64,000 nt of DNA, taken from contig JAEUVZ010000069.1 in the NCBI GenBank assembly GCA_016786665.1, positions 1-64,000 on the forward strand, given 5' to 3'. This DNA comes from Flavipsychrobacter sp. (GTDB lineage Bacteria > Bacteroidota > Bacteroidia > Chitinophagales > Chitinophagaceae). Positions 1 through 64,000 of this stretch are shown here, in pieces. Within the stretch, counting starts at the first letter, position 1, and each line of letters opens with the position of its first letter. Made by a program: the position numbers and the translations under genes. The notes under the pieces are model-generated. The model was not told where the DNA came from. It made no database searches and was given only the letters and a program-made list of their open reading frames with translations.

Positions 1-1045
1 GCCGGGCCTCTTCGGTATCTTCATCTATATAGTCGGTAATACCATTTACCAGTGCGTGTTTCAGTCGCTCCTGCACCGGTGCGCTTCTCCATGCTTCGTC
101 TTTCTTTACTTCCTTTCCCTTCGCTTTCACCGTATCGGCAAAGGCCAGCAACCTGTCGGTAGCATCCGGGCGCTTGTTCAGCACTACGTCTTCGCACAGT
201 TCGCGAAGCTGGGGCTCTATCTCGTCATACACCACCAGCTGGCCGGCATTTACTATGCCCATATCCATGCCTGCCTGTATGGCGTAGTACAGAAACACAC
301 TGTGCATCGCCTCGCGCACCACGTCATTGCCGCGAAACGAGAACGATATATTGCTCACGCCCCCGCTCACTTTCGTCAGTGGCATACGCTGCTTTATAAT
401 GCGGGTTGCTTCTATAAAGTCTACCGCATAGTTATTGTGCTCTTCTATACCGGTGGCTATGGCAAAAATGTTGAGGTCAAAGATGATATCCTCAGGGGGG
501 AAGCCTACCTGCTGTGTAAGTATCTTATAGGCCCTTTCGCAGATGGATACCCTGCGTTCCAAGGTATCTGCCTGCCCCGCCTCATCAAATGCCATTACAA
601 TCACCGACGCGCCAAAGCTGCGGCATACTTCCGCCTGCTCTATAAATTTCTCCTCCCCTTCCTTCAACGATATGGAGTTAACGATACACTTACCCTGCAC
701 ACACTTCAGCCCCGCGGCGATGATAGAAAACTTAGAGGAATCGAGCATGATGGGGATACGGGCTATATCAGGCTCGCTTTGCAGCAGGTTCACATAGGTG
801 GTCATAGCCAGTTCCCCGTCCAGCAGGGCATCGTCCATGTTTATGTCCAGCACCTGCGCCCCGTTTTCCACCTGCTGGCGGGCTACGGAAAGGGCTTCTT
901 CATATAAATTTTCACGTATCAGGCGCGCGAACTTCTTGGAGCCGGTTACATTGGTGCGCTCTCCTACATTCACGAAGTTGGTCTCCGGGCGTACTACAAG
1001 GGGCTCCAGGCCACTTAACCTGAGTAAAGGTTTGATTTCAGACAT
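1..1045 (-). CDS. metH: Methionine synthase, pterin-binding-domain-first form (5' part; runs off the left edge)
   Basis: Cobalamin-dependent methionine synthase transfers the methyl group of methyltetrahydrofolate to homocysteine. The 348 visible residues start at an ATG at 1045 with MSEIKPLL and go directly into the methyltetrahydrofolate (pterin) domain: [13 protein letters not shown] near residue 27, [12 protein letters not shown] near 63, and a segment reading [18 protein letters not shown]. The homocysteine-binding domain that begins E. coli MetH is absent, so this is the split form in which that domain is a separate protein, a layout I recall from Bacteroidota. The cobalamin and reactivation domains would lie beyond the edge. 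A TAACTTTG -7 element (1068-1075, minus) leaves a very short leader. I see no cobalamin riboswitch in 1046-1172. Confidence 0.9.
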
Positions 1046-1067
1046 TCTAGCTATTAAAAAACGTGGG

Positions 1068-1075
1068 CAAAGTTA
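1068..1075 (-). promoter_or_regulatory. Putative -7 element upstream of metH
   Basis: The minus strand reads TAACTTTG, matching the Bacteroidota -7 consensus TAnnTTTG, about 23 bases before the metH ATG. No TTG sits at the usual -33 distance, so only half of the promoter is supported. Confidence 0.45.
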
Positions 1076-1172
1076 CATAAAGCGAAGCCCCTTTCCTATT
1101 ATCCAAAACTCAATAAATAAAATATACTTGAATGTATTAGTAGGGAGAGAACTAGCTGGTATTTCTGGGTTA

Positions 1173-1349
1173 TTATTCTGCAAGCCGCTTTAGAATGTCT
1201 CCGTACTTCTCCTTAATAAAATCATAGTGCTCTGCGAGATTCAACTTATCGCGATTTTCATTCTTCCTATCATCATGGAAGTCATGTATTGGAGGTAACG
1301 CTTGCCCAATCTCCGTTGAGGAGCGCTTATTAACGAACTTATCGGACAT
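1173..1349 (-). CDS. Small hypothetical protein, 58 residues
   Basis: I do not recognise this gene. The ATG at 1349 is preferred over an upstream start at 1379 because it begins 7 bases after the stop of the preceding lipoprotein gene and follows a purine-rich GTGAGGTGAAC stretch. The product is hydrophilic and highly charged, with no signal or membrane segment, and its last 25 residues look helical (EHYDFIKEKYGDILKRLAE). It sits at the end of the ligA-lipoprotein run and is probably co-transcribed. It could be spurious, but position and spacing favour a real gene. Confidence 0.4.
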   Translation of the reverse strand: MSDKFVNKRSSTEIGQALPPIHDFHDDRKNENRDKLNLAEHYDFIKEKYGDILKRLAE

Positions 1350-1356
1350 GTTCACC

Positions 1357-1776
1357 TCACTTATCCGCCACCGCCCCAACTATGTCAAATACAACCGACG
1401 TGGTTCCTTTCGGCTTCTTTACCTTCACTTTTACCGACTGCGAACTCTTGGGGCCAATAGTAAGGTTCAGCGTCTTCCGGTCCTTCTCCAGCACGTCTCC
1501 TTCCTTATCTTTAAACACAATACCTACTTCTATCTCCTTGTAAGAGACCAGGGTGGCGCTGTTGCTGATGGTTCCTTCTATCACCACTTTGTTCACCAGG
1601 TTGCTTCGGTCGCTGTTGTTACTCATTTTCAGAAATTGGAGCGGGTTGTTGCGTTCCGTCTCTTCCAGTGAACTCTTCTTTTCCTGGTATTGGGCAGTTG
1701 GCTTTTCTTCGTTGGCTGTGGAACCGCAGGAGGCAACAAAAAATACTGCCATCACGGCGACAATAAGATTTCTCAT
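1357..1776 (-). CDS. Putative lipoprotein, 139 residues
   Basis: The N-terminus is a lipoprotein signal: MRNLIVAVMAVFFVASC, with lipobox VASC and acylated Cys17, so the mature protein should be membrane-anchored on the periplasmic or outer-membrane side. A charged linker follows, and then a beta-rich stretch from about residue 60 to the end (IEVGIVFKDKEGDVLEKD and similar) resembling small immunoglobulin-like FxLYD-type domains. No catalytic motif is visible. It starts 11 bases after the ligA stop and is probably co-transcribed with it. Function unknown. Confidence 0.7.
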   Translation of the reverse strand: MRNLIVAVMAVFFVASCGSTANEEKPTAQYQEKKSSLEETERNNPLQFLKMSNNSDRSNLVNKVVIEGTISNSATLVSYKEIEVGIVFKDKEGDVLEKDRKTLNLTIGPKSSQSVKVKVKKPKGTTSVVFDIVGAVADK

Positions 1777-1787
1777 GTGTGCGTCAG

Positions 1788-3881
1788 TTATGCATTCACT
1801 AAGTTAAGGAATTCATCCTCAGTTAATATGCTCACCGTTCCCAGCTTTTTGGCTTTCTCCAGTTTAGATCCGGCGTCTTCGCCCACTACAAGGTAGTTCA
1901 GCTTGCTGCTTACCCCGCTTAGTATACTGCCGCCTTTTGCTTCCGCCATGGCTTCCGCTTCAGAGCGCTTCATCTTTGTCAGCGTACCGGTAAAGAGGAA
2001 TGTCTTTCCCGCCAGTTCGCCGGTTGCTTGCTCGCCGCCTTTATGCTGGTTCACCAGGTTCAGCCCTTCTTTTTCCAGCATATCCAGCATGTGCCGGTTC
2101 TCCTCGTTGTGAAAAAACTGCGCTACCGATGAAGCCACCTTAGGGCCAATATCCTCCAGCGTGCTGAGCTTTTCTACATCCCAGTCGTAGAAATCGCGAA
2201 TGTGGGTTACAGCGTTGGCCAGCGTTTTAGCTGTGGTTTCGCCTACAAAGCGGATACCCAGGCCATATATCAGCCGGCTCAGCGGCTGCTTCTTGGAGTG
2301 CTCTATGGCCTGCTTCAGGTTGGTGATGGATTTATCGCCAAAACCACCCAGCTTGCTCACTGCTTCCCAGTCAATATGATATAGGCCGGGGATGTCCTTC
2401 AGTAGTCCCAGCTCGAAGAATTTTATCACGTTGGCACCACCCAGGCCACGTATGTCCATGGCATCTTTGCTGGTGTAGTGAATGATGCGCTCTGCCACCT
2501 GTACCGGGCAGTTGATATTTACGCAGCGCCACGCGGCTTCCTCCTCGTTCTTTTCCAGCGCTTCCCGGCATGCCGGGCAACTGTGCGGAAATGCGATTGG
2601 CCTTTCTTCCCCGGTGCGCAGTTCAGCAAGCGATTTCACTATGTAGGGAATCACGTCGCCGGCCCGCTCCACCACTACGGTATCACCTATACGCAAGTCT
2701 TTCTCCCGTATCACATCTTCGTTAAAGAGCGATATTGACCGTACTGTTACCCCGCCAATAGGCACCGGCTCTATCTTGGCAACCGGTGTCACCGCACCCG
2801 TTCGTCCCACCTGGAACTCCACGTCCAGCAGCTTGCTGGTCGCCTGCCGTGCCTTGAACTTGTAGGCCACCGCCCAGCGCGGGTGATGGGTGGTCATACC
2901 CATCTTATCCTGCATGTCAAAATCGTTCACCTTTATCACCAGCCCATCCACTTCAAAGGGCAGGTCATCGCGCCTCACTTCAAAGTCGTCGCAGAATTGT
3001 ATCACCCCTTCTATGTTATCAAACTTGCGCATCTCTTTCGCCGGCGTGGGAAACCCCAGGCTATACAGGTATTGTATTGAGTCGTAGTGCGTGGTAAGGG
3101 TAGCCGGGCGCTGGTTGTCGGCCGTGGTATAATAACTGATGTGGTAAAGGATGGCGGATAGCTTCCGTTTGGCTACTTCCTTCGGGTCCAGTATGCGCAG
3201 CGTGCCGGAAGCCGCATTGCGTGGGTTGGCCAGCGGCGAAAGCCCTTCGGCAATGCGCTGCTCGTTGTATGCGGCAAATACGTTTTTGTGTATCACCACT
3301 TCGCCCCTTATTTCTACCTGCCCCACCTGGTCCTTCTGAAAGTTGGCCGAGAGCGGTATTGATTTTATCTGCCGAATGTTGGCCGTTATCTCTTCACCCA
3401 TCACACCATCGCCCCGGGTGGCGCCCCGGGTCATCCTGCCGTTCTCGTACACCAGCGATATGCTGGCCCCGTCATATTTCGGCTCTACGCAGTATTCTAT
3501 TTTATCCGTTCCCGCCAGTTCTTTACACTTGCGGTCAAAATCCATAAGGTCTTCGGCATTGTACGTATTGTCCAGGCTCAGCATCGGCACCAGGTGCGCT
3601 ACCGGCGGAAACTTCTCGCTCAGCCCCATAGCTACCCGCTGCGTGGGTGAGTCTTCGGTTACCTGCTCCGGATACTGTTCTTCCAGGCTCTTCAGCTTTT
3701 TAAATAGGGTATCATACTCGTAGTCGCTCAGCAGCGGCTCGCTCTGCACATAATATTTCCAGTCGGAGAAGTTGATGACTTCCCGCAGTTGTGCCACTGC
3801 ATCTTCTATGTTCTCGGGGGTGCTTGCTATCAGCGATTTTGCCTGTTCATAAAGGCGCTTTTCGTCTTGTGCCGTGTACAT
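1788..3881 (-). CDS. ligA: NAD-dependent DNA ligase LigA
   Basis: Seals nicks in duplex DNA using NAD+ during replication and repair. From the ATG at 3881 the protein has 697 residues, a typical length; the GTG two codons earlier (3887) is an alternative. The order is adenylation domain with nucleophilic lysine in the motif EPKYDG (K135), OB fold, a four-cysteine zinc finger around residues 435-455 (CPAC and CVNINC), helix-hairpin-helix region with LEDIGPKVA, and a C-terminal BRCT domain beginning near GKTFLFTGTL. It lies 20 bases downstream of the YciO-type gene in a same-strand run. Confidence 0.97.
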   Translation of the reverse strand: MYTAQDEKRLYEQAKSLIASTPENIEDAVAQLREVINFSDWKYYVQSEPLLSDYEYDTLFKKLKSLEEQYPEQVTEDSPTQRVAMGLSEKFPPVAHLVPMLSLDNTYNAEDLMDFDRKCKELAGTDKIEYCVEPKYDGASISLVYENGRMTRGATRGDGVMGEEITANIRQIKSIPLSANFQKDQVGQVEIRGEVVIHKNVFAAYNEQRIAEGLSPLANPRNAASGTLRILDPKEVAKRKLSAILYHISYYTTADNQRPATLTTHYDSIQYLYSLGFPTPAKEMRKFDNIEGVIQFCDDFEVRRDDLPFEVDGLVIKVNDFDMQDKMGMTTHHPRWAVAYKFKARQATSKLLDVEFQVGRTGAVTPVAKIEPVPIGGVTVRSISLFNEDVIREKDLRIGDTVVVERAGDVIPYIVKSLAELRTGEERPIAFPHSCPACREALEKNEEEAAWRCVNINCPVQVAERIIHYTSKDAMDIRGLGGANVIKFFELGLLKDIPGLYHIDWEAVSKLGGFGDKSITNLKQAIEHSKKQPLSRLIYGLGIRFVGETTAKTLANAVTHIRDFYDWDVEKLSTLEDIGPKVASSVAQFFHNEENRHMLDMLEKEGLNLVNQHKGGEQATGELAGKTFLFTGTLTKMKRSEAEAMAEAKGGSILSGVSSKLNYLVVGEDAGSKLEKAKKLGTVSILTEDEFLNLVNA

Positions 3882-3901
3882 AAGCACAAAGAAAAGGGTA
3901 T

Positions 3902-4519
3902 TTAGCCAATTATACTTATGTCGCCCGCCCCCTCGCGTACCAGTTCGGGGTAGCCTGCGGTGCAGTCTATTACGGTAGATGGCACCACTTCGCCTATGCC
4001 GCTGTCTATTACTATATCCACCACGCTGCCAAAGCGGTCGTGCATCAGTTCGGGGTCGGTATAATACTCTATATCGTCATCCATGGGCAGCGACACGCTC
4101 ATGATGGGATGTCCCAGTTGGCGCACTATTTCCTGGGATATCTTATGGCCCGGCACCCGTATGCCTACGGTGTCTTTTTTTGTTTTCAGCATTTTGGGCA
4201 CCTGCTTGCTGGCGTTGAAGATAAACGTGTAGGCGCCGGGGAGTGCCGCCTTTAGCAAGCGGAATATCGGGGTGTCTACGCTCTTGGTGAAATCGCTGAT
4301 ATGGCTGAGGTCGGAGCAAACGAACGAGAACTGCGCCTTTTTGGGGTCTATATTCTTTATCCGGCAAATGCGTTCTATCGCAGCGGTATTGTAGATGTCG
4401 CAACCCAGCCCGTAAATGGTATCGGTGGGGTAGATGATCACTCCCCCACTCTTCAGGCAGTCTATTACGGTCTGAATATTTCGCTGCTGCGGATTGTCCG
4501 GATGAATATTGAGTAGCAT
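3902..4519 (-). CDS. yciO: YciO/Sua5/YrdC-family threonylcarbamoyl-AMP synthase-like protein
   Basis: A 205-residue YrdC-fold protein. The start IHPDNPQQR (residues 5-13) is the same as I recall for E. coli YciO, followed by the nucleotide-binding IYPTDTIYGLGCD, the KKAQFSFVCSDLS block, GIRVPGH and a C-terminal STVIDC. Family members TsaC/Sua5 make threonylcarbamoyl-adenylate for the tRNA t6A modification; YciO is a paralogue with weaker or unclear activity. Whether this copy supplies t6A depends on whether a full TsaC/Sua5 exists elsewhere. It starts 6 bases after the NadR-like gene ends. Confidence 0.85.
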   Translation of the reverse strand: MLLNIHPDNPQQRNIQTVIDCLKSGGVIIYPTDTIYGLGCDIYNTAAIERICRIKNIDPKKAQFSFVCSDLSHISDFTKSVDTPIFRLLKAALPGAYTFIFNASKQVPKMLKTKKDTVGIRVPGHKISQEIVRQLGHPIMSVSLPMDDDIEYYTDPELMHDRFGSVVDIVIDSGIGEVVPSTVIDCTAGYPELVREGAGDISIIG

Positions 4520-4525
4520 ATCGTT

Positions 4526-5047
4526 CTATGTATTATTTCGTATGGCTTCCAGGGCCCGTTCCAGGCGCTCTTTCTGCCCGCCGCTTATGTCGGCCCAGGG
4601 CAGCCCGCTCTGCTGTACTATATCGCGGTATATGTTGTAAAAATAATGCCGCTGGCTATGCTCCCGGTGCTCGCGCAAGGGGTCTTCTTCCCAGGCCACA
4701 TCTATATTGGTGAGCAGGTAGAGGTCGTATCGCCGCCGGGCTATAGCTTCCAGTATCCATTTATGACAGCGGTCATACCGGTGCTCGCTCCATACGCGCA
4801 CCACCTGCAGGTCGGTATCGCACACCAGTAATGTTCCTGCTTTCATCGCCTGTTCATCCTCGCTGCGCAGCTGTCCCTTTGCTATCTGCAGCAGGTCCGC
4901 TTCCTCGTAGGGCCTTGCCAGCTGCTCCAGGTACTCCCGCGCATACTCGGGCACCCACTGCGTGCCTAATGCATCCGCAAGTTGCCGGCTCAGGGTACTC
5001 TTCCCGGTCGACTCCGGCCCTATCACTACTATCTTCTTCAGGGTCAC
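4526..5047 (-). CDS. NadR-like nicotinamide riboside kinase (AAA_28 P-loop ATPase)
   Basis: A small P-loop kinase of the kind that forms the C-terminal half of NadR, which phosphorylates nicotinamide riboside to NMN. I choose the GTG at 5047: it gives MTLKKIVVIG followed by the Walker A motif GPESTGKST (residues 10-18), and its GTG overlaps the TGA of the PAP2 gene by four bases, a classic coupled junction. The GTG at 5077 would add ten lysine-rich residues. Also visible are VPEYAREYLE and CDTDLQVVRVWSE, typical of the family. The adenylyltransferase half of full NadR is missing. Membership in a PnuC operon supports the assignment. Confidence 0.85.
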   Translation of the reverse strand: MTLKKIVVIGPESTGKSTLSRQLADALGTQWVPEYAREYLEQLARPYEEADLLQIAKGQLRSEDEQAMKAGTLLVCDTDLQVVRVWSEHRYDRCHKWILEAIARRRYDLYLLTNIDVAWEEDPLREHREHSQRHYFYNIYRDIVQQSGLPWADISGGQKERLERALEAIRNNT

Positions 5048-5667
5048 CGCAGCTTTCTTTTTCTTTTGTGCAGCCACTTATTGCCCAGGTGGCAGAGCCA
5101 GGCGCTGCCCGCCCCCACCGCTGCGCCCAGCAGCACGTCGCTCGGGTAGTGGTCTCCTGAATACAGCCGGCTATAGCCTATACCACCGGCGTAGAGGCAT
5201 GCGGGTACCGCCACATACCACTTTTTATATTGCAGGCTAAGGGTCGCAGCCGTACTAAATGCTATGGACGTGTGCCCGGAGGGCAGGCTGTGCCCGCTCT
5301 CTTTTCGGTAAGGTATTATATCGGCATAGGTCTCATAGGGCCGCGGGCGGTCAGCCGCATATTTTATGGCATAGGTAATGCCCGTCGTCACCACCAGGCT
5401 GGCCAGGGTCTGCAGGCCCAGGCGTTTGTGCGTGCTGTCGTTCCAGGCATAGCCATATAGTAGCTGTGCCGCCGGCGCGGCAAGAGCCACCCCGTAGCTG
5501 GTATAAGAAAATGCTTCCATGGTTGCCGAGCCCCCGGGACGATGCAGCGAGCGCAGCCAGCGTATATCGGCCGGCTGTGCGGACGCCCTGCCACACAGCA
5601 GAACTACTATTGCCACGACCACGAAGCATCGCGCTGCCGTTGCTGCTTTTTGTATAATTTTCTCCAT
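5044..5667 (-). CDS. PAP2-family membrane phosphatase
   Basis: A 207-residue acid phosphatase/phosphatidic acid phosphatase-type protein. An N-terminal hydrophobic segment (about residues 14-27) is followed by the three PAP2 motifs: KYAADRPRP (102-110), SGHSLPSGH (124-132) and SRLYSGDHYPSD (166-177), containing the catalytic histidines. Several membrane segments lie between them. Substrates in the family range from lipid phosphates to undecaprenyl pyrophosphate. The gene lies between pnuC and the NadR-like kinase, overlapping pnuC by 61 bases and the kinase by 4, so it is translationally linked to nicotinamide riboside salvage; a role for it there is inference only. Confidence 0.9.
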   Translation of the reverse strand: MEKIIQKAATAARCFVVVAIVVLLCGRASAQPADIRWLRSLHRPGGSATMEAFSYTSYGVALAAPAAQLLYGYAWNDSTHKRLGLQTLASLVVTTGITYAIKYAADRPRPYETYADIIPYRKESGHSLPSGHTSIAFSTAATLSLQYKKWYVAVPACLYAGGIGYSRLYSGDHYPSDVLLGAAVGAGSAWLCHLGNKWLHKRKRKLR

Positions 5668-6245
5668 TCTATATATCCGAATATAGCGACAATAAATAAG
5701 AATAAGGTGAGCCCTGCGGTCAGCCACAATCCTTTGGTTACCAGTAGTGGAATGGCTAGCGCGTTCGATATATTGAGCAGTATCCAGTTCTCCAGTTTGC
5801 GCCTTGCCAGCAGCCACATCCCCGCCCAGGCTGTTGCGGAAACCAGCGCATCCCAGGCAGGCACGGTAGAGTCGGTGTAACAGGCCAATACGGTGTACAG
5901 CAACGCCCAGCCCAGCACCACCACCGCGGCCGAAATGCTTTGCTCCCTGGGGGTCCACCTGGTGATGGGCAACGCCACGGAGCCTTTCCGGCTCAGCCAG
6001 TGCGCCCAGCCATAGATACTCATTACCAGGTAGTACGCATTCAGCGCCGACTCCGCATACAGTTTGGCATCCAGCATCAGGTACACATACAGCAGGGTGC
6101 TTACTATCCCGGCAGGGTAGAGCCATACATTGTTGGCGCGGGCCAGTAATACCTGCAGCACTCCGGCGCCGACAGCTATCCATTCCCACACGCTTGTTGC
6201 CATTACCTGGCGCAGCAATTCATTTCCCCACTGGCCTGTTTCCAT
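5607..6245 (-). CDS. pnuC: Nicotinamide riboside transporter PnuC
   Basis: Facilitates nicotinamide riboside uptake, driven by intracellular phosphorylation. The 212-residue protein from the ATG at 6245 has about seven hydrophobic segments and the PnuC hallmarks YAESALNAYYLVMSIYGWAHW (split here as YAESALNAYY and YGWAHW) and KLENWILLNISN near the substrate-binding region. A GTG at 6269 would give eight more residues. It is the first gene of the pnuC-PAP2-kinase unit and is divergent from the sugar dehydrogenase gene, with 99 bases between starts. In most PnuC proteins the ENW motif is followed by W; here it is L, a mild divergence. Confidence 0.9.
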   Translation of the reverse strand: METGQWGNELLRQVMATSVWEWIAVGAGVLQVLLARANNVWLYPAGIVSTLLYVYLMLDAKLYAESALNAYYLVMSIYGWAHWLSRKGSVALPITRWTPREQSISAAVVVLGWALLYTVLACYTDSTVPAWDALVSATAWAGMWLLARRKLENWILLNISNALAIPLLVTKGLWLTAGLTLFLFIVAIFGYIEWRKLYKKQQRQRDASWSWQ

Positions 6246-6344
6246 GCGGTAAAGGTAACCACGCACCACACAAATAACAATCCGCCGCGCTCTAAACCCG
6301 TTTATTGGCGTAATTTTATTGCCGTGTTATAAAAAACGATAGAT

Positions 6345-7694
6345 ATGAAGCGTATTTACCTGCTGTTGCTGCTGGCGGCCATCACATTCAGCGCCCAATC
6401 ACAGAATTTCACCGTCCGGACGGTAAAAAGTAACCTCTTTATCCCCTGGGAAATCATCTACGGCCCCGGCGATAGTATCTGGTTCACGCAGAAAAATGGA
6501 TTTATCTGCCGCCTGGACGCGGTTTCGGGACACACCGACACCCTTTACCACGAGACCAACAATGTGATACAGAGTGAAGGTGGCATGCTGGGCCTGGCCC
6601 TGCACCCTTCCTTCCCCGATACCCCCTACGTATATGCCGCCTACCAATATAACCAGGGCGGCTACAAAGAACGCATAGTGCGCTATACCTACTTCTACCA
6701 GGGAGACACGCTGGGCAGCCCGCTTACATTGCTGGACAATATTACAGGCGCTAACTTCCACAATGGATGCCGGCTGCTGATAGTGAACGACAAACTGTTC
6801 ATCACCACAGGCGATGCCGGCAATACCGCCACGGCACAAACCCTGTCCTCGCTGAATGGGAAAGTACTGCGGATAAACCTGGATGGCTCCATCCCCAACG
6901 ACAACCCCATACCGGGCAACCCCGCCTGGAGCTGGGGCGACCGTAACAGCCAGGGCATGGTATACGCCAACGGCAGGCTCTATACCTCTATGCACGGCGA
7001 TAGCAACGACGATGAAATAAATATTATAGAAGGAGGGCGCAACTACGGCTGGCCCAATGTGGAAGGCTACTGCGATGGCAGCGAACTAACCTTCTGCAAC
7101 GACTCCAACGTGGCCGAACCTATATATACCTGGACCCCCACCATCGCCCCAGCCGGGCTAGACTACTACGACCATCCCATGTTCCCACAGTGGCAGAACG
7201 CGCTCATTATGTGTACACTGAAAGATACCAGTATGTACATTATGAAGCTCAACGGCACGCACGACTCCATAATAGCAGCCATACGCATAGACACTTTACA
7301 TATCGGCCGCATCCGCGACATATGTATTTCGCCCAATGGAAGCATTTTCCTGTCCACCAGCATGTCGCCGGCCAGCGGAAACGGGAACAAAATAGACCGC
7401 ATTGTGGAATTGTACGATTCCAGCTTTGTGCCGGCAGGTGTGCCGGTTGCGGTAAAGAACAACGCGCTGCGCGTTTACCCCAACCCTGCCCGGCAGGAAG
7501 TAACGGTAAGCCTGCACAACGCCACCACCACCGGCCTGAGCTACCGCCTGCTGAACGTTACCGGCCAAGTGGCCAAACAGGGGAAAATGGAAAAAGGCAC
7601 CATTTCCATAACTGAATTACCGGCCGGCATGTACCACTTGCTGCTTACTGACACAAAAGGAGCTGTTTTCACCGCCAAAATATTAAAAGAATAA
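6345..7694 (+). CDS. Secreted PQQ-dependent sugar dehydrogenase-like beta-propeller with T9SS C-terminal signal
   Basis: A 449-residue protein with signal peptide (MKRIYLLLLLAAITFSAQSQ), a six-bladed soluble aldose/sugar dehydrogenase-type propeller, and a C-terminal type A T9SS sorting domain from about residue 372 (LRVYPNPARQEV to the end). Family motifs are GGMLGLALHPSF, GCRLLIVNDKLFITTGD, LNGKVLRINLDGSIP and the metal/PQQ loop SQGMVYANGRLY followed by HGDSNDDEINII and GGRNYGWP. Expected to act at the cell surface or outside the cell, oxidising sugars. Whether PQQ is bound cannot be read from the sequence. It is monocistronic and followed by the tRNA-Phe promoter. Confidence 0.88.
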   Translation: MKRIYLLLLLAAITFSAQSQNFTVRTVKSNLFIPWEIIYGPGDSIWFTQKNGFICRLDAVSGHTDTLYHETNNVIQSEGGMLGLALHPSFPDTPYVYAAYQYNQGGYKERIVRYTYFYQGDTLGSPLTLLDNITGANFHNGCRLLIVNDKLFITTGDAGNTATAQTLSSLNGKVLRINLDGSIPNDNPIPGNPAWSWGDRNSQGMVYANGRLYTSMHGDSNDDEINIIEGGRNYGWPNVEGYCDGSELTFCNDSNVAEPIYTWTPTIAPAGLDYYDHPMFPQWQNALIMCTLKDTSMYIMKLNGTHDSIIAAIRIDTLHIGRIRDICISPNGSIFLSTSMSPASGNGNKIDRIVELYDSSFVPAGVPVAVKNNALRVYPNPARQEVTVSLHNATTTGLSYRLLNVTGQVAKQGKMEKGTISITELPAGMYHLLLTDTKGAVFTAKILKE

Positions 7695-7708
7695 AGCTAT
7701 AAGTAAGT

Positions 7709-7739
7709 TTTGGAGAATTAAGGTAAAATCCTATTTTTG
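7709..7739 (+). promoter_or_regulatory. Bacteroidota-type promoter of tRNA-Phe
   Basis: TTTG at 7709-7712, a 19-base spacer and TATTTTTG at 7732-7739 match the primary sigma consensus of Bacteroidota (-33 TTTG, -7 TAnnTTTG). Predicted transcription start is about 7746, some 14 bases before the mature tRNA 5' end. Confidence 0.85.
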
Positions 7740-7759
7740 CAATCCCAATTGCGGGAGAT

Positions 7760-7832
7760 GGTGCGGTAGCTCAGTCGGTAGAGCAAAGGACTGAAAATCC
7801 TTGTGTCGCCGGTTCGATCCCGGCCCACACCA
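7760..7832 (+). tRNA. tRNA-Phe (GAA)
   Basis: A 73-base cloverleaf: D arm GCTC/GAGC, anticodon stem AAGGA/TCCTT with loop CTGAAAA (anticodon GAA), variable loop GTGTC and T arm GCCGG-TTCGATC-CCGGC. CCA is not encoded (ACTT follows the acceptor). The acceptor stem, GGTGCGG against CCACACC, contains a C-A mismatch at the fifth pair; a G in the 3' strand would restore it. Flanked by a strong promoter and a strong terminator, so it is a single-gene transcript. Confidence 0.95.
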
Positions 7833-7835
7833 CTT

Positions 7836-7865
7836 AAAAAGCGGAAGATTTTTCTTCCGCTTTTT
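7836..7865 (+). terminator. Intrinsic terminator after tRNA-Phe
   Basis: AAAAAGCGGAAGA, a four-base TTTT loop, then TCTTCCGCTTTTT forms a 13-bp stem ending in a T run. Symmetrical, so it could act on both strands, but only the plus-strand tRNA needs it. Confidence 0.92.
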
Positions 7866-7981
7866 GCTTTTATTGCTTTATCCCGCGATATACTATACTT
7901 CCAAAATTCCCGTTGTATAGCATCATATATACCTCAGCAATATCATGTAAAATTTATAGACCTCCTCCACAACCATCGTAC

Positions 7982-8572
7982 ATGAAAAAAATACTACTCT
8001 CACTATTAACGCTTTTTCCTTTTGCCCTCTACGCCCAAAAGCTGGATATAGGCCTGCACGCCGGCCCCACCATTCACGGCCCCGAAAGCTGGACCGTTCC
8101 TTTGGGCATGGAATACAAGTTCCCTATTGGCTATACTGCCGGAGTTTCAACTATGCTAAACCTGGGAAAATGGCAAACCGGTATCGTCATTGATGCCATT
8201 TCACTGCCCACTATGGAGAACTATTTGAATTATGTGATTGACTTCAACAGGCCAACTGTAGCCTTCCGGGCCATTGGCAACCGTAAATTGGGCGGCAACA
8301 GCCGGTATTTATACGCGGGGCTTACATTGGGCTACATTACGGCTAACTTATCCATGCCCTCTTTAGATCACTATGGCAAGCCACTCCATTACAAAGATAA
8401 CGCCGATGGAACTATCGTTGGCCTCCAGGCGGGCTATGTATGGCAACTCAGCGACCACCTGGGTGTAAACATGGAAGTATCTCCGCGCAGGTATCAGTAC
8501 TGGAACCGTGTCACCGTTCCAATCACGATATACACCTGCCCCGTAACTGCCGGAGTCCGTTTCCGTATGTGA
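7982..8572 (+). CDS. Outer-membrane beta-barrel-like protein, 196 residues
   Basis: From the ATG at 7982 a clear signal peptide (MKKILLSLLTLFPFALYAQ) precedes a glycine- and aromatic-rich sequence with alternating strands (LDIGLHAGPTIHG, SRYLYAGLTLGYI, GVRFRM at the end), typical of the small eight-stranded outer-membrane barrels called outer membrane beta-barrel or PorT-like in Bacteroidota. The upstream in-frame ATG at 7913 would spoil the signal peptide. No catalytic residues stand out. It converges with the alpha/beta-hydrolase gene, with only 8 bases between the stop codons. Confidence 0.8.
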   Translation: MKKILLSLLTLFPFALYAQKLDIGLHAGPTIHGPESWTVPLGMEYKFPIGYTAGVSTMLNLGKWQTGIVIDAISLPTMENYLNYVIDFNRPTVAFRAIGNRKLGGNSRYLYAGLTLGYITANLSMPSLDHYGKPLHYKDNADGTIVGLQAGYVWQLSDHLGVNMEVSPRRYQYWNRVTVPITIYTCPVTAGVRFRM

Positions 8573-8580
8573 GGTGTACC

Positions 8581-9933
8581 TTAGCTCAAATGCGTCAGGA
8601 TAATATCCTTGTAAAAATCTTCATGGTCCCAGTAGTCGCTGTGGGTGAAGGAGAAGATGTTCCCTTTAAAGTTGCAGTTCACATTCGTTAGCGGAGCGTA
8701 AAAGTCCAGGTCGCCGCTTACATAGTCGTGCTGGTCGTAGTAGTTCGTCCATTTCATATCATCCAGCAGGCGCTTGGCATCTTTATTCTCTATTTCAAAG
8801 TAGCCATACTCCTCCTGCAGGCTCAGCGACCAATTGCGTTGCTTAAAGTTCATCATATGGTTCAGTAGCTGCTGCCGCACATACTGTGTATCAGGAATAT
8901 TCTCCCGCAGGAAGAACGCAACCTTATCCAGCGGAGAACCAAACGTAAAATATCCCTTCATCTGGTCGCACACAGTTTTTCCTTTAGCATTCTCGTCGCA
9001 TACCACCTTGCAGAAACCCGCCCCGTCATATGTCTTCAGCAGGCAGCTATTCACCATCAGGTTTATCCGGTTAATCGCATCAAACGACACCACGCTGCCC
9101 AGCGAGTGTCCGCCAACAATAATTCTCGGGTAGGTACGCGCACCGCCCTTTACCGGCTCCCCGCTGTCATCCAGCACGCCTTCTTCCATCAGGTCTTTTA
9201 TGCCATTTACAGCGCCGTCCAGTATGGCGCGCCGTACCGGGTAGTATTTATTCTTCGCATCCGTTACCGTATAGGCTACCATATCACCCACTATATTCGA
9301 CAGGGTCCTTCCCGTACTCTCCGTTACGCTGTTCAGGTTATTGGATAGAAGGCCGCCTATCAGGGGAACACGGCTGAACAAACTGCTCAGCCCCCTGAGA
9401 ATACTCCGCCAGAACAGGAATATCCTGCTCACAAAGCCGATAAAGAATTTATACTTCCACTTAGATACCAGTGGCCCGTTGGTCTCAAACGTTACTGACA
9501 GTTTGCTGTTCTTCTTATAAAATTTCTCAGCGCCCTTCGTCACACCCGATAGCCACTGGTTAATGTCCTCCCAGTCTGCCATACCTTCGGTATGGTGCGC
9601 CCAGTAATATTCATACAGATCTATATAATGTTCGCTGCCCTTCATGCGTATACGCAGAAAGTTATCATACCACTCCCGCGAGCCGCTGTCGGCGCTTTTA
9701 GGCTTTAGCTTATGCTCTACGGTTATGTTGTCATACCCCAGGTACTTCTTGTAAGTATGCACCAGCGTACGGCTGAATTCATCTATCGTTTCCAGCGGCT
9801 TCTGGTTGCCAATACCGTGAACGATGAATATCGCCGTAGTCTCCGGCACCCAGGCTTCCGGGTTACGGCCCCCCAGCTTTTCTACCAAGGAAATGTTTTC
9901 ATTACGCTCTGTGGGCGATGTCTGTGCGTGCAT
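8581..9933 (-). CDS. Alpha/beta-hydrolase-fold protein, 450 residues
   Basis: Not assigned to a named family. The core shows an alpha/beta-hydrolase: IFIVHGIGNQKPLETIDEF near residues 35-53 (oxyanion HG motif) and RIIVGGHSLGSVVSFDAINR near 270-290, where the Ser of GHSLGS is the probable nucleophile. A hydrophobic stretch around 165-195 (FFIGFVSRIFLFWRSIL) may insert into membranes. The rest is charged, with no signal peptide. Family knowledge suggests a lipase or esterase; substrate unknown. It follows a small membrane protein gene by 10 bases on the same strand, suggesting the two work together. Confidence 0.75.
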   Translation of the reverse strand: MHAQTSPTERNENISLVEKLGGRNPEAWVPETTAIFIVHGIGNQKPLETIDEFSRTLVHTYKKYLGYDNITVEHKLKPKSADSGSREWYDNFLRIRMKGSEHYIDLYEYYWAHHTEGMADWEDINQWLSGVTKGAEKFYKKNSKLSVTFETNGPLVSKWKYKFFIGFVSRIFLFWRSILRGLSSLFSRVPLIGGLLSNNLNSVTESTGRTLSNIVGDMVAYTVTDAKNKYYPVRRAILDGAVNGIKDLMEEGVLDDSGEPVKGGARTYPRIIVGGHSLGSVVSFDAINRINLMVNSCLLKTYDGAGFCKVVCDENAKGKTVCDQMKGYFTFGSPLDKVAFFLRENIPDTQYVRQQLLNHMMNFKQRNWSLSLQEEYGYFEIENKDAKRLLDDMKWTNYYDQHDYVSGDLDFYAPLTNVNCNFKGNIFSFTHSDYWDHEDFYKDIILTHLS

Positions 9934-9943
9934 CGGGTATGTT

Positions 9944-10174
9944 TTAGTTATTAGTAAATATTTCCGCCAGCGGCCGGCCCTTATACACCATATACGCCGT
10001 GTAAAAAAGGAATATGCTCGCCGCCACTTTCAGCAACCCCCAGGATATAGCCGAGACGAATTTCGCCTTGCTGTCCGCATTGGTATGCTTCTGGAAATAA
10101 GCATCCCGCTTGCCGAGCTCTTCCTGCAAGCTGGCTATTACCTTTTTCATTTCTGCTGGTGTTTGCTGCTCCAT
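9944..10174 (-). CDS. Small single-pass membrane protein, 76 residues
   Basis: Residues 1-45 are polar and predicted helical (EMKKVIASLQEELGKRDAYFQ); residues 46-63 (LLKVAASIFLFYTAYMVY) form one membrane segment; a short tail follows. No family recognised. It lies 10 bases upstream of the alpha/beta-hydrolase gene, so it could be a membrane anchor or regulator of that enzyme. This is inference from position only. Confidence 0.65.
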   Translation of the reverse strand: MEQQTPAEMKKVIASLQEELGKRDAYFQKHTNADSKAKFVSAISWGLLKVAASIFLFYTAYMVYKGRPLAEIFTNN

Positions 10175-10273
10175 ATTATTAGTTGAAAAACAGGATTAAA
10201 CTGAATCATATAAAATAAACACTATTTCTCCTGTTACGCAACAGTCAAACGACGGAGCGGCCAACATAAAAAA

Positions 10274-10297
10274 ATCCCCCCGGTTGGCCGGGGGGAT
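10274..10297 (-). terminator. Intrinsic terminator of the SprB-repeat adhesin gene
   Basis: On the minus strand ATCCCCCCGG, loop CCAA, CCGGGGGGAT makes a 10-bp GC-rich stem followed by seven T residues (plus-strand A run at 10268-10274). It lies 25 bases after the stop codon of the large surface protein. Confidence 0.92.
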
Positions 10298-10321
10298 GTA
10301 TTATCTCTGTAAGAGTATTTA

Positions 10322-13300
10322 CTAGCGAACGATAGAGATATCGCCTTTCAGGCTGATCTTAGTACCGTCGCCGCAGATGTACTCCATTATGTATACATAA
10401 GTATCCGGAGTCAACGGCTTTCCTTTGTACGAACCATCCCAACCAAAGCTCGGATTGTTTGCAGGGAAGTTGAACGCTTCAAATACCTTCTCACCCCAGC
10501 GGTTGAATACCATCATCGACTGCATCTTGTTAATACCCGGTGTTTGCGGGTAGAAGTAATCGTTGTTACCGTCACCATTCGGTGTGAATGTATTGGCGAT
10601 GAACAGGTCATTCTTCTCACAGGTTACATTAATGTTGATATCGTCAGTGGCCGAGCAACCCGGGTTAGATACTGTTACTACATAGCTTGCTGTCAGCTCT
10701 ACAGATACAGTAGGAGCGTCGCAATCATAGCAGCTCAGGTTGGTTGGCGGAGCCCAGGTAATGTTATCAGCATTCGCGGTATCTGCGGTGATGATGATAG
10801 TAGAACCGGAAAGCTCTTTCCTGTCTGGTCCCAGGTTTACAGTCGGGCGCTGGTGTACGCGCACTTCCTGTATCAGTGTATCAGAGAAACATGGATTCTG
10901 AACCACGATTACCTGGTATTGGGTAGTAGCGGTTGGCGTAGCCACCGGATTGTAGATACTGCTATTGTTCAGGCTTTCACCGGGTGTCCATATATAAGAC
11001 TCACCACCTGTGGCCGTCAGCTGGGCTATGTCGCCCACACATATATCCTTATCCTGTCCTACTGCCGTTACCTGCTCGCGATATACAGTTACCGTTACCT
11101 GGTCGGTACCCTGGCATCCGTTCGGATCGGTACCGGTTACCAGATAAGTAGTAGTAGCGTTTGGCGTAGCTACAGGATTAGCGATAGTAGGATCGCTCAG
11201 TCCTGCACCCGGAGTCCATTGGTAGCTTTGTGCGCCGCTGGCGTTCAGTTGCACACCATCCAGTCCGAAACAGTAGAACTTATCCGCACCGGCATCCACC
11301 GTTGGTGACGGGAAACCGCCTACTGTTACCGTGGTCGACTTCTGGCAACCATTGCCATCTGTTACCAGCACTGTGTAGTTACCCGGGTTCAGGCCAGTGG
11401 CGTTCAGGCCGGTTTGAGGCGGCGTGGTGCCCCATGCCACTGTGTATGGAGTAGTACCACCGCTTACCGTAGCTTCGGCTGTACCTTGGTTCATGCCTTC
11501 ACAGCTGCTGCCGGTAGCTTGCGCGCTAAACACGATGTCGGTAGGTTCGTTGATGATCACATCCGCTGAATCCATGCAACCATGATCATCTGTTACAATC
11601 ATCTGGTATGTTCCGGCGCTCAGGTTAGTGGGGTTCTGTACGTTAGAGCCAATCGGGTTCCACAGGTAAGTATATGGAGCCGTTCCGCCTGCTGCGGTTG
11701 CCATAGCAGAGCCATCAGCGCTGCCGAAGCACTTGGCGTCAGCAGGGTTGTTGATAGCCGCAGCCAGCGGAGAGGTAGGCTGTGTAATATTAATAGTAAC
11801 GGTACCAGGGCAACCGGTAGCATCGGTTACGTTCACAACGTACTGGCCGGCTGCCAATCCTGTGGCAGAGTCAGTAGTAGAGGTCGTACCGGTCCAGCTA
11901 AAGGTGAATGGTTGCACACCTACAGGCACGTCTACCGCAGCCCAGCCATCTTGCAGGCCGAAGCAGCTTACGTCGCCTTTCACAGCATCCACTGTCAGCG
12001 ATGTAGTACCCTGTATATTAATAGTTACGCTGGCCGGGCAGTTGTTGGCATCTTTCACCGTGCAGGTGTAGCTACCGGGTGCCAGGCCGCTGATAGTTGC
12101 GGTAGTTTGTGCATTGCTCCACAGGAAGGTGTACGGAGGTACGCCACCGCCGGGAGTTACAGTTACGGTACCATTGTTCTGAGAACAGGTAGCGTTTGCC
12201 GAAGCGGTAATAGTTGCCGTTACCGGTGGAGGTTGGTTAATAGTTACCTGTGCGGTATCAAAGCAACCTTGTGCGTCGGTAACGGTTAATGTATAGGTAC
12301 CTGCGGCAAGGCTGGTAGCCATAGCGGTATTTTGTCCGTTGCTCCATTGGTAGCTATACGGCGGTGTTCCGCTCGTTCCAGACCCCATTGCAGAACCGGT
12401 GAAGAGGCCATTACAGTTTACATGGGCTATGTTGGAGATAGCGGCGTTAACAGCAGGTGGTTGCCCTACGGTTACGTTACCAAAGGCTACACATCCCTGT
12501 GCATCAGTTACTGTTACTATATAGTTACCTGCGGTAATAGGAGTAGTGGTAGAACCTGTACCACCTGAAGGCGACCATACATAGCCATATGGCGGAGTAC
12601 CGCCTGATACCACTACACTAGCGCTACCGTTCGACTGGCCGTTACAACCTGCATTTACGGAACTCATCGCCAGGTTCATCTGCGACGATGAAGCAATCTG
12701 CACTTGTGTGGTTGTGGTACATCCTTTATTATCGGTTACGGTTACCGTGTACAGTCCCGGTGCCAGGCCGGTAGCCTGGGCCGTTGTCTGGCCATTGCTC
12801 CAAAGGTAGGTATAGGGAGAGGTACCGCCGTTAGCCGTTACAGTAGCAGAGCCGTTAGAGCCGCTACAGGTAGTATTTATCTGGTTGGTGATTGCGGCGG
12901 TCAGTTGGGCAGGTTGTGTAATAGAAACCGTTGCAGTTGCTGTACAGCCGTTAGCGTCCGTTACCTGGCAGGTATAGTTACCGGCATACAGGTTACAGGC
13001 GGTTGCTGTGTATTGTGGTGGCGTAGAGCTCCAGAAGTAAGTATACGGAGGGGTACCACCGGCAACAGCCACAGTAGCACAACCGGTATTCTGGCCAAAA
13101 CAGTTGATGTGCTGTATGTTGGTCATAGAGGCGGTCAGTTGCGGCGGAGAGGTTACTGTTACGGTTCCTACGCGCTGGCAGTTGTTGGCATCAGTTACGG
13201 TAAGGGTATAAGTACCACCGGTGAGGCCGTTCACTGTAGAAGTATTGGCGCCACCTGGCTGCCAGTTGTAGCCATAAGGAGGCGTACCGCCGGTCACTAC

Positions 13301-14749
13301 CACGCTTACACTACCGTTCGTCTGGCCAAAGCAGTTGATGCTGCTTCCGGTCATCTGCAGGTTCATGTTAGGTGGCTGTGTTACAGTAGCCGTTTGTGTG
13401 CGTACGCAACCCATGTTATCGGTTACAGTCACCGTATAGGTACCCGGGGCCAGGCCGCTTATTGTAGAGGTACTGGCGCCACCTGGCTGCCAGCTATAAG
13501 TATAGGGCCCCTGGCCGCCCTGCGGCACAGCGGTAATGCTACCCGTACCGCCAAAGCAAGGTATGTTGGTAACATTCATCTGTATATTATTAAAGTTGTT
13601 TACGGTAATATTAATAGTATCCAGCTTAATACATCCGTTTGTATCTGTTGCAGATGCATAGTAAGTTATAGAGCTATTTACTCCTATCGCAATCGGGTTA
13701 GGACTGTTCGGGTTGCTCAGGCCGGTAGTGGGGAACCAGGAATACGTGTAAGGGCCCGTAGTACCGGTAGCCTGCACGTGCAGCTGCACATTCGCACCGG
13801 GGCATACTGTAGTATCCACGCTGTTACCGGGACCGAACACCATGTCGGTTACATTCACGGTAGTAGTGAGTGTATCCGGGCAACCGAAGCCGGTTTGTGG
13901 TTGTATCACCACGTGGTAAGTAGTTGTTACGGGAGGGGTAGGTATAGTTATTATCTGTCCGCTACCTACCGTGCTGGTATAGCCGCTGGTGTACCAGGTA
14001 TAGGTCTGGAAGCCATAAGGCGCTGACAGGGTAGTGGTAGATAAACCGCAGGCGTTACCTGACACCTGGAACAAACCGCAGTTCATATCCACATAGCCAT
14101 AACCGAAGTGGCCCGAGAGCGCGCAGTCACCGGAAGAGAATTCCAGTAGTACGGTGTTACCACCCCAGCCCGAAAGGTTGAGCGAGGCAGTCGTCCAGGC
14201 TTTATACCATACGCCGGCGTTTACCGTCGATTGAGTGAAGCCGGTGTTACCCTGGCCAGACGATATATAAGTATACGTGGCGCAAGGTATCGGCGTCATG
14301 GTAGCCGAGTCATAACCGCGCACTTCAAAGCGCGGCTGATCATTCGCATTGTGGCCTGGGTTTTCGAAAACCACCGCATAGCGATACACCAGGCTGTAGT
14401 TATTAAGACCCGAAGGTACCTGTACGTAATAGCGTACACGTTCCGCCTGCGCGCCGGTAACGTTGTTACCTAACTTCAGTGAGTACTGGTTACCACCAGG
14501 CGCCACTATGGGAAAGTTACCATACTGGTCTACACCAGGGCCATTGGTGATTTCATGGCGTCCGTTAACGGGCGCGGTCGCCGTCATGTTTGCAATCGGG
14601 CAACAGGTGCCGGTGTAGCATAACCAGTTAAAAAAGTTGCCTTGTTCAAAGTCAATGTTTGTAGGGCAGAAATTGATGATCTGCGCGTTCACAGAACACG
14701 GCAATAGGAAAACAAGAAATGCTAAAAGAGTAGATTTAAATGGTGTCAT
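10322..14749 (-). CDS. Giant SprB-repeat surface adhesin with type B T9SS C-terminal domain
   Basis: A 1475-residue secreted protein. Order: signal peptide (about 1-22, ending CSVNA), a roughly 200-residue N-terminal carbohydrate-binding-like beta-sandwich, two PKD-like stretches, then ten tandem SprB repeats of about 76 residues (roughly 383-1146), each with a C-F-G or C-x-G start, GGTPPYTYxW core, GTYTxTVTDxxGC and closing TQP. Three more Ig/PKD-like units (VDAGADKFYCFG and similar) follow, and the last 90 residues are a gliding-motility-associated domain (NTFTPNGDGNNDYF, FNRWGEKVFE, WDGSYKGKPL, DTYVYIMEY). Such proteins are exported by T9SS and tethered for adhesion or gliding. It stands alone with its own terminator. 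Confidence 0.93.
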   Translation of the reverse strand: MTPFKSTLLAFLVFLLPCSVNAQIINFCPTNIDFEQGNFFNWLCYTGTCCPIANMTATAPVNGRHEITNGPGVDQYGNFPIVAPGGNQYSLKLGNNVTGAQAERVRYYVQVPSGLNNYSLVYRYAVVFENPGHNANDQPRFEVRGYDSATMTPIPCATYTYISSGQGNTGFTQSTVNAGVWYKAWTTASLNLSGWGGNTVLLEFSSGDCALSGHFGYGYVDMNCGLFQVSGNACGLSTTTLSAPYGFQTYTWYTSGYTSTVGSGQIITIPTPPVTTTYHVVIQPQTGFGCPDTLTTTVNVTDMVFGPGNSVDTTVCPGANVQLHVQATGTTGPYTYSWFPTTGLSNPNSPNPIAIGVNSSITYYASATDTNGCIKLDTINITVNNFNNIQMNVTNIPCFGGTGSITAVPQGGQGPYTYSWQPGGASTSTISGLAPGTYTVTVTDNMGCVRTQTATVTQPPNMNLQMTGSSINCFGQTNGSVSVVVTGGTPPYGYNWQPGGANTSTVNGLTGGTYTLTVTDANNCQRVGTVTVTSPPQLTASMTNIQHINCFGQNTGCATVAVAGGTPPYTYFWSSTPPQYTATACNLYAGNYTCQVTDANGCTATATVSITQPAQLTAAITNQINTTCSGSNGSATVTANGGTSPYTYLWSNGQTTAQATGLAPGLYTVTVTDNKGCTTTTQVQIASSSQMNLAMSSVNAGCNGQSNGSASVVVSGGTPPYGYVWSPSGGTGSTTTPITAGNYIVTVTDAQGCVAFGNVTVGQPPAVNAAISNIAHVNCNGLFTGSAMGSGTSGTPPYSYQWSNGQNTAMATSLAAGTYTLTVTDAQGCFDTAQVTINQPPPVTATITASANATCSQNNGTVTVTPGGGVPPYTFLWSNAQTTATISGLAPGSYTCTVKDANNCPASVTINIQGTTSLTVDAVKGDVSCFGLQDGWAAVDVPVGVQPFTFSWTGTTSTTDSATGLAAGQYVVNVTDATGCPGTVTINITQPTSPLAAAINNPADAKCFGSADGSAMATAAGGTAPYTYLWNPIGSNVQNPTNLSAGTYQMIVTDDHGCMDSADVIINEPTDIVFSAQATGSSCEGMNQGTAEATVSGGTTPYTVAWGTTPPQTGLNATGLNPGNYTVLVTDGNGCQKSTTVTVGGFPSPTVDAGADKFYCFGLDGVQLNASGAQSYQWTPGAGLSDPTIANPVATPNATTTYLVTGTDPNGCQGTDQVTVTVYREQVTAVGQDKDICVGDIAQLTATGGESYIWTPGESLNNSSIYNPVATPTATTQYQVIVVQNPCFSDTLIQEVRVHQRPTVNLGPDRKELSGSTIIITADTANADNITWAPPTNLSCYDCDAPTVSVELTASYVVTVSNPGCSATDDININVTCEKNDLFIANTFTPNGDGNNDYFYPQTPGINKMQSMMVFNRWGEKVFEAFNFPANNPSFGWDGSYKGKPLTPDTYVYIMEYICGDGTKISLKGDISIVR

Positions 14750-15074
14750 TGGTCTCTTTTTGTTATTATTAAAACATTAAAGTAATCATTATCCAAGAAA
14801 TATCAATACAAAACGTTAATTTTTTTTCCACCTTAACATCCGCTTAAAAAATACAATGCATTACTACCTATGTATGATGCATTTATTTTGCTGTCTTATT
14901 AAAATATAAAAAGATGGATGATTGGACTAATCTGTCCCACTGTGCGGTACTGCAAAAGTTAATAAAGACATAAGAAAAATATCTTCGGTTGGAAATATAG
15001 AAGATTTTTTGACGATTATTTTCCAGGCTCGCTCCTCATCCTCCGAAACCCTTTACAGGCGTGCTTTGCAGCGC
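14750..15074. other. AT-rich intergenic region upstream of the adhesin gene
   Basis: No convincing gene. The part nearest the adhesin start is strongly AT-rich and is the likely promoter/leader region for it on the minus strand, but no exact TTTG-N19-TAnnTTTG is present. A long T tract occurs at 14819-14828. Confidence 0.5.
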
Positions 15075-15569
15075 TTACCTCTTCGTTTCTGTACGGCAAA
15101 CTTCCATCCACAGGGTACGGCTCGCGGTATCCAGCACGTATAGCCACACATCTTTCTTACCGCTTCGTTCGCCGGTGGCTGAATCGCATTTCTGGTAGAG
15201 CGCTGTTTCGGCAATGGGCTTCAGCGCTTCGTTAAAGGCGGTATATCCCCGGAAATGGCCGGCTGTAGTACGCTGCTGCTTATCAAAACCGTTAGCGGCT
15301 ATGTAGTCTGCCATGGGCAGGCTTTTATCCAGGTAAAAGATGTTGGCTTTTACCTGCCGCGCCGCATCATAAAAGCAACTGCCGTCCGCCCTAAGTGCAG
15401 GTATATTTATCCGCGTACGCAGTTCTATATTGTCAATGTTGAACCGCTCGCAATCCAGCCGGTGGGCGATGTGCCACGTAAGCCCGGCGCATCCGGCAAA
15501 AAGCAGGATGAAGGCCAGTAATACCAGCCCGGCTATTTTAATAAGGCGGAGTAGCAGGTACGGAGATTT
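15075..15569 (-). CDS. Putative membrane-anchored protein lacking an obvious start codon
   Basis: A 79-residue frame begins at an ATG at 15314, but the same frame stays open upstream to 15569 and reads like protein: a hydrophobic segment (IAGLVLLAFILLFAGCAGLTW) followed by polar sequence joining smoothly to MADYIAANGFDKQQRT. The extended product would be about 160 residues with one N-terminal membrane or signal segment. No ATG, GTG or TTG exists in the extension; only CTG or ATT codons (for example CTG at 15557) could start it. Either a rare start codon is used or a small indel removed the true start. The given end marks the first open codon, not a proven start. Function unknown. Confidence 0.5.
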   Translation of the reverse strand, partial: KSPYLLLRLIKIAGLVLLAFILLFAGCAGLTWHIAHRLDCERFNIDNIELRTRINIPALRADGSCFYDAARQVKANIFYLDKSLPMADYIAANGFDKQQRTTAGHFRGYTAFNEALKPIAETALYQKCDSATGERSGKKDVWLYVLDTASRTLWMEVCRTETKR

Positions 15570-15665
15570 TTAATAGTGCACAAAGCAATCTTCACATAAC
15601 GGATATACGCACCGCTTTATTGGATACCGGGGCATAAATAAAATCCCCGCTTTAGGCTCCATAAA

Positions 15666-15696
15666 TTTGGATAACTCGCATACTTAATTAATTTTG
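15666..15696 (+). promoter_or_regulatory. Promoter of the PUR-fold (DUF3276) gene
   Basis: TTTG at 15666-15669, a 19-base spacer and TAATTTTG at 15689-15696: a full Bacteroidota consensus. Predicted start of transcription is about 15703, which excludes the in-frame TTG at 15694 as a start codon for the gene below. Confidence 0.85.
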
Positions 15697-15729
15697 TCAA
15701 CATTATATAATTCACTAAAACAAAGAATT

Positions 15730-16119
15730 GTGGCGTACGACAACAAAAATTTTGGCGATAACCGTAATAACGAGAGCCTTTTTAGCAAGCGCATAAAGGC
15801 AGGAAAGAGAAGGACTTATTTCTTTGATGTCCGCTCTACACGTGGGAACGATTATTTCGTGACTATCACTGAAAGTAAGAAGCGTTTTGATGACAATGGC
15901 TATGACAGGCACAAGATGTTCCTCTACAAAGAAGACTTCAACAAGTTCCTGAATGCGCTGACAGAAACTGTGAATTATGTAAAAACCGACCTCATGCCTG
16001 ACTTCGACTTTGATGCGTACAACCACGACAACGACCAGGAAGAAGGCGGCATTACCGCTACTACCGACTCTGTAGTTACCGCTGCGGAAGAAGGCAACGT
16101 AGATGACTGGAAGATCTAG
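15730..16119 (+). CDS. PUR-alpha-like nucleic-acid-binding protein (DUF3276)
   Basis: A 129-residue protein of the family conserved in Bacteroidota and related to eukaryotic Pur-alpha, which binds single-stranded nucleic acid. Core motifs are SLFSKRIKAGKRRTYFFDVRST (kept in parts: KRIKAGKRRTYFFDV), DYFVTITESKKR and MFLYKEDFNKFLNAL; an acidic tail follows. I place the start at GTG 15730 (MAYDNKNFGD) because a TTG at 15694 lies inside the -7 box. No ATG is available before residue 70 or so. It is a single-gene transcript ending in a long perfect hairpin. Confidence 0.85.
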   Translation: MAYDNKNFGDNRNNESLFSKRIKAGKRRTYFFDVRSTRGNDYFVTITESKKRFDDNGYDRHKMFLYKEDFNKFLNALTETVNYVKTDLMPDFDFDAYNHDNDQEEGGITATTDSVVTAAEEGNVDDWKI

Positions 16120-16131
16120 AAATCAGTACAT

Positions 16132-16173
16132 AAAAATAGGAACGGGAGCACTGGTGCTCCCGTTCCTATTTTT
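16132..16173 (+). terminator. Strong bidirectional terminator
   Basis: A 20-bp perfect stem: AAAAATAGGAACGGGAGCAC, loop TG, then its exact complement ending in TTTTT. It lies between the convergent PUR-fold and subtilisin genes and has A/T runs on both sides, so it can end both transcripts. Confidence 0.93.
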
Positions 16174-16190
16174 ATGCCCGGCGGTACCGG

Positions 16191-18461
16191 TTACTTTATA
16201 GTGGTCTTAATAACGGCCGAGCCATCGCGGCTGGCTATCTTCACCACGTAATTACCTTTTGCCAGGCGGGAGAGGTCCAGCGTACGCCGGTTAAGCCCTG
16301 CCGCTACTTTCCATACGTCGGCATACATCACGCTGCCCGTTATGCTCACCACTTCTATCGTGGCTTCTTCCGCTTTGCTGGCGGTATAGTCCAGCGTAAA
16401 CAATCCCTCGCCCGGGTTAGGGTACAGAATGCAATCCGGGCCGGTACCCGCATATTGATATACACCCAGTTGCTGTATCAGGGCTTTCACCGCTCCATAC
16501 GCATTTATCTTTCCACGCCCCCAGTTATTGTTCCCCTGCTGTGGCAGGTTGCCGGTATACACATCTTTCAGCGCCGTGTTGAACAGCAGGGTCTTCATAG
16601 CCTGCGGTGTCAGGGTTGGGTCTACCTGCAGCAGCAGTGCCAGTATGCCCGATGCCGCCGGGGCCGAGGCTGACGTACCCATAAACTCAGCATAGTAGTA
16701 TTTATTGTTGCTCATATCAGTATACTCGCTCAGGGTCAGGTCACTGTTAGACCCTGTTGCGGTAAACGAAGTATCGTATGAGGTTACCGAAGTGCCTACC
16801 GTTAGCCCCGGCGCTGTTATATCCGGCTTTATACGTCCATCCACGTATGGCCCCCTGCTGGAAAAAGGCACCAGTCCGTTGTTGGGTACATAGTTGTTGT
16901 ACGACATGTTGTTGCCGTTTATGTCGGTAAAGCTGTTCTTGGAGCAATAAGCGCCCACCAGCAGTACCGACTCTGAAGCGCCCATATCACTCACCGTAGA
17001 TATGGTATTGCCCGTAGTAGCCCAATTATTCCCGTTGTCGGAGAACCAGCTTTGGAATCCTTGCGGAAAGCCATAGTAGTAGTATTCATTCCACATGTCT
17101 ATCGCTCCATCCGTGCCCGACACGCTTACCTGCGCGTCGTCGCCCGTCTTGTTGAAAATATTCACAATGGTGCGCGGCTTGCTGTTAAACTCTGAGGAAC
17201 TGGTAATGAACTGCACAAAGCAGGTGTCCAGCCCGTTGTTCGATAACAGGAAAGTATCATGCACCTGGTCGTCTATGCAGAAATAGCCGGTGGTATTGCC
17301 GGCAATGTTATTGTTATAGAGCGTCACACGCGCGCAGAACGTTTTGCCGGTATCTCCCCACACATCCACCCAGGTACGTTTGTAATGGGTGGGGTTAAAG
17401 CTGAGGAACGTATGGATAGCGGTATCGGTAGTGCTGAATGTTTTGGACAGATGTATCAGGTCCTGCCCGTCGTTGCCGGCACTCAGTACCACCAGCTTCC
17501 CCGCGCCGGTAAGGGCGTCGCAGGCCTGGTTGAACAATGAACTGCCGTCGTGCGGGCCCGACTGCGACCCCCAGCTGATATTTACTACCGCGGGCTTGCC
17601 TACCGACTGTGCATAAGTAAAAATATAGTTGATGCCATCTATAAAGTCAGAAAAACCACTCGACATCCACTGCCCCCCTATCGAGTCGCGTCGAACGCCC
17701 ACAAATACCATCTCTGCATCAAAGGCCATCCCCCGGTATTTGCGGTGAGTATTATCCCCACCATACCCGGAGCCCGCCGCCATCCCCGACACAAATGAGC
17801 CATGGCTCTGCTCCGCATTATCGGTGCCCTGTGCTTTTATGGCGTTGGTATCCGTTATTTCGTGGCCATAGGTATAGCCACTGGGCGGCGTACCATTACT
17901 ATTCAGTTCCCATACGCGGCTGAGCCGGTATGTAGTACCCAGCGTATCGTAAAGTGTAGGATGATTATAATCAAAGCCAAAATCGATAACGCCCACTATT
18001 ACGTCTTTCCCCGTGTAGGGCATCGGCAGGTTATAGCCTCCATGCACAGAGTCTACTCTTGTTTTCGTTCTCGCTGCGTTCAGTTGCGGAAACACGACTG
18101 CTTCATCCAGCTGCACATAGTCTATGCCATTTACCAGCGCCAGTTGGCCTACCCGGTCCACCGGCAGTTGCACGGTCCAGATGCTGCCCGCACGCGTACC
18201 GGTGTGTGCGCCTATATTCCGCAGGCCCGCTTCCGCCAGGGCAGGGTTGCCTACCTTCAGCAGTGCGCTGATGTACACCTCTCCCTGGGCCGATTTGCGA
18301 TACACGTAGCCTTCCGGCAATAACTGCTGCGCGGCAAGGGCCTTGTACTCCGCCAGGTATTTACGCGTGAGGGGCGATAGCCTGGTACTCTTGCTCAATG
18401 GCTGGGCGGCAGCGCTCAGCGAGAGGCAGCCGGCCAGCAATAAGTAAATAAGTCTTTTCAT
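16191..18461 (-). CDS. Secreted subtilisin-like serine protease (S8) with T9SS C-terminal signal
   Basis: A 756-residue precursor starting at ATG 18461 (a TTG lies one codon before). Signal peptide ends near SLSAAAQ. The S8 triad is visible: Asp in VGVIDFGFDYNHP (about 160), His in QSHGSFVSGMAAG (about 220) and Ser in MGTSASAPAASGIL (about 595). An insert of roughly 200 residues lies between the His and Ser regions, as in many Bacteroidota surface subtilases. A type A sorting domain ends the protein (CILYPNPGEGLFTLDY to IKTTIK). Expected to act outside the cell on proteins or peptides. No immunity or partner gene is adjacent. Confidence 0.93.
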   Translation of the reverse strand: MKRLIYLLLAGCLSLSAAAQPLSKSTRLSPLTRKYLAEYKALAAQQLLPEGYVYRKSAQGEVYISALLKVGNPALAEAGLRNIGAHTGTRAGSIWTVQLPVDRVGQLALVNGIDYVQLDEAVVFPQLNAARTKTRVDSVHGGYNLPMPYTGKDVIVGVIDFGFDYNHPTLYDTLGTTYRLSRVWELNSNGTPPSGYTYGHEITDTNAIKAQGTDNAEQSHGSFVSGMAAGSGYGGDNTHRKYRGMAFDAEMVFVGVRRDSIGGQWMSSGFSDFIDGINYIFTYAQSVGKPAVVNISWGSQSGPHDGSSLFNQACDALTGAGKLVVLSAGNDGQDLIHLSKTFSTTDTAIHTFLSFNPTHYKRTWVDVWGDTGKTFCARVTLYNNNIAGNTTGYFCIDDQVHDTFLLSNNGLDTCFVQFITSSSEFNSKPRTIVNIFNKTGDDAQVSVSGTDGAIDMWNEYYYYGFPQGFQSWFSDNGNNWATTGNTISTVSDMGASESVLLVGAYCSKNSFTDINGNNMSYNNYVPNNGLVPFSSRGPYVDGRIKPDITAPGLTVGTSVTSYDTSFTATGSNSDLTLSEYTDMSNNKYYYAEFMGTSASAPAASGILALLLQVDPTLTPQAMKTLLFNTALKDVYTGNLPQQGNNNWGRGKINAYGAVKALIQQLGVYQYAGTGPDCILYPNPGEGLFTLDYTASKAEEATIEVVSITGSVMYADVWKVAAGLNRRTLDLSRLAKGNYVVKIASRDGSAVIKTTIK

Positions 18462-18565
18462 CAATGCATGCGATTGTCTCCAGTAAAATTAACGCATTCA
18501 CGCTATTGTATATGTCACGGGCAGGTTTATTTTAAGGGTTATTTATATACTTTTACACCACACGC

Positions 18566-19543
18566 ATGCAAGCCGAAATACTCAGCCACCGCGATATTGA
18601 TGTGAATGTATGGGACGCCTTTGTGCAGGCTTCCCCGCAGGGCATGATCTATTCCTGCCACCACTACATTTCCGCGCTGGAACCGGAGTGGTATGCAGTG
18701 GTAGTACGCGGCGCCGACATGATACATGCGGCAATGCCCATCATCCTGCGCAAAAAAGGCGGTATTATGTACAGTACACAGCCCATCTTTACCCAGTACT
18801 GGGGAATCATGTTTCGCCCGGCGGAGGCAAATACCGCACGCTCCTTTGAGCAAAAGCGCCAGTGGGTAAAAGCGATCATCAACGCGCTGCCACCCGAGCT
18901 GCGTCTTTTTCACTACAACTTTTCCCCCGCCTTCGACTATCCCCTCCCCTTCTTCTGGAGTGGGTATTCCATATCGCCGCGTTACACCAACCAGGTGGAC
19001 CTGCGGCAAACGACCGAAGAACTCTGGGCTAACATAAGCGAAAAAGCACGTGGCCATATTCGCAAGTCGGAGAAGGACGGCGTAGTAGTCACCTACGGCC
19101 ACGAGGTGGAAGAAGTGGTGCATATCTTCCGCAAAGCGAAGGACGAAAAAATAAAGAACATGACGCCCGCCCACTACTCGGCCATCACTTCCGTGGCGCA
19201 TCATTACGCACAGAAGGGGATGTGCCATACCATGGTGGCGCGCGATGCTGATGGCCTGCCCGTGGCGGGATGCATCTACTTTACCTTTCGCGGCACCACT
19301 ATACATTTCCTGGGCACTACCGACCCCGACTACAAAGGCAGGGGCGCCATGGCGCTGGTAATATGGAAAGCGCTGCTGCAGGCCAGGGAGCACTCGTCCG
19401 TCTTCGACTTTGAAGGCTCCATGATAGAACCCATTGAGCAATTCTTCCTGAGCTTCGGCTCCGTACCCACCCCCTACCTCAGCATCAAAAAAGAAAGCCT
19501 CCCGTTACCGGTAAGGCTTCTTAAACGTATAATGGGTAAGTAG
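18566..19543 (+). CDS. FemAB/GNAT-like acyltransferase (Acetyltransf_6 type)
   Basis: A 325-residue cytosolic protein of the FemAB-related GNAT superfamily. Two GNAT-like halves can be seen: an N-terminal one (VWDAFVQASPQGMIYSCHHY, residues 14-33) and a C-terminal one containing ISEKARGHIRKSEKDGV (about 157-173) and LGTTDPDYKGRGAMALVIWKA, where KGRGA resembles the acyl-CoA binding loop, then FDFEGSMIEPIEQFFLSFG. Relatives add amino acids to peptidoglycan precursors or acylate polysaccharides and lipids; the substrate is not evident here. The gene is between convergent and divergent neighbours and seems monocistronic. Confidence 0.78.
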   Translation: MQAEILSHRDIDVNVWDAFVQASPQGMIYSCHHYISALEPEWYAVVVRGADMIHAAMPIILRKKGGIMYSTQPIFTQYWGIMFRPAEANTARSFEQKRQWVKAIINALPPELRLFHYNFSPAFDYPLPFFWSGYSISPRYTNQVDLRQTTEELWANISEKARGHIRKSEKDGVVVTYGHEVEEVVHIFRKAKDEKIKNMTPAHYSAITSVAHHYAQKGMCHTMVARDADGLPVAGCIYFTFRGTTIHFLGTTDPDYKGRGAMALVIWKALLQAREHSSVFDFEGSMIEPIEQFFLSFGSVPTPYLSIKKESLPLPVRLLKRIMGK

Positions 19544-19547
19544 TCCG

Positions 19548-20414
19548 TTATTTATATTGGCCCAGCTTCGCCTGTTCATCCCGTATCTTCTGCAGGTGTG
19601 GCTGCACTTGCTGCATCAGCGCTTCTTCGCTTATGTCCAGCGCTTTCGGGTCGGCCACCAGTGCCATCCAGGGTTTCTCTCCGTCAAAGGGATAGTTGCC
19701 GAATACTATTACCGGGGTGCCGTTGGCCTTCACGTTATCGGTACCTTCCAGCACCCATTCATCGGCCCAGGCATACATCTTGCGGGCATCTGCCTCCAGC
19801 ATCCGCAGGCACGAGTGTGAAGCGGGATATCCCGGCATGGCATACTGGTGCCACCCCACGCCTAGTTTATTCTCAATATTAAAATTCCATTTCAGCTCCC
19901 ATTCATCGTTAAAGGTGCTCGTGGTTTCTTCTGCCTTCCAGTTACAGAAGTACAGTCCCGTAGGTGTAGGGTCGGCCTTGCGCCCCATATTGGTGGGCCC
20001 GGTGTGTACCAGGTAGCCGTTCTCATAGGCGGCGAATACCTGGGCGGGATATGAGAAGAAAACGATTTTCTTCACCTCGTTCAAGCCACTCACCCGGAAA
20101 GGGAACGGGCTGTACTGCATTACTTCCGTGAATACGGAAGGGACCAATACCGTATCTTTCTTGCGCAGTGCGGCTTCATCGCAGCGATTTACAAATTGCA
20201 ACGCCTCTATTTGCGCACCGGCATATCCTTTCAGGCTGCTGTCCTTTCCGGAAACGAAAGTATAGGTCACCTTCTCCCGGTCCGGCACTTTGCGCTCCGG
20301 TACTGATGTGGAATCACTGTCTTTGCCGGTGGAATCATTGCCTCCCATTCCGCAGGAGGTCAGCAGCAGTGTAGCTGCCAGGGCGGCTGCGCCCGTCCAT
20401 TTCATTGTAAGCAT
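19548..20414 (-). CDS. L,D-transpeptidase (YkuD) lipoprotein
   Basis: A 288-residue lipoprotein: signal with lipobox LLTSC (Cys21, counted from the ATG at 20414; an ATG at 20405 is equally good). The YkuD catalytic domain lies around residues 130-240: HTGPTNMGRKADPTPTG, GVGWHQYAMPGYPASHSCLRM with the catalytic His and Cys in SHSCLRM, and VIVFGNYPFDG. L,D-transpeptidases form 3-3 peptidoglycan cross-links or attach proteins to the wall. It converges with the FemAB-like gene with 4 bases between stops, which is suggestive for shared wall metabolism but not proof. Confidence 0.9.
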   Translation of the reverse strand: MLTMKWTGAAALAATLLLTSCGMGGNDSTGKDSDSTSVPERKVPDREKVTYTFVSGKDSSLKGYAGAQIEALQFVNRCDEAALRKKDTVLVPSVFTEVMQYSPFPFRVSGLNEVKKIVFFSYPAQVFAAYENGYLVHTGPTNMGRKADPTPTGLYFCNWKAEETTSTFNDEWELKWNFNIENKLGVGWHQYAMPGYPASHSCLRMLEADARKMYAWADEWVLEGTDNVKANGTPVIVFGNYPFDGEKPWMALVADPKALDISEEALMQQVQPHLQKIRDEQAKLGQYK

Positions 20415-20566
20415 AATCTTAATTGTTCAGCTATAGCATTGAAAATTCGTGCCAACTCCCGGCGCTCATCTCCCGGTATTACCCGTTCGGCAGCCAAACA
20501 TCCATTTTCGGTTACTATTCGTATATATCATCAAATCCCCTGCATATCTTCACTAAACAGCTAATT

Positions 20567-20920
20567 ATGCATATGAGAAAATCAGCCATCATCTTCGCCG
20601 CCATCACATTCTTCGCGCTGTCGTGCAAAAAAGATACTACCGAGCCGCCGGCTACGTCTACGTTCGACTGCAACACAGTTACCTATTCAGGCACCATCGC
20701 CTCGCTGGCCACCAGCAGGTGCAATGCTTCCGGCTGCCACAATTCAGGCTCCGGCAATGGCGACTTCACTGCTTACGCGGGTTTAAAGGCAAAATTTGAT
20801 AATGGCTCCCTCCGGCAGCGTGTACTTGTAGAAGAGAGCATGCCCCAGGGTGGCTCCCTCACCGACGAGCAATACAAACAATTCGAGTGCTGGATAAATG
20901 CCGGAGCGCCTAATAATTAG
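20567..20920 (+). CDS. Small lipoprotein with cytochrome c-like CX4CH motif
   Basis: A 117-residue lipoprotein. The ATG at 20567 (or 20573) gives MHMRKSAIIFAAITFFALSCKK, a short signal with lipobox at Cys20. The mature part has RCNASGCHNSGSGNGDF, a CX4CH motif where c-type cytochromes usually have CX2CH, followed by conserved-looking DFTAYAGLKAKFDNGS, SMPQGGSLTDEQ and a final CWINAGAPNN. The methionine in SMPQGG could be the distal haem ligand. This matches the small periplasmic cytochrome-like lipoproteins of Bacteroidota. The frame extends upstream to 20423 but that region lacks protein character. Confidence 0.75.
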   Translation: MHMRKSAIIFAAITFFALSCKKDTTEPPATSTFDCNTVTYSGTIASLATSRCNASGCHNSGSGNGDFTAYAGLKAKFDNGSLRQRVLVEESMPQGGSLTDEQYKQFECWINAGAPNN

Positions 20921-20965
20921 TATAGGTGGGGAACGAGCAGGAATCTTTCTACGACATTAGTGAGT

Positions 20966-21014
20966 TGGTATAACTAGTATTATACCACATTACAGGAACA
21001 AAGGGTTCTGTAAT
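20966..21014. repeat. Two consecutive hairpins at the end of the AT-rich island
   Basis: TGGTATAA, six-base loop, TTATACCA (20966-20987), then ATTACAGGAAC, AAAGG, GTTCTGTAAT (20989-21014, one bulged G). They sit directly after the stop codon of the SIR2-like gene. They may act as a terminator (no T run follows) or mark the end of an acquired segment. Confidence 0.5.
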
Positions 21015-22282
21015 TAAGCTAACTCGTATGGAATAATAAATTGGTTAGTATTATCAACCTGTACAATTTCAACTTTGAATTCATTTGAAAACTCAACTAT
21101 TTCCGTCACTTCAGATTTTGTAGTATGTTTTGCCTTGAGAATTTCGAGTTGTTCTCTTTCCTGCAAAATCTGAAATGCATTTCTCATCGTCGAAACAATT
21201 GCAGAGGATTTTACATCTTGAACGTACACCTTTTGTAGATTAACCATTTTATCAAAAATTCTCTTATCAATCTCTCTATTAAATACAGGAAAGGAATATC
21301 CTATTACCACTAACACTTCTGTCTGCTCAGCCAGTTCTTCCGCAAGAGCCAGATTGTTCCGATAGCCAGAATATTTCCCATGGAAATTATCGTCACACTC
21401 CCATGCAAAGTTAAACGCCATACAAGGGTCTGAATTGACATCATGCTTGCCTTTTAGGCTGCAAATATTATAGTTTTCTAAAAAATGTATTAGGCGCATT
21501 TCATTACCATCATCTAAATTTCGATTATCAAAAACTGTACGCTTTAGCCTATAGTTTTGTTGGGATGAATAATCGAAACACGCATCACCGTTTAGCTTCA
21601 CCATTGCAAATTTTTCCTTATTAACTGCAATAAAGTTGACTTCAGCTTTTGAATTTTGATTGGGAAAAATCTGAAAACTCTCTTTTACATGACTAATAAT
21701 TGTTCTCGTCAAAAGGGACTGTATAGTTAGCTCAAACTGCATATCATAATTCCATGACAAAACCGAAATATTTGGATTAAGTGTGAAATCAAAACTGTCA
21801 GTCCTAGGAATATTACTGGCAGAGATAGGATAAGATTTTTTTGTGATGCCTGCAATAAAATTGCTGTACCGTTTGTCTATATAACTCTTCTTGAAACTAT
21901 GCTCGCACTTTACATCGTTTGGAACTAAGAGAATTTGCTCTAAGGAAAAATATATTATTAATATTTTCTTTAATCTTATCAATTCAGTTGAATCGCCTGC
22001 TAGATAGAACTTCTTAGCCAACGTATCAATTGAATAGTAATCGCCTGCTTCTTTTATCAACCATTGAAGCTCATCATTTATGTGTTTCAATTGTACCACA
22101 TACTCTTGCAATAGAATTGATAAATTTCCTGCTTCCTTGCTTTCGCTGATAGCGGTAGATCTTTTAATAAAATCTTTAAAAAAAATCGACATTTCTTTCA
22201 TTCGCTCATGCATATCTGCAACGACTGGTATTGCGTTCGCGCTTGCACCAGCACCAAATAGGTATGTAACTTTCTTACCCAT
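21014..22282 (-). CDS. SIR2-like domain protein, probable anti-phage/conflict protein
   Basis: A 422-residue protein from the ATG at 22282 (a TTG at 22291 is less likely). The N-terminus has a Rossmann-type SIR2-like motif, TYLFGAGASANAIP (GAGAS at 10-14). Further elements are VLSWNYDMQFE (176-183, the position of the family TxNYD motif with Asn178), MVKLNGD (the position where NAD-cleaving SIR2 defence proteins have KLHG; here the His is Asn231), and VVIGYSFPVFNREID (326-340). Such SIR2-like proteins hydrolyse NAD+ in anti-phage systems such as DSR and Thoeris. The coding sequence is clearly AT-rich compared with its neighbours, and it starts 2 bases after a truncated AbiEii reading frame. 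Loss of the His makes activity uncertain. Confidence 0.75.
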   Translation of the reverse strand: MGKKVTYLFGAGASANAIPVVADMHERMKEMSIFFKDFIKRSTAISESKEAGNLSILLQEYVVQLKHINDELQWLIKEAGDYYSIDTLAKKFYLAGDSTELIRLKKILIIYFSLEQILLVPNDVKCEHSFKKSYIDKRYSNFIAGITKKSYPISASNIPRTDSFDFTLNPNISVLSWNYDMQFELTIQSLLTRTIISHVKESFQIFPNQNSKAEVNFIAVNKEKFAMVKLNGDACFDYSSQQNYRLKRTVFDNRNLDDGNEMRLIHFLENYNICSLKGKHDVNSDPCMAFNFAWECDDNFHGKYSGYRNNLALAEELAEQTEVLVVIGYSFPVFNREIDKRIFDKMVNLQKVYVQDVKSSAIVSTMRNAFQILQEREQLEILKAKHTTKSEVTEIVEFSNEFKVEIVQVDNTNQFIIPYELA

Positions 22283-22284
22283 AC

Positions 22285-22464
22285 TTACCAAAGCGATGAA
22301 ATAAAGTAAACCATATTAGAAATTAGAAAAAATAGATGAATATGCCCCTTATATAAAGAAAGTGCAGTGCCGCCGGCCAGGTAGAAGTCCTTTAGCTCCG
22401 GCAGGCTCATAAGACACCTTAGTAGGTCCAATGTCCGGGGTTCGACTGTCCTGTATTGTAGCAT
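22285..22464 (-). pseudogene. Truncated AbiEii/AbiGii-type nucleotidyltransferase toxin gene
   Basis: A 59-codon frame starting inside the 3' end of the DUF6922 gene (46-base overlap). Its first 38 or so residues match the start of AbiEii toxins: TVEPRTLDLLRCLMSLPEL then KDFYLAGGTALSLYKGH, i.e. the GGTALSL helix that precedes the nucleotidyltransferase active site. After GH the expected hydrophilic DxD-bearing sequence is replaced by HLFFLISNMVYFISSLW and a stop, in AT-rich DNA. The toxin is therefore cut off before its catalytic residues, at about 22345, and its stop lies 2 bases before the ATG of the SIR2-like gene. Confidence 0.75.
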
Positions 22465-22724
22465 TTATAATCAGTAAGGTTATTGTCCAGTATTGCACAG
22501 GCAAGGTAAATGGTATGCAGCGATAGCCACTTCGCATTCGTAAGAACTTCGGCAATTTTCTCGTCACCGTAGTATCTTCGGCAAGCGCGGATATCGGGCA
22601 CATCACCTCTCTCAAATACCCGTTCAATAACAAAAGATGCCCTTTTCTGATAATCCAGGTTATCAAAATCCACATCCCAGAAGATGCGTTTACTAAACTG
22701 TGGCCTTTGCTCGCCGGAGTGCAT
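22419..22724 (-). CDS. DUF6922-type antitoxin-like protein
   Basis: A 101-residue protein with FSKRIFWDVDFDNLDYQKRASFVIERV (seen as SKRIFWDVDFDNLDYQK and FVIERVFERGD) and YYGDEKIAEVLTNAKWLS, the pattern of the small DUF6922 proteins that precede AbiEii-type toxin genes in Bacteroidota and are taken to be their antitoxins. It overlaps the truncated toxin frame in the arrangement usual for such pairs. With the toxin broken it is an orphan, or may now control the adjacent SIR2-like gene. GC content is like the chromosome, unlike the SIR2-like gene. Confidence 0.75.
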   Translation of the reverse strand: MHSGEQRPQFSKRIFWDVDFDNLDYQKRASFVIERVFERGDVPDIRACRRYYGDEKIAEVLTNAKWLSLHTIYLACAILDNNLTDYKCYNTGQSNPGHWTY

Positions 22725-22824
22725 GTTTAAAAGTACATGCTTTTATCATAATAGAAAAACGGGCTTTAGGCTCACTCAAGCTCCGGCAAAAGCATGTGTC
22801 ATCCCACACTTCACACAGAAGTCC

Positions 22825-22832
22825 TAAATTTG
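22825..22832 (+). promoter_or_regulatory. Putative -7 element before the RluA-type gene
   Basis: TAAATTTG fits TAnnTTTG, 28 bases upstream of the TTG start codon at 22860. There is no TTG at -33, so the site is only half supported. Confidence 0.45.
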
Positions 22833-22859
22833 CACTTCAACCTAATATAATAGCGTTTC

Positions 22860-24548
22860 TTGGGCAGCAATGATAATAGCAGGGTAATATACTTCCCCGA
22901 CGATGTACTGGAGAATACCCCCCTGCCGGAACGGTTTACATTCCCTTTTTACTACGAGCCGCACCCGCTCACCAAAGTTGCCGCCGAAGCGCTTCAGCAA
23001 TACCTGGAGGCGCAAACCCACCTGGACCATAATTTCGGACTCACCGCAGATGCGGGGGAGATGCCCATTGGCAAGATGTTCGGCGTACTCCTGGTACAGG
23101 ATGGTAACGGGCGCATAGGCTACCTTTCCGCTTTTTCCGGTAAGCTTGCGGGCACCAACGACCATTCCCGGTTTGTGCCCCCGGTCTTCGATATGCTCAC
23201 CGAGAATAGCTTCTTCCTTAAAGAGCAGGAAGTAATCAGTTCTGTGAATACCCGTCTGGAAGAAATACTATCCAGCGATGGATATCAGCAACTAAAGAGT
23301 GATTTTGTACAATTCTCTGCGCAGTCGGCCGAGGAACTGGCGGCCTTTAAGCTGGAACTGAAAGAAAACAAAGAGGCCCGCAGGCTACGCCGCGAAGAAA
23401 ACCAGCACAACCCCGACGCGGCATCGGCAGCCACAATAGAAGCCGAACTTTCCAAAGCCAGCCACTACGACCGCCATCGCCTCCGGCTGCTGAAAGAGGA
23501 ATGGAAAGCGCGCCTGGAGGAAACACAAACAAAGCTCTCTCAGCTGGAGGCACAAATAGAGGCACTGCGCAACGAGCGCCGGGACCGCTCGGCAGCATTG
23601 CAAAACCAGCTCTTTGAGCAATACACCTTCCTGAACAAAGACGGGGAAAGCAAAAGCCTCTACGATATTTTTAAGGACACGGCATTCGGTAAGCCTCCCT
23701 CCGCGGCCGGGGAATGCGCCACGCCCAAGCTGTTGCAGTTCGCTTTTGCCCACGGGTTTAAACCTTTGGCCATGGCGGAGTTCTGGTGGGGCGCTTCTCC
23801 AAAGTCAGAGATACGGAAGCACAAGCAGTTCTACCCGGCCTGCACCGGCAAGTGCAAACCCATACTGGCGCATATGCTGGAAGGGATACCACTGGATGAA
23901 AATCCCTTCCTCGCACCGGCAAGGGAAGATGTGCAGCTAACCATTGTGTACGAAGACAACCATCTCCTGCTCGTCAATAAGCCTTCCGGGCTTCGCTCTG
24001 TTCCCGGTGTGAATATTGACGATTCAGTTTTCACGCGGCTCAAAAACCATTTCGGTATCCCTGCGCCCTACGTGGCGCACCGCCTGGATATGGCTACATC
24101 CGGCCTGCTGCTGGTGGCCAAATCGTCCGATGTATATAAGCTCCTCCAGCGCCAGTTCCTGAAGCGCACCATCAGCAAGCGGTATACGGCGCTGCTCGCT
24201 GGCCGCCTGGCGGAAACATCAGGAGAAATATCGCTACCCCTCGCCGCCGATTATTTTAACCGGCCCGTGCAGATAGTATGTTTTGATACCGGCAAGGAAA
24301 GCATCACGCGCTGGGAGGCGGTAGAAAGCACTGGCGATACTACCCGCGTTCATTTCTGGCCGCTCACGGGGCGCACACACCAGCTACGGGTACACGCAGC
24401 GCACCGCCTGGGGCTGAATGCACCCATTGTAGGCGACGACATATACGGCACCGCAGCCAACCGCCTGCACCTGCACGCTGCGGAAATAACCTTTACACAT
24501 CCGGTCACTAAAGAGCGCCTGACCTTTGAGGTGGCAGATGAGTTCTGA
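22860..24548 (+). CDS. RluA-family RNA pseudouridine synthase, long form
   Basis: A 562-residue protein. The last 210 residues form the RluA catalytic domain: VYEDNHLLLVNKPSGL (about 362-377), APYVAHRLDMATSGLLLVAKS with the catalytic Asp in HRLD (about 402), KRYTALLAGRL and LTGRTHQLRVHAAH. The first 350 residues are the long N-terminal extension found in large tRNA/23S rRNA synthases, including a charged coiled coil at about 160-240 (EENQHNPDA to EALRNERRDR). The only possible start before residue 69 is the TTG at 22860, since an in-frame stop lies just upstream. It isomerises uridine to pseudouridine in RNA; the target positions are not readable. Confidence 0.88.
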   Translation: MGSNDNSRVIYFPDDVLENTPLPERFTFPFYYEPHPLTKVAAEALQQYLEAQTHLDHNFGLTADAGEMPIGKMFGVLLVQDGNGRIGYLSAFSGKLAGTNDHSRFVPPVFDMLTENSFFLKEQEVISSVNTRLEEILSSDGYQQLKSDFVQFSAQSAEELAAFKLELKENKEARRLRREENQHNPDAASAATIEAELSKASHYDRHRLRLLKEEWKARLEETQTKLSQLEAQIEALRNERRDRSAALQNQLFEQYTFLNKDGESKSLYDIFKDTAFGKPPSAAGECATPKLLQFAFAHGFKPLAMAEFWWGASPKSEIRKHKQFYPACTGKCKPILAHMLEGIPLDENPFLAPAREDVQLTIVYEDNHLLLVNKPSGLRSVPGVNIDDSVFTRLKNHFGIPAPYVAHRLDMATSGLLLVAKSSDVYKLLQRQFLKRTISKRYTALLAGRLAETSGEISLPLAADYFNRPVQIVCFDTGKESITRWEAVESTGDTTRVHFWPLTGRTHQLRVHAAHRLGLNAPIVGDDIYGTAANRLHLHAAEITFTHPVTKERLTFEVADEF

Positions 24549-24578
24549 TGGCGCTATCGTGAATGCAGGCGATTGTCC

Positions 24579-25808
24579 CTATTCTTCGCGGAATACATTA
24601 GTAGGCACGTATTGCAAGCCTCCCGTCATTCTGCGATACACGGAAGGATGCACATTGCGCGGCATAGGTATCTTCCGCTGACGGGCGGGCAGGTACCGGT
24701 AAAACGATTCCCGGTGCGACTTCCGCGCCAGCCCGAAGCAATTGGGCTGCGTAAAATTCTTGTAGTTCGTATCAAACACCAGGCCCAGTTTCTTCGCGCG
24801 CTCTATCATGCTTATCAATGGTATGTCCGAGAGGCTGTGGTCTGAATAGCCTCCGCCTACATTAGAGTGTACTCCGGCAAACCATTCCTGCACCACGTTG
24901 GGGGCTTCGTCCCAAAGTACGGGCGGAAACAGACCCCGCCGCTCATCTACCGATATGGCATGGTAGGCATGCTTCACGTTGGCGGATAGTTTGTTGTCTA
25001 TAAACGCATATTGCCGCTGGCTCGATTTCACCAGGAACTGGCTCACCCGTCGCAGGATGCGCTCCATAATGGTAGCCCGTGTTTTTATCACATCCGCCAG
25101 GGAGGGTATCCCCAGCGCCGACACGGTATCCCACACCCCAAGGAACTCGATAGACAAAGCCCCGGGAGCCGTGGTAGTATACGTGGCATTCACCATTTCC
25201 CGAAGCGGGTTCTTCTTCGCGAGCACGTCAGCGGCGGTATTGGTTTTCAGCGCGGTTTTAAATTCCTTATACAGTTCCCGCTTATGGCTCTTGAACGATT
25301 CCTTTATATCATGCACGGCATCATACAGGCTCTTGCATTGGGCGCACACGCGTTTAAAGTCGTATGTATCATTCCGTTCCGTCACCAGTTGCGAGTCAAA
25401 GCAGGTGTGGTTGTGGTTCAGGTAGTTCGGGTTAGTGCATTTGTAGTCACCCGTCAGTACGCCTATGTTGTTGAGCACGCCACTGAGTGCACGAGCTGTA
25501 TAAGCGCCCCTGCTGAAACCAAAGATGAAGATGCGGTCGCCTGGTTCATAATGCGCGCACACAAACCGGTATGCCTCAAAAATGTTCTCTATAAGGCCTG
25601 CGCCGGAGATTCCGCCTACAAATCTGCTTATTCCCTTACCGGTGCCAACTCCGGTATCGTAGTATTTCACCTGCCGGGCCTGGCCCAGTTTCTTGCCATA
25701 GCCCCCTTCCATGTAGTTGTATATTTTCCACACGTTGGTACCTTCCAGGAAGTCGGGCTTGTTCCAGGTGCCGTCGCAGCATACAGCTATGTTCTTGGTG
25801 TTCATCAT
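24579..25808 (-). CDS. DUF2235 alpha/beta-hydrolase (Tle1-like phospholipase fold)
   Basis: A 409-residue protein beginning NIAVCCDGTWNKPD, the hallmark start of DUF2235, followed by YYDTGVGTG (about 50-58) and IFIFGFSRGAYTARAL (about 92-107) whose GFSRGA holds the probable nucleophilic Ser. GVHSNVGGGYSDHSLSDIPL near 305-325 carries the usual Asp/His region. DUF2235 contains the type VI secretion phospholipase effector Tle1, but many chromosomal members are not effectors. No signal peptide. Its ATG overlaps the stop of the amidohydrolase gene (ATGA), so the two are translated together; it is the last gene of a three-gene operon. Confidence 0.88.
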   Translation of the reverse strand: MMNTKNIAVCCDGTWNKPDFLEGTNVWKIYNYMEGGYGKKLGQARQVKYYDTGVGTGKGISRFVGGISGAGLIENIFEAYRFVCAHYEPGDRIFIFGFSRGAYTARALSGVLNNIGVLTGDYKCTNPNYLNHNHTCFDSQLVTERNDTYDFKRVCAQCKSLYDAVHDIKESFKSHKRELYKEFKTALKTNTAADVLAKKNPLREMVNATYTTTAPGALSIEFLGVWDTVSALGIPSLADVIKTRATIMERILRRVSQFLVKSSQRQYAFIDNKLSANVKHAYHAISVDERRGLFPPVLWDEAPNVVQEWFAGVHSNVGGGYSDHSLSDIPLISMIERAKKLGLVFDTNYKNFTQPNCFGLARKSHRESFYRYLPARQRKIPMPRNVHPSVYRRMTGGLQYVPTNVFREE

Positions 25809-26992
25809 GCCGGTTTAAAGAACGAAGAGGTAAGGAATGTATTCACGTTGTCGTGCGCTATTTTCGTCAGCATCACGATATCATTCAGCTCCGCAAAAAA
25901 GCCGGTCTTTATCGCTTCTTCATATTGCTCTACCGATACCACGTAGTAGTCGGTCCCAAAAAGTATGCGCCGGTTGATACGCTCGTCATTTATATCAGCG
26001 GCCAGCAGGCCGGCCACGCTTTTCTTGGTGAGCGTATACGATATGTCGGCATACACGTTCGGGTAGTGTACTTCATCTTCCAGCATCCGCCGGATGATGC
26101 CGTACCAGTTGTTAGTATCCGTACATCCGTCCTTGTGGTACTGCGCCATACGGCCCGCGCCACCAAAGTGCGCGAAGTTCACCTTCAGCCGCGGGTGTTT
26201 CTTCAGCACGGTCTCGCGGAATATATAGGGGTTGGTCCAGTTGTCCTGGAAGTCGCCCGGTTTGCGGCTATGCACGAACAGCTCGTTAGGCACTATGGTA
26301 TCGCCATCCATCCTGTAATACAGCGGGTGAAAGAACTTTCGGTTGTCTATGTTCCGTTTGTTCAGCGCCGGTGGCTTGCCCAGGTAGTGGGTGGGGCCAT
26401 GCGTGCAGTGGGTAGTGATAGGCAGCCCATGCTCCTCGGCAAAGGCGTACATATCTGCCAGGCGCTCATCATCGGGGTAGTACCCCGTAGCGGGATATAA
26501 CTTAATACCGGCAAAGGCCTTCCCTTTGCCTATGTACTCCTGCACAAAGCGCAGGGTCTCGTTCCGGTCTTTGAACCGGTCCGGGTGTATCCCCAGGAAG
26601 GGGATCATCTTATCGGGGTACTGCACCCGCAGGCGCATCAGGTCATACAGTTGCTGGCGGTAAGGCTTCCCTATCGGGCCACCGCCCATGTATTCCATAT
26701 CCATAGGCAGCACCACAAAGCGGGCGTCTCCCAGGTTGGCGTAGTTCTTTTGCAGTATGTTGAATATCTCCTCCTGCGTAGAGTTCATACCTATAGCCAC
26801 AAAGTTCAGCACACGGCTTATTTTGTTCTCGCCGGCAAGGGCCGAATACTTACCGGCCAGCACCCGGCTGAACTTGGAGGTTACTATTTTATTGATACCT
26901 ATCCATTTCAGGTACCACTTGTCGCTCATGTGATTGGGCACACACTTAAAATCAAAGATGTGGGAGTGTGCGTTAAAAAGGTACTTTCCCAT
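25805..26992 (-). CDS. Amidohydrolase-family metal-dependent hydrolase
   Basis: A 395-residue TIM-barrel hydrolase of the amidohydrolase-related (PF04909) type. Metal-ligand motifs in order: FNAHSHIFD (HxH, residues 6-14), FAGIKLYPATGYYP (lysine region near 172-180), PITTHCTHG (about 198-206), VNFAHFGGAGR (about 275) and ILFGTDYYV with the conserved Asp (about 347). Members act as decarboxylases or hydrolases on small molecules; the substrate here is not recognised. It follows the membrane-protein gene by 13 bases and overlaps the DUF2235 gene by 4. Confidence 0.85.
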   Translation of the reverse strand: MGKYLFNAHSHIFDFKCVPNHMSDKWYLKWIGINKIVTSKFSRVLAGKYSALAGENKISRVLNFVAIGMNSTQEEIFNILQKNYANLGDARFVVLPMDMEYMGGGPIGKPYRQQLYDLMRLRVQYPDKMIPFLGIHPDRFKDRNETLRFVQEYIGKGKAFAGIKLYPATGYYPDDERLADMYAFAEEHGLPITTHCTHGPTHYLGKPPALNKRNIDNRKFFHPLYYRMDGDTIVPNELFVHSRKPGDFQDNWTNPYIFRETVLKKHPRLKVNFAHFGGAGRMAQYHKDGCTDTNNWYGIIRRMLEDEVHYPNVYADISYTLTKKSVAGLLAADINDERINRRILFGTDYYVVSVEQYEEAIKTGFFAELNDIVMLTKIAHDNVNTFLTSSFFKPA

Positions 26993-27005
26993 AGTGAGGT
27001 GTTTG

Positions 27006-27971
27006 CTATTTCTTCTGTTCCGGCTTTTTGCCCGCGCTGCGCAGGTTCACTACTTTAGATAACAGGTCGAACCAGAACGGGGCGCCCCTGGAGATGGCCG
27101 TAGCTGCCGCCAGCCAGCCGAGTATCAGCTTCAGCCAGCCGCCATCGGCCTTTTTCTGCTCTTTCCATTGTTCCCATACCTGCCCCCAACCGCTGTCATC
27201 CGTATCCGTGAATTTATAACCCACGGGCAATTCTTTAATATCCGCCAGTGTCACATTCCACTGCACGGAGTCACGGTTGGCACCCTCAAAGGCTACCGCC
27301 CGCTTAGCCACCATGCTGCGTATTTCAGAGTTTTTATTCAATGTCTTCAGCAGGTACACCGCGTCTACGTTAAAGAGAAGCACAATACCCAGGCTGATGC
27401 GCCAGAGCCATTTAGAAGAATCCTTCTTATACCAGCCGCCTATGCGGTCCATGTAGTGCTCGTACCAGGTGATGATATTTTTCTTCAGGTCCTCGTAGCG
27501 GTCTGCATTATTGGTAAAGCTCAGCAGCATCGATTTTATACTGCTCTCCTTCAGCGATTCGGCCGCCTTTATGTATTCGGCCAGCATTTGATTGCGCTCC
27601 ACGGCGGGAAGTTCCGCCCGCGTCAGTTCGTCGGTCTCCTGTTGCTCAAAGTAGGCTTCGTGGGTTATCTTGTATTGTATCACTACTTCTATCAGTGCGT
27701 TGGCAAACACATCGGCCGATATATAAGAGGGCAGGTCGTTGCGGTCTTCTTTCAGCCCGGCCACCAGCGGATGCGCATATACCAGCAGCGCAAAGTCTAC
27801 CTGGTTAATGAACTCATCTTTCAGGTTCTGGCTCAGGCAACTTTGCAGAAATTTCCCCCGCTTCTTCCGCAGCTTGTTAAAATACTCCAGCGTAGCCGAA
27901 GCGATAGCGCTGAAAATAAAAATGATGAATACGAACGATACCAGCGTATCTATAATGGATGGCAGTTGCAT
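27006..27971 (-). CDS. Membrane protein of unknown function, 321 residues
   Basis: First gene of the operon. Residues 6-28 (IIDTLVSFVFIIFIFSAIASA) form a membrane segment; a charged, helical cytosolic region spans about 30-180; a second segment lies near 190-205 (WRISLGIVLLFNVDAVYLL), and a last hydrophobic region near 282-310 contains ISRGAPFWFDLLSKVVNLRSAGKKP, a motif I associate with uncharacterised bacterial membrane proteins. No catalytic residues are visible. It may localise the amidohydrolase and DUF2235 hydrolase at the inner membrane (inference). Confidence 0.75.
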   Translation of the reverse strand: MQLPSIIDTLVSFVFIIFIFSAIASATLEYFNKLRKKRGKFLQSCLSQNLKDEFINQVDFALLVYAHPLVAGLKEDRNDLPSYISADVFANALIEVVIQYKITHEAYFEQQETDELTRAELPAVERNQMLAEYIKAAESLKESSIKSMLLSFTNNADRYEDLKKNIITWYEHYMDRIGGWYKKDSSKWLWRISLGIVLLFNVDAVYLLKTLNKNSEIRSMVAKRAVAFEGANRDSVQWNVTLADIKELPVGYKFTDTDDSGWGQVWEQWKEQKKADGGWLKLILGWLAAATAISRGAPFWFDLLSKVVNLRSAGKKPEQKK

Positions 27972-27987
27972 AGATGTAAGGCCGCGC

Positions 27988-28006
27988 AGTATGTTTTATA
28001 CATACT
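27988..28006. promoter_or_regulatory. Inverted repeat upstream of the three-gene hydrolase operon
   Basis: AGTATGT, five-base loop, ACATACT, 16 bases before the operon ATG on the minus strand. It could be an operator or a leader hairpin; no regulator gene is nearby. Confidence 0.35.
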
Positions 28007-28087
28007 TCTAAAGCCAATATACAATTTATTGAGAAATTTATATATATGGTGTGTTAAGTTTCTGCGGGAGGGGGAGTTGGCAAGAAA

Positions 28088-28114
28088 AAAGGTCCAGCAT
28101 TTCTGCTGAACCTT
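28088..28114 (-). terminator. Intrinsic terminator of tRNA-Pro
   Basis: On the minus strand AAGGTTCAGCA, loop GAAA, TGCTGGACCTT (one G-T pair), followed by six T residues. It lies 7 bases after the tRNA 3' end. Confidence 0.88.
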
Positions 28115-28121
28115 TGTGTTG

Positions 28122-28195
28122 TCGGGAAGACTGGATTCGAACCAGCGACCACTTGAACCCCATCCAAGTACGCTACCGGGCTGCGCTACTTCCCG
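28122..28195 (-). tRNA. tRNA-Pro (GGG)
   Basis: A 74-base cloverleaf: acceptor CGGGAAG/CTTCCCG plus A, D arm GCGC/GCGT type, anticodon stem CTTGG/TCAAG (one G-T pair) with loop ATGGGGT giving anticodon GGG, and T arm CTGG-TTCGAAT-CCAG. CCA is not encoded. A TATCTTTG element (28210-28217, minus) sits at the proper distance for a start about 8 bases upstream. Confidence 0.94.
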
Positions 28196-28209
28196 AACAA
28201 TCAGGAGCA

Positions 28210-28217
28210 CAAAGATA
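28210..28217 (-). promoter_or_regulatory. -7 element of tRNA-Pro
   Basis: Minus strand TATCTTTG matches TAnnTTTG; expected transcription start is about 28203. The -33 box is imperfect (TTTC in place of TTTG). Confidence 0.6.
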
Positions 28218-28310
28218 ATTCAAATTTCTTTTGCCCGAAAATATTCCGCCCTTCCTACCGAAATTAAAATATTGAGGCTTATTTAGCGTTATACATTAAA
28301 AAATGAACTT

Positions 28311-28859
28311 ATGAAACAGTTCGCCTTAGCCCTGCTGTTACTCGCTCTCTTCACCGGTAGTGCCGGGGCGCAGGATTGCCTGGAGTGGAAAGAAGGACGG
28401 AAAATTGCCTGGAGCGACTTCACCGGCCGGCCCGATAACACTTCCGAACACTGGGCCTACACCCGGTATTATATCAACTACAAGTATAGCTACAACAATA
28501 CCGGCGCTATCACTATTACCGTTACCTCCTGCTTCCGTAAGGATCAATCGTGGAAAAAAGCGGAAAAGGAACTGACGGCGGCACTGCTGCTGCACGAGCA
28601 GCAACATTTTGATATAGGGGAGCTGTATGCCCGCAAGATAAGAAAAGCATTTGCCAGCTATACCGCTACACACAAGCACAACGCTAATACAACCAGCGAA
28701 CTGAATGCCTTGTTCGAGAAGCTAATGACGGAGGCCGCCGGTTACCAGGACCAGTACGACAGCGAAACCGACCACAGCAAGAACAGGGAGAACCAGGCGC
28801 GGTGGAACAGCCGGGTAGCTACAGAATTAGCCGCGCTCGCCGACTACAAAGCACACTAG
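28311..28859 (+). CDS. DUF922-type secreted protein with HExxH-like motif
   Basis: A 182-residue exported protein: signal peptide [21 protein letters not shown], then [16 protein letters not shown] and [22 protein letters not shown] (HEQQH at about 105-109). The HExxH pattern and the DF(T/S)G segment are the marks of DUF922, predicted zinc-dependent proteases in Bacteroidota and others. The C-terminal third is polar and helical. It converges with folE, and the two genes overlap by 4 bases at their stops. Confidence 0.82.
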
Positions 28860-29452
28860 TACAGGTCGGCTGTTATCAGCTTCAGAAATTCGGAACGTGT
28901 TTCGTTCGCCTTAAACTGTCCGCTGAATGCCGAGGTGGTCGTTACACTGTTTTGTTTCGATACCCCGCGCATCATCATGCACAAGTGCTTGGCTTCTATC
29001 ACTACGGCTACCCCCAGCGGATTCAGTGTTTCCTGTATGGCATCCAGTATCTGGTGGGTCATGCGCTCCTGCACCTGCAGGCGGCGCGCGTAGCAGTCCA
29101 CCACGCGGGCAATCTTACTCAGGCCGGTGATGCAGCCATTGGGTATGTACGCTATGTGCGCCTTGCCAAAGAAGGGCAGCATATGGTGCTCGCAAAGCGA
29201 GTACAGCTCTATATCTTTCACTATCACCATTTCGCTGTACGACTCATGAAACTTCGCCGAGTTCAGTATAGCGTGCGCATCCATGTGGTAGCCCGCAGTT
29301 ATATACTGCATCGCTTTAGCTATGCGCTCGGGCGTCTTTTCCAGTCCTTCGCGGGTAGGGTCTTCCCCCACTCCTTCTATTATACCCCGGTAGTGGGTCA
29401 TCAATGCGCTGGTTGCTTCCTCGCTGTAGAACTCTTCCTTACTGTAAGCCAT
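28856..29452 (-). CDS. folE: GTP cyclohydrolase I
   Basis: Converts GTP to 7,8-dihydroneopterin triphosphate, the entry to tetrahydrofolate and, with QueD, to 7-deazaguanine (queuosine) synthesis. At 198 residues it has normal length. Zinc ligands appear as Cys in [12 protein letters not shown] (about 87), the following His, and Cys in [11 protein letters not shown] (about 158). [13 protein letters not shown] and [15 protein letters not shown] are also typical. It lies 35 bases downstream of queD and is probably read from the queD promoter at 29916-29946. Confidence 0.97.
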
Positions 29453-29487
29453 TGCTCGGTGGTGTGTGTATATGTGTGATGATGTAC

Positions 29488-29898
29488 TTAACCGTAATAC
29501 TCTACGTAGATATTCGGTGTCTCCTGTAGTTTCAGTTTGTGCAGTTGCACTCCTTCCTTCTCTATGTGCGGCTTCAGCTCATTCCATATGCTCATCGCAA
29601 AGTTCTCAGCGCTGGTGAATTTACCTTTCATAAAGTCCACATCCAGGTTCAGGTTACGGTGGTCTACACGCTCTACTATCACATCCTTTATCAGGGTGCT
29701 GAGCGTCTTTGCATTAAAGATAAATCCTGTCTGGGGATTAGGTTCGCCTTTTATGGTTACGTGCAGCTCGTAGTTGTGCCCATGCCAGTTGGCGTTGGCG
29801 CACTTCCCGAATACTTCCAGGTTCTCGGCCTCGCTCCAGTTGTCGTTATATAGCTTGTGTGCCGCATTAAAATGCTCCACCCTTGTTAAATAAACCAT
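29488..29898 (-). CDS. queD: 6-pyruvoyl-tetrahydropterin/6-carboxytetrahydropterin synthase (QueD)
   Basis: Acts on the FolE product. The 136-residue protein has the zinc histidines in [12 protein letters not shown] (His14 region) and NWHGHNYEL, the catalytic Cys in [12 protein letters not shown], and a C-terminal [11 protein letters not shown] with the substrate-binding Glu. The C-x5-HGH spacing (CANANWHGH) matches PTPS-type enzymes; most bacterial homologues serve queuosine synthesis. It shares a strand and probable transcript with folE, supporting the QueD assignment. No queE or queC is in this window. Confidence 0.88.
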
Positions 29899-29915
29899 TT
29901 TACTTAATTATCGTG

Positions 29916-29946
29916 CAAAATTAGGCTTACATTATGGTTTAACAAA
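29916..29946 (-). promoter_or_regulatory. Promoter of queD-folE
   Basis: On the minus strand TTTG (29946-29943), a 19-base spacer and TAATTTTG (29923-29916). Predicted start is about 29909, giving a leader of about 11 bases before the queD ATG. The promoter lies in the divergent gap with mqnB. Confidence 0.85.
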
Positions 29947-29965
29947 AATGTGTTTACTTGCAGCT

Positions 29966-30640
29966 ATGAAACTATTGCTGGCAGCCGCTACCGAAGCGGA
30001 GATAACACCACTGCTGCAACATCTGCAAAAAGGCTGGACAGCCTCACCGGGCATGGTTTACACCAGGGGTGACAACCACATTCACCTCTGCATTACCGGT
30101 GTGGGAATGATGTCCGCCGCCTATCACCTGATAAAGAAAATAGATAACCCGCTGCCGCAACTGGCCATACAGGCGGGTGTTGCCGGTAGCTACCACCAAG
30201 ATATTGCCCTGGGCGAGCTGGTGACAGTGGCGAGCGAGCAATACGGAGATCTGGGGGCCGAAGACCACTACCATTTCCTGGATGTGTTCCACCTCGGCCT
30301 GCTGGGGAAGGACGAAGCACCCTTTGCAGACGGCCGGTTGCCGGCTCCTGCACTACCCTGGCAAAGCCACCTGCCCGCCCGCCGCGTGAGCGGCCTCACG
30401 GTTAACACCGCAGGGGGCAGCGAGTTTACCATCCGGTCGCGGAACGAAAAGTTCCGGTGCGATATTGAAAGCATGGAAGGCCTGGCCTTTCATTACGTAT
30501 GCCTGCGGGAAGGCATACCTTTCGCCCAGGTGCGCGCTATTTCCAACTATGTAACGCCGCGCGACCGGGAAAGCTGGAAAATGAAGGAAGCCATTATCAA
30601 CCTCAACAACTGGCTGATAAATTTTATCGAAACACTGTAA
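29966..30640 (+). CDS. mqnB: Futalosine hydrolase
   Basis: Removes hypoxanthine from futalosine in the alternative menaquinone pathway. A 224-residue nucleoside phosphorylase-fold protein: MKLLLAAATEAEI, ITGVGMMSAAYHL, QAGVAGSYHQDIALGELVTV and the C-terminal CDIESMEGLAFHYVCLREGIPFAQVRAISN with the purine-binding Glu-Ser-Met-Glu motif (ESMEG). I prefer the ATG at 29966 over 29948. It resembles MTA/SAH nucleosidase, but the immediately following mqnD makes futalosine the likely substrate. Confidence 0.9.
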   Translation: MKLLLAAATEAEITPLLQHLQKGWTASPGMVYTRGDNHIHLCITGVGMMSAAYHLIKKIDNPLPQLAIQAGVAGSYHQDIALGELVTVASEQYGDLGAEDHYHFLDVFHLGLLGKDEAPFADGRLPAPALPWQSHLPARRVSGLTVNTAGGSEFTIRSRNEKFRCDIESMEGLAFHYVCLREGIPFAQVRAISNYVTPRDRESWKMKEAIINLNNWLINFIETL

Positions 30641-30654
30641 AGGTGCTCATCGCT

Positions 30655-30662
30655 TACCTTTG
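30655..30662 (+). promoter_or_regulatory. Putative -7 element upstream of mqnD
   Basis: TACCTTTG matches TAnnTTTG 41 bases before the mqnD ATG. No TTG at -33. It could give mqnD a second start of transcription besides read-through from mqnB. Confidence 0.4.
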
Positions 30663-30703
30663 CGCTCAGTAACTTTTACACTTTACGAACGAACATTTTT
30701 AAA

Positions 30704-31537
30704 ATGAAACTCACCCTCGGATTCAGCCCTTGCCCGAATGACACGTTCATCTTTGATGCCATGGTGAACGGCAAAACAGATACATACGGGCTCGAGTTTG
30801 AGTACGTGATGGAAGATGTAGAAACCCTGAACCTCTGGGCCGAAGACGACCGCCTGGACATTACCAAGCTGAGCTACAACGCCTTTCTCCATACCGTAGA
30901 CAAGTACGCCCTCCTCAATAGCGGGAGCGCACTGGGAAAGGGCGTGGGCCCTCTGCTCATTGCCGGCAAACCACTCAACCTTACTGATATCGGCGATTTA
31001 GCCATCGCCATCCCGGGCCGCAATACTACGGCCAACCTGCTGCTGTCGCTTGCTTTCCCGCAGGCGCAGAACAAAACAGAACTCGTATTCAGCGCTATTG
31101 AAGACGCCGTTAGCAGGGAGCTGTTTGATGCCGGGCTGGTGATACACGAAAGCCGCTTCACCTACCAGGCCAAGGGACTTGTGAAGCTCATAGACCTGGG
31201 CGACTGGTGGGAGCATTCAGTAGGCGCCGCTATACCACTGGGTGGTATAGCCGCCAGGAGAAAACTGGATAAAGAGGTACTGCAAACTATAGACCGGGTG
31301 ATAAAAGAAAGCGTGCAGTACGCCTGGCAACACTACCCCGCACTTCCACCGTTCGTTACCGCCAACGCGCAGGAGATGGAAGAAGAGGTAATGCGCCAAC
31401 ACATTAACCTCTACGTAAACGAGTACACTACCGACCTGGGCGAAGAAGGAAGAAGGGCAATAGAAACCCTCTTCAACAAAGCCAAAGAAGCCGGCCTGCT
31501 CCACGCAAACCGGCTCCCAGATAATATTTTTTATTAA
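30704..31537 (+). CDS. mqnD: 1,4-dihydroxy-6-naphthoate synthase
   Basis: Converts cyclic de-hypoxanthine futalosine to 1,4-dihydroxy-6-naphthoate in menaquinone synthesis. The 277-residue protein opens with the family signature LGFSPCPNDTFIFDAMV (residues 5-21), and has DVETLNLWAEDDRLDITKLSY, GKGVGPLLIA and IPLGGIAARRKLD, all of the periplasmic-binding-like MqnA/MqnD fold. Lies 63 bases after mqnB. mqnA, mqnC and mqnE are not in the window. Confidence 0.95.
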   Translation: MKLTLGFSPCPNDTFIFDAMVNGKTDTYGLEFEYVMEDVETLNLWAEDDRLDITKLSYNAFLHTVDKYALLNSGSALGKGVGPLLIAGKPLNLTDIGDLAIAIPGRNTTANLLLSLAFPQAQNKTELVFSAIEDAVSRELFDAGLVIHESRFTYQAKGLVKLIDLGDWWEHSVGAAIPLGGIAARRKLDKEVLQTIDRVIKESVQYAWQHYPALPPFVTANAQEMEEEVMRQHINLYVNEYTTDLGEEGRRAIETLFNKAKEAGLLHANRLPDNIFY

Positions 31538-31556
31538 GGCCCTTTAAGGCAGCCCT

Positions 31557-32084
31557 TTACTCTGCCAACTCGTACAGCTCCGGTATGTTACGGCCCAGGC
31601 CGTCATAGTCCAGCCCGTACCCCAGCACAAACTTATTGGGCACTTCAAAGCCCACGTAGTCAGCTTTCACCTCGTACTGCAGCGCATCGGGCTTGCTCAG
31701 GAATGTAGCTATTTTCAGCGATGCGGGCTGGCGGTGTACTATTTCCGGAAGAAACGCATGCAGGGTTTTACCCGTGTCTATTATATCCTCCAGCAATACA
31801 ACGTGCCGGCCGGTAACGGCTTCTTCCATACCTATGGAGGTGATCACGTTGCCGGTAGAGCTCGTTCCTTTATAAGAGGCCAGCTTTATGAATGATATTT
31901 CAGCGTCAATCGTTATGTGCCGGAACAGGTCGGAAGCAAAAACGAAAGAGCCGTTCAGTATGGCTATAAAGAGCGGGCGCTTGCCCTCATAATCCTTGTC
32001 TATCTGTTTGCCCAGCTCGGCCACGCGGGCCTGTATGGTTTTCGCGTCTATAAAAGGCCTGAATACCTTATCGTGAACCTGCAT
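31557..32084 (-). CDS. hpt: Hypoxanthine phosphoribosyltransferase
   Basis: Purine salvage: hypoxanthine (or guanine) plus PRPP to IMP or GMP. 175 residues. Motifs: FIAILNGSFVFASDL (about 39-53), ISFIKLASYKGT, and the PRPP-binding loop VVLLEDIIDTGKTL (about 95-108), then ADYVGFEVPNKFVLGYGLDY with the base-contacting Val-Gly-Phe and Asp. It is downstream of the GH73/LysM gene with 14 bases between, and converges with mqnD. Its nearness to mqnB, which releases hypoxanthine, is a reasonable metabolic link though not a shared operon. Confidence 0.95.
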   Translation of the reverse strand: MQVHDKVFRPFIDAKTIQARVAELGKQIDKDYEGKRPLFIAILNGSFVFASDLFRHITIDAEISFIKLASYKGTSSTGNVITSIGMEEAVTGRHVVLLEDIIDTGKTLHAFLPEIVHRQPASLKIATFLSKPDALQYEVKADYVGFEVPNKFVLGYGLDYDGLGRNIPELYELAE

Positions 32085-32098
32085 TTGTCGTGTATCAT

Positions 32099-34000
32099 TT
32101 ATTGCTTTACCATCAGCTTCTGGCCGGGGGTCACTTCCGCCCAGTCCATATTATTCCATTCCATTAGCTGGCGCATGGTCAGCTTGTTCTTCTTGGCTAT
32201 GCTGGCAGCGGTATCGCCTTTCTTCACTATGTAGTATTTATTGGCCTCCGCAGCTTTCTTCTCATCGGCCAGCTTCTTTTCTTCAGCAGCTATTTTATCC
32301 GCTATCATTTTCTCCTCCGCTTCCCTTGCCTTCTGCGCGTCTATGGCATCACTGGCATACACTACTTTGTCCAGCTTCGATTTCAGGCGTGAGTATTCGT
32401 CGGTAGCTTCTTCTTCCTTTATCACCACGCGGTTCGCCTGCCGGGCCTGGCGTTCTTCTTCCGCCTTCAGCCGGGCTTCTTCCGCTTCTTTTTCCGCCTT
32501 CGTGCGTATCGCTATCTTTCGGTCTTCCTCCTCCTGCTGCGCTTTCAGGGCGGCGGCGGCCTTCGCCTCTTCCTCCGCTTTCAGTGCGGCCACTTTCGCA
32601 TCCTCTTCCGCTTTCAGCGCGGCCTCTGCTTCAGCCTTTTGCGTGGCGGCGCGTTCTTCTTCCGCTTTCAGCGCGGCCACCTTCAGCTCTTCTTCTTCCC
32701 TTGCTTTAGCGGCGGCGGCACGGGCCTCTTCTTCCTGGCGCGCTTTCTGCTCCGCCAGCTTCGCTTCTTCTTCACGGCGGTTCTTTTCCAGTTCTTTCTT
32801 TTCTATGTAGGTAGGCTTGCGTCCATCAGGCGGCGTATTTTTTGCCGATGGGGGCAGGGTGGTATTCTTTGCCACCAGTTGCGGCTTTTTGCTCACCACG
32901 CGCTGCAGGCTCAGCACCTCGCCGGGCATGGGCTCTTCACCCTCATCCAGTTTGTTCAGCTCCCGCAGGCTCTGCATCTGTATTCCCTCTGCCTGCGCTA
33001 TCTGCAGCAGCGACTCGCCACGGCCTACTGTCCGGCTGGGCTTGCTGCCCCTCGTCTTTTTCTTATCCAGCAGCACATACATGTTCTCTTTCAGCGGGGC
33101 GTCGGGCACTTCATTTATTTCCAGCAGGCGCTCGTAGCGTACGTTGTTTTTAATGGCATAGGTCAGCAGCACCTCGCCTTTCAGCGCATATATGGCACGC
33201 AGCCCGTTTATGCGCACCAGCTTGCCCGGCTCCCCGGCCAGTGCTTCCGGCGCTTCGGTTGCGGCCTTAGCTTCAGCAGCCTCGGTTATGGTCTGCATTT
33301 TTTCTTCCACTACCGGCTCTTCGGCGGGTTTGGTTTTCAGGTTAGGTTTCTTCTCGCCTGGTTTCGATGTGCTGGCTACCGGCTTCTGCGTGTTCTTTGG
33401 CTCCGGCTTTGAGGCCAGGCCCGTGGCTGGCTGGGCGTCTGCTTCCGGCACTATCTCGGTAGGGTATATTATATCTTTATTGTTCGCTGCAAAGGTGTAA
33501 TCCTGCAGGTGGTTGTCTTCTATTATTTTTATCAGTTGCTGGGCATAGCGCGGATTGGTAGCATAGCCAAACTTCTTCAGTCCCTTCGCCCAACCTTCAT
33601 AGTCCGTTACCGGCAGGCGGAACAGGGGGCTGTACCGCGGCTGTTTCAGGAAGTCAGAGTGGTCTTTATAAGAATCGTAAGTGCTCGGGTACTTCCGGAA
33701 GCATTCGTTGGGTGCATCGTCGGTATGGGCAAAGGTCTCCCCTTTCCAGCTCAGCTTACACTTTATGCCAAAGTGGTTGTTGGCTTCGGTGGCCAGCTCG
33801 CTGTTACCGGCTTCGGTCTCCAGTATACCCTGACCCAGGGTAATGGCTGCGGGCACACCCGTGCGCTGTTGCTCGGCCATAGCATACATTTTGTGCTTTT
33901 CTATGTAGGCCGCTGCGCGTTCTTTATAGCCTCCCCCCTGCGCATAAGCGCTGGTGGCCAGTATCATCATCCCCGCACAGGCTATCTTCCACTTTTGCAT
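32099..34000 (-). CDS. Secreted GH73 glucosaminidase with LysM domains and long coiled coil
   Basis: A 633-residue peptidoglycan hydrolase. Signal peptide ends at TSAYAQ. Residues about 25-165 are a mannosyl-glycoprotein endo-beta-N-acetylglucosaminidase (GH73) domain: AAITLGQGILETEAGNSELA (catalytic Glu in ILETE), NNHFGIKC, YDSYKDHSDFL and GYATNPRYAQ. Two LysM-like units follow (about 265-390; QSLLQIAQAEGIQ), then about 170 residues of Ala/Glu/Lys-rich coiled coil built of EEExAxxALKAEE units, and a last LysM (YYIVKKGDTAASIAKKNKLT). It cleaves septal or lateral wall glycan. The coiled-coil array is internally repetitive and could vary in length. Confidence 0.93.
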   Translation of the reverse strand: MQKWKIACAGMMILATSAYAQGGGYKERAAAYIEKHKMYAMAEQQRTGVPAAITLGQGILETEAGNSELATEANNHFGIKCKLSWKGETFAHTDDAPNECFRKYPSTYDSYKDHSDFLKQPRYSPLFRLPVTDYEGWAKGLKKFGYATNPRYAQQLIKIIEDNHLQDYTFAANNKDIIYPTEIVPEADAQPATGLASKPEPKNTQKPVASTSKPGEKKPNLKTKPAEEPVVEEKMQTITEAAEAKAATEAPEALAGEPGKLVRINGLRAIYALKGEVLLTYAIKNNVRYERLLEINEVPDAPLKENMYVLLDKKKTRGSKPSRTVGRGESLLQIAQAEGIQMQSLRELNKLDEGEEPMPGEVLSLQRVVSKKPQLVAKNTTLPPSAKNTPPDGRKPTYIEKKELEKNRREEEAKLAEQKARQEEEARAAAAKAREEEELKVAALKAEEERAATQKAEAEAALKAEEDAKVAALKAEEEAKAAAALKAQQEEEDRKIAIRTKAEKEAEEARLKAEEERQARQANRVVIKEEEATDEYSRLKSKLDKVVYASDAIDAQKAREAEEKMIADKIAAEEKKLADEKKAAEANKYYIVKKGDTAASIAKKNKLTMRQLMEWNNMDWAEVTPGQKLMVKQ

Positions 34001-34017
34001 AATGTATTCGTTTTTTA

Positions 34018-34671
34018 TTAAGATGCAATTTTCCGCATTATCAATAAACCATCCCGCAGGGGCAGCAGTACCTGCTCCACGCGGGGGTCATTCATTATCT
34101 TTTCGTTAAAGGCGTGCATCGCACGGCCATTTTTGCTCCTTTGTTCTTCGGGCAGCACCACTTCGCCTTCAAAAAGCACATTATCGGCTATGATAATACC
34201 CCCCAACGGCACTTTGTCTATCACCAGGTCGTAATACAGACCATAGTTCTGTTTGTCCGCGTCTATAAACACCAGGTCGAATGCTACCGATAGCGTAGGG
34301 ATAACTTCTGCGGCTTTGCCTATGTGCTGGGTGATGCTATGCTCCAGGCCCGCCTCGCAAAAATAACGAAAACACAGGTCTTCCAGCTCTTCATTTATGT
34401 CAATTGTATGCAGGTGGCCGCCTTTTTGCAGGCCCTGCGCCAGGCAGATGGCCGAATATCCCGTGTAAGTACCTATTTCCAGCACCTGGGCGGGACGGAG
34501 CATATGGCTGATCATTTGCAGCAGCGCCCCCTGTATATGCCCCGATAGCATTTGCGACATCGGCACTTTCATGTGGGTCTCCCGGTTCAGGCCCGCCAGC
34601 GGTTTTGACTCCGGGCTGGTATATCGCTCTGCATACTGGTCTAGTTCTTTCGGTATCAGCAATCTGGTCAT
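34018..34671 (-). CDS. Class I SAM-dependent O-methyltransferase (YrrM/TrmR-like)
   Basis: A 217-residue enzyme of the catechol/caffeoyl-CoA O-methyltransferase group. SAM motif VLEIGTYTGYSAICLAQGL (about 64-82), LHTIDINEE, FDLVFIDADKQNYGLYYD (about 132-149) with the metal-binding Asp, and IIIADNVLFEGEV. Bacterial relatives methylate small catechols or hydroxyuridine in tRNA (TrmR); the substrate is not clear. It precedes the GH73 gene and follows the LOG gene closely (8 bases). Confidence 0.88.
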   Translation of the reverse strand: MTRLLIPKELDQYAERYTSPESKPLAGLNRETHMKVPMSQMLSGHIQGALLQMISHMLRPAQVLEIGTYTGYSAICLAQGLQKGGHLHTIDINEELEDLCFRYFCEAGLEHSITQHIGKAAEVIPTLSVAFDLVFIDADKQNYGLYYDLVIDKVPLGGIIIADNVLFEGEVVLPEEQRSKNGRAMHAFNEKIMNDPRVEQVLLPLRDGLLIMRKIAS

Positions 34672-34679
34672 ATCCTCGG

Positions 34680-35378
34680 TTAGAAGTTCGGCTGTAACTT
34701 ATTGTGGGTGTAAAATTCCGTCAGGTAGGCTACTACCTCATCTACGGTATCGTATATTTTTATCATATCCAGGTCGCCGGGGCTTATGTTGCATTCCGCG
34801 TCCTGCATTATTTCCTTCATCCAGTCAAACAGGCCGCGCCAGTAGGCCGCGCCCATGCATATCATGGGGGTCTGGGTCAGTTTGCGGGTCTGTATCAGTG
34901 TCGCCACTTCAAAGAATTCGTCCATAGTACCCCAGCCACCGGGCATCATAATAAAGCCCTGCGCATATTTGGTGAACATCACCTTGCGCACGAAGAAGTA
35001 ATCAAAGTCCAGCGATTTATCGGGGTCAATAAAAGGATTGGAGTGCTGCTCAAAAGGCAAATCAATATTCAACCCCACCGAAATACCCCCGGCCAGGTTG
35101 GCGCCTTTGTTCGCGGCCTCCATTATACCCGGACCGCCGCCGGTGATGATACCAAAGCCTTCCTCGGCCAGCCGTTTGGCCACTTCCACGGTCAGCTCGT
35201 AATATTTGTGGCCGGGCTTGGTGCGCGCCGACCCGAAAATAGAAATGCACGGCCCTATCTTCGCCAGGGTTTCAAAACCCTGTACGAATTCCGCCATTAT
35301 CTTAAATATCTGCCAGCTGGAGTGAGCTTTGGTCTCCGTCCAGTCGCGCAGTTTCAGCTTCGTTAGTTGGTCTTTCAT
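34680..35378 (-). CDS. LOG-family protein (TIGR00730, Rossmann-fold phosphoribohydrolase)
   Basis: A 232-residue protein of the group called lysine-decarboxylase-like or LOG, whose characterised members release cytokinin-type bases from nucleoside monophosphates. Signatures: SIFGSARTKPGHKYYE, GFGIITGGGPGIMEAANKGA (about 86-105) and the catalytic MMPGGWGTMDEFFE (about 142-155). The N-terminal WQIFKIMAEFVQGFETLAKIGP is typical of the long Bacteroidota form, supporting the ATG at 35378 even though it means a 77-base overlap with the end of the symporter gene. Confidence 0.9.
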   Translation of the reverse strand: MKDQLTKLKLRDWTETKAHSSWQIFKIMAEFVQGFETLAKIGPCISIFGSARTKPGHKYYELTVEVAKRLAEEGFGIITGGGPGIMEAANKGANLAGGISVGLNIDLPFEQHSNPFIDPDKSLDFDYFFVRKVMFTKYAQGFIMMPGGWGTMDEFFEVATLIQTRKLTQTPMICMGAAYWRGLFDWMKEIMQDAECNISPGDLDMIKIYDTVDEVVAYLTEFYTHNKLQPNF

Positions 35379-36978
35379 CTTCAGTATTCGTTTTGGCTAT
35401 GCTGCCTTTTTTAGAGAACAGGAACAATAGCAGGAAGGCTATCGCCGCGTTGATAATAAGTAATTCCAATCCTATTTTATAGCCGCCAAACAGGGAACGG
35501 GAGAGCTCCTGCAGGGAGGCTTCGTAGGGCTTCAGGGAGGCTATCTTGCTGGTGTACCACTCCGGGTTATTCAGGAAGTCGAGCCCTATGGTCAGCAGCA
35601 GCGCATCTATGCACACCATGGGTATCAGCTTTTGGTTCACGGTGCGGTGCGTAAGTATGCCAAAGGCAAACAAGCCCAGCAGCGGGCCGTAGGTAAAGCC
35701 GGCCACCTTCAGCAATATGCTGATGAGCGAGCCATTATCCACTTTCCGGAAAAAGAACACGAAGAACAAAAACACGACCGCCATAGCGCAATGCACTGCC
35801 AGGCGCGTGCGTTCCTGCTTCTTTATACCTTCAGGGTCTTTCTGTTTCAGCCCGGCAATTTCTACTTCTTTGTTCAGCTCCGGGTTGCGCTTTATGCCCA
35901 GTATATCTATGCAGAACGACGAAGTGAGCGCCGTAAGCGCGCCGTCTGCACTCGGGAAAAGGGCGGAAATAAGCCCTATCATAAAGCAGACGGTGATAAC
36001 GAAGGGCAGCGCGCTGGGTATTTCCGCCGTGCCTACCACTATGGTTGGGAACAGGGCGTCGCCCGATGCCGTGATGCCCTTAGCACCCGCATACAGGTAC
36101 AGCAGGCCGCCCAGCAGCAGGAAGATGAACACTACCCCCATCTGCAGAAAGCTGAGCGTAAGCATGTTTTTCTGCGAGTCTTTCAGGTTGCTGACGCTGA
36201 TGTTCTTCTGCATCATCTCCTGGTCCAGGCCGGTCATGGTAATAGTGATGAAGGCGCCCCCCAGCACCTGCTTGGCAAAGAAGGAAGCGTTCATGGGGTC
36301 GGTACCTATCATCCGGGTGTAGCCGCGCCCGGCCATCGCCGTCCAGGTACTTCCCAGGTCCAGGTTCAGTTCGCTCATTATATAGCCCACGCACACCAGC
36401 AGGGCCACCAGCATAAAGGTGGTCTGCAGGGTATCGGTCCACACGATGGTCTTTACCCCACCGCGGAAGGTGTACAACAGTATCAGCAGCAGTATTACCA
36501 CACTGGTAACCTCGAAAGAGATGCCCATACTGTCCAGCACAAAGAGTTGCAGCACTTTTATCACCAGGTACAACCGCAGGGTGGCGCCCAGCGTGCGGGA
36601 GAGGATGAAGAACAGCGCGCCGGTTTTGTAGGCCGTACGCCCCAGGCGCTTGTCCAGGTAAGAGTATATGGAAGTAAGGTGCAGGCGATAATAGAGGGGC
36701 AGCAATACATAGGCCACCACAAAGTAACCCAGCAGGTAACCAATAACCACCTGGAAGTAATCGAAGCCGGAACTACCCACCGTACCGGGAACGGATATGA
36801 ACGTCATACCCGAGAGCGAGGTGCCTACCATACCAAAGGCGACCACCCACCATTTACTGTTCCGGTTGCCGATAAAGAAAGATTCGTTGTCTGAACCCCG
36901 GGAGGTGTAAAAAGCGATACCCAGCAGCAGCGCGAAATAAGCCAATACTATTAACAGGAGTAAAGCTGAATTATCCAT
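35302..36978 (-). CDS. Sodium:solute symporter (SSS family)
   Basis: A 558-residue transporter with about 13-14 membrane segments. SSS features: residues 1-25 hydrophobic, FFIGNRNSKWWVVAFGMVGTSLSGMTFISVPG (in parts GTSLSGMTF, the sodium-site helix), LDKRLGRTAYKTGALFFILSRTLGATLRLYLV and LISALFPSADGALTALTSSF (the second conserved core). The last 35 residues are hydrophilic (TNTEDERPTNEAETARLDG) and are encoded by DNA that also encodes the LOG start. Substrate unknown; relatives move sugars, sialic acid, proline or pantothenate. Confidence 0.92.
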   Translation of the reverse strand: MDNSALLLLIVLAYFALLLGIAFYTSRGSDNESFFIGNRNSKWWVVAFGMVGTSLSGMTFISVPGTVGSSGFDYFQVVIGYLLGYFVVAYVLLPLYYRLHLTSIYSYLDKRLGRTAYKTGALFFILSRTLGATLRLYLVIKVLQLFVLDSMGISFEVTSVVILLLILLYTFRGGVKTIVWTDTLQTTFMLVALLVCVGYIMSELNLDLGSTWTAMAGRGYTRMIGTDPMNASFFAKQVLGGAFITITMTGLDQEMMQKNISVSNLKDSQKNMLTLSFLQMGVVFIFLLLGGLLYLYAGAKGITASGDALFPTIVVGTAEIPSALPFVITVCFMIGLISALFPSADGALTALTSSFCIDILGIKRNPELNKEVEIAGLKQKDPEGIKKQERTRLAVHCAMAVVFLFFVFFFRKVDNGSLISILLKVAGFTYGPLLGLFAFGILTHRTVNQKLIPMVCIDALLLTIGLDFLNNPEWYTSKIASLKPYEASLQELSRSLFGGYKIGLELLIINAAIAFLLLFLFSKKGSIAKTNTEDERPTNEAETARLDGDQSSLQLADI

Positions 36979-36993
36979 GTACGTAAAATAAAA

Positions 36994-37020
36994 AGACTTT
37001 GCCCGAAAAAGGCAAAGCCT
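36994..37020 (-). terminator. Intrinsic terminator of the barrel-protein gene
   Basis: On the minus strand AGGCTTTGCC, loop TTTTTCG, GGCAAAGTCT then TTTTATTTT. It ends the upstream barrel gene and lies only 16 bases from the symporter ATG, leaving no room for a separate promoter after it. Confidence 0.85.
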
Positions 37021-37040
37021 GTTGATTATTTTTTCAGAGA

Positions 37041-37688
37041 TTAAAAGCCAATATTGAAGCCTACGCGCAGGTTGATATTATTCCCGTAGGGACTGGAAGG
37101 GTCTTGCACCACATCGTACAGCAGCATAAAGAACAACGACAGCGAACCAGTGATAGGCTGGCGTATGCCGCCACCCACCAGCACGGCGGGCACCCATTCC
37201 CGCTCCTCATCGGCCACTATCCTTCCGCTGTTATCCATCTGGAAGTTGGTAGGTACGCCTATGTTCATGTATTCGGGCTGCACATGCACAAAAAAGTTGC
37301 GCCACACCAGGTAGCGCAGCCACACACTACCGGTATAGAGGGAGGTTTTCCGGTCGAACGGATAGATGCCATACGAACTACCGCCGGGGCCTATCAGTTC
37401 CACCGGCTCGTATTTGTTCCGGTAATATTGGTAAGCCAGCCCTACACCGGCCGCAAAGTTGTCGGTTATTTTATATCCTATCATGGGCGAGATACCCAGG
37501 TTGGCATAGCCATTGCCAAAACCAATATTGGCTCCGCCACCCAGCACTACACGGCTCATGTCAAAACCCTTAGGTTTCAGGTCTTTCTTTTTAGGAGTGC
37601 CCTTCTTGCCGCTACTATTATACACCTCCTGCGCCATAGCCCCCTGGGCAACGATACACAGCATCAATGCAATAAGTATCTTCTTCAT
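37041..37688 (-). CDS. Outer-membrane beta-barrel-like protein, 215 residues
   Basis: Signal peptide MKKILIALMLCIVAQGAMAQ, a lysine-rich linker (SSGKKGTPKKKDLKPKG), then an eight-stranded-barrel-like sequence of alternating glycine and aromatic residues (VVLGGGANIGFG, FAAGVGLAYQYYR, VHVQPEYMNIG) ending with the strand NLRVGFNIGF, whose terminal Phe is typical of barrel proteins inserted by BAM. No enzyme motif. Its terminator separates it from the symporter gene. Confidence 0.82.
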   Translation of the reverse strand: MKKILIALMLCIVAQGAMAQEVYNSSGKKGTPKKKDLKPKGFDMSRVVLGGGANIGFGNGYANLGISPMIGYKITDNFAAGVGLAYQYYRNKYEPVELIGPGGSSYGIYPFDRKTSLYTGSVWLRYLVWRNFFVHVQPEYMNIGVPTNFQMDNSGRIVADEEREWVPAVLVGGGIRQPITGSLSLFFMLLYDVVQDPSSPYGNNINLRVGFNIGF

Positions 37689-37743
37689 ATTACGAAGTTA
37701 GGGTAAAAACGCCATAGGCCGCCCTTATAGTACGGCCCGGCTG

Positions 37744-39153
37744 TTAATTATTGACAAATATTTTACCGGGGTTCAATATGCCATTGGGGTCAAACACATT
37801 CTTCAAACGGCGCATGAGGTCCAGCTGCACATCGCTAAAGGCTATGTCCATGTATTCCTTCTGCACGAGCCCTATTCCATGCTCTCCCGAGAGGGTACCG
37901 CCCATGCGCACCACTTCGGAGAACAGCTTACGGATGCCGCGGGGCACTTCCTCTTCCCAGGCGGCATCGTCCATGTCGCCTTTTACAATATTCACGTGCA
38001 GGTTGCCATCACCCGCGTGGCCGTAGCACACCGATTTAAATCCATACTCCCGCCCTATCTCCTTCACTATACGCAATAGTTCCGGCAGTTCCGCCCGTGG
38101 CACTACGGTATCCTCTTCTTTGTACACGGAGTGGCTCTTTACCGCTTCGCCCACCTTTCGGCGCAGCGCCCACAGCTTTTGCTTCTGGTCATGACTTTCG
38201 GCCAGGAGGAGCTCGCCTACATCGTAGCGCTGCACCACCGCAGCAATGCCTTCCATTTCCGCCAGCAGTGTTTCCGGGTGGTTGCCATCTACTTCTACCA
38301 GCAGGTGCGCCTGCACGTCGTCGGGCAGCGTTATCCATTCCGTGTGTGTATAGCGCAGGCTCCACTCCAGGGCGTCGCGCTCCATAAATTCCAGCGCCGA
38401 TGGGGTATAGCCCGCCAGGAAAATGGCGTTCACCGCCTCGCAGGCCGCTACCGCGGAGCGGAACGGCGCCAGCAGCAGCATATCGTGCTGCACTGCCGGC
38501 AGCAGACGCAGCACTATTTTGGTTATCACCGCCAGCGTGCCCTCGCTACCTACCAGCAGTTGGGTCAGGTTGTAGCCGGTGGCGTTCTTCAGCACATTGG
38601 CGCCTGTCCATATTACCGAGCCATCGGGCAGCACTACTTCCAGGTTCAGTACATAGTCTTTCACCACGCCGTACTTCACGGCCCTCGGCCCGCCGGAGTT
38701 TTCTGATACGTTGCCGCCTATAAAGCATGAGCCCTTGCTGGCCGGGTCGGGCGGATAATACAGCCCATGCGCGCGTACTGTCTCCTGGAGCACTTCCGTT
38801 ATTACCCCGGGCTCTGTAGTCACCTGGAAGTTGCGGGTATCTATGTGCAGTATTTTATCAAAGCGCTTCATATCCAGCACCACCCCACCCATAGCGGGCA
38901 GCGCCCCGCCACTCAGTCCGGTACCTGCGCCCCTGGGTGTTACCGGTATGCGCCGTTCGTTGCAGTATCGCATCAGCTGGCTCACCTCGTGGGTATTGCC
39001 CGGCTGCAGCACTGCTTCCGGCAGGCACACCAGGTCTTCTGTTTCGTCAGTGGCGCAGCGTTGCAGGTGCGCTGCAGCAGTATGCACATAGTGCTCCCCC
39101 AGCACCAGCCGGAAGTACTGCAGGTCGCCTTCGTCTATGTTCTTAAACGACAT
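37744..39153 (-). CDS. FAD-binding GlcD/D-lactate dehydrogenase-type oxidoreductase
   Basis: A 469-residue flavoprotein of the VAO/GlcD family, which oxidises D-2-hydroxy acids such as glycolate or D-lactate. FAD-binding segment: VTPRGAGTGLSGGALPAMGGVVLDM (about 72-96, quoted in parts as PRGAGTGLSGG), YYPPDPASKGSCFIGGNVSENSGG and LLVGSEGTLAVITKI. The C-terminal domain has SVCYGHAGDGNLHVNI and MGGTLSGEHGIGLVQKEY with the conserved histidines. There is no fused iron-sulfur domain. Separate from neighbours by short gaps. Confidence 0.9.
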   Translation of the reverse strand: MSFKNIDEGDLQYFRLVLGEHYVHTAAAHLQRCATDETEDLVCLPEAVLQPGNTHEVSQLMRYCNERRIPVTPRGAGTGLSGGALPAMGGVVLDMKRFDKILHIDTRNFQVTTEPGVITEVLQETVRAHGLYYPPDPASKGSCFIGGNVSENSGGPRAVKYGVVKDYVLNLEVVLPDGSVIWTGANVLKNATGYNLTQLLVGSEGTLAVITKIVLRLLPAVQHDMLLLAPFRSAVAACEAVNAIFLAGYTPSALEFMERDALEWSLRYTHTEWITLPDDVQAHLLVEVDGNHPETLLAEMEGIAAVVQRYDVGELLLAESHDQKQKLWALRRKVGEAVKSHSVYKEEDTVVPRAELPELLRIVKEIGREYGFKSVCYGHAGDGNLHVNIVKGDMDDAAWEEEVPRGIRKLFSEVVRMGGTLSGEHGIGLVQKEYMDIAFSDVQLDLMRRLKNVFDPNGILNPGKIFVNN

Positions 39154-39218
39154 AAGCCAAAGGTAAACGCTTCTAAGACAATTTTACCCAAACGGAAAAC
39201 CACGGATAGGCCGGGAGT

Positions 39219-40808
39219 TTACTTTCCCGGTACCGACTTCAATATCAATTTGTCCAGCTGACTGCGGGTAACAGGGTAGGCGCGGTATTGCTGGTAAGGT
39301 GTCCACTGCTCGCTGTCCGGATCCCATATTTCCACCACTGCATTATACAGCACTTTTTTCGCCCTGTTTACGATAAAGATTCGCGGCGAGGCTCCCATGC
39401 ACACAAACAAACTGCCATCGGCCAGCTCCTGCACATTCCCGCCCCGGGTGGTGGCCGCAGGCGCTTCCCTGTCTATGGCGCATTCAAACTCCCATACCTT
39501 GCTGTAGCTGCTGTCGGCTTCATGCTCCCGCAGCAGCACTACCGACGCTATGGTATCGCGCATATCTTCCCCGGCTATCCGCTCCGCCATCGGTATCTGC
39601 ACCAGGCGTCCGTTGTTGTTGCTGAATACGCAGAGCAGCCCGTCGCTGGTAGTGCCAATGCTGTGCTGCTTCAGGAAAGCCGCGTCTCGGCCATCATCAT
39701 CATTATAGTCGGCCACTACCTGCTTTCCGGGATACCTGATTTTTACAATCCGGCTCAGGTCACGGAAGCCCGCATATACAAATCCTTTTTCCTCATCCAC
39801 ATGAAACGCGTTCATGTGCGAGGTGGTATTGTACGCCCCGGTTATGGTCATACGGCGAAACAGATCGTTGCCTGTAAAATATTCCGCCGAACGCCACCGC
39901 CACACCTCATTGCCGCTGGCGTCAAACTCTATAATCGTTCCCAGGTCGCCGTTCATCACCCTGGCCGGGCGGTCGCCGGGCTCACCCGGCGGCTTTATGT
40001 CTTTCGTATCGGCCGATAGCACCATATAGTGGCCGTTAGAGAGCCGCGTAAAATCGTGGTGATACCGGTAAGTGAGCCCCTCGTGGCCTTCGTTGGCTAT
40101 CGCCGGTGTTATCCAAAGCGGCTTGCCGGCATAGTCTATCTCATAGCCCTTATTACCCATCACAAACGTGATGGTACCCGCCGCGGTTACCTTGGTTGCG
40201 TTCATGGCGCTCTCCGGCAGAAAGTCTTCCGATGTACGGGGCAAGTGCCACAGCACTTCTCCTTTCATATTGTACAGCGCTCCGGTTACATCCACAAAAA
40301 AGCAAAGGCCCGTATCGGTGTACTCGTTGGACAATACCCTTACGCGGGAGCGGACGTTGGCTCCCTTCCCCTGCTGCGATAATACGCGGAAATGGCCCAG
40401 GGCGCTTTCGCCCAGTACCTTACCCCTCGCATCCTTGTACACTACCTGCCAGGTGTACTCCTGGTCGTACAGGGGTAGCTGCACTACCGCTGTGTTCGTG
40501 CTTCTCTTCTCACTAACCACTACGCTCTTGCGGAAGGGGGGTATGCTGTCGAAGTTGCCCGCGGCTATGAGGTACGTATAGGCGGCCACCTCTTTCCGCT
40601 CCGGCACCTGCAATGGTAAGCGGGTTGCGGTAAGCGCAGCACGTTCCGGTGGATACACCTGGGCGAAAGCTCCCAGGGCCAGCACAGAAAGGAAAGCTGT
40701 CAGCAGGAACCTGGAATAGGCGCTCCCCTGCTGGCCTGCCCATAGCCTGCCATCGTGGAAAGTGCCCATAAAAGAATCGATGAACATCTGAATCGGCTCA
40801 CTACGCAT
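39219..40808 (-). CDS. Arylsulfotransferase (ASST)-like exported protein
   Basis: A 529-residue protein with an unusually long polar N-terminus before a hydrophobic segment (FLLTAFLSVLALGAFAQ, ending near residue 49); a later start (for example the Met at residue 14) would give a more usual signal peptide. The body is a six-bladed propeller like arylsulfate sulfotransferases: HHDFTRLSNGHYMVLS, IIEFDASGNEVWRWRS, HMNAFHVDEEKGFVYAGFRDLSRIVKI and FLKQHSIG, with the histidines found in the ASST active site. ASST moves sulfate between phenolic compounds without PAPS. No DsbL/DsbI-like partner is adjacent. Confidence 0.75.
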   Translation of the reverse strand: MRSEPIQMFIDSFMGTFHDGRLWAGQQGSAYSRFLLTAFLSVLALGAFAQVYPPERAALTATRLPLQVPERKEVAAYTYLIAAGNFDSIPPFRKSVVVSEKRSTNTAVVQLPLYDQEYTWQVVYKDARGKVLGESALGHFRVLSQQGKGANVRSRVRVLSNEYTDTGLCFFVDVTGALYNMKGEVLWHLPRTSEDFLPESAMNATKVTAAGTITFVMGNKGYEIDYAGKPLWITPAIANEGHEGLTYRYHHDFTRLSNGHYMVLSADTKDIKPPGEPGDRPARVMNGDLGTIIEFDASGNEVWRWRSAEYFTGNDLFRRMTITGAYNTTSHMNAFHVDEEKGFVYAGFRDLSRIVKIRYPGKQVVADYNDDDGRDAAFLKQHSIGTTSDGLLCVFSNNNGRLVQIPMAERIAGEDMRDTIASVVLLREHEADSSYSKVWEFECAIDREAPAATTRGGNVQELADGSLFVCMGASPRIFIVNRAKKVLYNAVVEIWDPDSEQWTPYQQYRAYPVTRSQLDKLILKSVPGK

Positions 40809-41010
40809 TGATAAAAGATGCCGCAGTGCAGGGCAAATTACACCCTAGGCGGGGCACAAAAAAAAAGCACTACAACTTTGTTTCCTTCATAAGTAAGCGA
40901 ATGAAAATCAGCAGAATGGAACAAAGGAAATAGTTCGCCTATTTCCCGAAAGTTAAACCCGGCACGGTAGCCGGCAAGTTCATTAAAGGCGGTTACCGCC
41001 GCGTGCAAGG

Positions 41011-41631
41011 TTACACTACATTTCGCAGGCGGGCGTCTATCTCTTCGTCCAGGTCCTCAAACACGCGCGCTACCGCTTTTTTTACCTGCGAGTTTACCTG
41101 GTTGTCCGGGTCTTCGTAATCCACAAAAAACATAATGTTGGCCACATCCAGTATAGCCCGCGGTATCAGGGTGTGAAACCATTTTACATACTCGGCATGC
41201 AGCCCCGGTTGCTGCAAGCGACAGGAGGCAAAGCGGATTGCCCCTGCGATTTTACGCATACACTTGCTATTCCTTATCAAATAATTATCCGCCTTGCCTC
41301 CTATTGCTTCCAGGGCCAGCAGCAGTTCTTCGTGCTCACAAAGTACTATTACAGGTATGTCCGGGTATAGTGACTTGACATAGCCTGAAAGCACCTGGTC
41401 GTTGAGCAATGCCACATTCACAAAGAGAACCTCGGGCACAATATTGCTATCGTGCGTTTTCAGTTCCAGTGTGGAATAGTAGCAGTACACAGCAGTGTAC
41501 TGTAGTGTCTCCAGTGCTTCCTTTAATGCCGCTACACTTTCGTCACTTTCGCCAACAATTAGCGCCATTGCTGTTTTCATTTGTTCACTGTGCTGGTTGA
41601 AACCGGGCGTAAAGAAAACCCGCTTTTTCAT
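41011..41631 (-). CDS. Receiver-like protein without a clear phospho-acceptor
   Basis: A 206-residue protein; a start at 41580 (MKTAMALIVGESDES) fits a receiver fold better than 41631. Residues 18-140 look like a response-regulator receiver (ALIVGESDESVAALKEAL, IPVIVLCEHEELLLALEAIGGKADNYLIRN), but the strand where the phospho-acceptor Asp should be reads PEVLFVNVALLND, without Asp at the usual place. The C-terminal 65 residues have no recognised output domain. It lies directly downstream (37 bases) of the LuxR-type regulator and is probably its co-transcribed partner. Confidence 0.65.
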   Translation of the reverse strand: MKKRVFFTPGFNQHSEQMKTAMALIVGESDESVAALKEALETLQYTAVYCYYSTLELKTHDSNIVPEVLFVNVALLNDQVLSGYVKSLYPDIPVIVLCEHEELLLALEAIGGKADNYLIRNSKCMRKIAGAIRFASCRLQQPGLHAEYVKWFHTLIPRAILDVANIMFFVDYEDPDNQVNSQVKKAVARVFEDLDEEIDARLRNVV

Positions 41632-41668
41632 CTACTTCTATACCGAAATGTCGGTATGGGTTGGTATA

Positions 41669-42343
41669 TTATTCGGCTTTGTCGGGAGACGTGCTGATGA
41701 TGTGGCGCTTTATGGCTTTGGCTACCGCTTCGGTACTGCTGTTCACCTGCAGCTTCCGGTAGATGTTTTTGATGTGGGTCTTTACGGTTTCGTTGGAGAT
41801 ACCCATTTGCGCCGCTATCATCTTGTAGCTGTTGCCCTGCACCATGTACTCCAGTATGGTTTTTTCTTTGGGGGTGATGTTCAGCCCTTCAAAGTTATCC
41901 TGGCTGTACACTTTCAGGAAACGGATAACACGGTTGGAAAGTGTGGCGTTGCGCGCTTCCAGCATCATTTCTTCCGCGTAGAGCGAGCTGACCATTTGCT
42001 CCGGGGTAATGATTTTTACCATCCCCACCGATGTTTCGGCATAGAGGTATTGCAGTATTTCGTTGCCATCCTCAAACGAGGAAAGGATCACTACCTTAGC
42101 GCCTTCGTATTTGTGTTTGATGCGCTTGCTGGCGTCCATCACACTGATAGACGGAGACTCCAGGTCCATCACTATGAGGTCCGGTACTTCCGCCGGCAGA
42201 AAATGAGAGAAATTCCCATCAAAAGCCTGCGGCCGGTAGCACTCAAAGCGAGCCGAAGTACTGATTAAATAATGCAATGCATCCCTTAAAATATTGTTCT
42301 TCTCAAAGACAGCGGTAACTATCTTTTTAGCGTCTGTAGACAT
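41669..42343 (-). CDS. LuxR/NarL-type response regulator
   Basis: A 224-residue regulator. Receiver domain about 7-130, with phospho-acceptor Asp in DLIVMDLESPS (about 60) and weakly conserved remainder (VVILSSFEDGNEILQYL). The C-terminal helix-turn-helix is clear: ITPKEKTILEYMVQGNSYKMIAAQM and ISNETVKTHIKNIYRKLQVNS (about 155-205). It should bind DNA as a dimer. No histidine kinase gene is next to it. The receiver-like protein downstream may compete for or modulate the same signal. Confidence 0.88.
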   Translation of the reverse strand: MSTDAKKIVTAVFEKNNILRDALHYLISTSARFECYRPQAFDGNFSHFLPAEVPDLIVMDLESPSISVMDASKRIKHKYEGAKVVILSSFEDGNEILQYLYAETSVGMVKIITPEQMVSSLYAEEMMLEARNATLSNRVIRFLKVYSQDNFEGLNITPKEKTILEYMVQGNSYKMIAAQMGISNETVKTHIKNIYRKLQVNSSTEAVAKAIKRHIISTSPDKAE

Positions 42344-42686
42344 GCTCTCTGTGTGTTTTACCCCCCATTATTTCCCCCCGAAGATGTTTTTGCCCTAGCT
42401 AAATCAAAAATCTCGCCAAAGTCAAAATCCTGTTATCTACATCCCCGAAAAACAGGGCGCAAAACTAGCCGGATAAAGTTTTGGCACAATACCTAATATT
42501 CGGGAGATATTACCGTATTGTATTAATTGACACAGCGGCTGTCACCGCTATAAAAACTACTTTCCGTATCTTTGTGCTTCAAACGTCTCTATATCAGCAT
42601 GTAGAATACCTCTCTTTTCCGGTCTATAACACGCACTGGCTCTATCCGGAGCCCTGCAATGTATTCACCTTCCTAAAAAGAGATTC
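42344..42686. other. Divergent intergenic region between the regulator and the ABC-F gene
   Basis: Carries a TATCTTTG element at 42567-42574 (plus) that fits the -7 consensus for the ABC-F gene, predicting a leader of about 105 bases. The leader contains ATG TAG (a start codon followed at once by stop) at 42600-42605. Nothing else is evident; no gene longer than a few codons. Confidence 0.5.
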
Positions 42687-44288
42687 ATGCTTTCCACCAG
42701 GAATTTATCATATACGCATCCCAACGGGGACACGCTTTTTACTAACCTGGAGCTTAACATCCAGGCACAGCAGAAGTTGGCACTCATAGGCAATAACGGG
42801 TCGGGCAAGTCTACTTTACTAAAGATTCTTTCCGGCTGTTTGCAGCCGGTGTCGGGCAGCATCGTGTGCGATGATGCACCCTACTACGTACCGCAGCACT
42901 TTGGCCAGTTTCACACCCTTACCGTGACAGACGCGCTGCTAATAGCTGACAAGCTGATTGCCCTTCACCAGATACTGAATGGAGAGGTGACCGAAAACAA
43001 TATGACACCGCTTAACGACGACTGGTCAATAGAAGAGCGGTCGCAGGACGCACTTGCCGAATGGGGACTCCACGATATAAATCTGCAACAGCCTATGGCC
43101 TCGCTAAGCGGCGGACAAAAGACAAGGGTATTACTCGCCGGTATCCGCATACATGAACCAGGAATAATATTGCTGGACGAACCAACTAATCACCTGGATA
43201 ACGCAGGCCGACAGCAACTGTATGACTATATAGACGCCAGCAACAAAACGCTCATTGTGGTAACCCACGACCGCGCGCTGCTGAACCTGTTACAACCTAT
43301 ATACGAGCTTAGCCCTAAAGGGATAACTGTATATGGTGGTGATTATGCCTTTTACAAAGAGCAGAAAACAATAGAGGCAACTGCTCTTGCAGAGGATCTC
43401 AGGAGCACGGAAAAAGCCTTGCGAAAAGCGCGCGAAACTGAGCGCGAGACAATAGAGCGCCAGCAAAAGCTGGACGCGCGGGGAAGAAAAAAACAGGACA
43501 AGTCGGGCATGCCCACTATCATGATGAACACGATGCGTAACAATGCCGAACGAAGCACCGCAAAAGCCAGGGACATACATGCGGAGAAAACACAGGGGAT
43601 TACGCAACAACTAAACGACCTCCGCAAGGAACTCCCCGAAAAAGACAAGATGAAGATAGGCTTCAGCAATGCCAACCTGCATAGTGGTAAAATACTGGTA
43701 ACAGCCACCGAACTAAATGCGGCTTATGACGGTACCGCGGTATGGGCTACCTCCCAATCATTGCAGGTAATCAGCGGAGAGCGTATCTGCCTGGCAGGTG
43801 GTAATGGTTCCGGGAAAACCACATTGGCCAAGCTGCTGCTCGGCGTGCTGCAACCATCATCGGGCAACATATACCGGGCCGACTTTCAGTCTATATACAT
43901 AGACCAGGACTACGCCCTGGTAGACGACAGCTTAACACTGTATGAGCAGGCACAACGCTATAACACCGCACACCTGGAAGCACATGAAGTGAAAAGCAAA
44001 CTAACCCACTTCCTGTTTGCCAGTGTGCATTGGGATAAGATGTGCGGAACACTAAGCGGCGGCGAAAAAATGCGGCTGATACTCTGCTGCCTTACCCTGG
44101 GCAAAACCGCTCCCGACTTGATAGTACTGGATGAGCCCACTAATAACCTGGACCTGCAAAACATGGAACTACTTACCAATGCCCTGCGCGCCTACCGGGG
44201 AACACTTATCGTTATCTCACACGACCGGCACTTTCTGCAAGAGCTGCAAATATCACGTACAATAAATGTAAATTTTGAAGCCTGTTAA
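42687..44288 (+). CDS. ABC-F family ATPase
   Basis: A 533-residue cytosolic protein with two ABC domains and no membrane segments. First domain: Walker A GNNGSGKST (about 36-44), signature LSGGQKTR, Walker B IILLDEPTNHLD. Second: GGNGSGKTT (about 373-381), LSGGEKMR, LIVLDEPTNNLD. The interdomain linker (about 220-320) is highly charged (RKARETERETIERQQK), as in ABC-F proteins that enter the ribosomal E site to rescue or protect it. Whether it is a housekeeping type or an antibiotic-resistance type cannot be told. Own putative promoter; ends 152 bases before tRNA-Ala. Confidence 0.9.
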   Translation: MLSTRNLSYTHPNGDTLFTNLELNIQAQQKLALIGNNGSGKSTLLKILSGCLQPVSGSIVCDDAPYYVPQHFGQFHTLTVTDALLIADKLIALHQILNGEVTENNMTPLNDDWSIEERSQDALAEWGLHDINLQQPMASLSGGQKTRVLLAGIRIHEPGIILLDEPTNHLDNAGRQQLYDYIDASNKTLIVVTHDRALLNLLQPIYELSPKGITVYGGDYAFYKEQKTIEATALAEDLRSTEKALRKARETERETIERQQKLDARGRKKQDKSGMPTIMMNTMRNNAERSTAKARDIHAEKTQGITQQLNDLRKELPEKDKMKIGFSNANLHSGKILVTATELNAAYDGTAVWATSQSLQVISGERICLAGGNGSGKTTLAKLLLGVLQPSSGNIYRADFQSIYIDQDYALVDDSLTLYEQAQRYNTAHLEAHEVKSKLTHFLFASVHWDKMCGTLSGGEKMRLILCCLTLGKTAPDLIVLDEPTNNLDLQNMELLTNALRAYRGTLIVISHDRHFLQELQISRTINVNFEAC

Positions 44289-44413
44289 AAATGTAGAAAC
44301 GCCTTGCGGCACTCTAAAACTTCGGGACATGCCAGGTTTTCGCTGTGCCCTATATTGTAGCTACCGAGCCCGGAAGAGGACAATAGGCATAGATGATAGG
44401 CCATAAAAACAAA

Positions 44414-44433
44414 AGATCGCCTTGCGGCGATCT
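44414..44433 (-). terminator. Intrinsic terminator of tRNA-Ala
   Basis: Minus strand AGATCGCC, loop GCAA, GGCGATCT then TTTGTTTTT. It lies 7 bases after the tRNA 3' end. Confidence 0.88.
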
Positions 44434-44440
44434 AAAGCTG

Positions 44441-44515
<75 letters not shown>

Positions 44516-44524
44516 TCGGGGCAG

Positions 44525-44532
44525 CAAATATA
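44525..44532 (-). promoter_or_regulatory. -7 element of tRNA-Ala
   Basis: Minus strand TATATTTG matches TAnnTTTG 10 bases before the tRNA 5' end. No clear -33 TTG. Confidence 0.5.
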
Positions 44533-44561
44533 GGGCAATTTTGGAAACATTACCTAATTTT

Positions 44562-44738
44562 ATGGCAATGAAAAAAGGCATCTGGCACCAGATATTAACT
44601 TACTTCTACCTGCGCAGGCGGGAGAAGGACGCTCCCCGAAGCACCGACCTCTTCCTGATGCACGGAATGAACCGCATTTCCATCTTTGTGTTTTTCATCG
44701 CCATCATTGTGCTTATCGTGCGCTTAATCCGTGGCTAG
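44562..44738 (+). CDS. Small single-pass membrane protein, 58 residues (DUF6728-like)
   Basis: The ATG at 44562 gives MAMKKGIWHQILTYFYLRRR, a polar stretch and one C-terminal membrane segment (ISIFVFFIAIIVLIVRLI). An upstream TTG at 44541 is unlikely. It resembles the small DUF6728-type proteins seen in Bacteroidota, which have this length and layout; that match is from memory. Its end overlaps the convergent lpxB by 15 bases. Function unknown. Confidence 0.6.
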   Translation: MAMKKGIWHQILTYFYLRRREKDAPRSTDLFLMHGMNRISIFVFFIAIIVLIVRLIRG

Positions 44739-45824
44739 GGCCACTATCTCCGCTGCGGCGCGGGCCGATGCCGGGCTATCGCCCAGGCGGTGCCATAGAG
44801 TGGCATAGTCGGCTAATAGCTGGCGACGGCGGTCGCTATCCGCCAGCAGGGCGCCCAGCTCTTCCAGCAGGCGCTGCTCGTTCAGTTCGTGCTGAATCAA
44901 TTCGGTTACTACGGGCTTATCCATTATCAGGTTCACCAGCGATATATATTTTACTTTTATCAGCTTTGTAGCCAGCCAGTAAGATATGGGGTTCCCTTTG
45001 TAGCACACCACCTGCGGCACCCCAAAGAGGGCGGTTTCCAGCGTGGCCGTTCCGCTGGTGACCAGGGCCGCGGCCGACTGCTTCAGCAGGTTGTAGGTAT
45101 CGTTGCGCACCAGCATTACCTTTTCGTTACCAATCAACTGGTGGTAAAGGCTATCGGGCTGCGAGGGCGCACCGGCCACTACAAACTGGTACTGCGGAAA
45201 ATGCCGTACCATCTGCAGCATAATGGGCAACTTTATTTTTATCTCCTGCCCGCGGCTACCCGGCAGCAAGGCTATAGTAGGTTTATCGCCCAGGCGGCGC
45301 ACCGGCACCTGCTCCTTCTCGTGGCGCACCACCTCTACCAGCGGGTGGCCTACATAGGTGGCTTCAAAATTCCACTTGCGGTAAAAATCGACCTCAAAGG
45401 GTAGTATCACCAGCATCTTATCTACATCGCGCTTTATCTTTTTCACGCGGCCCTCCTTCCAGGCCCACACCTGTGGCGATATGTAGTACACCACCTTTAT
45501 ACCCTGCCGGCGCGCCCACTCGGCTATGCGCATGTTGAAGCCGGGATAGTCTATGAGCACCAGCACATCGGGCCGGAACTCCAGTATATCCCTTTTGCAG
45601 AAATCTATATTGCGTAGTATGGTGCGCAGGTGCTTCAGCACTTCTACAAAGCCCATAAAGGCCAGGTCGCGGTAGTGCTTTACCAGTGTGGCCCCTGCCG
45701 CCTGCATTTTATCGCCGCCCCAGCAGCGCACGTCTGCGGCTTTATCCTGTAGATGTATCTCCCGCACCAGGTTACCTCCGTGGAGGTCTCCGCTCGCCTC
45801 TCCCGCTACCAGGTAATAGCGCAT
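44724..45824 (-). CDS. lpxB: Lipid-A-disaccharide synthase
   Basis: Joins UDP-2,3-diacylglucosamine and lipid X into the lipid A disaccharide at the inner membrane. 366 residues, standard length. Motifs: YYLVAGEASGDLHGGNLV at the start, FMGFVEVLKHL, DYPGFNMRIAEWARRQGIKVVYYISPQVWAWKEGR (in parts YISPQVWAWK), VGHPLVE, LLPGSRGQEI and SGTATLETALFGVPQVVCYKG. Its ATG abuts the stop of the upstream small membrane protein gene. Confidence 0.97.
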   Translation of the reverse strand: MRYYLVAGEASGDLHGGNLVREIHLQDKAADVRCWGGDKMQAAGATLVKHYRDLAFMGFVEVLKHLRTILRNIDFCKRDILEFRPDVLVLIDYPGFNMRIAEWARRQGIKVVYYISPQVWAWKEGRVKKIKRDVDKMLVILPFEVDFYRKWNFEATYVGHPLVEVVRHEKEQVPVRRLGDKPTIALLPGSRGQEIKIKLPIMLQMVRHFPQYQFVVAGAPSQPDSLYHQLIGNEKVMLVRNDTYNLLKQSAAALVTSGTATLETALFGVPQVVCYKGNPISYWLATKLIKVKYISLVNLIMDKPVVTELIQHELNEQRLLEELGALLADSDRRRQLLADYATLWHRLGDSPASARAAAEIVALATD

Positions 45825-46118
45825 CTACCACACATACTTTACAAGGATGATGAGCGTAGCATAGAGCACCGTAGCTACCAGTATGCCGCGGGCCGTAAGA
45901 TCGAGCCGCTTATTGGTGAAATAGATGAACGGTGCAATATTGATAAGCAGGCTGAGCGTAAGTATCAGCGCCGCTTCCGTCTTGCTGCGGAACATGCCGC
46001 CAAAGAAGTCGCCAATGCCATTGGAATTCCCACCCATTACGAAATACACGATAAAAAAACCCAGCACCGGCGCCAGCAGGCCAATGAGAAATCCGAAAAT
46101 GGGCACGTTACGCTTCAT
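45825..46118 (-). CDS. Small membrane protein, 97 residues, upstream of lpxB
   Basis: Three hydrophobic segments can be seen: 6-28 (IFGFLIGLLAPVLGFFIVYFVM), about 48-70 (AALILTLSLLINIAPFIYF) and about 77-96 (GILVATVLYATLIILVKYV). The stop codon touches the lpxB start without spacing, so translation is coupled. No family function is known to me; a role in envelope lipid metabolism is inferred only from position. Confidence 0.75.
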   Translation of the reverse strand: MKRNVPIFGFLIGLLAPVLGFFIVYFVMGGNSNGIGDFFGGMFRSKTEAALILTLSLLINIAPFIYFTNKRLDLTARGILVATVLYATLIILVKYVW

Positions 46119-46158
46119 ATAAATAAAATATGCTGCTAATATACAAAGGCAAAAGCAT

Positions 46159-46189
46159 TTTGCACATATACCCCATACGGTTACCTTTG
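46159..46189 (+). promoter_or_regulatory. Promoter of comA
   Basis: TTTG at 46159-46162, 19-base spacer, TACCTTTG at 46182-46189. Predicted transcription start is about 46196, 17 bases before the ATG. Confidence 0.85.
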
Positions 46190-46212
46190 TATTTTAACAG
46201 AATACATTATCC

Positions 46213-47004
46213 ATGAATTTTCGTTTAACTGATCTCCCTGAGCGCACATCGAAGCCCCGCACTAATGGCATCACTATGGTGATGGACAAAGGCATGGGCC
46301 TGGAAGGTGTAAAAGACTTCCTGTCGGTGGCGGCTCCGTATGTAGATGTCGTTAAGTTTGGCTTCGGCACCTCTGTGGTTACCGACCACCTTCGCGAGAA
46401 AATAGACCTTTACCGCAGCTACAATATCCCCGTGTACTTCGGGGGCACCTTGTTTGAAGCTTATCTCATCCGCAACCAGTTTGACGACTACGTGGAGGTG
46501 ATAAAAGAATTCGGCATAGAGCACGTAGAAGTATCGGATGGCTCCATCACTATCCCCCACGTGGAGAAGTGCGGCTACATAGAGAAACTGGCGCAGCACT
46601 TTACCGTACTTTCGGAAGTAGGCTCTAAAGACGCGGCACACATCATCCCTCCTTATAAGTGGATAGAACTGATGCGCGCCGAACTGGAAGCCGGCTCCAC
46701 CTATGTTATCGCCGAAGCACGCGAGGCGGGCAACGTGGGTATCTACCGCGGATCGGGCGAGGTACGCGAAGGGCTGGTGCAGGAAATCCTTACCCAGATT
46801 CCAGCCGAACAGATACTGTGGGAAGCGCCGCAAAAAGCACAGCAGGTGTACTTTATGGAGCTGCTGGGCGCTAACGTAAACCTGGGCAACATCGCCCCCA
46901 ACGAAGTGATTCCCCTGGAAACACTGCGTATCGGTTTGCGCAGCGATACCTTCCACCTGTACCTGGATAAAGGAAATAAAGAAACCATATCCACCGATAT
47001 TTAA
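46213..47004 (+). CDS. comA: Phosphosulfolactate synthase (ComA family)
   Basis: ComA adds sulfite to phosphoenolpyruvate to give phosphosulfolactate, the first step of coenzyme M synthesis in methanogens and a source of sulfonates in bacteria. The 263-residue TIM barrel shows ITMVMDKGMGLEGVKDFL (about 20-37), YVDVVKFGFGTSVV, GTLFEAYLIRNQFDDY, EVSDGSITIP and LSEVGSKD, all typical. In Bacteroidota the product may feed sulfonolipid (capnoid) synthesis; this is inference, as comB, comC and lipid genes are not here. It has its own promoter and terminator, so it is monocistronic. Confidence 0.9.
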   Translation: MNFRLTDLPERTSKPRTNGITMVMDKGMGLEGVKDFLSVAAPYVDVVKFGFGTSVVTDHLREKIDLYRSYNIPVYFGGTLFEAYLIRNQFDDYVEVIKEFGIEHVEVSDGSITIPHVEKCGYIEKLAQHFTVLSEVGSKDAAHIIPPYKWIELMRAELEAGSTYVIAEAREAGNVGIYRGSGEVREGLVQEILTQIPAEQILWEAPQKAQQVYFMELLGANVNLGNIAPNEVIPLETLRIGLRSDTFHLYLDKGNKETISTDI

Positions 47005-47012
47005 TATTTTTA

Positions 47013-47045
47013 GAAAGGCATTCTCCAAAGGATGCCTTTCTTTTT
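47013..47045 (+). terminator. Intrinsic terminator of comA
   Basis: GAAAGGCAT, ten-base loop, ATGCCTTTC, then TTTTT. An ATG (47032) in frame with aroE lies inside the hairpin, which argues against that ATG as the aroE start. Confidence 0.88.
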
Positions 47046-47052
47046 ATCATCT

Positions 47053-47787
47053 ATGCCGGCACACTACGGACTTATCGGCTTCCCGCTTACGCACTCCTTC
47101 TCTCCGAAGTGGTTCGCGGAGAAGTTTGCGGCCGAGGGTATTGACGCCACTTACAAAGCCTACCCGCTGGAGCTGATAGAGTCTATCAGCGACCTGCTGG
47201 CCAATTATCCGCTCAGGGGGCTGAACGTGACCATACCGTACAAAGAACAAGTGCTCGGCTATCTTAACGAACTGGACGAAGCGGCCGAAGCAATAGGCGC
47301 GGTCAACTGCATCGACATACGGCACGGAATAAAGAAGGGTTACAATACCGATGTCACCGGCTTTGAGCAAAGCCTGGCACCCCTGCTGCAAGCCCATCAT
47401 ACCCGGGCGCTGGTGCTGGGCACCGGTGGCGCGGCCAAAGCGGTACATTACGTGCTGGAGAAGCTGGGTCTGACATACCGTACCGTATCGCGGCACCAAT
47501 CGGAAGGGGTTATCACATACGATGAACTTACTGAAGAGCTAATCGCATCGCATCCACTCATCATCAACACCACACCGCTGGGTATGGCTCCACACACGGA
47601 TGAAGCTCCCGCCATTCCTTATCACGCACTTACCGAAAAACACCTCCTCTACGACCTCATTTACAACCCCGACGAAACAAAATTCTTAGCACTCGGAAAA
47701 CAACAGGGAGCAACAATAAAGAATGGCCACGAAATGCTGGTACGGCAAGCAGAAGCTAGTTGGGAAATATGGAAGATCCTCACCTAG
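47053..47787 (+). CDS. aroE: Shikimate dehydrogenase
   Basis: Reduces 3-dehydroshikimate to shikimate with NADPH in aromatic amino acid synthesis. From the ATG at 47053: MPAHYGLIGFPLTHSFSPKWF, with substrate Ser residues in the HSFSP motif, LRGLNVTIPYKEQVLGYL (catalytic Lys), AIGAVNCI, GYNTDVTGF, then the nucleotide-binding ALVLGTGGAAKAVHYVL and TPLGM. 244 residues, a short but normal form. The 47032 ATG belongs to the comA terminator. Followed by a hairpin and a repeat array. Confidence 0.95.
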   Translation: MPAHYGLIGFPLTHSFSPKWFAEKFAAEGIDATYKAYPLELIESISDLLANYPLRGLNVTIPYKEQVLGYLNELDEAAEAIGAVNCIDIRHGIKKGYNTDVTGFEQSLAPLLQAHHTRALVLGTGGAAKAVHYVLEKLGLTYRTVSRHQSEGVITYDELTEELIASHPLIINTTPLGMAPHTDEAPAIPYHALTEKHLLYDLIYNPDETKFLALGKQQGATIKNGHEMLVRQAEASWEIWKILT

Positions 47788-47807
47788 CCTCTCCCTAAAA
47801 GGAGAGG
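47788..47807 (+). terminator. Hairpin directly after aroE, possible terminator
   Basis: CCTCTCC, six-base loop CTAAAA, GGAGAGG, then ACACTTTTATTAT. The stem is short and resembles a repeat type spread through this genome, so it may be a repeat that serves as a terminator. Confidence 0.5.
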
Positions 47808-47910
47808 ACACTTTTATTATAGACTTTTAACGATTGCCGCCATGGATTCGACTGCGCTCACCATGACAACTATTATTCGGCTTTGCGCTTAAAAAACTAA
47901 AAAGTGCCAC

Positions 47911-47990
47911 CTGAAAACTGCTAACTGAAAACTGAAAACTGAAAACTGCCAACTGGAAACTGCTAACTGGAAACTGCTAACTGAAAAACT
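47911..47990. repeat. Degenerate AACTG(C/A) short tandem array
   Basis: Eight or nine copies of 7-12 base units of the form AACTGCTAACTGGAA or AACTGAAA, imperfect and out of phase. A related array occurs in opposite orientation at 57833-57894. No coding content. Confidence 0.8.
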
Positions 47991-47994
47991 GAAA

Positions 47995-48786
47995 TCACCC
48001 CACCGTATAATACACACAAGTAGTCAGAAAATTCCTTAGGCCGTATAGGTAGGTAACCGGGCCCCACTGCTTGCGGGGTTGCAGCCCGAACTTGTATTTG
48101 TAGATAGGATTGATGAGGAAGTGCTGCTTCTTCAGCACCTTCAGGTTGCTGTGCTTTATGATGCGCTCAAAGCGCTCTATGCTTATCTGCGTATCCCACA
48201 CCTCCATCAGGTCGGTAATAACGCCCTCGCTTTCGCCGGCCATTTTCAGGATGGCTTTGTAGAGGCCCTTGGGTAGTATGTGGTAGTAAGGCAGCTTGCT
48301 CACCAGCTTGCCCTCGCATATCTGCTGGTGGCCGCCGAAAGGCATATACCACGGCGGGAAGCCGAAGAATATCTGCCCGCCGGGGCGCAGGAAATTTTTC
48401 AGGTAGGGCACAAACTTCTCCTGGTCGGGGATGTGCTCTATGGTATCTTTCAGCACTATTACATCAAAGAAATCTTTGAACCGCGCCAGGAAGTCCTCGT
48501 CGTACACGTTCTTCAGCAGGAACTCCATTTTCTTTTGCTGCACCTCGTCTTTCAGCATGTCGTTGGCCAGGTCTATGCGCTTGGGGTTAAGGTCTACCCC
48601 TACGCAGTAGCAGCCTTTTTCGGCAAAGGGCAGTAGTACCCCACCCTCGCCGCAGCCTATTTCCAGCACGTTAACACCGCCGCCCAGTTTGTGCGTTGCC
48701 TCTATAAAAGGCAGTACGTATGACCGGGAATTATCTACCTGCTGATCGAACCGGACGCGATCGTCTTTATGCTGTTTAAGTGCCAA
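47995..48786 (-). CDS. Class I SAM-dependent methyltransferase
   Basis: A 263-residue enzyme. SAM-binding motif VNVLEIGCGEGGVLLPFAEKG (about 38-58, key residues EIGCGEGG), acidic residue in VGVDLNPKRIDLA, and motif DVIVLKDTIEHIPDQE (about 107-122). The C-terminal half is rich in aromatic residues, with no known substrate domain. The only start not preceded by a stop is the TTG at 48786 (upstream codons lack ATG or GTG). Substrate unknown; could be a lipid, quinone or glycan. Confidence 0.82.
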   Translation of the reverse strand: MALKQHKDDRVRFDQQVDNSRSYVLPFIEATHKLGGGVNVLEIGCGEGGVLLPFAEKGCYCVGVDLNPKRIDLANDMLKDEVQQKKMEFLLKNVYDEDFLARFKDFFDVIVLKDTIEHIPDQEKFVPYLKNFLRPGGQIFFGFPPWYMPFGGHQQICEGKLVSKLPYYHILPKGLYKAILKMAGESEGVITDLMEVWDTQISIERFERIIKHSNLKVLKKQHFLINPIYKYKFGLQPRKQWGPVTYLYGLRNFLTTCVYYTVG

Positions 48787-48812
48787 CTGCTGATTGATTA
48801 AGAGCCGCTAAT

Positions 48813-49886
48813 TTACTTTTTTATTTCGTTCATTCCGCTGCTGAGCACCTTTAACTGCTGCTTAATGCTCTCATCGTGTATGCGCTCGTACAGGCCAATG
48901 ACAAACTCGCGGGAGAGCTGCAGGCTTTCGGCGCGGGCGCCCCGGGTAGCTACTATCTCGTTCCAGCGCTCGGGCAGATAGGCGGCTATGTTCAGCGCCT
49001 TTTTTACCGTGCCTATGTGGCTGCTGAGCTCCATGCGGCGCGCCAGCAGGTCTATCACCTCGGCATCTATGCTGTCCATCTGCTGGCGCAGCTGTTCCAG
49101 CTCTACGCTGTTGCAGTCTGCCTCGTCGCGGCGCACCACTATGCTGCCCAGTATCTGCTGCAGCACCTGCGGGGTCACCTGCTGGTCGGCATCGCTCCAG
49201 GCATCGTCGGGGTGCAGGTGGGTTTCTATCATCAGCCCGTCAAAGCCCATGTCCATGGCCTTCTGCGCCATATCGGGCACCAGGGCGCGACTGCCGGTGA
49301 TGTGGCTGGGGTCGCAGATGATGGGCAGTTCGGGTTTGCGTCGTTTCAGCTCTATGGGGATGGGCCAGTTGGGCGGATTGCGGTAGCGCGAGGCGGCATG
49401 GTAGCCGGAAAAGCCGCGGTGTATAGCGGCAATGTCGGTAATGCCCACCCGCTCCAGGCGCTCTATCGCGCCCTGCCACAGCGCCACATCGGGGTTCACC
49501 GGGTTCTTTACCAGCACGGGCACCTGCACGCCGCTCAGGGCATCGGCTATGTGCTGCACCTGGAAAGGGTTCACCGTAGTGCGCGCGCCTATCCACAGGG
49601 CGTCTATGCCGTGGCGGAGGGCCAGCTCTACGTGCTCGGGCTCGGCCACCTCTATCACCACGGGCAGGCCGTGAAGGGTGCGGGCCTCCTGCAGCCACTC
49701 CAGCGCGGGGGTACCATTGCCCTCAAAGCTGCCGGGGCGGGTGCGGGGCTTCCATACCCCTGCGCGGAACAGGTTGACACCCAGCGCCTTGAGCGCGGCA
49801 GCGGTTTCCAGCACCTGCTCCCGGGTTTCGGCACTACAGGGCCCGGCTATGATATAGGGCCCCTCTCCGGAATTGAAAAAAGACAT
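48813..49886 (-). CDS. Bifunctional DAHP synthase / chorismate mutase
   Basis: Fuses the first step of the shikimate pathway (erythrose 4-phosphate plus PEP to DAHP) with a chorismate mutase. Residues 1-265 are a type I-beta DAHP synthase: YIIAGPCSAETREQV (about 11-25), FRAGVWKPRTRPGSFEG, VLVKNPVNPD, AAIHRGFSGY and ICDPSHITGSR with metal-binding residues. Residues about 268-357 are an AroQ-class mutase (LRQQMDSIDAEVIDLLARRMEL). The mutase domain may act as allosteric sensor for prephenate or tyrosine/phenylalanine, as in related Bacteroidota enzymes. aroE is 2 kb away on the other strand. Confidence 0.95.
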   Translation of the reverse strand: MSFFNSGEGPYIIAGPCSAETREQVLETAAALKALGVNLFRAGVWKPRTRPGSFEGNGTPALEWLQEARTLHGLPVVIEVAEPEHVELALRHGIDALWIGARTTVNPFQVQHIADALSGVQVPVLVKNPVNPDVALWQGAIERLERVGITDIAAIHRGFSGYHAASRYRNPPNWPIPIELKRRKPELPIICDPSHITGSRALVPDMAQKAMDMGFDGLMIETHLHPDDAWSDADQQVTPQVLQQILGSIVVRRDEADCNSVELEQLRQQMDSIDAEVIDLLARRMELSSHIGTVKKALNIAAYLPERWNEIVATRGARAESLQLSREFVIGLYERIHDESIKQQLKVLSSGMNEIKK

Positions 49887-50831
49887 GGCGCAAAGGTAGC
49901 TACTAATGGGGCTCGATGCGAAAATATGGGGGCCAGCACCCGGCGGCTATTGCCGGTGAATGTAAGTAACCGGCATTTTTAGTTACATCGGCGGGGAGGG
50001 GCGAAATTGTAAGTGATTGATTATCAATGTCAGCCGCGCGGGATAGTTACATTTTAGCGGGCTATAGTTACATTTTACTTACATCACAGTTACAGACAGT
50101 TACACGGTACCATCAGTCACTTTCAGGTTACTTGCAGACAGGTTCATCTTGGTTTCATTTTGCTATAATACATTGGTTTTGTTGGTTTTATAATTGATGT
50201 AATTTACCTCTTTTTATTGATATGGGAGGGAAGGAGATACCCACGTGCTTTTTTAAGAAGCTTACTTAGCCCAGTTGCTGTGCTGACCACCCCAGCTGAA
50301 AAAACGGCTCCTGCGGAGTGTTTTTTCAGCATCCCCTCCTTGAAAAAAGGAGGGGAGCTTTTTAGGTGACTTACTTACCCCGGTTGCTGTGCTTAAAGCT
50401 CCCCTCTTGTTGCTGAGGCACGAAGCAATAGGAGGGGTGGCCGAAGGCCGGGATGGTCAGCACAGCGCGCTTGTCAGAAGCAACCCAAGTGGGGTTGGGG
50501 TATATCTTTATTGTCATTTGCATTCATGCCTTAACTACAATCCGAGATTGAGACACGAGGGTCACCTGTTAACCTACTTTAAGTTGGCTGGCGCGATCAA
50601 GGGTTTCTTTGTACTGAATACAGCTTTGAGTATATCCTTCATAGGCGGAAGATACTGACGCGGATTGCAAATACTTCAATGAGGCTTTAACTCTTGAAGT
50701 AAGGTGATAATGCATCTTCAAAGCCGGGAGATCGCGAGTCAAATTGATTAGTTGACATCGCGGGCTGCCGGTTTTATTGGATTACACTACGATTGGCGAA
50801 GGGGTGATGTGGAAAGATTACCGGGTGGGGT
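49887..50831. other. Repeat-rich intergenic region
   Basis: No supported gene. It contains degenerate GTTAC(A/T) words (50037-50150), one 22-bp inverted repeat end (50007-50028), a CCCCTCC/GGAGGGG hairpin near 50334-50356, and two copies of a segment like CTTACTTAGCCCAGTTGCTGTGCT (about 50261-50284 and 50370-50393) with inverted pieces near 50455. A 48-codon minus-strand frame at 50569-50715 may be a gene remnant. Confidence 0.6.
50007..50028 (+). repeat. 22-bp inverted repeat, left copy
   Basis: The segment starts TTGTAAGTGATTGA and ends TTATCAAT. Its reverse complement occurs at 52496-52517 with a single mismatch. The pair encloses about 2.5 kb containing the SLATT-type and OB-fold genes. 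Confidence 0.8.
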
Positions 50832-51476
50832 TTACCTAATGAGTAATGCAATTACAGTTAATAGGAGAGGTGCTATTATCAAAAAATGATACAAAATTTT
50901 GGTGTGCCAGTAGTAATTTACATGTATCCATAATACTTTTGACTTCTTAAGTTGATAATACGCTTTTTGCTCAGCCTTGAATCTCTTAAAATCAATATCA
51001 TCGTGATTTGTATAGTGGTCTAATATTGCCTGGTATCTTTTTGACATATGCGCTGCGTATTTTTCTCTCTCATCCTCAGAAGTATTCTTTAAGGTTTTGA
51101 AAATTCTTATTTCATTATAAATCTTAGATAGCTTTAAAGCACAGTCATGGAAGAAGTGAGCTTTCATCTTGTAATCTTGAGCAGCTTCCATTTGGCTAAA
51201 TGCCAAAAGTAAAATTGAAATTGCCGTAGAACCAAAAGCAATAAAATTCTCATTAATTATAGAGTCCTTTGATATCTGATATACAGAGAATAGGCCAAAA
51301 ATAATCAGGTATGCCGATAGAAATCCATTGGCTTTGTTTGACAAATCATTTTTTGTTAAGTGTCTTTTACTGGCGTAAAATCTTGACCCTTTTGTTACCC
51401 AAATTTTATAACTCAGTTCCTCTAGAAACGTTTTATTCAGGTGGTCTTGATGACTTGGAAATTTATTTTCAGACAT
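50832..51476 (-). CDS. SLATT-type two-transmembrane effector-like protein
   Basis: A 214-residue protein with a polar N-terminus (EELSYKIWVTKGSRFYASKRH), two adjacent membrane segments at about 50-92 (GFLSAYLIIFGLFSVYQI and FIAFGSTAISILLLAF), a helical cytosolic part with MEAAQDYKMKAHFFHDCALKLSKIYNEI, the segment ILDHYTNHDDIDFKRFK and a C-terminal hydrophobic tail (HFLIIAPLLLTVIALLI). This layout and the N-H-x2-D-F type motif fit the SLATT_5 family, predicted pore-forming effectors in nucleotide-signal and RT-linked conflict systems. No SMODS, SLOG or RT gene is nearby. AT-rich relative to the chromosome; 29 bases downstream of the OB-fold gene. Confidence 0.75.
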   Translation of the reverse strand: MSENKFPSHQDHLNKTFLEELSYKIWVTKGSRFYASKRHLTKNDLSNKANGFLSAYLIIFGLFSVYQISKDSIINENFIAFGSTAISILLLAFSQMEAAQDYKMKAHFFHDCALKLSKIYNEIRIFKTLKNTSEDEREKYAAHMSKRYQAILDHYTNHDDIDFKRFKAEQKAYYQLKKSKVLWIHVNYYWHTKILYHFLIIAPLLLTVIALLIR

Positions 51477-51505
51477 AATATTTACTAGTGCGGATATCGC
51501 TATAA

Positions 51506-52012
51506 TTAAGACTGCATTAATCTCTTGATCTCATTTATTGTCGGCATTAATAATAATGGGATAGCCCCTTTTTGAACTTGATAAGTACCGTAGAATAAAG
51601 CAATATCTCCTTTACGTAACTTCATTGCATCTTCTTTAGATATATCACAGTGCATACCCATAAACATGTTGTCGGTTTCTACGACTGCATAGGGCTTGTC
51701 CATGAAGTCTTTATTTATAGAAGACACCCTACCAAGTATGGGAATAACCTTGTCTTTAACGCGTTCGTCACATACTACTTCATTATTGTGATAAGCAACA
51801 GATAAATCCTGTGCAGTGATAATGTCTTCGTTTTTCAAATTATCTGGAATAGCTGGTCTTTCTGGAGCTTCCGTATTTACAGATATTTTATCGTTTCTGA
51901 AATCTGGTGGGTTATTGCACATTCTAGAAACAGCAAAGCAGGTTACAATCAACACGATGACATTTACAATCATTTTTCCCCTTTCGGTACGAGTCAATTT
52001 TTCGGCACTCAT
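51506..52012 (-). CDS. Membrane-anchored OB-fold (tRNA_anti-like) protein
   Basis: A 168-residue protein. Residues 13-30 (KMIVNVIVLIVTCFAVSR) form an N-terminal membrane anchor; a Pro/Asn-rich linker follows; the rest (about 65-165) is an OB fold of the tRNA_anti-like type: LSVAYHNNEVVCDERVKDKVIPILGRVSSI (key parts YHNNEVVCDE and VIPILGRV), HCDISKEDAMKLRKGDIALFYGTY. The family often sits outside the cytoplasm and has no proven nucleic acid ligand. Same strand and composition as the SLATT-type gene, probably one transcript. Confidence 0.75.
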   Translation of the reverse strand: MSAEKLTRTERGKMIVNVIVLIVTCFAVSRMCNNPPDFRNDKISVNTEAPERPAIPDNLKNEDIITAQDLSVAYHNNEVVCDERVKDKVIPILGRVSSINKDFMDKPYAVVETDNMFMGMHCDISKEDAMKLRKGDIALFYGTYQVQKGAIPLLLMPTINEIKRLMQS

Positions 52013-52495
52013 GCTCTAGCGATTTACTATAGTGAAACAAAAGACCTATCTGTAGAACGGGTAACATTAGTGTTTGAAAATCAGGTATCATAGTTCCTTT
52101 CTATTTTTACTTCTCTACCCACCCCCCACTTATCCATACAAACTCAAACATTGTTAATGGCATTTCCAGTTCGTGTGTAGGGTGGTAAGATAGGTAAAAG
52201 CCCCCTGCTAAAAAACAGTCAAACGACGGAGGCGGCGGGTGTAGGGGCGGGCGGCATGTGGATATCTCCCGCAACTCTGGACGGGTGATATTTCGTATCT
52301 TGAGGGGTAGGGCCTGCGGCCGGGGAAGCCGCCACCAGCCACCGGGGAAAGCGGTTAAAATGAGTTAAAGCAAAAGTCAATTCTCGCCCGGTAAAAGTCA
52401 AATGTGGTTAAAGGAAAAGTAAAATCACGTCAAGTAAAAGTAAAGTAAAAGTCAAAATAGAGTCCGCTAAAAGTCAAATTTCAATGCAAATAGTT

Positions 52496-52517
52496 ATTGA
52501 TTATCAATCACTTACAA
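52496..52517 (-). repeat. 22-bp inverted repeat, right copy
   Basis: Reverse complement of the left copy at 50007-50028 except for one base (TGATAATCAAT against TGATTATCAAT). Located between a degenerate word array and the 106-bp repeats. Confidence 0.8.
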
Positions 52518-52574
52518 CAATTTGTCACTCCTCTTCCAAAATCGTGTTTAGTCAATAATTAATAATCCTCTTCC

Positions 52575-52680
52575 GCGGGGTAATCCGCTTTACTTTCACC
52601 CTGAGCGGTAGTCGAAGGGTTGCCGGGGAGGGTACTTCAGCACGGGAACGCTACTCAACAAGGCTTCGGCTACCGCTCAG
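52575..52680. repeat. 106-bp direct repeat with internal inverted ends, copy 1
   Basis: Begins GCGGGGTAATCCGC, contains CTGAGCGGTAG near its first third and ends CTACCGCTCAG, so it can fold into a long imperfect hairpin. Copy 2 starts 190 bases downstream with only a few differences. Confidence 0.85.
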
Positions 52681-52764
52681 CCTGACAACCGAGTGGACAT
52701 CCCCATAACCATCCCGCACTAGGCTGGCGCACAAAGGGGGAATTTTTTCTTCGGCTACCGCTCA

Positions 52765-52870
52765 GCGGGGTAATCCGCTTTATGTCACCCTGAGCGGTAG
52801 TGGAAGGGTTGCCGAGGGGAGGGTACTTCAGCACGGGAACGCTACTCAACAAGGCTTCGGCTACCGCTCA
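52765..52870. repeat. 106-bp direct repeat, copy 2
   Basis: Same organisation as copy 1, with differences such as GTGGAAGG for GTCGAAGG and an extra G in the GAGGGGAGGG run. A fragment (TTCGGCTACCGCTCAG, 52750-52765) abuts its start, implying more than one duplication step. Confidence 0.85.
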
Positions 52871-53100
52871 ACGGATTTCTCTTTACACTTCATTTCGCTG
52901 CGCTACACTGCGTTTCGTTCGAAATGACGGCATTGTTGGGCTCCGCTCGTGACGCGTCTGACGGCGAAAAATTTCTGACAGTGTGTACGGCTCTCACCCT
53001 AACAATCACGGCCAATCCTCTTAATCCAAAGAATCATGCGTCAGATCACAATACCGGCGAATCCTCAAAACCTAAAGAATCGCGGTATATCTTTGCCGCC

Positions 53101-53811
53101 ATGAAGCAGTTACCTACACTGGCGGAGATAAAGGAGGGCGTGGTGATATTAATAGACAAGCCTTATCAATGGTCTAGTTTCCAGGCCATCAATAAGGTGA
53201 AGTATGCAAGCAAGGCCAAAATAGGCCATGCGGGTACGCTGGATCCGCTGGCTACGGGGCTGCTTATCTGCTGCACGGGCAAAATGACCAAGCGCATCAG
53301 CGAGTACCAAAAGCAACCGAAAGAGTACACAGGCGTCTTCCGCCTGGGGGCTACCACCCCTACCTACGACCTGGAGAGCGAGCCGGAAAATTTCCGGCCG
53401 ACAGAGAGCATCAGCGAGGAGCAGGTGCGGGCCGCCACGGCGCAGTTTACGGGCGAGATACAGCAGGTGCCGCCCATACACTCGGCTGTAAAGAAAGACG
53501 GCAAGCGGGCTTACGAAATGGCGCGCGCTGGCAAGGAGATAGTGCTGGAGCCCCGCCAGGTAACCATCATGGAGTTTGAGATAGTGCGGGTGTCGCTGCC
53601 GGAGGTACATTTCCGGGTGCTGTGCAGCACGGGTACTTATATCCGCTCGCTGGCCAGCGATTTTGGCGCGGCGCTGGGCTGCGGGGCTTACCTGCAAGAA
53701 CTACGTCGCACGAAGATAGGGGCGTTCAGCGTAGCGGACGGGCTGACGCCGGATGAGTGGGTAGCGCACTTGAAACCCCCTCCGCCACCTGAAGGGGAAA
53801 CCCCCTCGTAG
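53101..53811 (+). CDS. truB: tRNA pseudouridine(55) synthase TruB
   Basis: Makes pseudouridine 55 in the T loop of tRNA. Start at ATG 53101 (MKQLPTLAEIKEGVVILIDK), 13 bases before KPYQWSSF; TATCTTTG at 53088-53095 precedes it. Motifs: GHAGTLDPLATGLLICCTG with catalytic Asp (about 41-53), KEYTGVFRLGATTPTYD, QVPPIHSAVKKDGKRAYE and STGTYIRSLASDFG. 236 residues. The final PPPPPEGETPS looks like translated repeat DNA (a CCCCCTCCGCCACC type) appended to the normal end. Confidence 0.95.
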   Translation: MKQLPTLAEIKEGVVILIDKPYQWSSFQAINKVKYASKAKIGHAGTLDPLATGLLICCTGKMTKRISEYQKQPKEYTGVFRLGATTPTYDLESEPENFRPTESISEEQVRAATAQFTGEIQQVPPIHSAVKKDGKRAYEMARAGKEIVLEPRQVTIMEFEIVRVSLPEVHFRVLCSTGTYIRSLASDFGAALGCGAYLQELRRTKIGAFSVADGLTPDEWVAHLKPPPPPEGETPS

Positions 53812-54268
53812 GGTTTTAAACGCGGAGTACACATAGAAGGGGCGAAGAAACGCAAAGGTGTTGTGTAGTAAACTTTGCGGCTCTTAGCACTCTTTGCGGT
53901 TAAGTTCTTTTAACTACTTTACCGCTTCGGTTGAGGGTTTGTATCGTTTGTCCTTTCGCCCTTGGCTACTATTTCCCCGGCAGCATTGTTGGAATTTTTG
54001 CTCGCCGATGTAGACGGTCTTTGCATTTCCGCTTACAGTGATGATGTTGGTGAAAGCGGCTGTAAAAATGTGCCGGGACTCCTGTTACCCCTACTTTCTT
54101 TTGCTTCGCCAAAATAAAGTAGCAAAGAAAAGGCGATTCTACGCCATGCGGCTCCGCCGGGCTCGAAGGCCAACGTTGCGTGTTATGTTTCGTAATTCAC
54201 TATTCAGCGTTGCGCCGGTTTTCTGACATATTGGCGAACCCTAACTTCCCGCAAGATGACGCAAAAAA
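53812..54268. other. Intergenic region with dispersed repeat fragments
   Basis: No convincing gene. Contains words of the type AAACGCAAAG and CTTTGCGG in both orientations (53850-53910) and a stretch around 54095-54170 (TTTTGCTTCGCCAAAATAAAGTAGC and following, here only partly quoted) that looks like a family of spacer repeats common in Bacteroidota. Confidence 0.5.
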
Positions 54269-54293
54269 ATCCCCCCGGCAGAGCCGAGGGGAT
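54269..54293 (-). terminator. Intrinsic terminator of the DUF2795 gene
   Basis: Minus strand ATCCCCTCGGC, short loop, GCCGGGGGGAT (imperfect stem), followed by six to seven T residues. Lies 24 bases after the stop codon. Confidence 0.88.
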
Positions 54294-54316
54294 CGAGAAA
54301 ATCTTTGTTGTGCGAA

Positions 54317-54538
54317 TTAATATTCGTCTTCGTTGAAGAAGAAGTCTTCCTGTGTGGGATAGTCGGGCCAGATGTCTTCTATGCCTTCGTATATTTCGCC
54401 TTCATCGTCCAGTTCCTGGAGGTTCTCTACTACTTCAAGGGGAGCACCCGAGCGGATGGCATAGTCAATCAACTCGTCTTTAGTGGCCGGCCAGGGAGCA
54501 TCTTCTAAGTGAGAAGCTAATTCTAAGGTCCAAAACAT
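54317..54538 (-). CDS. DUF2795-family protein, 73 residues
   Basis: A small acidic protein: MFWTLELASHLEDAPWPATKDELIDYAIR (in parts LASHLEDAPWPATKDEL), APLEVVENLQELDDEGE and a tail IWPDYPTQEDFFFNEDEY. This sequence is almost invariant in Bacteroidota as I recall it, and is classed as DUF2795; function unknown. Strong promoter and terminator on both sides suggest high expression of a single-gene transcript. Confidence 0.92.
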   Translation of the reverse strand: MFWTLELASHLEDAPWPATKDELIDYAIRSGAPLEVVENLQELDDEGEIYEGIEDIWPDYPTQEDFFFNEDEY

Positions 54539-54572
54539 ATTAGATTAATTTTATTTTTATCTGTAATTGTGG

Positions 54573-54603
54573 CAAATGTACTGTTTCGGGTAAATAATAC
54601 AAA
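54573..54603 (-). promoter_or_regulatory. Promoter of the DUF2795 gene
   Basis: Minus strand TTTG (54603-54600), 19-base spacer, TACATTTG (54580-54573). Predicted transcription start is about 54566, giving a 28-base leader. Confidence 0.88.
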
Positions 54604-54779
54604 TTTTCTTTTAGTTATCTTATTCACAAAATGTGCAATGTCACTAATCGTTCATCCGGGCAATGTCTCCGTGTTGGTTTTTAGCCGCCATTCTTTACTA
54701 ATAATGCAGGAAGGCCGCTAATTATTGCACCGGGTATATTGTATCATTGCGCTATTAAGTTATTGAGTATTTTTACCGC

Positions 54780-55451
54780 ATGCTTGTTGCCCAAAACCTC
54801 CTCAAAAAGTATTCCAACATTACCGTGGTGAACAATGTGTCACTCCGTGTAGACCGTGGCGAGGTGGTATCGGTAATCGGCGCCTCGGGGGCGGGCAAAA
54901 CTACCCTGCTGCACCTGCTGGGGGCGCTGGATAAGCCCGATGGCGGAACGGTGCGCATAGATGGCACGGACGTGTTTTCCCTGCCTGCCAAAAAGCAGTC
55001 GGCCTTCCGGAACCAGCATATAGGCTTTGTGTTCCAGTTCCATCACCTACTGCCGGAGTTCAGCTCGGTAGAGAATGTGGCCATACCGCTGTGGATAAGC
55101 GGCAAAGGGAAAAAAGAAGGCCTGGCGCTGGCGGGCGACATGCTGGCGACAGTGGGCATAGGCCACCGGCTGGAAAACAAGCCCTCTGAACTATCGGGCG
55201 GGGAGCAGCAGCGGGTAGCGATAGCGCGGGCGCTGGTGAACAAACCATCGATAGTGATGGCCGATGAACCCACCGGCAACCTGGACAGCGCCAACGCCCA
55301 GTTGATACACGACCTGTTCCTGGAGCTGCGGGCAAAGCTGAACCAGACCTTTGTAATGATAACCCATAACGAGGCAATGGCGGAAAAGACGGACCGTATA
55401 CTGATAATGAAAGATGGCCGGATAGTGGAAGAACGGGTAAATAAGGGTTAA
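54780..55451 (+). CDS. lolD: LolD-like ABC transporter ATP-binding protein
   Basis: ATPase of the lipoprotein-release (LolCDE) or related MacB-type exporters, on the inner side of the membrane. 223 residues. Walker A GASGAGKTT (about 33-41), Q-loop VFQFHHLLPEF, signature LSGGEQQRVAIARAL, Walker B IVMADEPTGNLD and H-loop ITHNEAM. The FQFHHLLPEFS(S/A)xENV sequence is typical of LolD. The membrane partner (LolC/E) is not adjacent, which is common in Bacteroidota. Confidence 0.92.
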   Translation: MLVAQNLLKKYSNITVVNNVSLRVDRGEVVSVIGASGAGKTTLLHLLGALDKPDGGTVRIDGTDVFSLPAKKQSAFRNQHIGFVFQFHHLLPEFSSVENVAIPLWISGKGKKEGLALAGDMLATVGIGHRLENKPSELSGGEQQRVAIARALVNKPSIVMADEPTGNLDSANAQLIHDLFLELRAKLNQTFVMITHNEAMAEKTDRILIMKDGRIVEERVNKG

Positions 55452-55529
55452 CCCGCAGCCATTTATACATATAAATACCTAATAATAAAGGTGCTGTATA
55501 AATAAGATTCCCGAAAAAGAAAGTAATCC

Positions 55530-55559
55530 TTTGGCTTTTTGCCAAAAAGTATATTTTTG
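55530..55559 (+). promoter_or_regulatory. Promoter of acpP, overlapping a hairpin
   Basis: TTTG at 55530-55533, 18-base spacer, TATTTTTG at 55552-55559; predicted start about 55566. The inverted repeat TTTGGC-TTTTT-GCCAAA (55530-55546) overlaps the -33 box and spacer and could act as a lolD terminator or as an operator. Confidence 0.85.
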
Positions 55560-55585
55560 CAGCATAAAATTAAATTGCATTAGCT

Positions 55586-55822
55586 ATGTCTGAAATTGCA
55601 AATCGCGTTAAGAAGATCATCGTGGACAAACTGGGTGTTGACGAATCAGAAGTTACTCCTGAAGCATCATTTACCAATGACCTGGGCGCTGATTCCCTGG
55701 ATACAGTGGAACTGATCATGGAATTTGAAAAAGAGTTCAACATCTCTATTCCCGATGAACAAGCTGAGACCATCACTACCGTTGGCCAGGCTATCTCTTA
55801 TCTGGAAGAACACGTAAAGTAA
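55586..55822 (+). CDS. acpP: Acyl carrier protein
   Basis: Carries growing acyl chains in fatty acid synthesis. 78 residues, acidic, with the phosphopantetheine Ser in [17 protein letters not shown] (Ser37) and the usual helix [21 protein letters not shown]. It is followed 31 bases later by fabF, the standard arrangement, and driven by a consensus promoter. Confidence 0.98.
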
Positions 55823-55856
55823 TTTATTACACTACTCAGTAACTGAAATTGTTTTG

Positions 55857-57116
55857 ATGAATTTACCGTTCAAACGCGTTGTCGTTACCGGTATCGGTGC
55901 CCTTACACCACTGGGCAATACCGTACCCGATTATTGGGCAGGCTTGACTAATGGAGTATCGGGCGCCGATTTCATTAAACAATTTGATGCGAGCAAGTTT
56001 AAGACCCGCTTTGCATGTGAGTTGAAAGGCTTTAGCGCGGAAGATCATTTTGACCGCAAAGAAGCCCGTAAGCTTGACCGTTTTTCTCAACTGGCCGTAG
56101 TAGCCGCCGACCAGGCGGTAAAACAGGCCAACCTGACCCAGGAAGGCATAAACCACGACCGCGTGGGTGTTATCTGGGCATCAGGCATAGGTGGCATGAT
56201 CACCTTTATAGAGGAGATGACCGCCTTTAATAAGGGCGATGGCACTCCGCGATTCAATCCCTTCTTTATACCGAAACTGATACTGGATATAGCCTCCGGA
56301 CATATTTCTATGAAGTATGGCTTCCGCGGCCCCAATTTCGCTACGGTAAGCGCCTGCGCTTCTTCTACCAACTCGCTGATAGACGCCCTCACCTATGTGC
56401 GCATAGGCAAGGCCGACGCTATTATCTGCGGTGGCTCAGAGGCGGTGGTTACGGAGTCGGGCATTGGCGGGTTCAACGCTATGAAGGCACTGAGCGAGCG
56501 CAACGAGTCTCCGCAAACCGCCAGCCGTCCGTTTGACCTGGACCGCGATGGGTTTGTAATGGGCGAAGGTGCGGGCTGCGTGGTGCTGGAAGAACTGGAG
56601 CACGCAAAGCGCCGTGGCGCCCATATAATAGCAGAAGTAGCCGGCGGCGGCATGAGCGCCGATGCGTATCACCTTACCGCTCCGCACCCGGAAGGGCTGG
56701 GCGCCTTCAACGTAATGAAGAACGCACTGGAAGACGCGGGTATGAAGCCGGAAGACATAGACTACATTAACGTACACGGCACCTCTACGCCGCTGGGCGA
56801 CATTAGTGAAGTAACGGCAATACAACGGGTGTTTGGTGAGCACGCCTTTAATGTAAACATCAGCTCTACCAAATCGATGACGGGACACCTGCTGGGTGCC
56901 GCCGGTGCGATAGAAGCTATTGCCAGCATACTGGCCGTGCAGAACGATATCTGTCCGCCAACGATTAACCACTTTACGGATGATCCGGCATTTGACCCCC
57001 GGTTGAATTTTACGTTCCACAAGGCGCAGCAGCGTACTGTACGCGCGGCCCTGAGCAATACATTCGGCTTTGGCGGGCACAACGCTTCCGTTATCTTTAA
57101 AAAATACGAGGAATAG
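55857..57116 (+). CDS. fabF: Beta-ketoacyl-ACP synthase II
   Basis: Condenses malonyl-ACP with acyl-ACP in fatty acid elongation. 419 residues from ATG 55857 (a TTG lies one codon before). Catalytic Cys in ATVSACASSTNSLIDA (about 165), His in INVHGTSTPLGD (about 306) and His in SMTGHLLGAAGA (about 342), with the Lys before it. GFGGHNASVIFKK closes the protein. Lies between acpP and rnc in an acpP-fabF-rnc cluster. Confidence 0.98.
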   Translation: MNLPFKRVVVTGIGALTPLGNTVPDYWAGLTNGVSGADFIKQFDASKFKTRFACELKGFSAEDHFDRKEARKLDRFSQLAVVAADQAVKQANLTQEGINHDRVGVIWASGIGGMITFIEEMTAFNKGDGTPRFNPFFIPKLILDIASGHISMKYGFRGPNFATVSACASSTNSLIDALTYVRIGKADAIICGGSEAVVTESGIGGFNAMKALSERNESPQTASRPFDLDRDGFVMGEGAGCVVLEELEHAKRRGAHIIAEVAGGGMSADAYHLTAPHPEGLGAFNVMKNALEDAGMKPEDIDYINVHGTSTPLGDISEVTAIQRVFGEHAFNVNISSTKSMTGHLLGAAGAIEAIASILAVQNDICPPTINHFTDDPAFDPRLNFTFHKAQQRTVRAALSNTFGFGGHNASVIFKKYEE

Positions 57117-57119
57117 CCC

Positions 57120-57842
57120 TTGCGTAGATTCACGGCACGGATCTTACATTTTTTCTCTCCCAATAAACAGTTGGTATTGCAACTGGAGCATATGCTAGGC
57201 TTCAGGCCCAATCACCTGCCGTATTACCAACTGGCACTGATGCACCGCTCTAAGATAGAAGAGCTGGCACAGAACAATGAGCGCCTGGAGTTCCTGGGGG
57301 ACGCTATGCTGGGCGCCATAGTGGCGGAATACCTCTTTAAGAAATACCCTTACCAGCCGGAAGGCTACCTTACGGAACTGCGCTCGCGCATCGTTCGCCG
57401 CGAAACGCTGAACAACGTAGCTATGCGCATGGGCCTGCAGAAGATGGTGCAGTATAACCAGAACGACCGCGGGCTGAGCCGCAGCCACATATTCGGGAAC
57501 GCACTGGAGGCGCTTATAGGCGCGGTGTACCTGGACCAGGGATTCGCACGCACCCGCAGCTTTATACTTAAGCAGCTGATAAAGCCTTACATAGACATAG
57601 AACTGCTGGCGGAAACCGATACCAACTACAAGAATAAACTACTCAGCTGGGCACAGCGCGCCGGGCACGAGCTGAGCTTTGAAACGCTGGACGAAAGCAT
57701 GGAAGGCTCGCGCAAGCTGTTTACCATAGGTATAGCGCTGAACGGCGAAGTGATAGCGCAAGGCTCGGGCTACAACAAGAAGGAAGCCGGCCAGGTAGCG
57801 GCGCAGAAGGCGCTGGAGGTGCTGAAGATCAGTGGCAGTTAG
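57120..57842 (+). CDS. rnc: Ribonuclease III
   Basis: Cleaves double-stranded RNA in rRNA and mRNA maturation. 240 residues. The catalytic signature NERLEFLGDAMLGAIVAEYL (about 58-77) contains the Glu and Asp metal ligands; HIFGNALEALIGAVYLDQGF has the second Glu. The C-terminal 70 residues are a double-stranded RNA-binding domain (NYKNKLLSWAQRAG, GYNKKEAGQVAAQKAL). The start is TTG at 57120, three bases after the fabF stop; the next Met is far inside the domain. The last codons run into an AACTG-type repeat array. Confidence 0.95.
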   Translation: MRRFTARILHFFSPNKQLVLQLEHMLGFRPNHLPYYQLALMHRSKIEELAQNNERLEFLGDAMLGAIVAEYLFKKYPYQPEGYLTELRSRIVRRETLNNVAMRMGLQKMVQYNQNDRGLSRSHIFGNALEALIGAVYLDQGFARTRSFILKQLIKPYIDIELLAETDTNYKNKLLSWAQRAGHELSFETLDESMEGSRKLFTIGIALNGEVIAQGSGYNKKEAGQVAAQKALEVLKISGS

Positions 57843-57894
57843 CAGTGGGCAGTTTACAGTTTGCAATTAGCAGTTTACAATTTACAGTTAGCTG
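57833..57894. repeat. Degenerate CAGTTT/CAGTTA short repeat array
   Basis: Units such as GGCAGTTAGCAGT, CAGTTTACAGTTTGC and TTACAGTTAGC; the reverse complement of the AACTG-type array at 47911-47990. It starts within the last codons and stop of rnc. Confidence 0.8.
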
Positions 57895-57985
57895 CAAGTA
57901 TTTGGAGTATGCCGGTATGAGGTCACGGAGCGGGGTTTCATGAGGTTGCTGTGTAGTGCTTCGTTGAAATGGCGGCTGTGGGAAG

Positions 57986-58471
57986 CTAATGACACTTAAA
58001 GTGTTCGAAGGGTTCTTTGCAGGAGTTGCATTTATAAAGCGATTTGCACGATGTGGCTGCAAACTGGGCGCTGAGCCCGGTATTGAGCGATCCGCAGCGG
58101 GGACAGGGTACATTATCATCTTCAAACAGGCCGAGGGGATTAGATGATTTGCGGTAGGGCGGCGCTATGCCGTATTCTTTCAATTTCTGTTTTCCCTCTT
58201 CGCTCATCCAGTCGGTAGTCCAGGCGGGACTTAGCTGATTTTCGATGTTCACTTTCTTTACGCCCTTGCTCAGGAGCGCTATCCTTATCTGCATCGCAAT
58301 CACATCCATCGCCGGGCAGCCGCTGTAGGTGGGTGTAATGGTGATAATAGCGGTGTTGTCATCAGATACCTGCACATTGCGTACGATGCCGAGGTCCAGG
58401 ATGGTAAGCACGGGCACCTCGGGGTCGGTTACCGTGCTTAGCCAATCGTATATCTGTTGCTGTGTCGCCAT
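57986..58471 (-). CDS. paaD: Phenylacetyl-CoA epoxidase subunit PaaD
   Basis: PaaD is needed for maturation of the phenylacetyl-CoA oxygenase, probably in iron-sulfur or di-iron assembly. From the ATG at 58471 the protein has 161 residues: an N-terminal MIP18/SufT-type domain (DPEVPVLTILDLGIVRNVQV, ITPTYSGCPAMDVI) and a C-terminal zinc-ribbon (CPRCGS, CNSCKEPFEHFKCH). The frame is open upstream to 58732 but that part is antisense to paaC and is not credible. It follows paaC after a 121-base spacer holding two REP-like hairpins. Confidence 0.92.
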   Translation of the reverse strand: MATQQQIYDWLSTVTDPEVPVLTILDLGIVRNVQVSDDNTAIITITPTYSGCPAMDVIAMQIRIALLSKGVKKVNIENQLSPAWTTDWMSEEGKQKLKEYGIAPPYRKSSNPLGLFEDDNVPCPRCGSLNTGLSAQFAATSCKSLYKCNSCKEPFEHFKCH

Positions 58472-58500
58472 GTTATCAACGGGTGCGTTAAACCCATTTG

Positions 58501-58530
58501 CTGCCGGGCGAAGGTGAACCCCGCCCCTAC
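58501..58530. repeat. REP-like hairpin, copy A
   Basis: CTGCCGGGCG followed by AAGGTGAACC and CCGCCCCTAC; the GGGCG and CGCCC arms can pair. Located between paaC and paaD. Confidence 0.75.
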
Positions 58531-58541
58531 ATTGTGCCTTC

Positions 58542-58570
58542 CTACTGCCGTGGAGGCGAACCGCCCCTAC
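58542..58570. repeat. REP-like hairpin, copy B
   Basis: CTACTGCCGTGGAGGCGAAC then CGCCCCTAC: a diverged copy of the same unit, 12 bases after copy A. Confidence 0.7.
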
Positions 58571-58592
58571 CGGTTGACTCACGCTTATTTCA

Positions 58593-59396
58593 TTACCACT
58601 GCATATTGGGGTAGGCGCGCTGAACGAACTGCAGCTCGGCGAGGATATAACCCAGGTGCTCGGAATGTTTTCCCTCTTTGCCTCCTTTGTGCATCCATCC
58701 GTCCGCGGGCACCTCCAGGTTAGCTTCGGCAAACACCTCCGCCACGCGTTCTTTCCACTGCGCCTTAATAGCCGCCAGGTCTATACCCATGGCTTTATCC
58801 GCTTCGCTCTCTATAAAGAACTCCCCGGTATATTGCCAGCGGTCGGCTATGGCGGCCTGTATGCGCTGCGCGCTTTCCTGCGTACCATCGCCCAGGCGGA
58901 TGACCCACTCACTGCTCCAGCGAAGGTGGTAGGTCACTTCTTTCAATGATTTCTCGGCAATAGCGGCGAGCGTTACATCGGCACTCTTTTGCAACTGTGT
59001 ATAAAAGAAGTAATTGAAACAATCGTAGAAGAATGAACGGATAACCGTGTACGCCCAGTCCTTATTGGGCTGCTCTACCAGCAGTACATTCCTGTAGTCC
59101 CAGCCATCGCGCAGGTAAGCGAGATCGTCCTCGTCTATCTGCTTTCCTTCCGCAATAATCTTCTGTATAGCGGTAGAGGTAAAGAAGTCCGCTCTTTCCG
59201 CATCGGGGAACGCATTAAACTGCTCCGCCGCATACTGATAAAGGCTCCTTGCCTGGCCCAGGTGATCAAGCGCCGTATTGGTAATGGCAATATCCTGCTC
59301 CAAAACAGGGCCGTGTCCGCACCACTCACTGATGCGGTGACCCAGTATAAGTGCGTTATCGGCAAGTTGGAGTGTATATTTTAGTAATGAAGTCAT
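58593..59396 (-). CDS. paaC: Phenylacetyl-CoA epoxidase subunit PaaC
   Basis: Structural subunit that pairs with PaaA. 267 residues of ferritin-like helices: LQLADNALILGHRISEWCGHGP, ITNTALDHLGQARSLYQYA, DWAYTVIRSFFYDCFNYFF, LKEVTYHLRWSSEWVIRLGDG. Glutamate/His carboxylate-bridge residues are present in part, but PaaC has no di-iron site. It lies 65 bases after paaB. Confidence 0.95.
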   Translation of the reverse strand: MTSLLKYTLQLADNALILGHRISEWCGHGPVLEQDIAITNTALDHLGQARSLYQYAAEQFNAFPDAERADFFTSTAIQKIIAEGKQIDEDDLAYLRDGWDYRNVLLVEQPNKDWAYTVIRSFFYDCFNYFFYTQLQKSADVTLAAIAEKSLKEVTYHLRWSSEWVIRLGDGTQESAQRIQAAIADRWQYTGEFFIESEADKAMGIDLAAIKAQWKERVAEVFAEANLEVPADGWMHKGGKEGKHSEHLGYILAELQFVQRAYPNMQW

Positions 59397-59461
59397 TGTT
59401 TGGTATTTCTCGCGCAGGCCGCCACGGATATCATCCGCACGTAACAGCAGAGCCTATGAAG

Positions 59462-59761
59462 TTACATGTGTTTCAACTCGTCGGGTAAATCGTAGAAAGT
59501 AGGGTGCCGATAAATCTTATCGGTAGCCGGCTCATACATTGAATCAGACTCGTGCGGGTCTGACGCGTGTATGTGTTTGCTTTCCACTACCCAGATGCTC
59601 ACGCCTTCCATTCGGCGGGTATATACATCGCGGGCGTTCTCCATCGCCATCTGTGCATCAGCAGCGTGCAGGCTGCCAGCGTGCTTATGATCCAGGCCTG
59701 CTTTACTGCGGATAAACACTTCCCACAGAGGCCATTCGTTTTTATAATCAGTTTGTGACAT
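59462..59761 (-). CDS. paaB: Phenylacetyl-CoA epoxidase subunit PaaB
   Basis: Small subunit bridging PaaAC heterodimers. 99 residues: WPLWEVFIRSKAGLDHKHAGSLHAADAQMA (parts: WEVFIRSKAGLDHKH), ENARDVYTRRMEGVSIWVV, ending KIYRHPTFYDLPDELKHM. Lies between paaA and paaC, preceded by REP-like copy C. Confidence 0.95.
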   Translation of the reverse strand: MSQTDYKNEWPLWEVFIRSKAGLDHKHAGSLHAADAQMAMENARDVYTRRMEGVSIWVVESKHIHASDPHESDSMYEPATDKIYRHPTFYDLPDELKHM

Positions 59762-59821
59762 TGTATGTTACGTTGTGTATTGCAAACGTTTTCTTAGTTC
59801 TGGTTATGATACGGTTCTTTT

Positions 59822-59853
59822 CTACTGCCGGGCGGAGGTGAACCCCGCCCTAC
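59822..59853. repeat. REP-like hairpin, copy C
   Basis: CTACTGCCGGGCGGAGGTG followed by AACCCCGCCCTAC; the GGGCGG and CCGCCC arms pair. It sits at the end of paaA (stop at 59857) upstream of paaB. Confidence 0.8.
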
Positions 59854-59856
59854 GAG

Positions 59857-60807
59857 TTACGCTGCTTCGCTTTTTGCTTTTCGTTCGGCGCGTTTGCCGG
59901 CATGCGCCAGGGCGGCTTCGCGCACCCAGGCTCCTTCTTCCCACGCCTTTTTGCGTGTTTCCAGCCGCTCTTTGTTGCAAGGACCATTTCCCTTTACCAC
60001 GTTCCAGAATTCGTCCCAGTCTATCTGCCCGTAGTCGTAGTGGCCGCGCTCTTCGTTCCACTTCAGGTCTTTATCAGGAATTTCCAGCCCCAGTATCCTG
60101 GTTTGCTCTACGGTTACGTCTACAAACTTCTGGCGGAGCTCATCGTTTGAGAAACGCTTGATGCGCCAGCGCATGCTCGACTCTGAGTTAGGGCTTTCCG
60201 CATCGGGCGGCCCAAACATCATAATGGAGGGCCACCACCAACGGTTGAGCGCATCCTGCGCCATTTTCTTCTGCTCCTCGGTACCGTTGGACAATGTGAG
60301 CATTATTTCGAAACCCTGGCGCTGGTGGAAGCTTTCTTCCTTGCACACGCGCACCATAGCACGGGCATACGGGCCGTAGGAGGTACGGCATAGCGGCACC
60401 TGGTTCATAATAGCCGCACCATCAACCAGCCAACCTATGGCTCCCATATCGGCCCAGGTAGTAGTGGGGTAATTGAAAATAGAAGAATATTTTGCTTTGC
60501 CGGAATGCAACTGCTCCAGCATTTCATCGCGGGTAATGCCGAGTGTTTCGGCAGCGCTGTAGAGGTAGAGGCCGTGGCCACCTTCGTCCTGCACCTTGGC
60601 GAGCAGTACCGCTTTTCGGCGGAGGCTGGGGGCGCGGGTTATCCAGTTGCCTTCGGGCAGCATACCTACAATCTCGCTGTGCGCGTGCTGGGATATCTGG
60701 CGAATGAGCGTCTTACGATAGTCATCCGGCATCCAGTCGCGGGGCTCAATGGTATCTTCCCTGTCTATCTTTTCGTCGAACTTTTCCTGAAAAGAATGTA
60801 CCGTCAT
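59857..60807 (-). CDS. paaA: Phenylacetyl-CoA epoxidase catalytic subunit PaaA
   Basis: Di-iron oxygenase that epoxidises the ring of phenylacetyl-CoA. 316 residues. Ferritin-like metal motifs: [17 protein letters not shown] (Glu), [21 protein letters not shown] (Asp-Glu-x2-His), [15 protein letters not shown] (Glu-x2-His) and the closing helices [21 protein letters not shown]. First gene of the paaABCD run, preceded by a TATCTTTG -7 element. No TetR-type regulator (PaaR) or paaE is seen within the window. Confidence 0.97.
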
Positions 60808-60829
60808 CCGATTGTTTTTTTAGTATGGA

Positions 60830-60837
60830 CAAAGATA
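60830..60837 (-). promoter_or_regulatory. -7 element of the paa operon
   Basis: Minus strand TATCTTTG matches TAnnTTTG, 22 bases before the paaA ATG. No TTG at -33, which may mean activator dependence. Confidence 0.5.
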
Positions 60838-60987
60838 AGATTTATCGGGCGGTGTTTGGTAATACCTGCGTCTGAATAAAGCTATATAGGGATTATTAAC
60901 AATTATGTTCCGGACTAAACCTTCCGGCGTGGTTCGGCTGTTGCTGCCAGCGGCTTTCCGGCCGGCCGGAAAGCGGGAATACGGGTA

Positions 60988-63900
60988 CTAGTTCGCGAAA
61001 ATAAATCGAAGCATCAGGCCGCCGCGCGTGGTGGTGATGGGGAACGAGCTGGAAACGTATGGTATGCTCTGGTTCCTGTCGAAGAACAGCCGCAGAGTCA
61101 GTTTCTCGCTCACCACATAGTCTATGGTGGGCGATATACGGATAACCCGCTGGCCCCGCGTGGTGATACCAATATTCTGCGCCAGGAAGTTGTTGGTCGT
61201 GCGATCGTCGCGCACGGCTACATCTACCCTTATGGTCATATCGTTCTTCAGTTTCTTTACCCCCAGTATCTCGAACGGAAGCACCAGGCCCTTGATGCGG
61301 TAACCCGCACCTATGGTGTACTCGGTACTGTTGGTTTCGCTTACCTGGTAGTCTACCAGGCTAAGGCTGATGGTACGGCGCTTATTGAACTCGAACTTGG
61401 CGGTGACGTTGTTCCTGAACGCCGCGTCCACACCTATCAGCGGACTGAACGCCTCGGAGATAGTGATATTCGGCACCTGGAAGAACGGCACATAGTTGCC
61501 CGAGTTGGAGTCGATGAACGACGGGAAGCCCAGGTTGTACCTGTCCTGGAAGAAGAGCGACGTTACGAAGCTGTTCATAGACATAGTACCTGTGTACGCA
61601 TGGTTCACCACGAGGTTGCTCATAATGGGCTGGAAGACCGGGAGCTTGCTGAGGCCCGTGTACGACACCCTCCAGTTCGGCATCGGGAAGTAATCTTTAA
61701 ACGGATTCTTGCGGATGTTGTTCTGGCTGTTGTAGTCTATCAGCGGGGCGTCATTTACATTGCGGCCACCGTAGGCGGAGATGAAGGACGGGATGAGCAC
61801 ATCCTGTGAATACTCTGTATAACCTTTAGCGTAGGCCGGGTTGTTGGGGTCGGGCGTATTATTGGTGTACGGGTTGCTGCGGCCGAGGCGGTCAGAAACG
61901 GTTTCGCGGTTGTTCAGGAAGGTATTGTACAAAGCAGAGTTAGCGCCACCGGACTTGAATATAGTATTGATACCGATGTAGGAAACGGTGAAGCTACCTG
62001 TTTCGTAAGGATTGAGGTGATAATACCGCGCATTGGAGTCGGCAAGGTATTTATACAATTCATTGTGCGACTTGCTGAAGTTGCTGGTGAGCGTAAGGTC
62101 TACGCGGAAATCCTGGAACGGCTCCAGTGTGGCCGCGATATTAAAGTTCTGCGAGTACTGCTGCTGGAACTGGGCATTAAAAATAGAGTCTTTGCTCAGC
62201 AATCCTTTTTCGGCCTGCTGCTCCAGCCATAACTGTGTAGGCTGGTAGCCGTAAACGAAATCGAGACCGGGCTGTAAATTGTTGGACATATTAACCCCCA
62301 GGTTGGTAGTGCTGTCCATGTATCCCGGGAGGATGGTACCGGCGTTTTCGGTGTAGTTTACCGTTACGCGCTTCAGCATGGTTACCAATCGCAGACCAGC
62401 CTTCACCGCCGGGTTCATTTGCGGCATTGTATTGCGGCGGGCTTTTCGGGCGGCTTTGCGCTCACGCTTTTTCTTTTCCTTTTCGGCTTTAGCCTTAGCC
62501 TCTTCTATCGACTTCTGCACTTTGCGGAACGAGTCCAGCTCGCGGTCGCTCATCTTCGCCATCTGTATTTTCAACAGGGAGTCTTCTCTCGCCTGCTTCT
62601 GTATTTCCATCAGGCTCTTCGGCTTATCGGTAGTGTTGTTCTTGTTGTTACCCTGCTGGGCATTGCTGCCACCGCGCAAGTCTTTTACTTCGTTCTTGTT
62701 AGAACCCGGTTTGGTGTCTTCCCTGGAATCTTTACTTCCCGGGCGATTGTTGTTCTTATCGACACCCGGCTTAGAGCGCGGCCGTGGCTGGTTGGCCGCC
62801 TTCAGCCAACGGTTCTTATTATAGAGGTCTACAAACTTCAGCTCGCCATTGGCTTGCTTGGTTTGGGTGTTATTAATGGTGTTACCCAGGTTTCGCGCCA
62901 GTGTAGACGCCGCCGTCCAGGAATAGTTGGCGCTGTACTGCAGGCGCAGGCTCGTCCAGTCGGTAAGCGGCAGCTTGGTGAGGGGCAGGTTGTAGCTGGC
63001 GTTGAAGGTTTGCGCATAGAACGTATTTCTGCCAAACTGAGAAATGCGGTTCCACAATGAATCGCGCTTTTCTGGTGTGTTGACGCGGCCATATGGCTCG
63101 TCTACCCGCGACTTGTTGTTGGCCGAATAGTCGAACGACAGGGAACGGGTCAGTTCCCACCGCATGGTGTACATCCTGTCCCAAAGGAAGTTTTTGAAGA
63201 AAGTGGGTTCTATTTCGTACGGGCCATCGTCCAGGTCGCGGACTTTGGTTTCGTTGAAGGTACGGTTCACATCGGTGCGGAAAGTGAAGTTGGCCGGGAG
63301 CGGATTAAAGTTGAAATCCTTAACGAGCCCGAACCACTTTGATTTTGACTTAATGAGGCGCTTGAACGGCTCGATGGACTTTGACTTAATACCATAAGTA
63401 TAGCCGAGCCCGAAACGGTTGTTCACCAGTTCGTCGCGCTCAATAGTGGGATTACGTTTAAATTGTTTGTTGTAGGCATAGCTCACATCAAAGTTCTTAG
63501 CGCTCCAGGGCATGGTCTTAGCCGATTGCTTCTGCGGGTCTCCGGTGATACGGGCGTTCGATACGTTGACACTGGTCACCGAAGTGTAGTCTTGCGCCTG
63601 CTTGCGGAGGGAGTCGCGCTGAGCGGCATCCTGTGCGGCGTTGAGCTGGTCCTGGTATTTTACGTCCAGGTCGTATGGATTGTATTGCGGGTTGCTGATG
63701 TTCTCGGCATAGCCAATGAAGAACGGCAACTGCACGCCCCACTTGGCGGGCATCAATTTACCCAGGTTCAGATTGGTAGACGCATTGTATTGGTAGAAGT
63801 TGTCGCGGAAGCGCTGGTCAATTTTCTGGTCTATATTACCATAGCCCTGCGTGTGCATGCTACCCGCCAGGTTGATATTGCCAAAGTCGGCCAACTGCAG

Positions 63901-64000
63901 GCTTACCTTACCGGCGGCGGCGTAGCCGGGCTTCTCGTTGAAGCCCACCATGCGCATTTCATTAAACCAAACTTCGGTACACTTGGGGAAGCCGTCGTCT
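60988..64000 (-). CDS. sprA: Cell-surface protein SprA/Sov, T9SS translocon component (C-terminal part)
   Basis: The huge outer-membrane barrel through which T9SS cargo passes; needed for gliding. The frame runs from the right edge (codons for DDGFPKCTEVWFNE precede the first internal Met at 63957) to the stop at 60988, about 1003 residues. Visible marks: CTEVWFNEMRMVGF, LADFGNINLAGSM, GYAENISNPQYNPYD, a Lys/Arg/Glu-rich insert (about 500-530 of this part, KAEKEKKKRERKAARKARR), and many aromatic-rich strands ending SRGGLMLRFIFAN-like (TTRGGLMLRFIFAN). It explains how the three T9SS cargo proteins in this window would be exported. Confidence 0.95.
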   Translation of the reverse strand, partial: DDGFPKCTEVWFNEMRMVGFNEKPGYAAAGKVSLQLADFGNINLAGSMHTQGYGNIDQKIDQRFRDNFYQYNASTNLNLGKLMPAKWGVQLPFFIGYAENISNPQYNPYDLDVKYQDQLNAAQDAAQRDSLRKQAQDYTSVTSVNVSNARITGDPQKQSAKTMPWSAKNFDVSYAYNKQFKRNPTIERDELVNNRFGLGYTYGIKSKSIEPFKRLIKSKSKWFGLVKDFNFNPLPANFTFRTDVNRTFNETKVRDLDDGPYEIEPTFFKNFLWDRMYTMRWELTRSLSFDYSANNKSRVDEPYGRVNTPEKRDSLWNRISQFGRNTFYAQTFNASYNLPLTKLPLTDWTSLRLQYSANYSWTAASTLARNLGNTINNTQTKQANGELKFVDLYNKNRWLKAANQPRPRSKPGVDKNNNRPGSKDSREDTKPGSNKNEVKDLRGGSNAQQGNNKNNTTDKPKSLMEIQKQAREDSLLKIQMAKMSDRELDSFRKVQKSIEEAKAKAEKEKKKRERKAARKARRNTMPQMNPAVKAGLRLVTMLKRVTVNYTENAGTILPGYMDSTTNLGVNMSNNLQPGLDFVYGYQPTQLWLEQQAEKGLLSKDSIFNAQFQQQYSQNFNIAATLEPFQDFRVDLTLTSNFSKSHNELYKYLADSNARYYHLNPYETGSFTVSYIGINTIFKSGGANSALYNTFLNNRETVSDRLGRSNPYTNNTPDPNNPAYAKGYTEYSQDVLIPSFISAYGGRNVNDAPLIDYNSQNNIRKNPFKDYFPMPNWRVSYTGLSKLPVFQPIMSNLVVNHAYTGTMSMNSFVTSLFFQDRYNLGFPSFIDSNSGNYVPFFQVPNITISEAFSPLIGVDAAFRNNVTAKFEFNKRRTISLSLVDYQVSETNSTEYTIGAGYRIKGLVLPFEILGVKKLKNDMTIRVDVAVRDDRTTNNFLAQNIGITTRGQRVIRISPTIDYVVSEKLTLRLFFDRNQSIPYVSSSFPITTTRGGLMLRFIFAN

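Follow-up and report, generated by a model that had tools for sequence, protein, structure and literature searches.

The window, the 64,000-nucleotide stretch of Flavipsychrobacter sp. DNA analysed here and a part of the 3.5-Mb genome G000, carries on its minus strand a gene for a PnuC-family nicotinamide riboside (NR) transporter, followed by a PAP2 phosphatase gene, a gene for a ribosylnicotinamide kinase and then by tsaC and ligA (Table 1). The Pfam matches of the first three genes all lie above cut-off. Translation of pnuC likely starts at ATG 6245, the listed open reading frame opening upstream at GTG 6269. The kinase frame opens at GTG 5077, which gives a 34-nt overlap with PAP2, and offers a second start at GTG 5047, which gives one of 4 nt; comparison with relatives favours the latter, since the conserved domain begins at this point and since, where PAP2 is missing, a kinase start overlapping pnuC by exactly 4 nt is available in 11 of 15 pnuC-kinase loci. 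Both overlaps described in the original prediction, of 61 and 4 bases, are real, the shorter one given the start at GTG 5047. An Rfam search of the window found no riboswitch before pnuC, three tRNAs being the only matches at gathering score. Downstream of the kinase, tsaC is found in 19 of the 20 kinase-bearing named loci, which were drawn from the best 80 of 196 confirmed relatives of the window PnuC. The ligase reaction of LigA uses NAD and releases NMN; in the window its gene belongs to the pnuC-kinase run and comes after tsaC, an order also shown by the ligA cluster c9 in several relatives (e.g. L071, L072, L080, L081 and L093).

Table 1. Genes and overlaps of the pnuC-PAP2-kinase run in the window
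Feature	Positions	Strand	Basis and remarks
pnuC, NR transporter family, 212 aa	5607..6245	-	PF04973 174.4 bits; TIGR01528 69.7 bits, cut-off 42.45
PAP2 phosphatase, 207 aa	5044..5667	-	PF01569 81.9 bits; opens with ATG
NadR-type ribosylnicotinamide kinase domain alone	4526..5047	-	PF13521 132.4 bits; alternative start GTG 5077
tsaC/Sua5, next in run after kinase	3902..4519	-	TIGR00057 195.8 bits, cut-off 123.2
ligA, NAD-dependent DNA ligase	1788..3887	-	PF01653 and others
pnuC/PAP2 overlap, 61 nt	5607..5667	-	reading frames
PAP2/kinase overlap, 4 nt, GTGA	5044..5047	-	kinase start taken as GTG 5047

Identity of the encoded proteins

The transporter belongs to the PnuC family by both PF04973 and TIGR01528, and the PnuC structure 4qtn was its only sequence match in the PDB (overall alignment). 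The phmmer matches of the kinase are the NadR chains 9x6f, 8x7f, 1lw7 and 6gye; the gene is without an adenylyltransferase domain, and the model of bifunctional NadR, TIGR01526, reached 107.7 of 341.15 bits over the kinase part of the model only. The locus resembles the PnuC-NadR systems for NR salvage, for example of Haemophilus influenzae and Lactococcus lactis, in placing a PnuC-family transporter beside a ribosylnicotinamide kinase domain, but differs from them in that the window kinase stands alone, without the NadR adenylyltransferase domain, and in having a PAP2 gene in between. Given its kinase neighbour and its position in the PnuC tree, the transporter is plausibly specific for NR, and the two genes plausibly constitute an NR-salvage pair.

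The protein encoded between these two is a member of the PAP2 superfamily, with profile matches to PAP2 models only. It carries at residues 102-177 the full signature, given in the available part of its source as K(X6)RP-(X12-54)-PSGH-(X31-54)-SR(X5)H(X3)D (PMC7413402), and this is exact in 12 of 13 aligned PAP2 rows, L005 having ASGH for PSGH. An AlphaFold model from a 12-row alignment (mean pLDDT 87.3) best fitted the phosphatidylglycerophosphate phosphatase of Bacillus subtilis (5jki, TM 0.72/0.74), LpxE of Aquifex (6ebu, 0.62/0.76) and PgpB of Escherichia coli (8bm3, 0.55/0.49), which were the only fold matches with E under 0.001; soluble class A acid phosphatases (7f17/7f18, 1eoi) ranked behind, and human G6PC1 was matched as well. 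The top sequence matches are membrane lipid phosphatases too. The window protein shares the complete signature with the three best structural matches but is only 21-27% identical to them, has a signal-peptide-like N-terminus ending in AQ, and stays below the cut-offs of the NCBIfam equivalogs SepP (53 of 250 bits), PgpB (36.1 of 261) and PRK11837 (28.9 of 229). Its predicted helices are only weakly hydrophobic, with values over the compared stretch that are intermediate between those of LpxE and of a soluble acid phosphatase. Together with a basic C-terminus, the signal-like N-terminus would have the catalytic motifs face the periplasm. The protein is without a 5_nucleotid_C domain match and does not fall among the 5'-nucleotidases of the NadN/UshA type. 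G000 carries a split 5'-nucleotidase at L204:1096-2980, made up of a 5_nucleotid_C gene and, behind it, a gene that was assigned by eye as metallophosphatase-like and has a Tat-like N-terminus.

The overlaps in relatives

The triad order pnuC-PAP2-kinase is shared by 16 distinct loci. In 14 of these the PAP2 ATG lies 37-61 nt inside pnuC, the exceptions being L111 and L175, and sits on the codons of a near-terminal W-(R/K)-K motif of PnuC. In the window ATG GAG AAA is the other-frame reading of PnuC codons for E-W-R-K, and the relatives begin with ATG-GAR-AAR (MEK), or ATG-GAA-GAA in L183. The MEK start is thus a by-product of the last conserved codons of PnuC, and the PAP2 signal-peptide region is in part overprinted on the variable tail of PnuC. 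The position of the PAP2 start inside these codons makes co-transcription and translational coupling of the genes probable. A 4-nt overlap of PAP2 and the kinase gene is far from universal: apart from the window, only L008 and L013/L075 allow it, and the other triads compared have starts from 17 nt overlap to 1 nt gap. The gene calls in the neighbourhood tables are mechanical open reading frames.

Distribution of the triad and of PAP2

The best 80 of the 196 PnuC relatives comprise 11 triads, nine pnuC-kinase loci without PAP2, 55 loci with a monooxygenase gene and five with none of these, some of the five lying on short contigs. Genomes were further sampled by even draws from the family (117 genomes) and the class (159 genomes); in some genomes first-look candidates outnumbered those scored. 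At the thresholds used, the family set has PnuC in 107 genomes, the kinase in 106 and window-type PAP2 in 57, and pnuC and the kinase gene are no more than 1 kb apart in at least 75 (114 kinase places entered this linkage count, second fragments of one kinase frame being left out). The triad occurs in seven family genomes, pnuC-PAP2 alone in one (G100) and PAP2-kinase alone in two (G017 and G115), and in G014, G030, G054 and G113 the kinase gene lies no more than 5 kb from PAP2 in an efflux-type run of the order OEP-HlyD-PAP2-AcrB-kinase. PAP2 is more than 5 kb from any pnuC or kinase gene found in 42 of the 57 genomes that carry it. A weaker PAP2 about 2.6 kb from pnuC in G080 was rejected as a case of linkage, as genes on both strands lie in between. 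The tables of PAP2 neighbourhoods cover one or two places in each of 53 of the 57 PAP2-bearing genomes, G022, G025 and G095 not being included; the commonest address read was adjacent to genes of the valS cluster, of which one member was tested by Pfam. Such a gene adjoins PAP2 in 25 of the 66 rows that the family contributes to the first PAP2 tree. An NR-salvage-type pnuC-kinase pair with PAP2 embedded in it by overlaps is thus supported and conserved within one lineage, but the adjacency, conservation of which the original prediction took as a test of its scheme, holds in only a part of the family: PAP2 touches pnuC in 8 of the 57 PAP2-bearing family genomes, and in the class set the window itself is the only case among the 26 genomes that have both genes.

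L145, L153, L154 and L179 have PAP2 within an RND efflux-type run (OEP, HlyD, PAP2, AcrB-type) followed by a NadR-type kinase gene, and L145 has two PAP2 genes in tandem.

Occurrence of PAP2 and the pnuC-kinase pair without each other

In the second PAP2 tree, from which L180_4 and two own-genome paralogues were left out, a 19-row fork (94/88, not starred) unites 14 triad rows and two PAP2-kinase rows with the PAP2 of G005, G105 and G079. These three genomes (completeness 99%, 97% and 89%) had no PF04973 match above cut-off, one match of 15 bits being present in G079, and their matches to the kinase family PF13521 were weak and below cut-off. G079 has the order PAP2-tsaC-ligA with a Fic-domain gene upstream, and since this order is kept, the simplest reading is that pnuC and the kinase gene have gone and PAP2 has stayed. 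The PAP2 gene of G005 (L146) lies 132 nt after a sugar transferase gene of the Bac_transf family, which works on lipid carriers. Conversely, pairs without PAP2 (L007, L011, L020, L023, L064 and L070) are interleaved with the triads in the PnuC tree, and pairs without PAP2 likewise interleave in the kinase tree, at mostly modest support in both; two of the three monooxygenase-linked PnuC rows and L241-L246 were left out of the former. PAP2 and the pnuC-kinase pair can thus each do without the other.

Their joint presence in genomes is no more frequent than chance in either set. PnuC is present in 53 of 57 family genomes with PAP2 against 54 of 60 without it (p 0.74). The class set has PAP2 in 42 genomes, PnuC in 104 and both in 26, so that PnuC accompanies PAP2 in 26 of 42 genomes against 78 of 117 without it (p 0.58).

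Some contacts lie outside the main lineage. The PAP2 of G032, which has a triad, and of G100, which has pnuC-PAP2, group together (96/90), while their PnuC are placed well apart from each other in the PnuC tree, that of G032 on a flagged long branch. In G017 and G115 the kinases are on long branches outside the main kinase group and the PAP2 is inside the main PAP2 clade, while L111 and four efflux-type runs have PAP2 outside that clade. By our rough estimate, such scattered contacts with pnuC or the kinase gene would rarely be expected from random placement among some 3,500 genes.

PnuC loci with a monooxygenase and PafA

In all 55 monooxygenase loci among the best 80 of 196, a gene for a flavin monooxygenase-like protein of the acyl-CoA dehydrogenase fold stands behind a window-type pnuC on the same strand (e.g. 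L077:3597-4679 and L061:3631-4746). PDB relatives of the product include Rv3094c, 3-HSA hydroxylase and p-hydroxyphenylacetate hydroxylase C2, and its position next to pnuC suggests a possible oxidation of the imported ligand. In 11 of the best 80 named loci (10 Mucilaginibacter and 1 Hufsiella; L039, L040, L042, L047, L048, L049, L051, L054, L055, L065 and L066), a TonB receptor gene, pnuC, the monooxygenase gene and a gene for an alkaline phosphatase of the PafA type, a phosphatase of periplasmic kind, follow one another on one strand, as in L055:505-6534. Family tests were made on L055, whose PafA passes the NCBIfam cut-off (791 vs 650), and the other ten PafA share 65-82% identity with it. 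A kinase gene was found in none of these 11 loci. They resemble the window in having a phosphatase gene within the run of a close PnuC, but PafA is of another phosphatase family (PF01663). Phosphatase genes thus do associate with PnuC. Among the matches listed in a search of the open-licence literature, by title and start of abstract, there was none on an operon of PnuC with PafA, the monooxygenase or TonB.

Discussion

We favour, with a probability of roughly 55%, the interpretation that PAP2 is a general membrane phosphatase which is expressed with NR salvage, a lodger sharing the expression of its neighbours and not their pathway. PnuC would import NR and the kinase would trap it as NMN, and this pair would stand at the head of a run leading on through tsaC to ligA. 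In one lineage of the sampled family, the place between pnuC and the kinase gene was taken up by a PAP2 gene, whose own family also has members elsewhere in the class. The PAP2 product is most likely embedded in the membrane with the active site on the periplasmic face, and would act on a lipid phosphate of the undecaprenyl pyrophosphate, phosphatidylglycerophosphate or lipid A 1-phosphate type. The mostly remote location of PAP2 from pnuC and kinase genes, its persistence without these partners within the triad clade and the lack of a co-occurrence excess all argue for such a role, as do the membrane lipid phosphatases among the top folds and the Bac_transf gene near the PAP2 of L146. However, UppP/BacA is present in all 16 genomes checked, so C55-PP hydrolysis leaves no obvious gap to fill, and a missing UppP was rejected as the reason for PAP2. 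The scores for lipid-phosphatase equivalogs far below cut-off and the weakly hydrophobic helices also count against a lipid phosphatase, and PAP2 meets pnuC or the kinase gene in other branches (G032, G100 and L111) and lies near the kinase gene, separated from it by an RND gene, in G014, G113, G054 and G030.

The original prediction suggested that PAP2 could strip phosphate from NMN so that NR could be taken up by PnuC, which would give it a dedicated role. As a periplasm-facing phosphomonoesterase it would convert NMN, or NAD breakdown products, to NR, which the kinase would phosphorylate again inside; a PAP2-fold ectophosphatase would be coupled to PnuC and the riboside kinase in a strip-import-rephosphorylate relay of fixed ratio, its start codon having arisen within the conserved codons near the end of pnuC and the scattered contacts representing repeated recruitment. 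We consider this relay unlikely as a whole. Its appeal lies in the placement of PAP2 between transporter and kinase, in the overlap into pnuC in nearly all triads, in the linkage in other branches (the G032 triad, pnuC-PAP2 in G100 and PAP2-kinase without pnuC in G017 and G115), and in the PafA-type phosphatase of 11 of the best 80 named pnuC operons. The modelled fold also matches human G6PC1, a membrane enzyme of the PAP2 fold with a soluble substrate. The folds of NadN and e(P4) differ from that of PAP2. The chemistry itself is known in H. influenzae, where, in the available part of the source, periplasmic NadN and the outer-membrane-anchored e(P4) are the phosphatases that feed PnuC (PMC10694654). 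These would do the same job as PAP2 in the relay, but the window protein matches only PAP2 families, and any NMN activity is putative.

The survey lends the dedicated role no support. PAP2 is retained in G005, G105 and G079, where pnuC and the kinase gene were not found, pnuC-kinase pairs live without PAP2, and seven triads compare with at least 75 family genomes in which the pair lies within 1 kb; PAP2 and PnuC do not co-occur in excess, and the best folds are those of lipid phosphatases. The repeated contacts of PAP2 with pnuC may be one old event, since a single origin of pnuC-adjacent PAP2, as one clade, was not rejected in an AU test (p 0.29). A match to nadA was present in 15 of the 16 genomes checked, the one without a match being G000, which would suit the relay. 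However, nadC was found in G000, where a kynurenine route may exist or the assembly may have a gap, and the genome has its separate 5'-nucleotidase-type gene pair. NAD auxotrophy was accordingly rejected as the driver. In the open-licence literature, searched by title and start of abstract, there was no paper on PAP2 with PnuC or with bacterial NMN use.

Slightly less probable again is that PAP2 is a broad periplasmic phosphomonoesterase for scavenging of phosphate or nucleosides, with NMN as one of many substrates and the site giving an occasional benefit. The weakly hydrophobic helices, the signal-peptide-like N-terminus ending in AQ and the soluble class A acid phosphatases further down the list of matches point this way, but the top matches in both fold and sequence are membrane lipid phosphatases. 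That the adjacency is an accident of a single genome, or the PAP2 start misread with no true overlap, is hardly credible: in the class scan the window does stand alone, but the survey refutes the idea with 16 distinct triads, 14 of which have the PAP2 start at the same pnuC motif.

If PAP2 fed PnuC after all, these Bacteroidota would possess a membrane-bound means of using external NMN, unlike NadN and e(P4). The PafA-pnuC loci are the better place to test the idea of a phosphatase working with PnuC. If PAP2 is instead a general membrane phosphatase lodged in the run, a conserved overlap and co-directional gene order need not mean a shared pathway, which would call for caution in assigning function through guilt by association.
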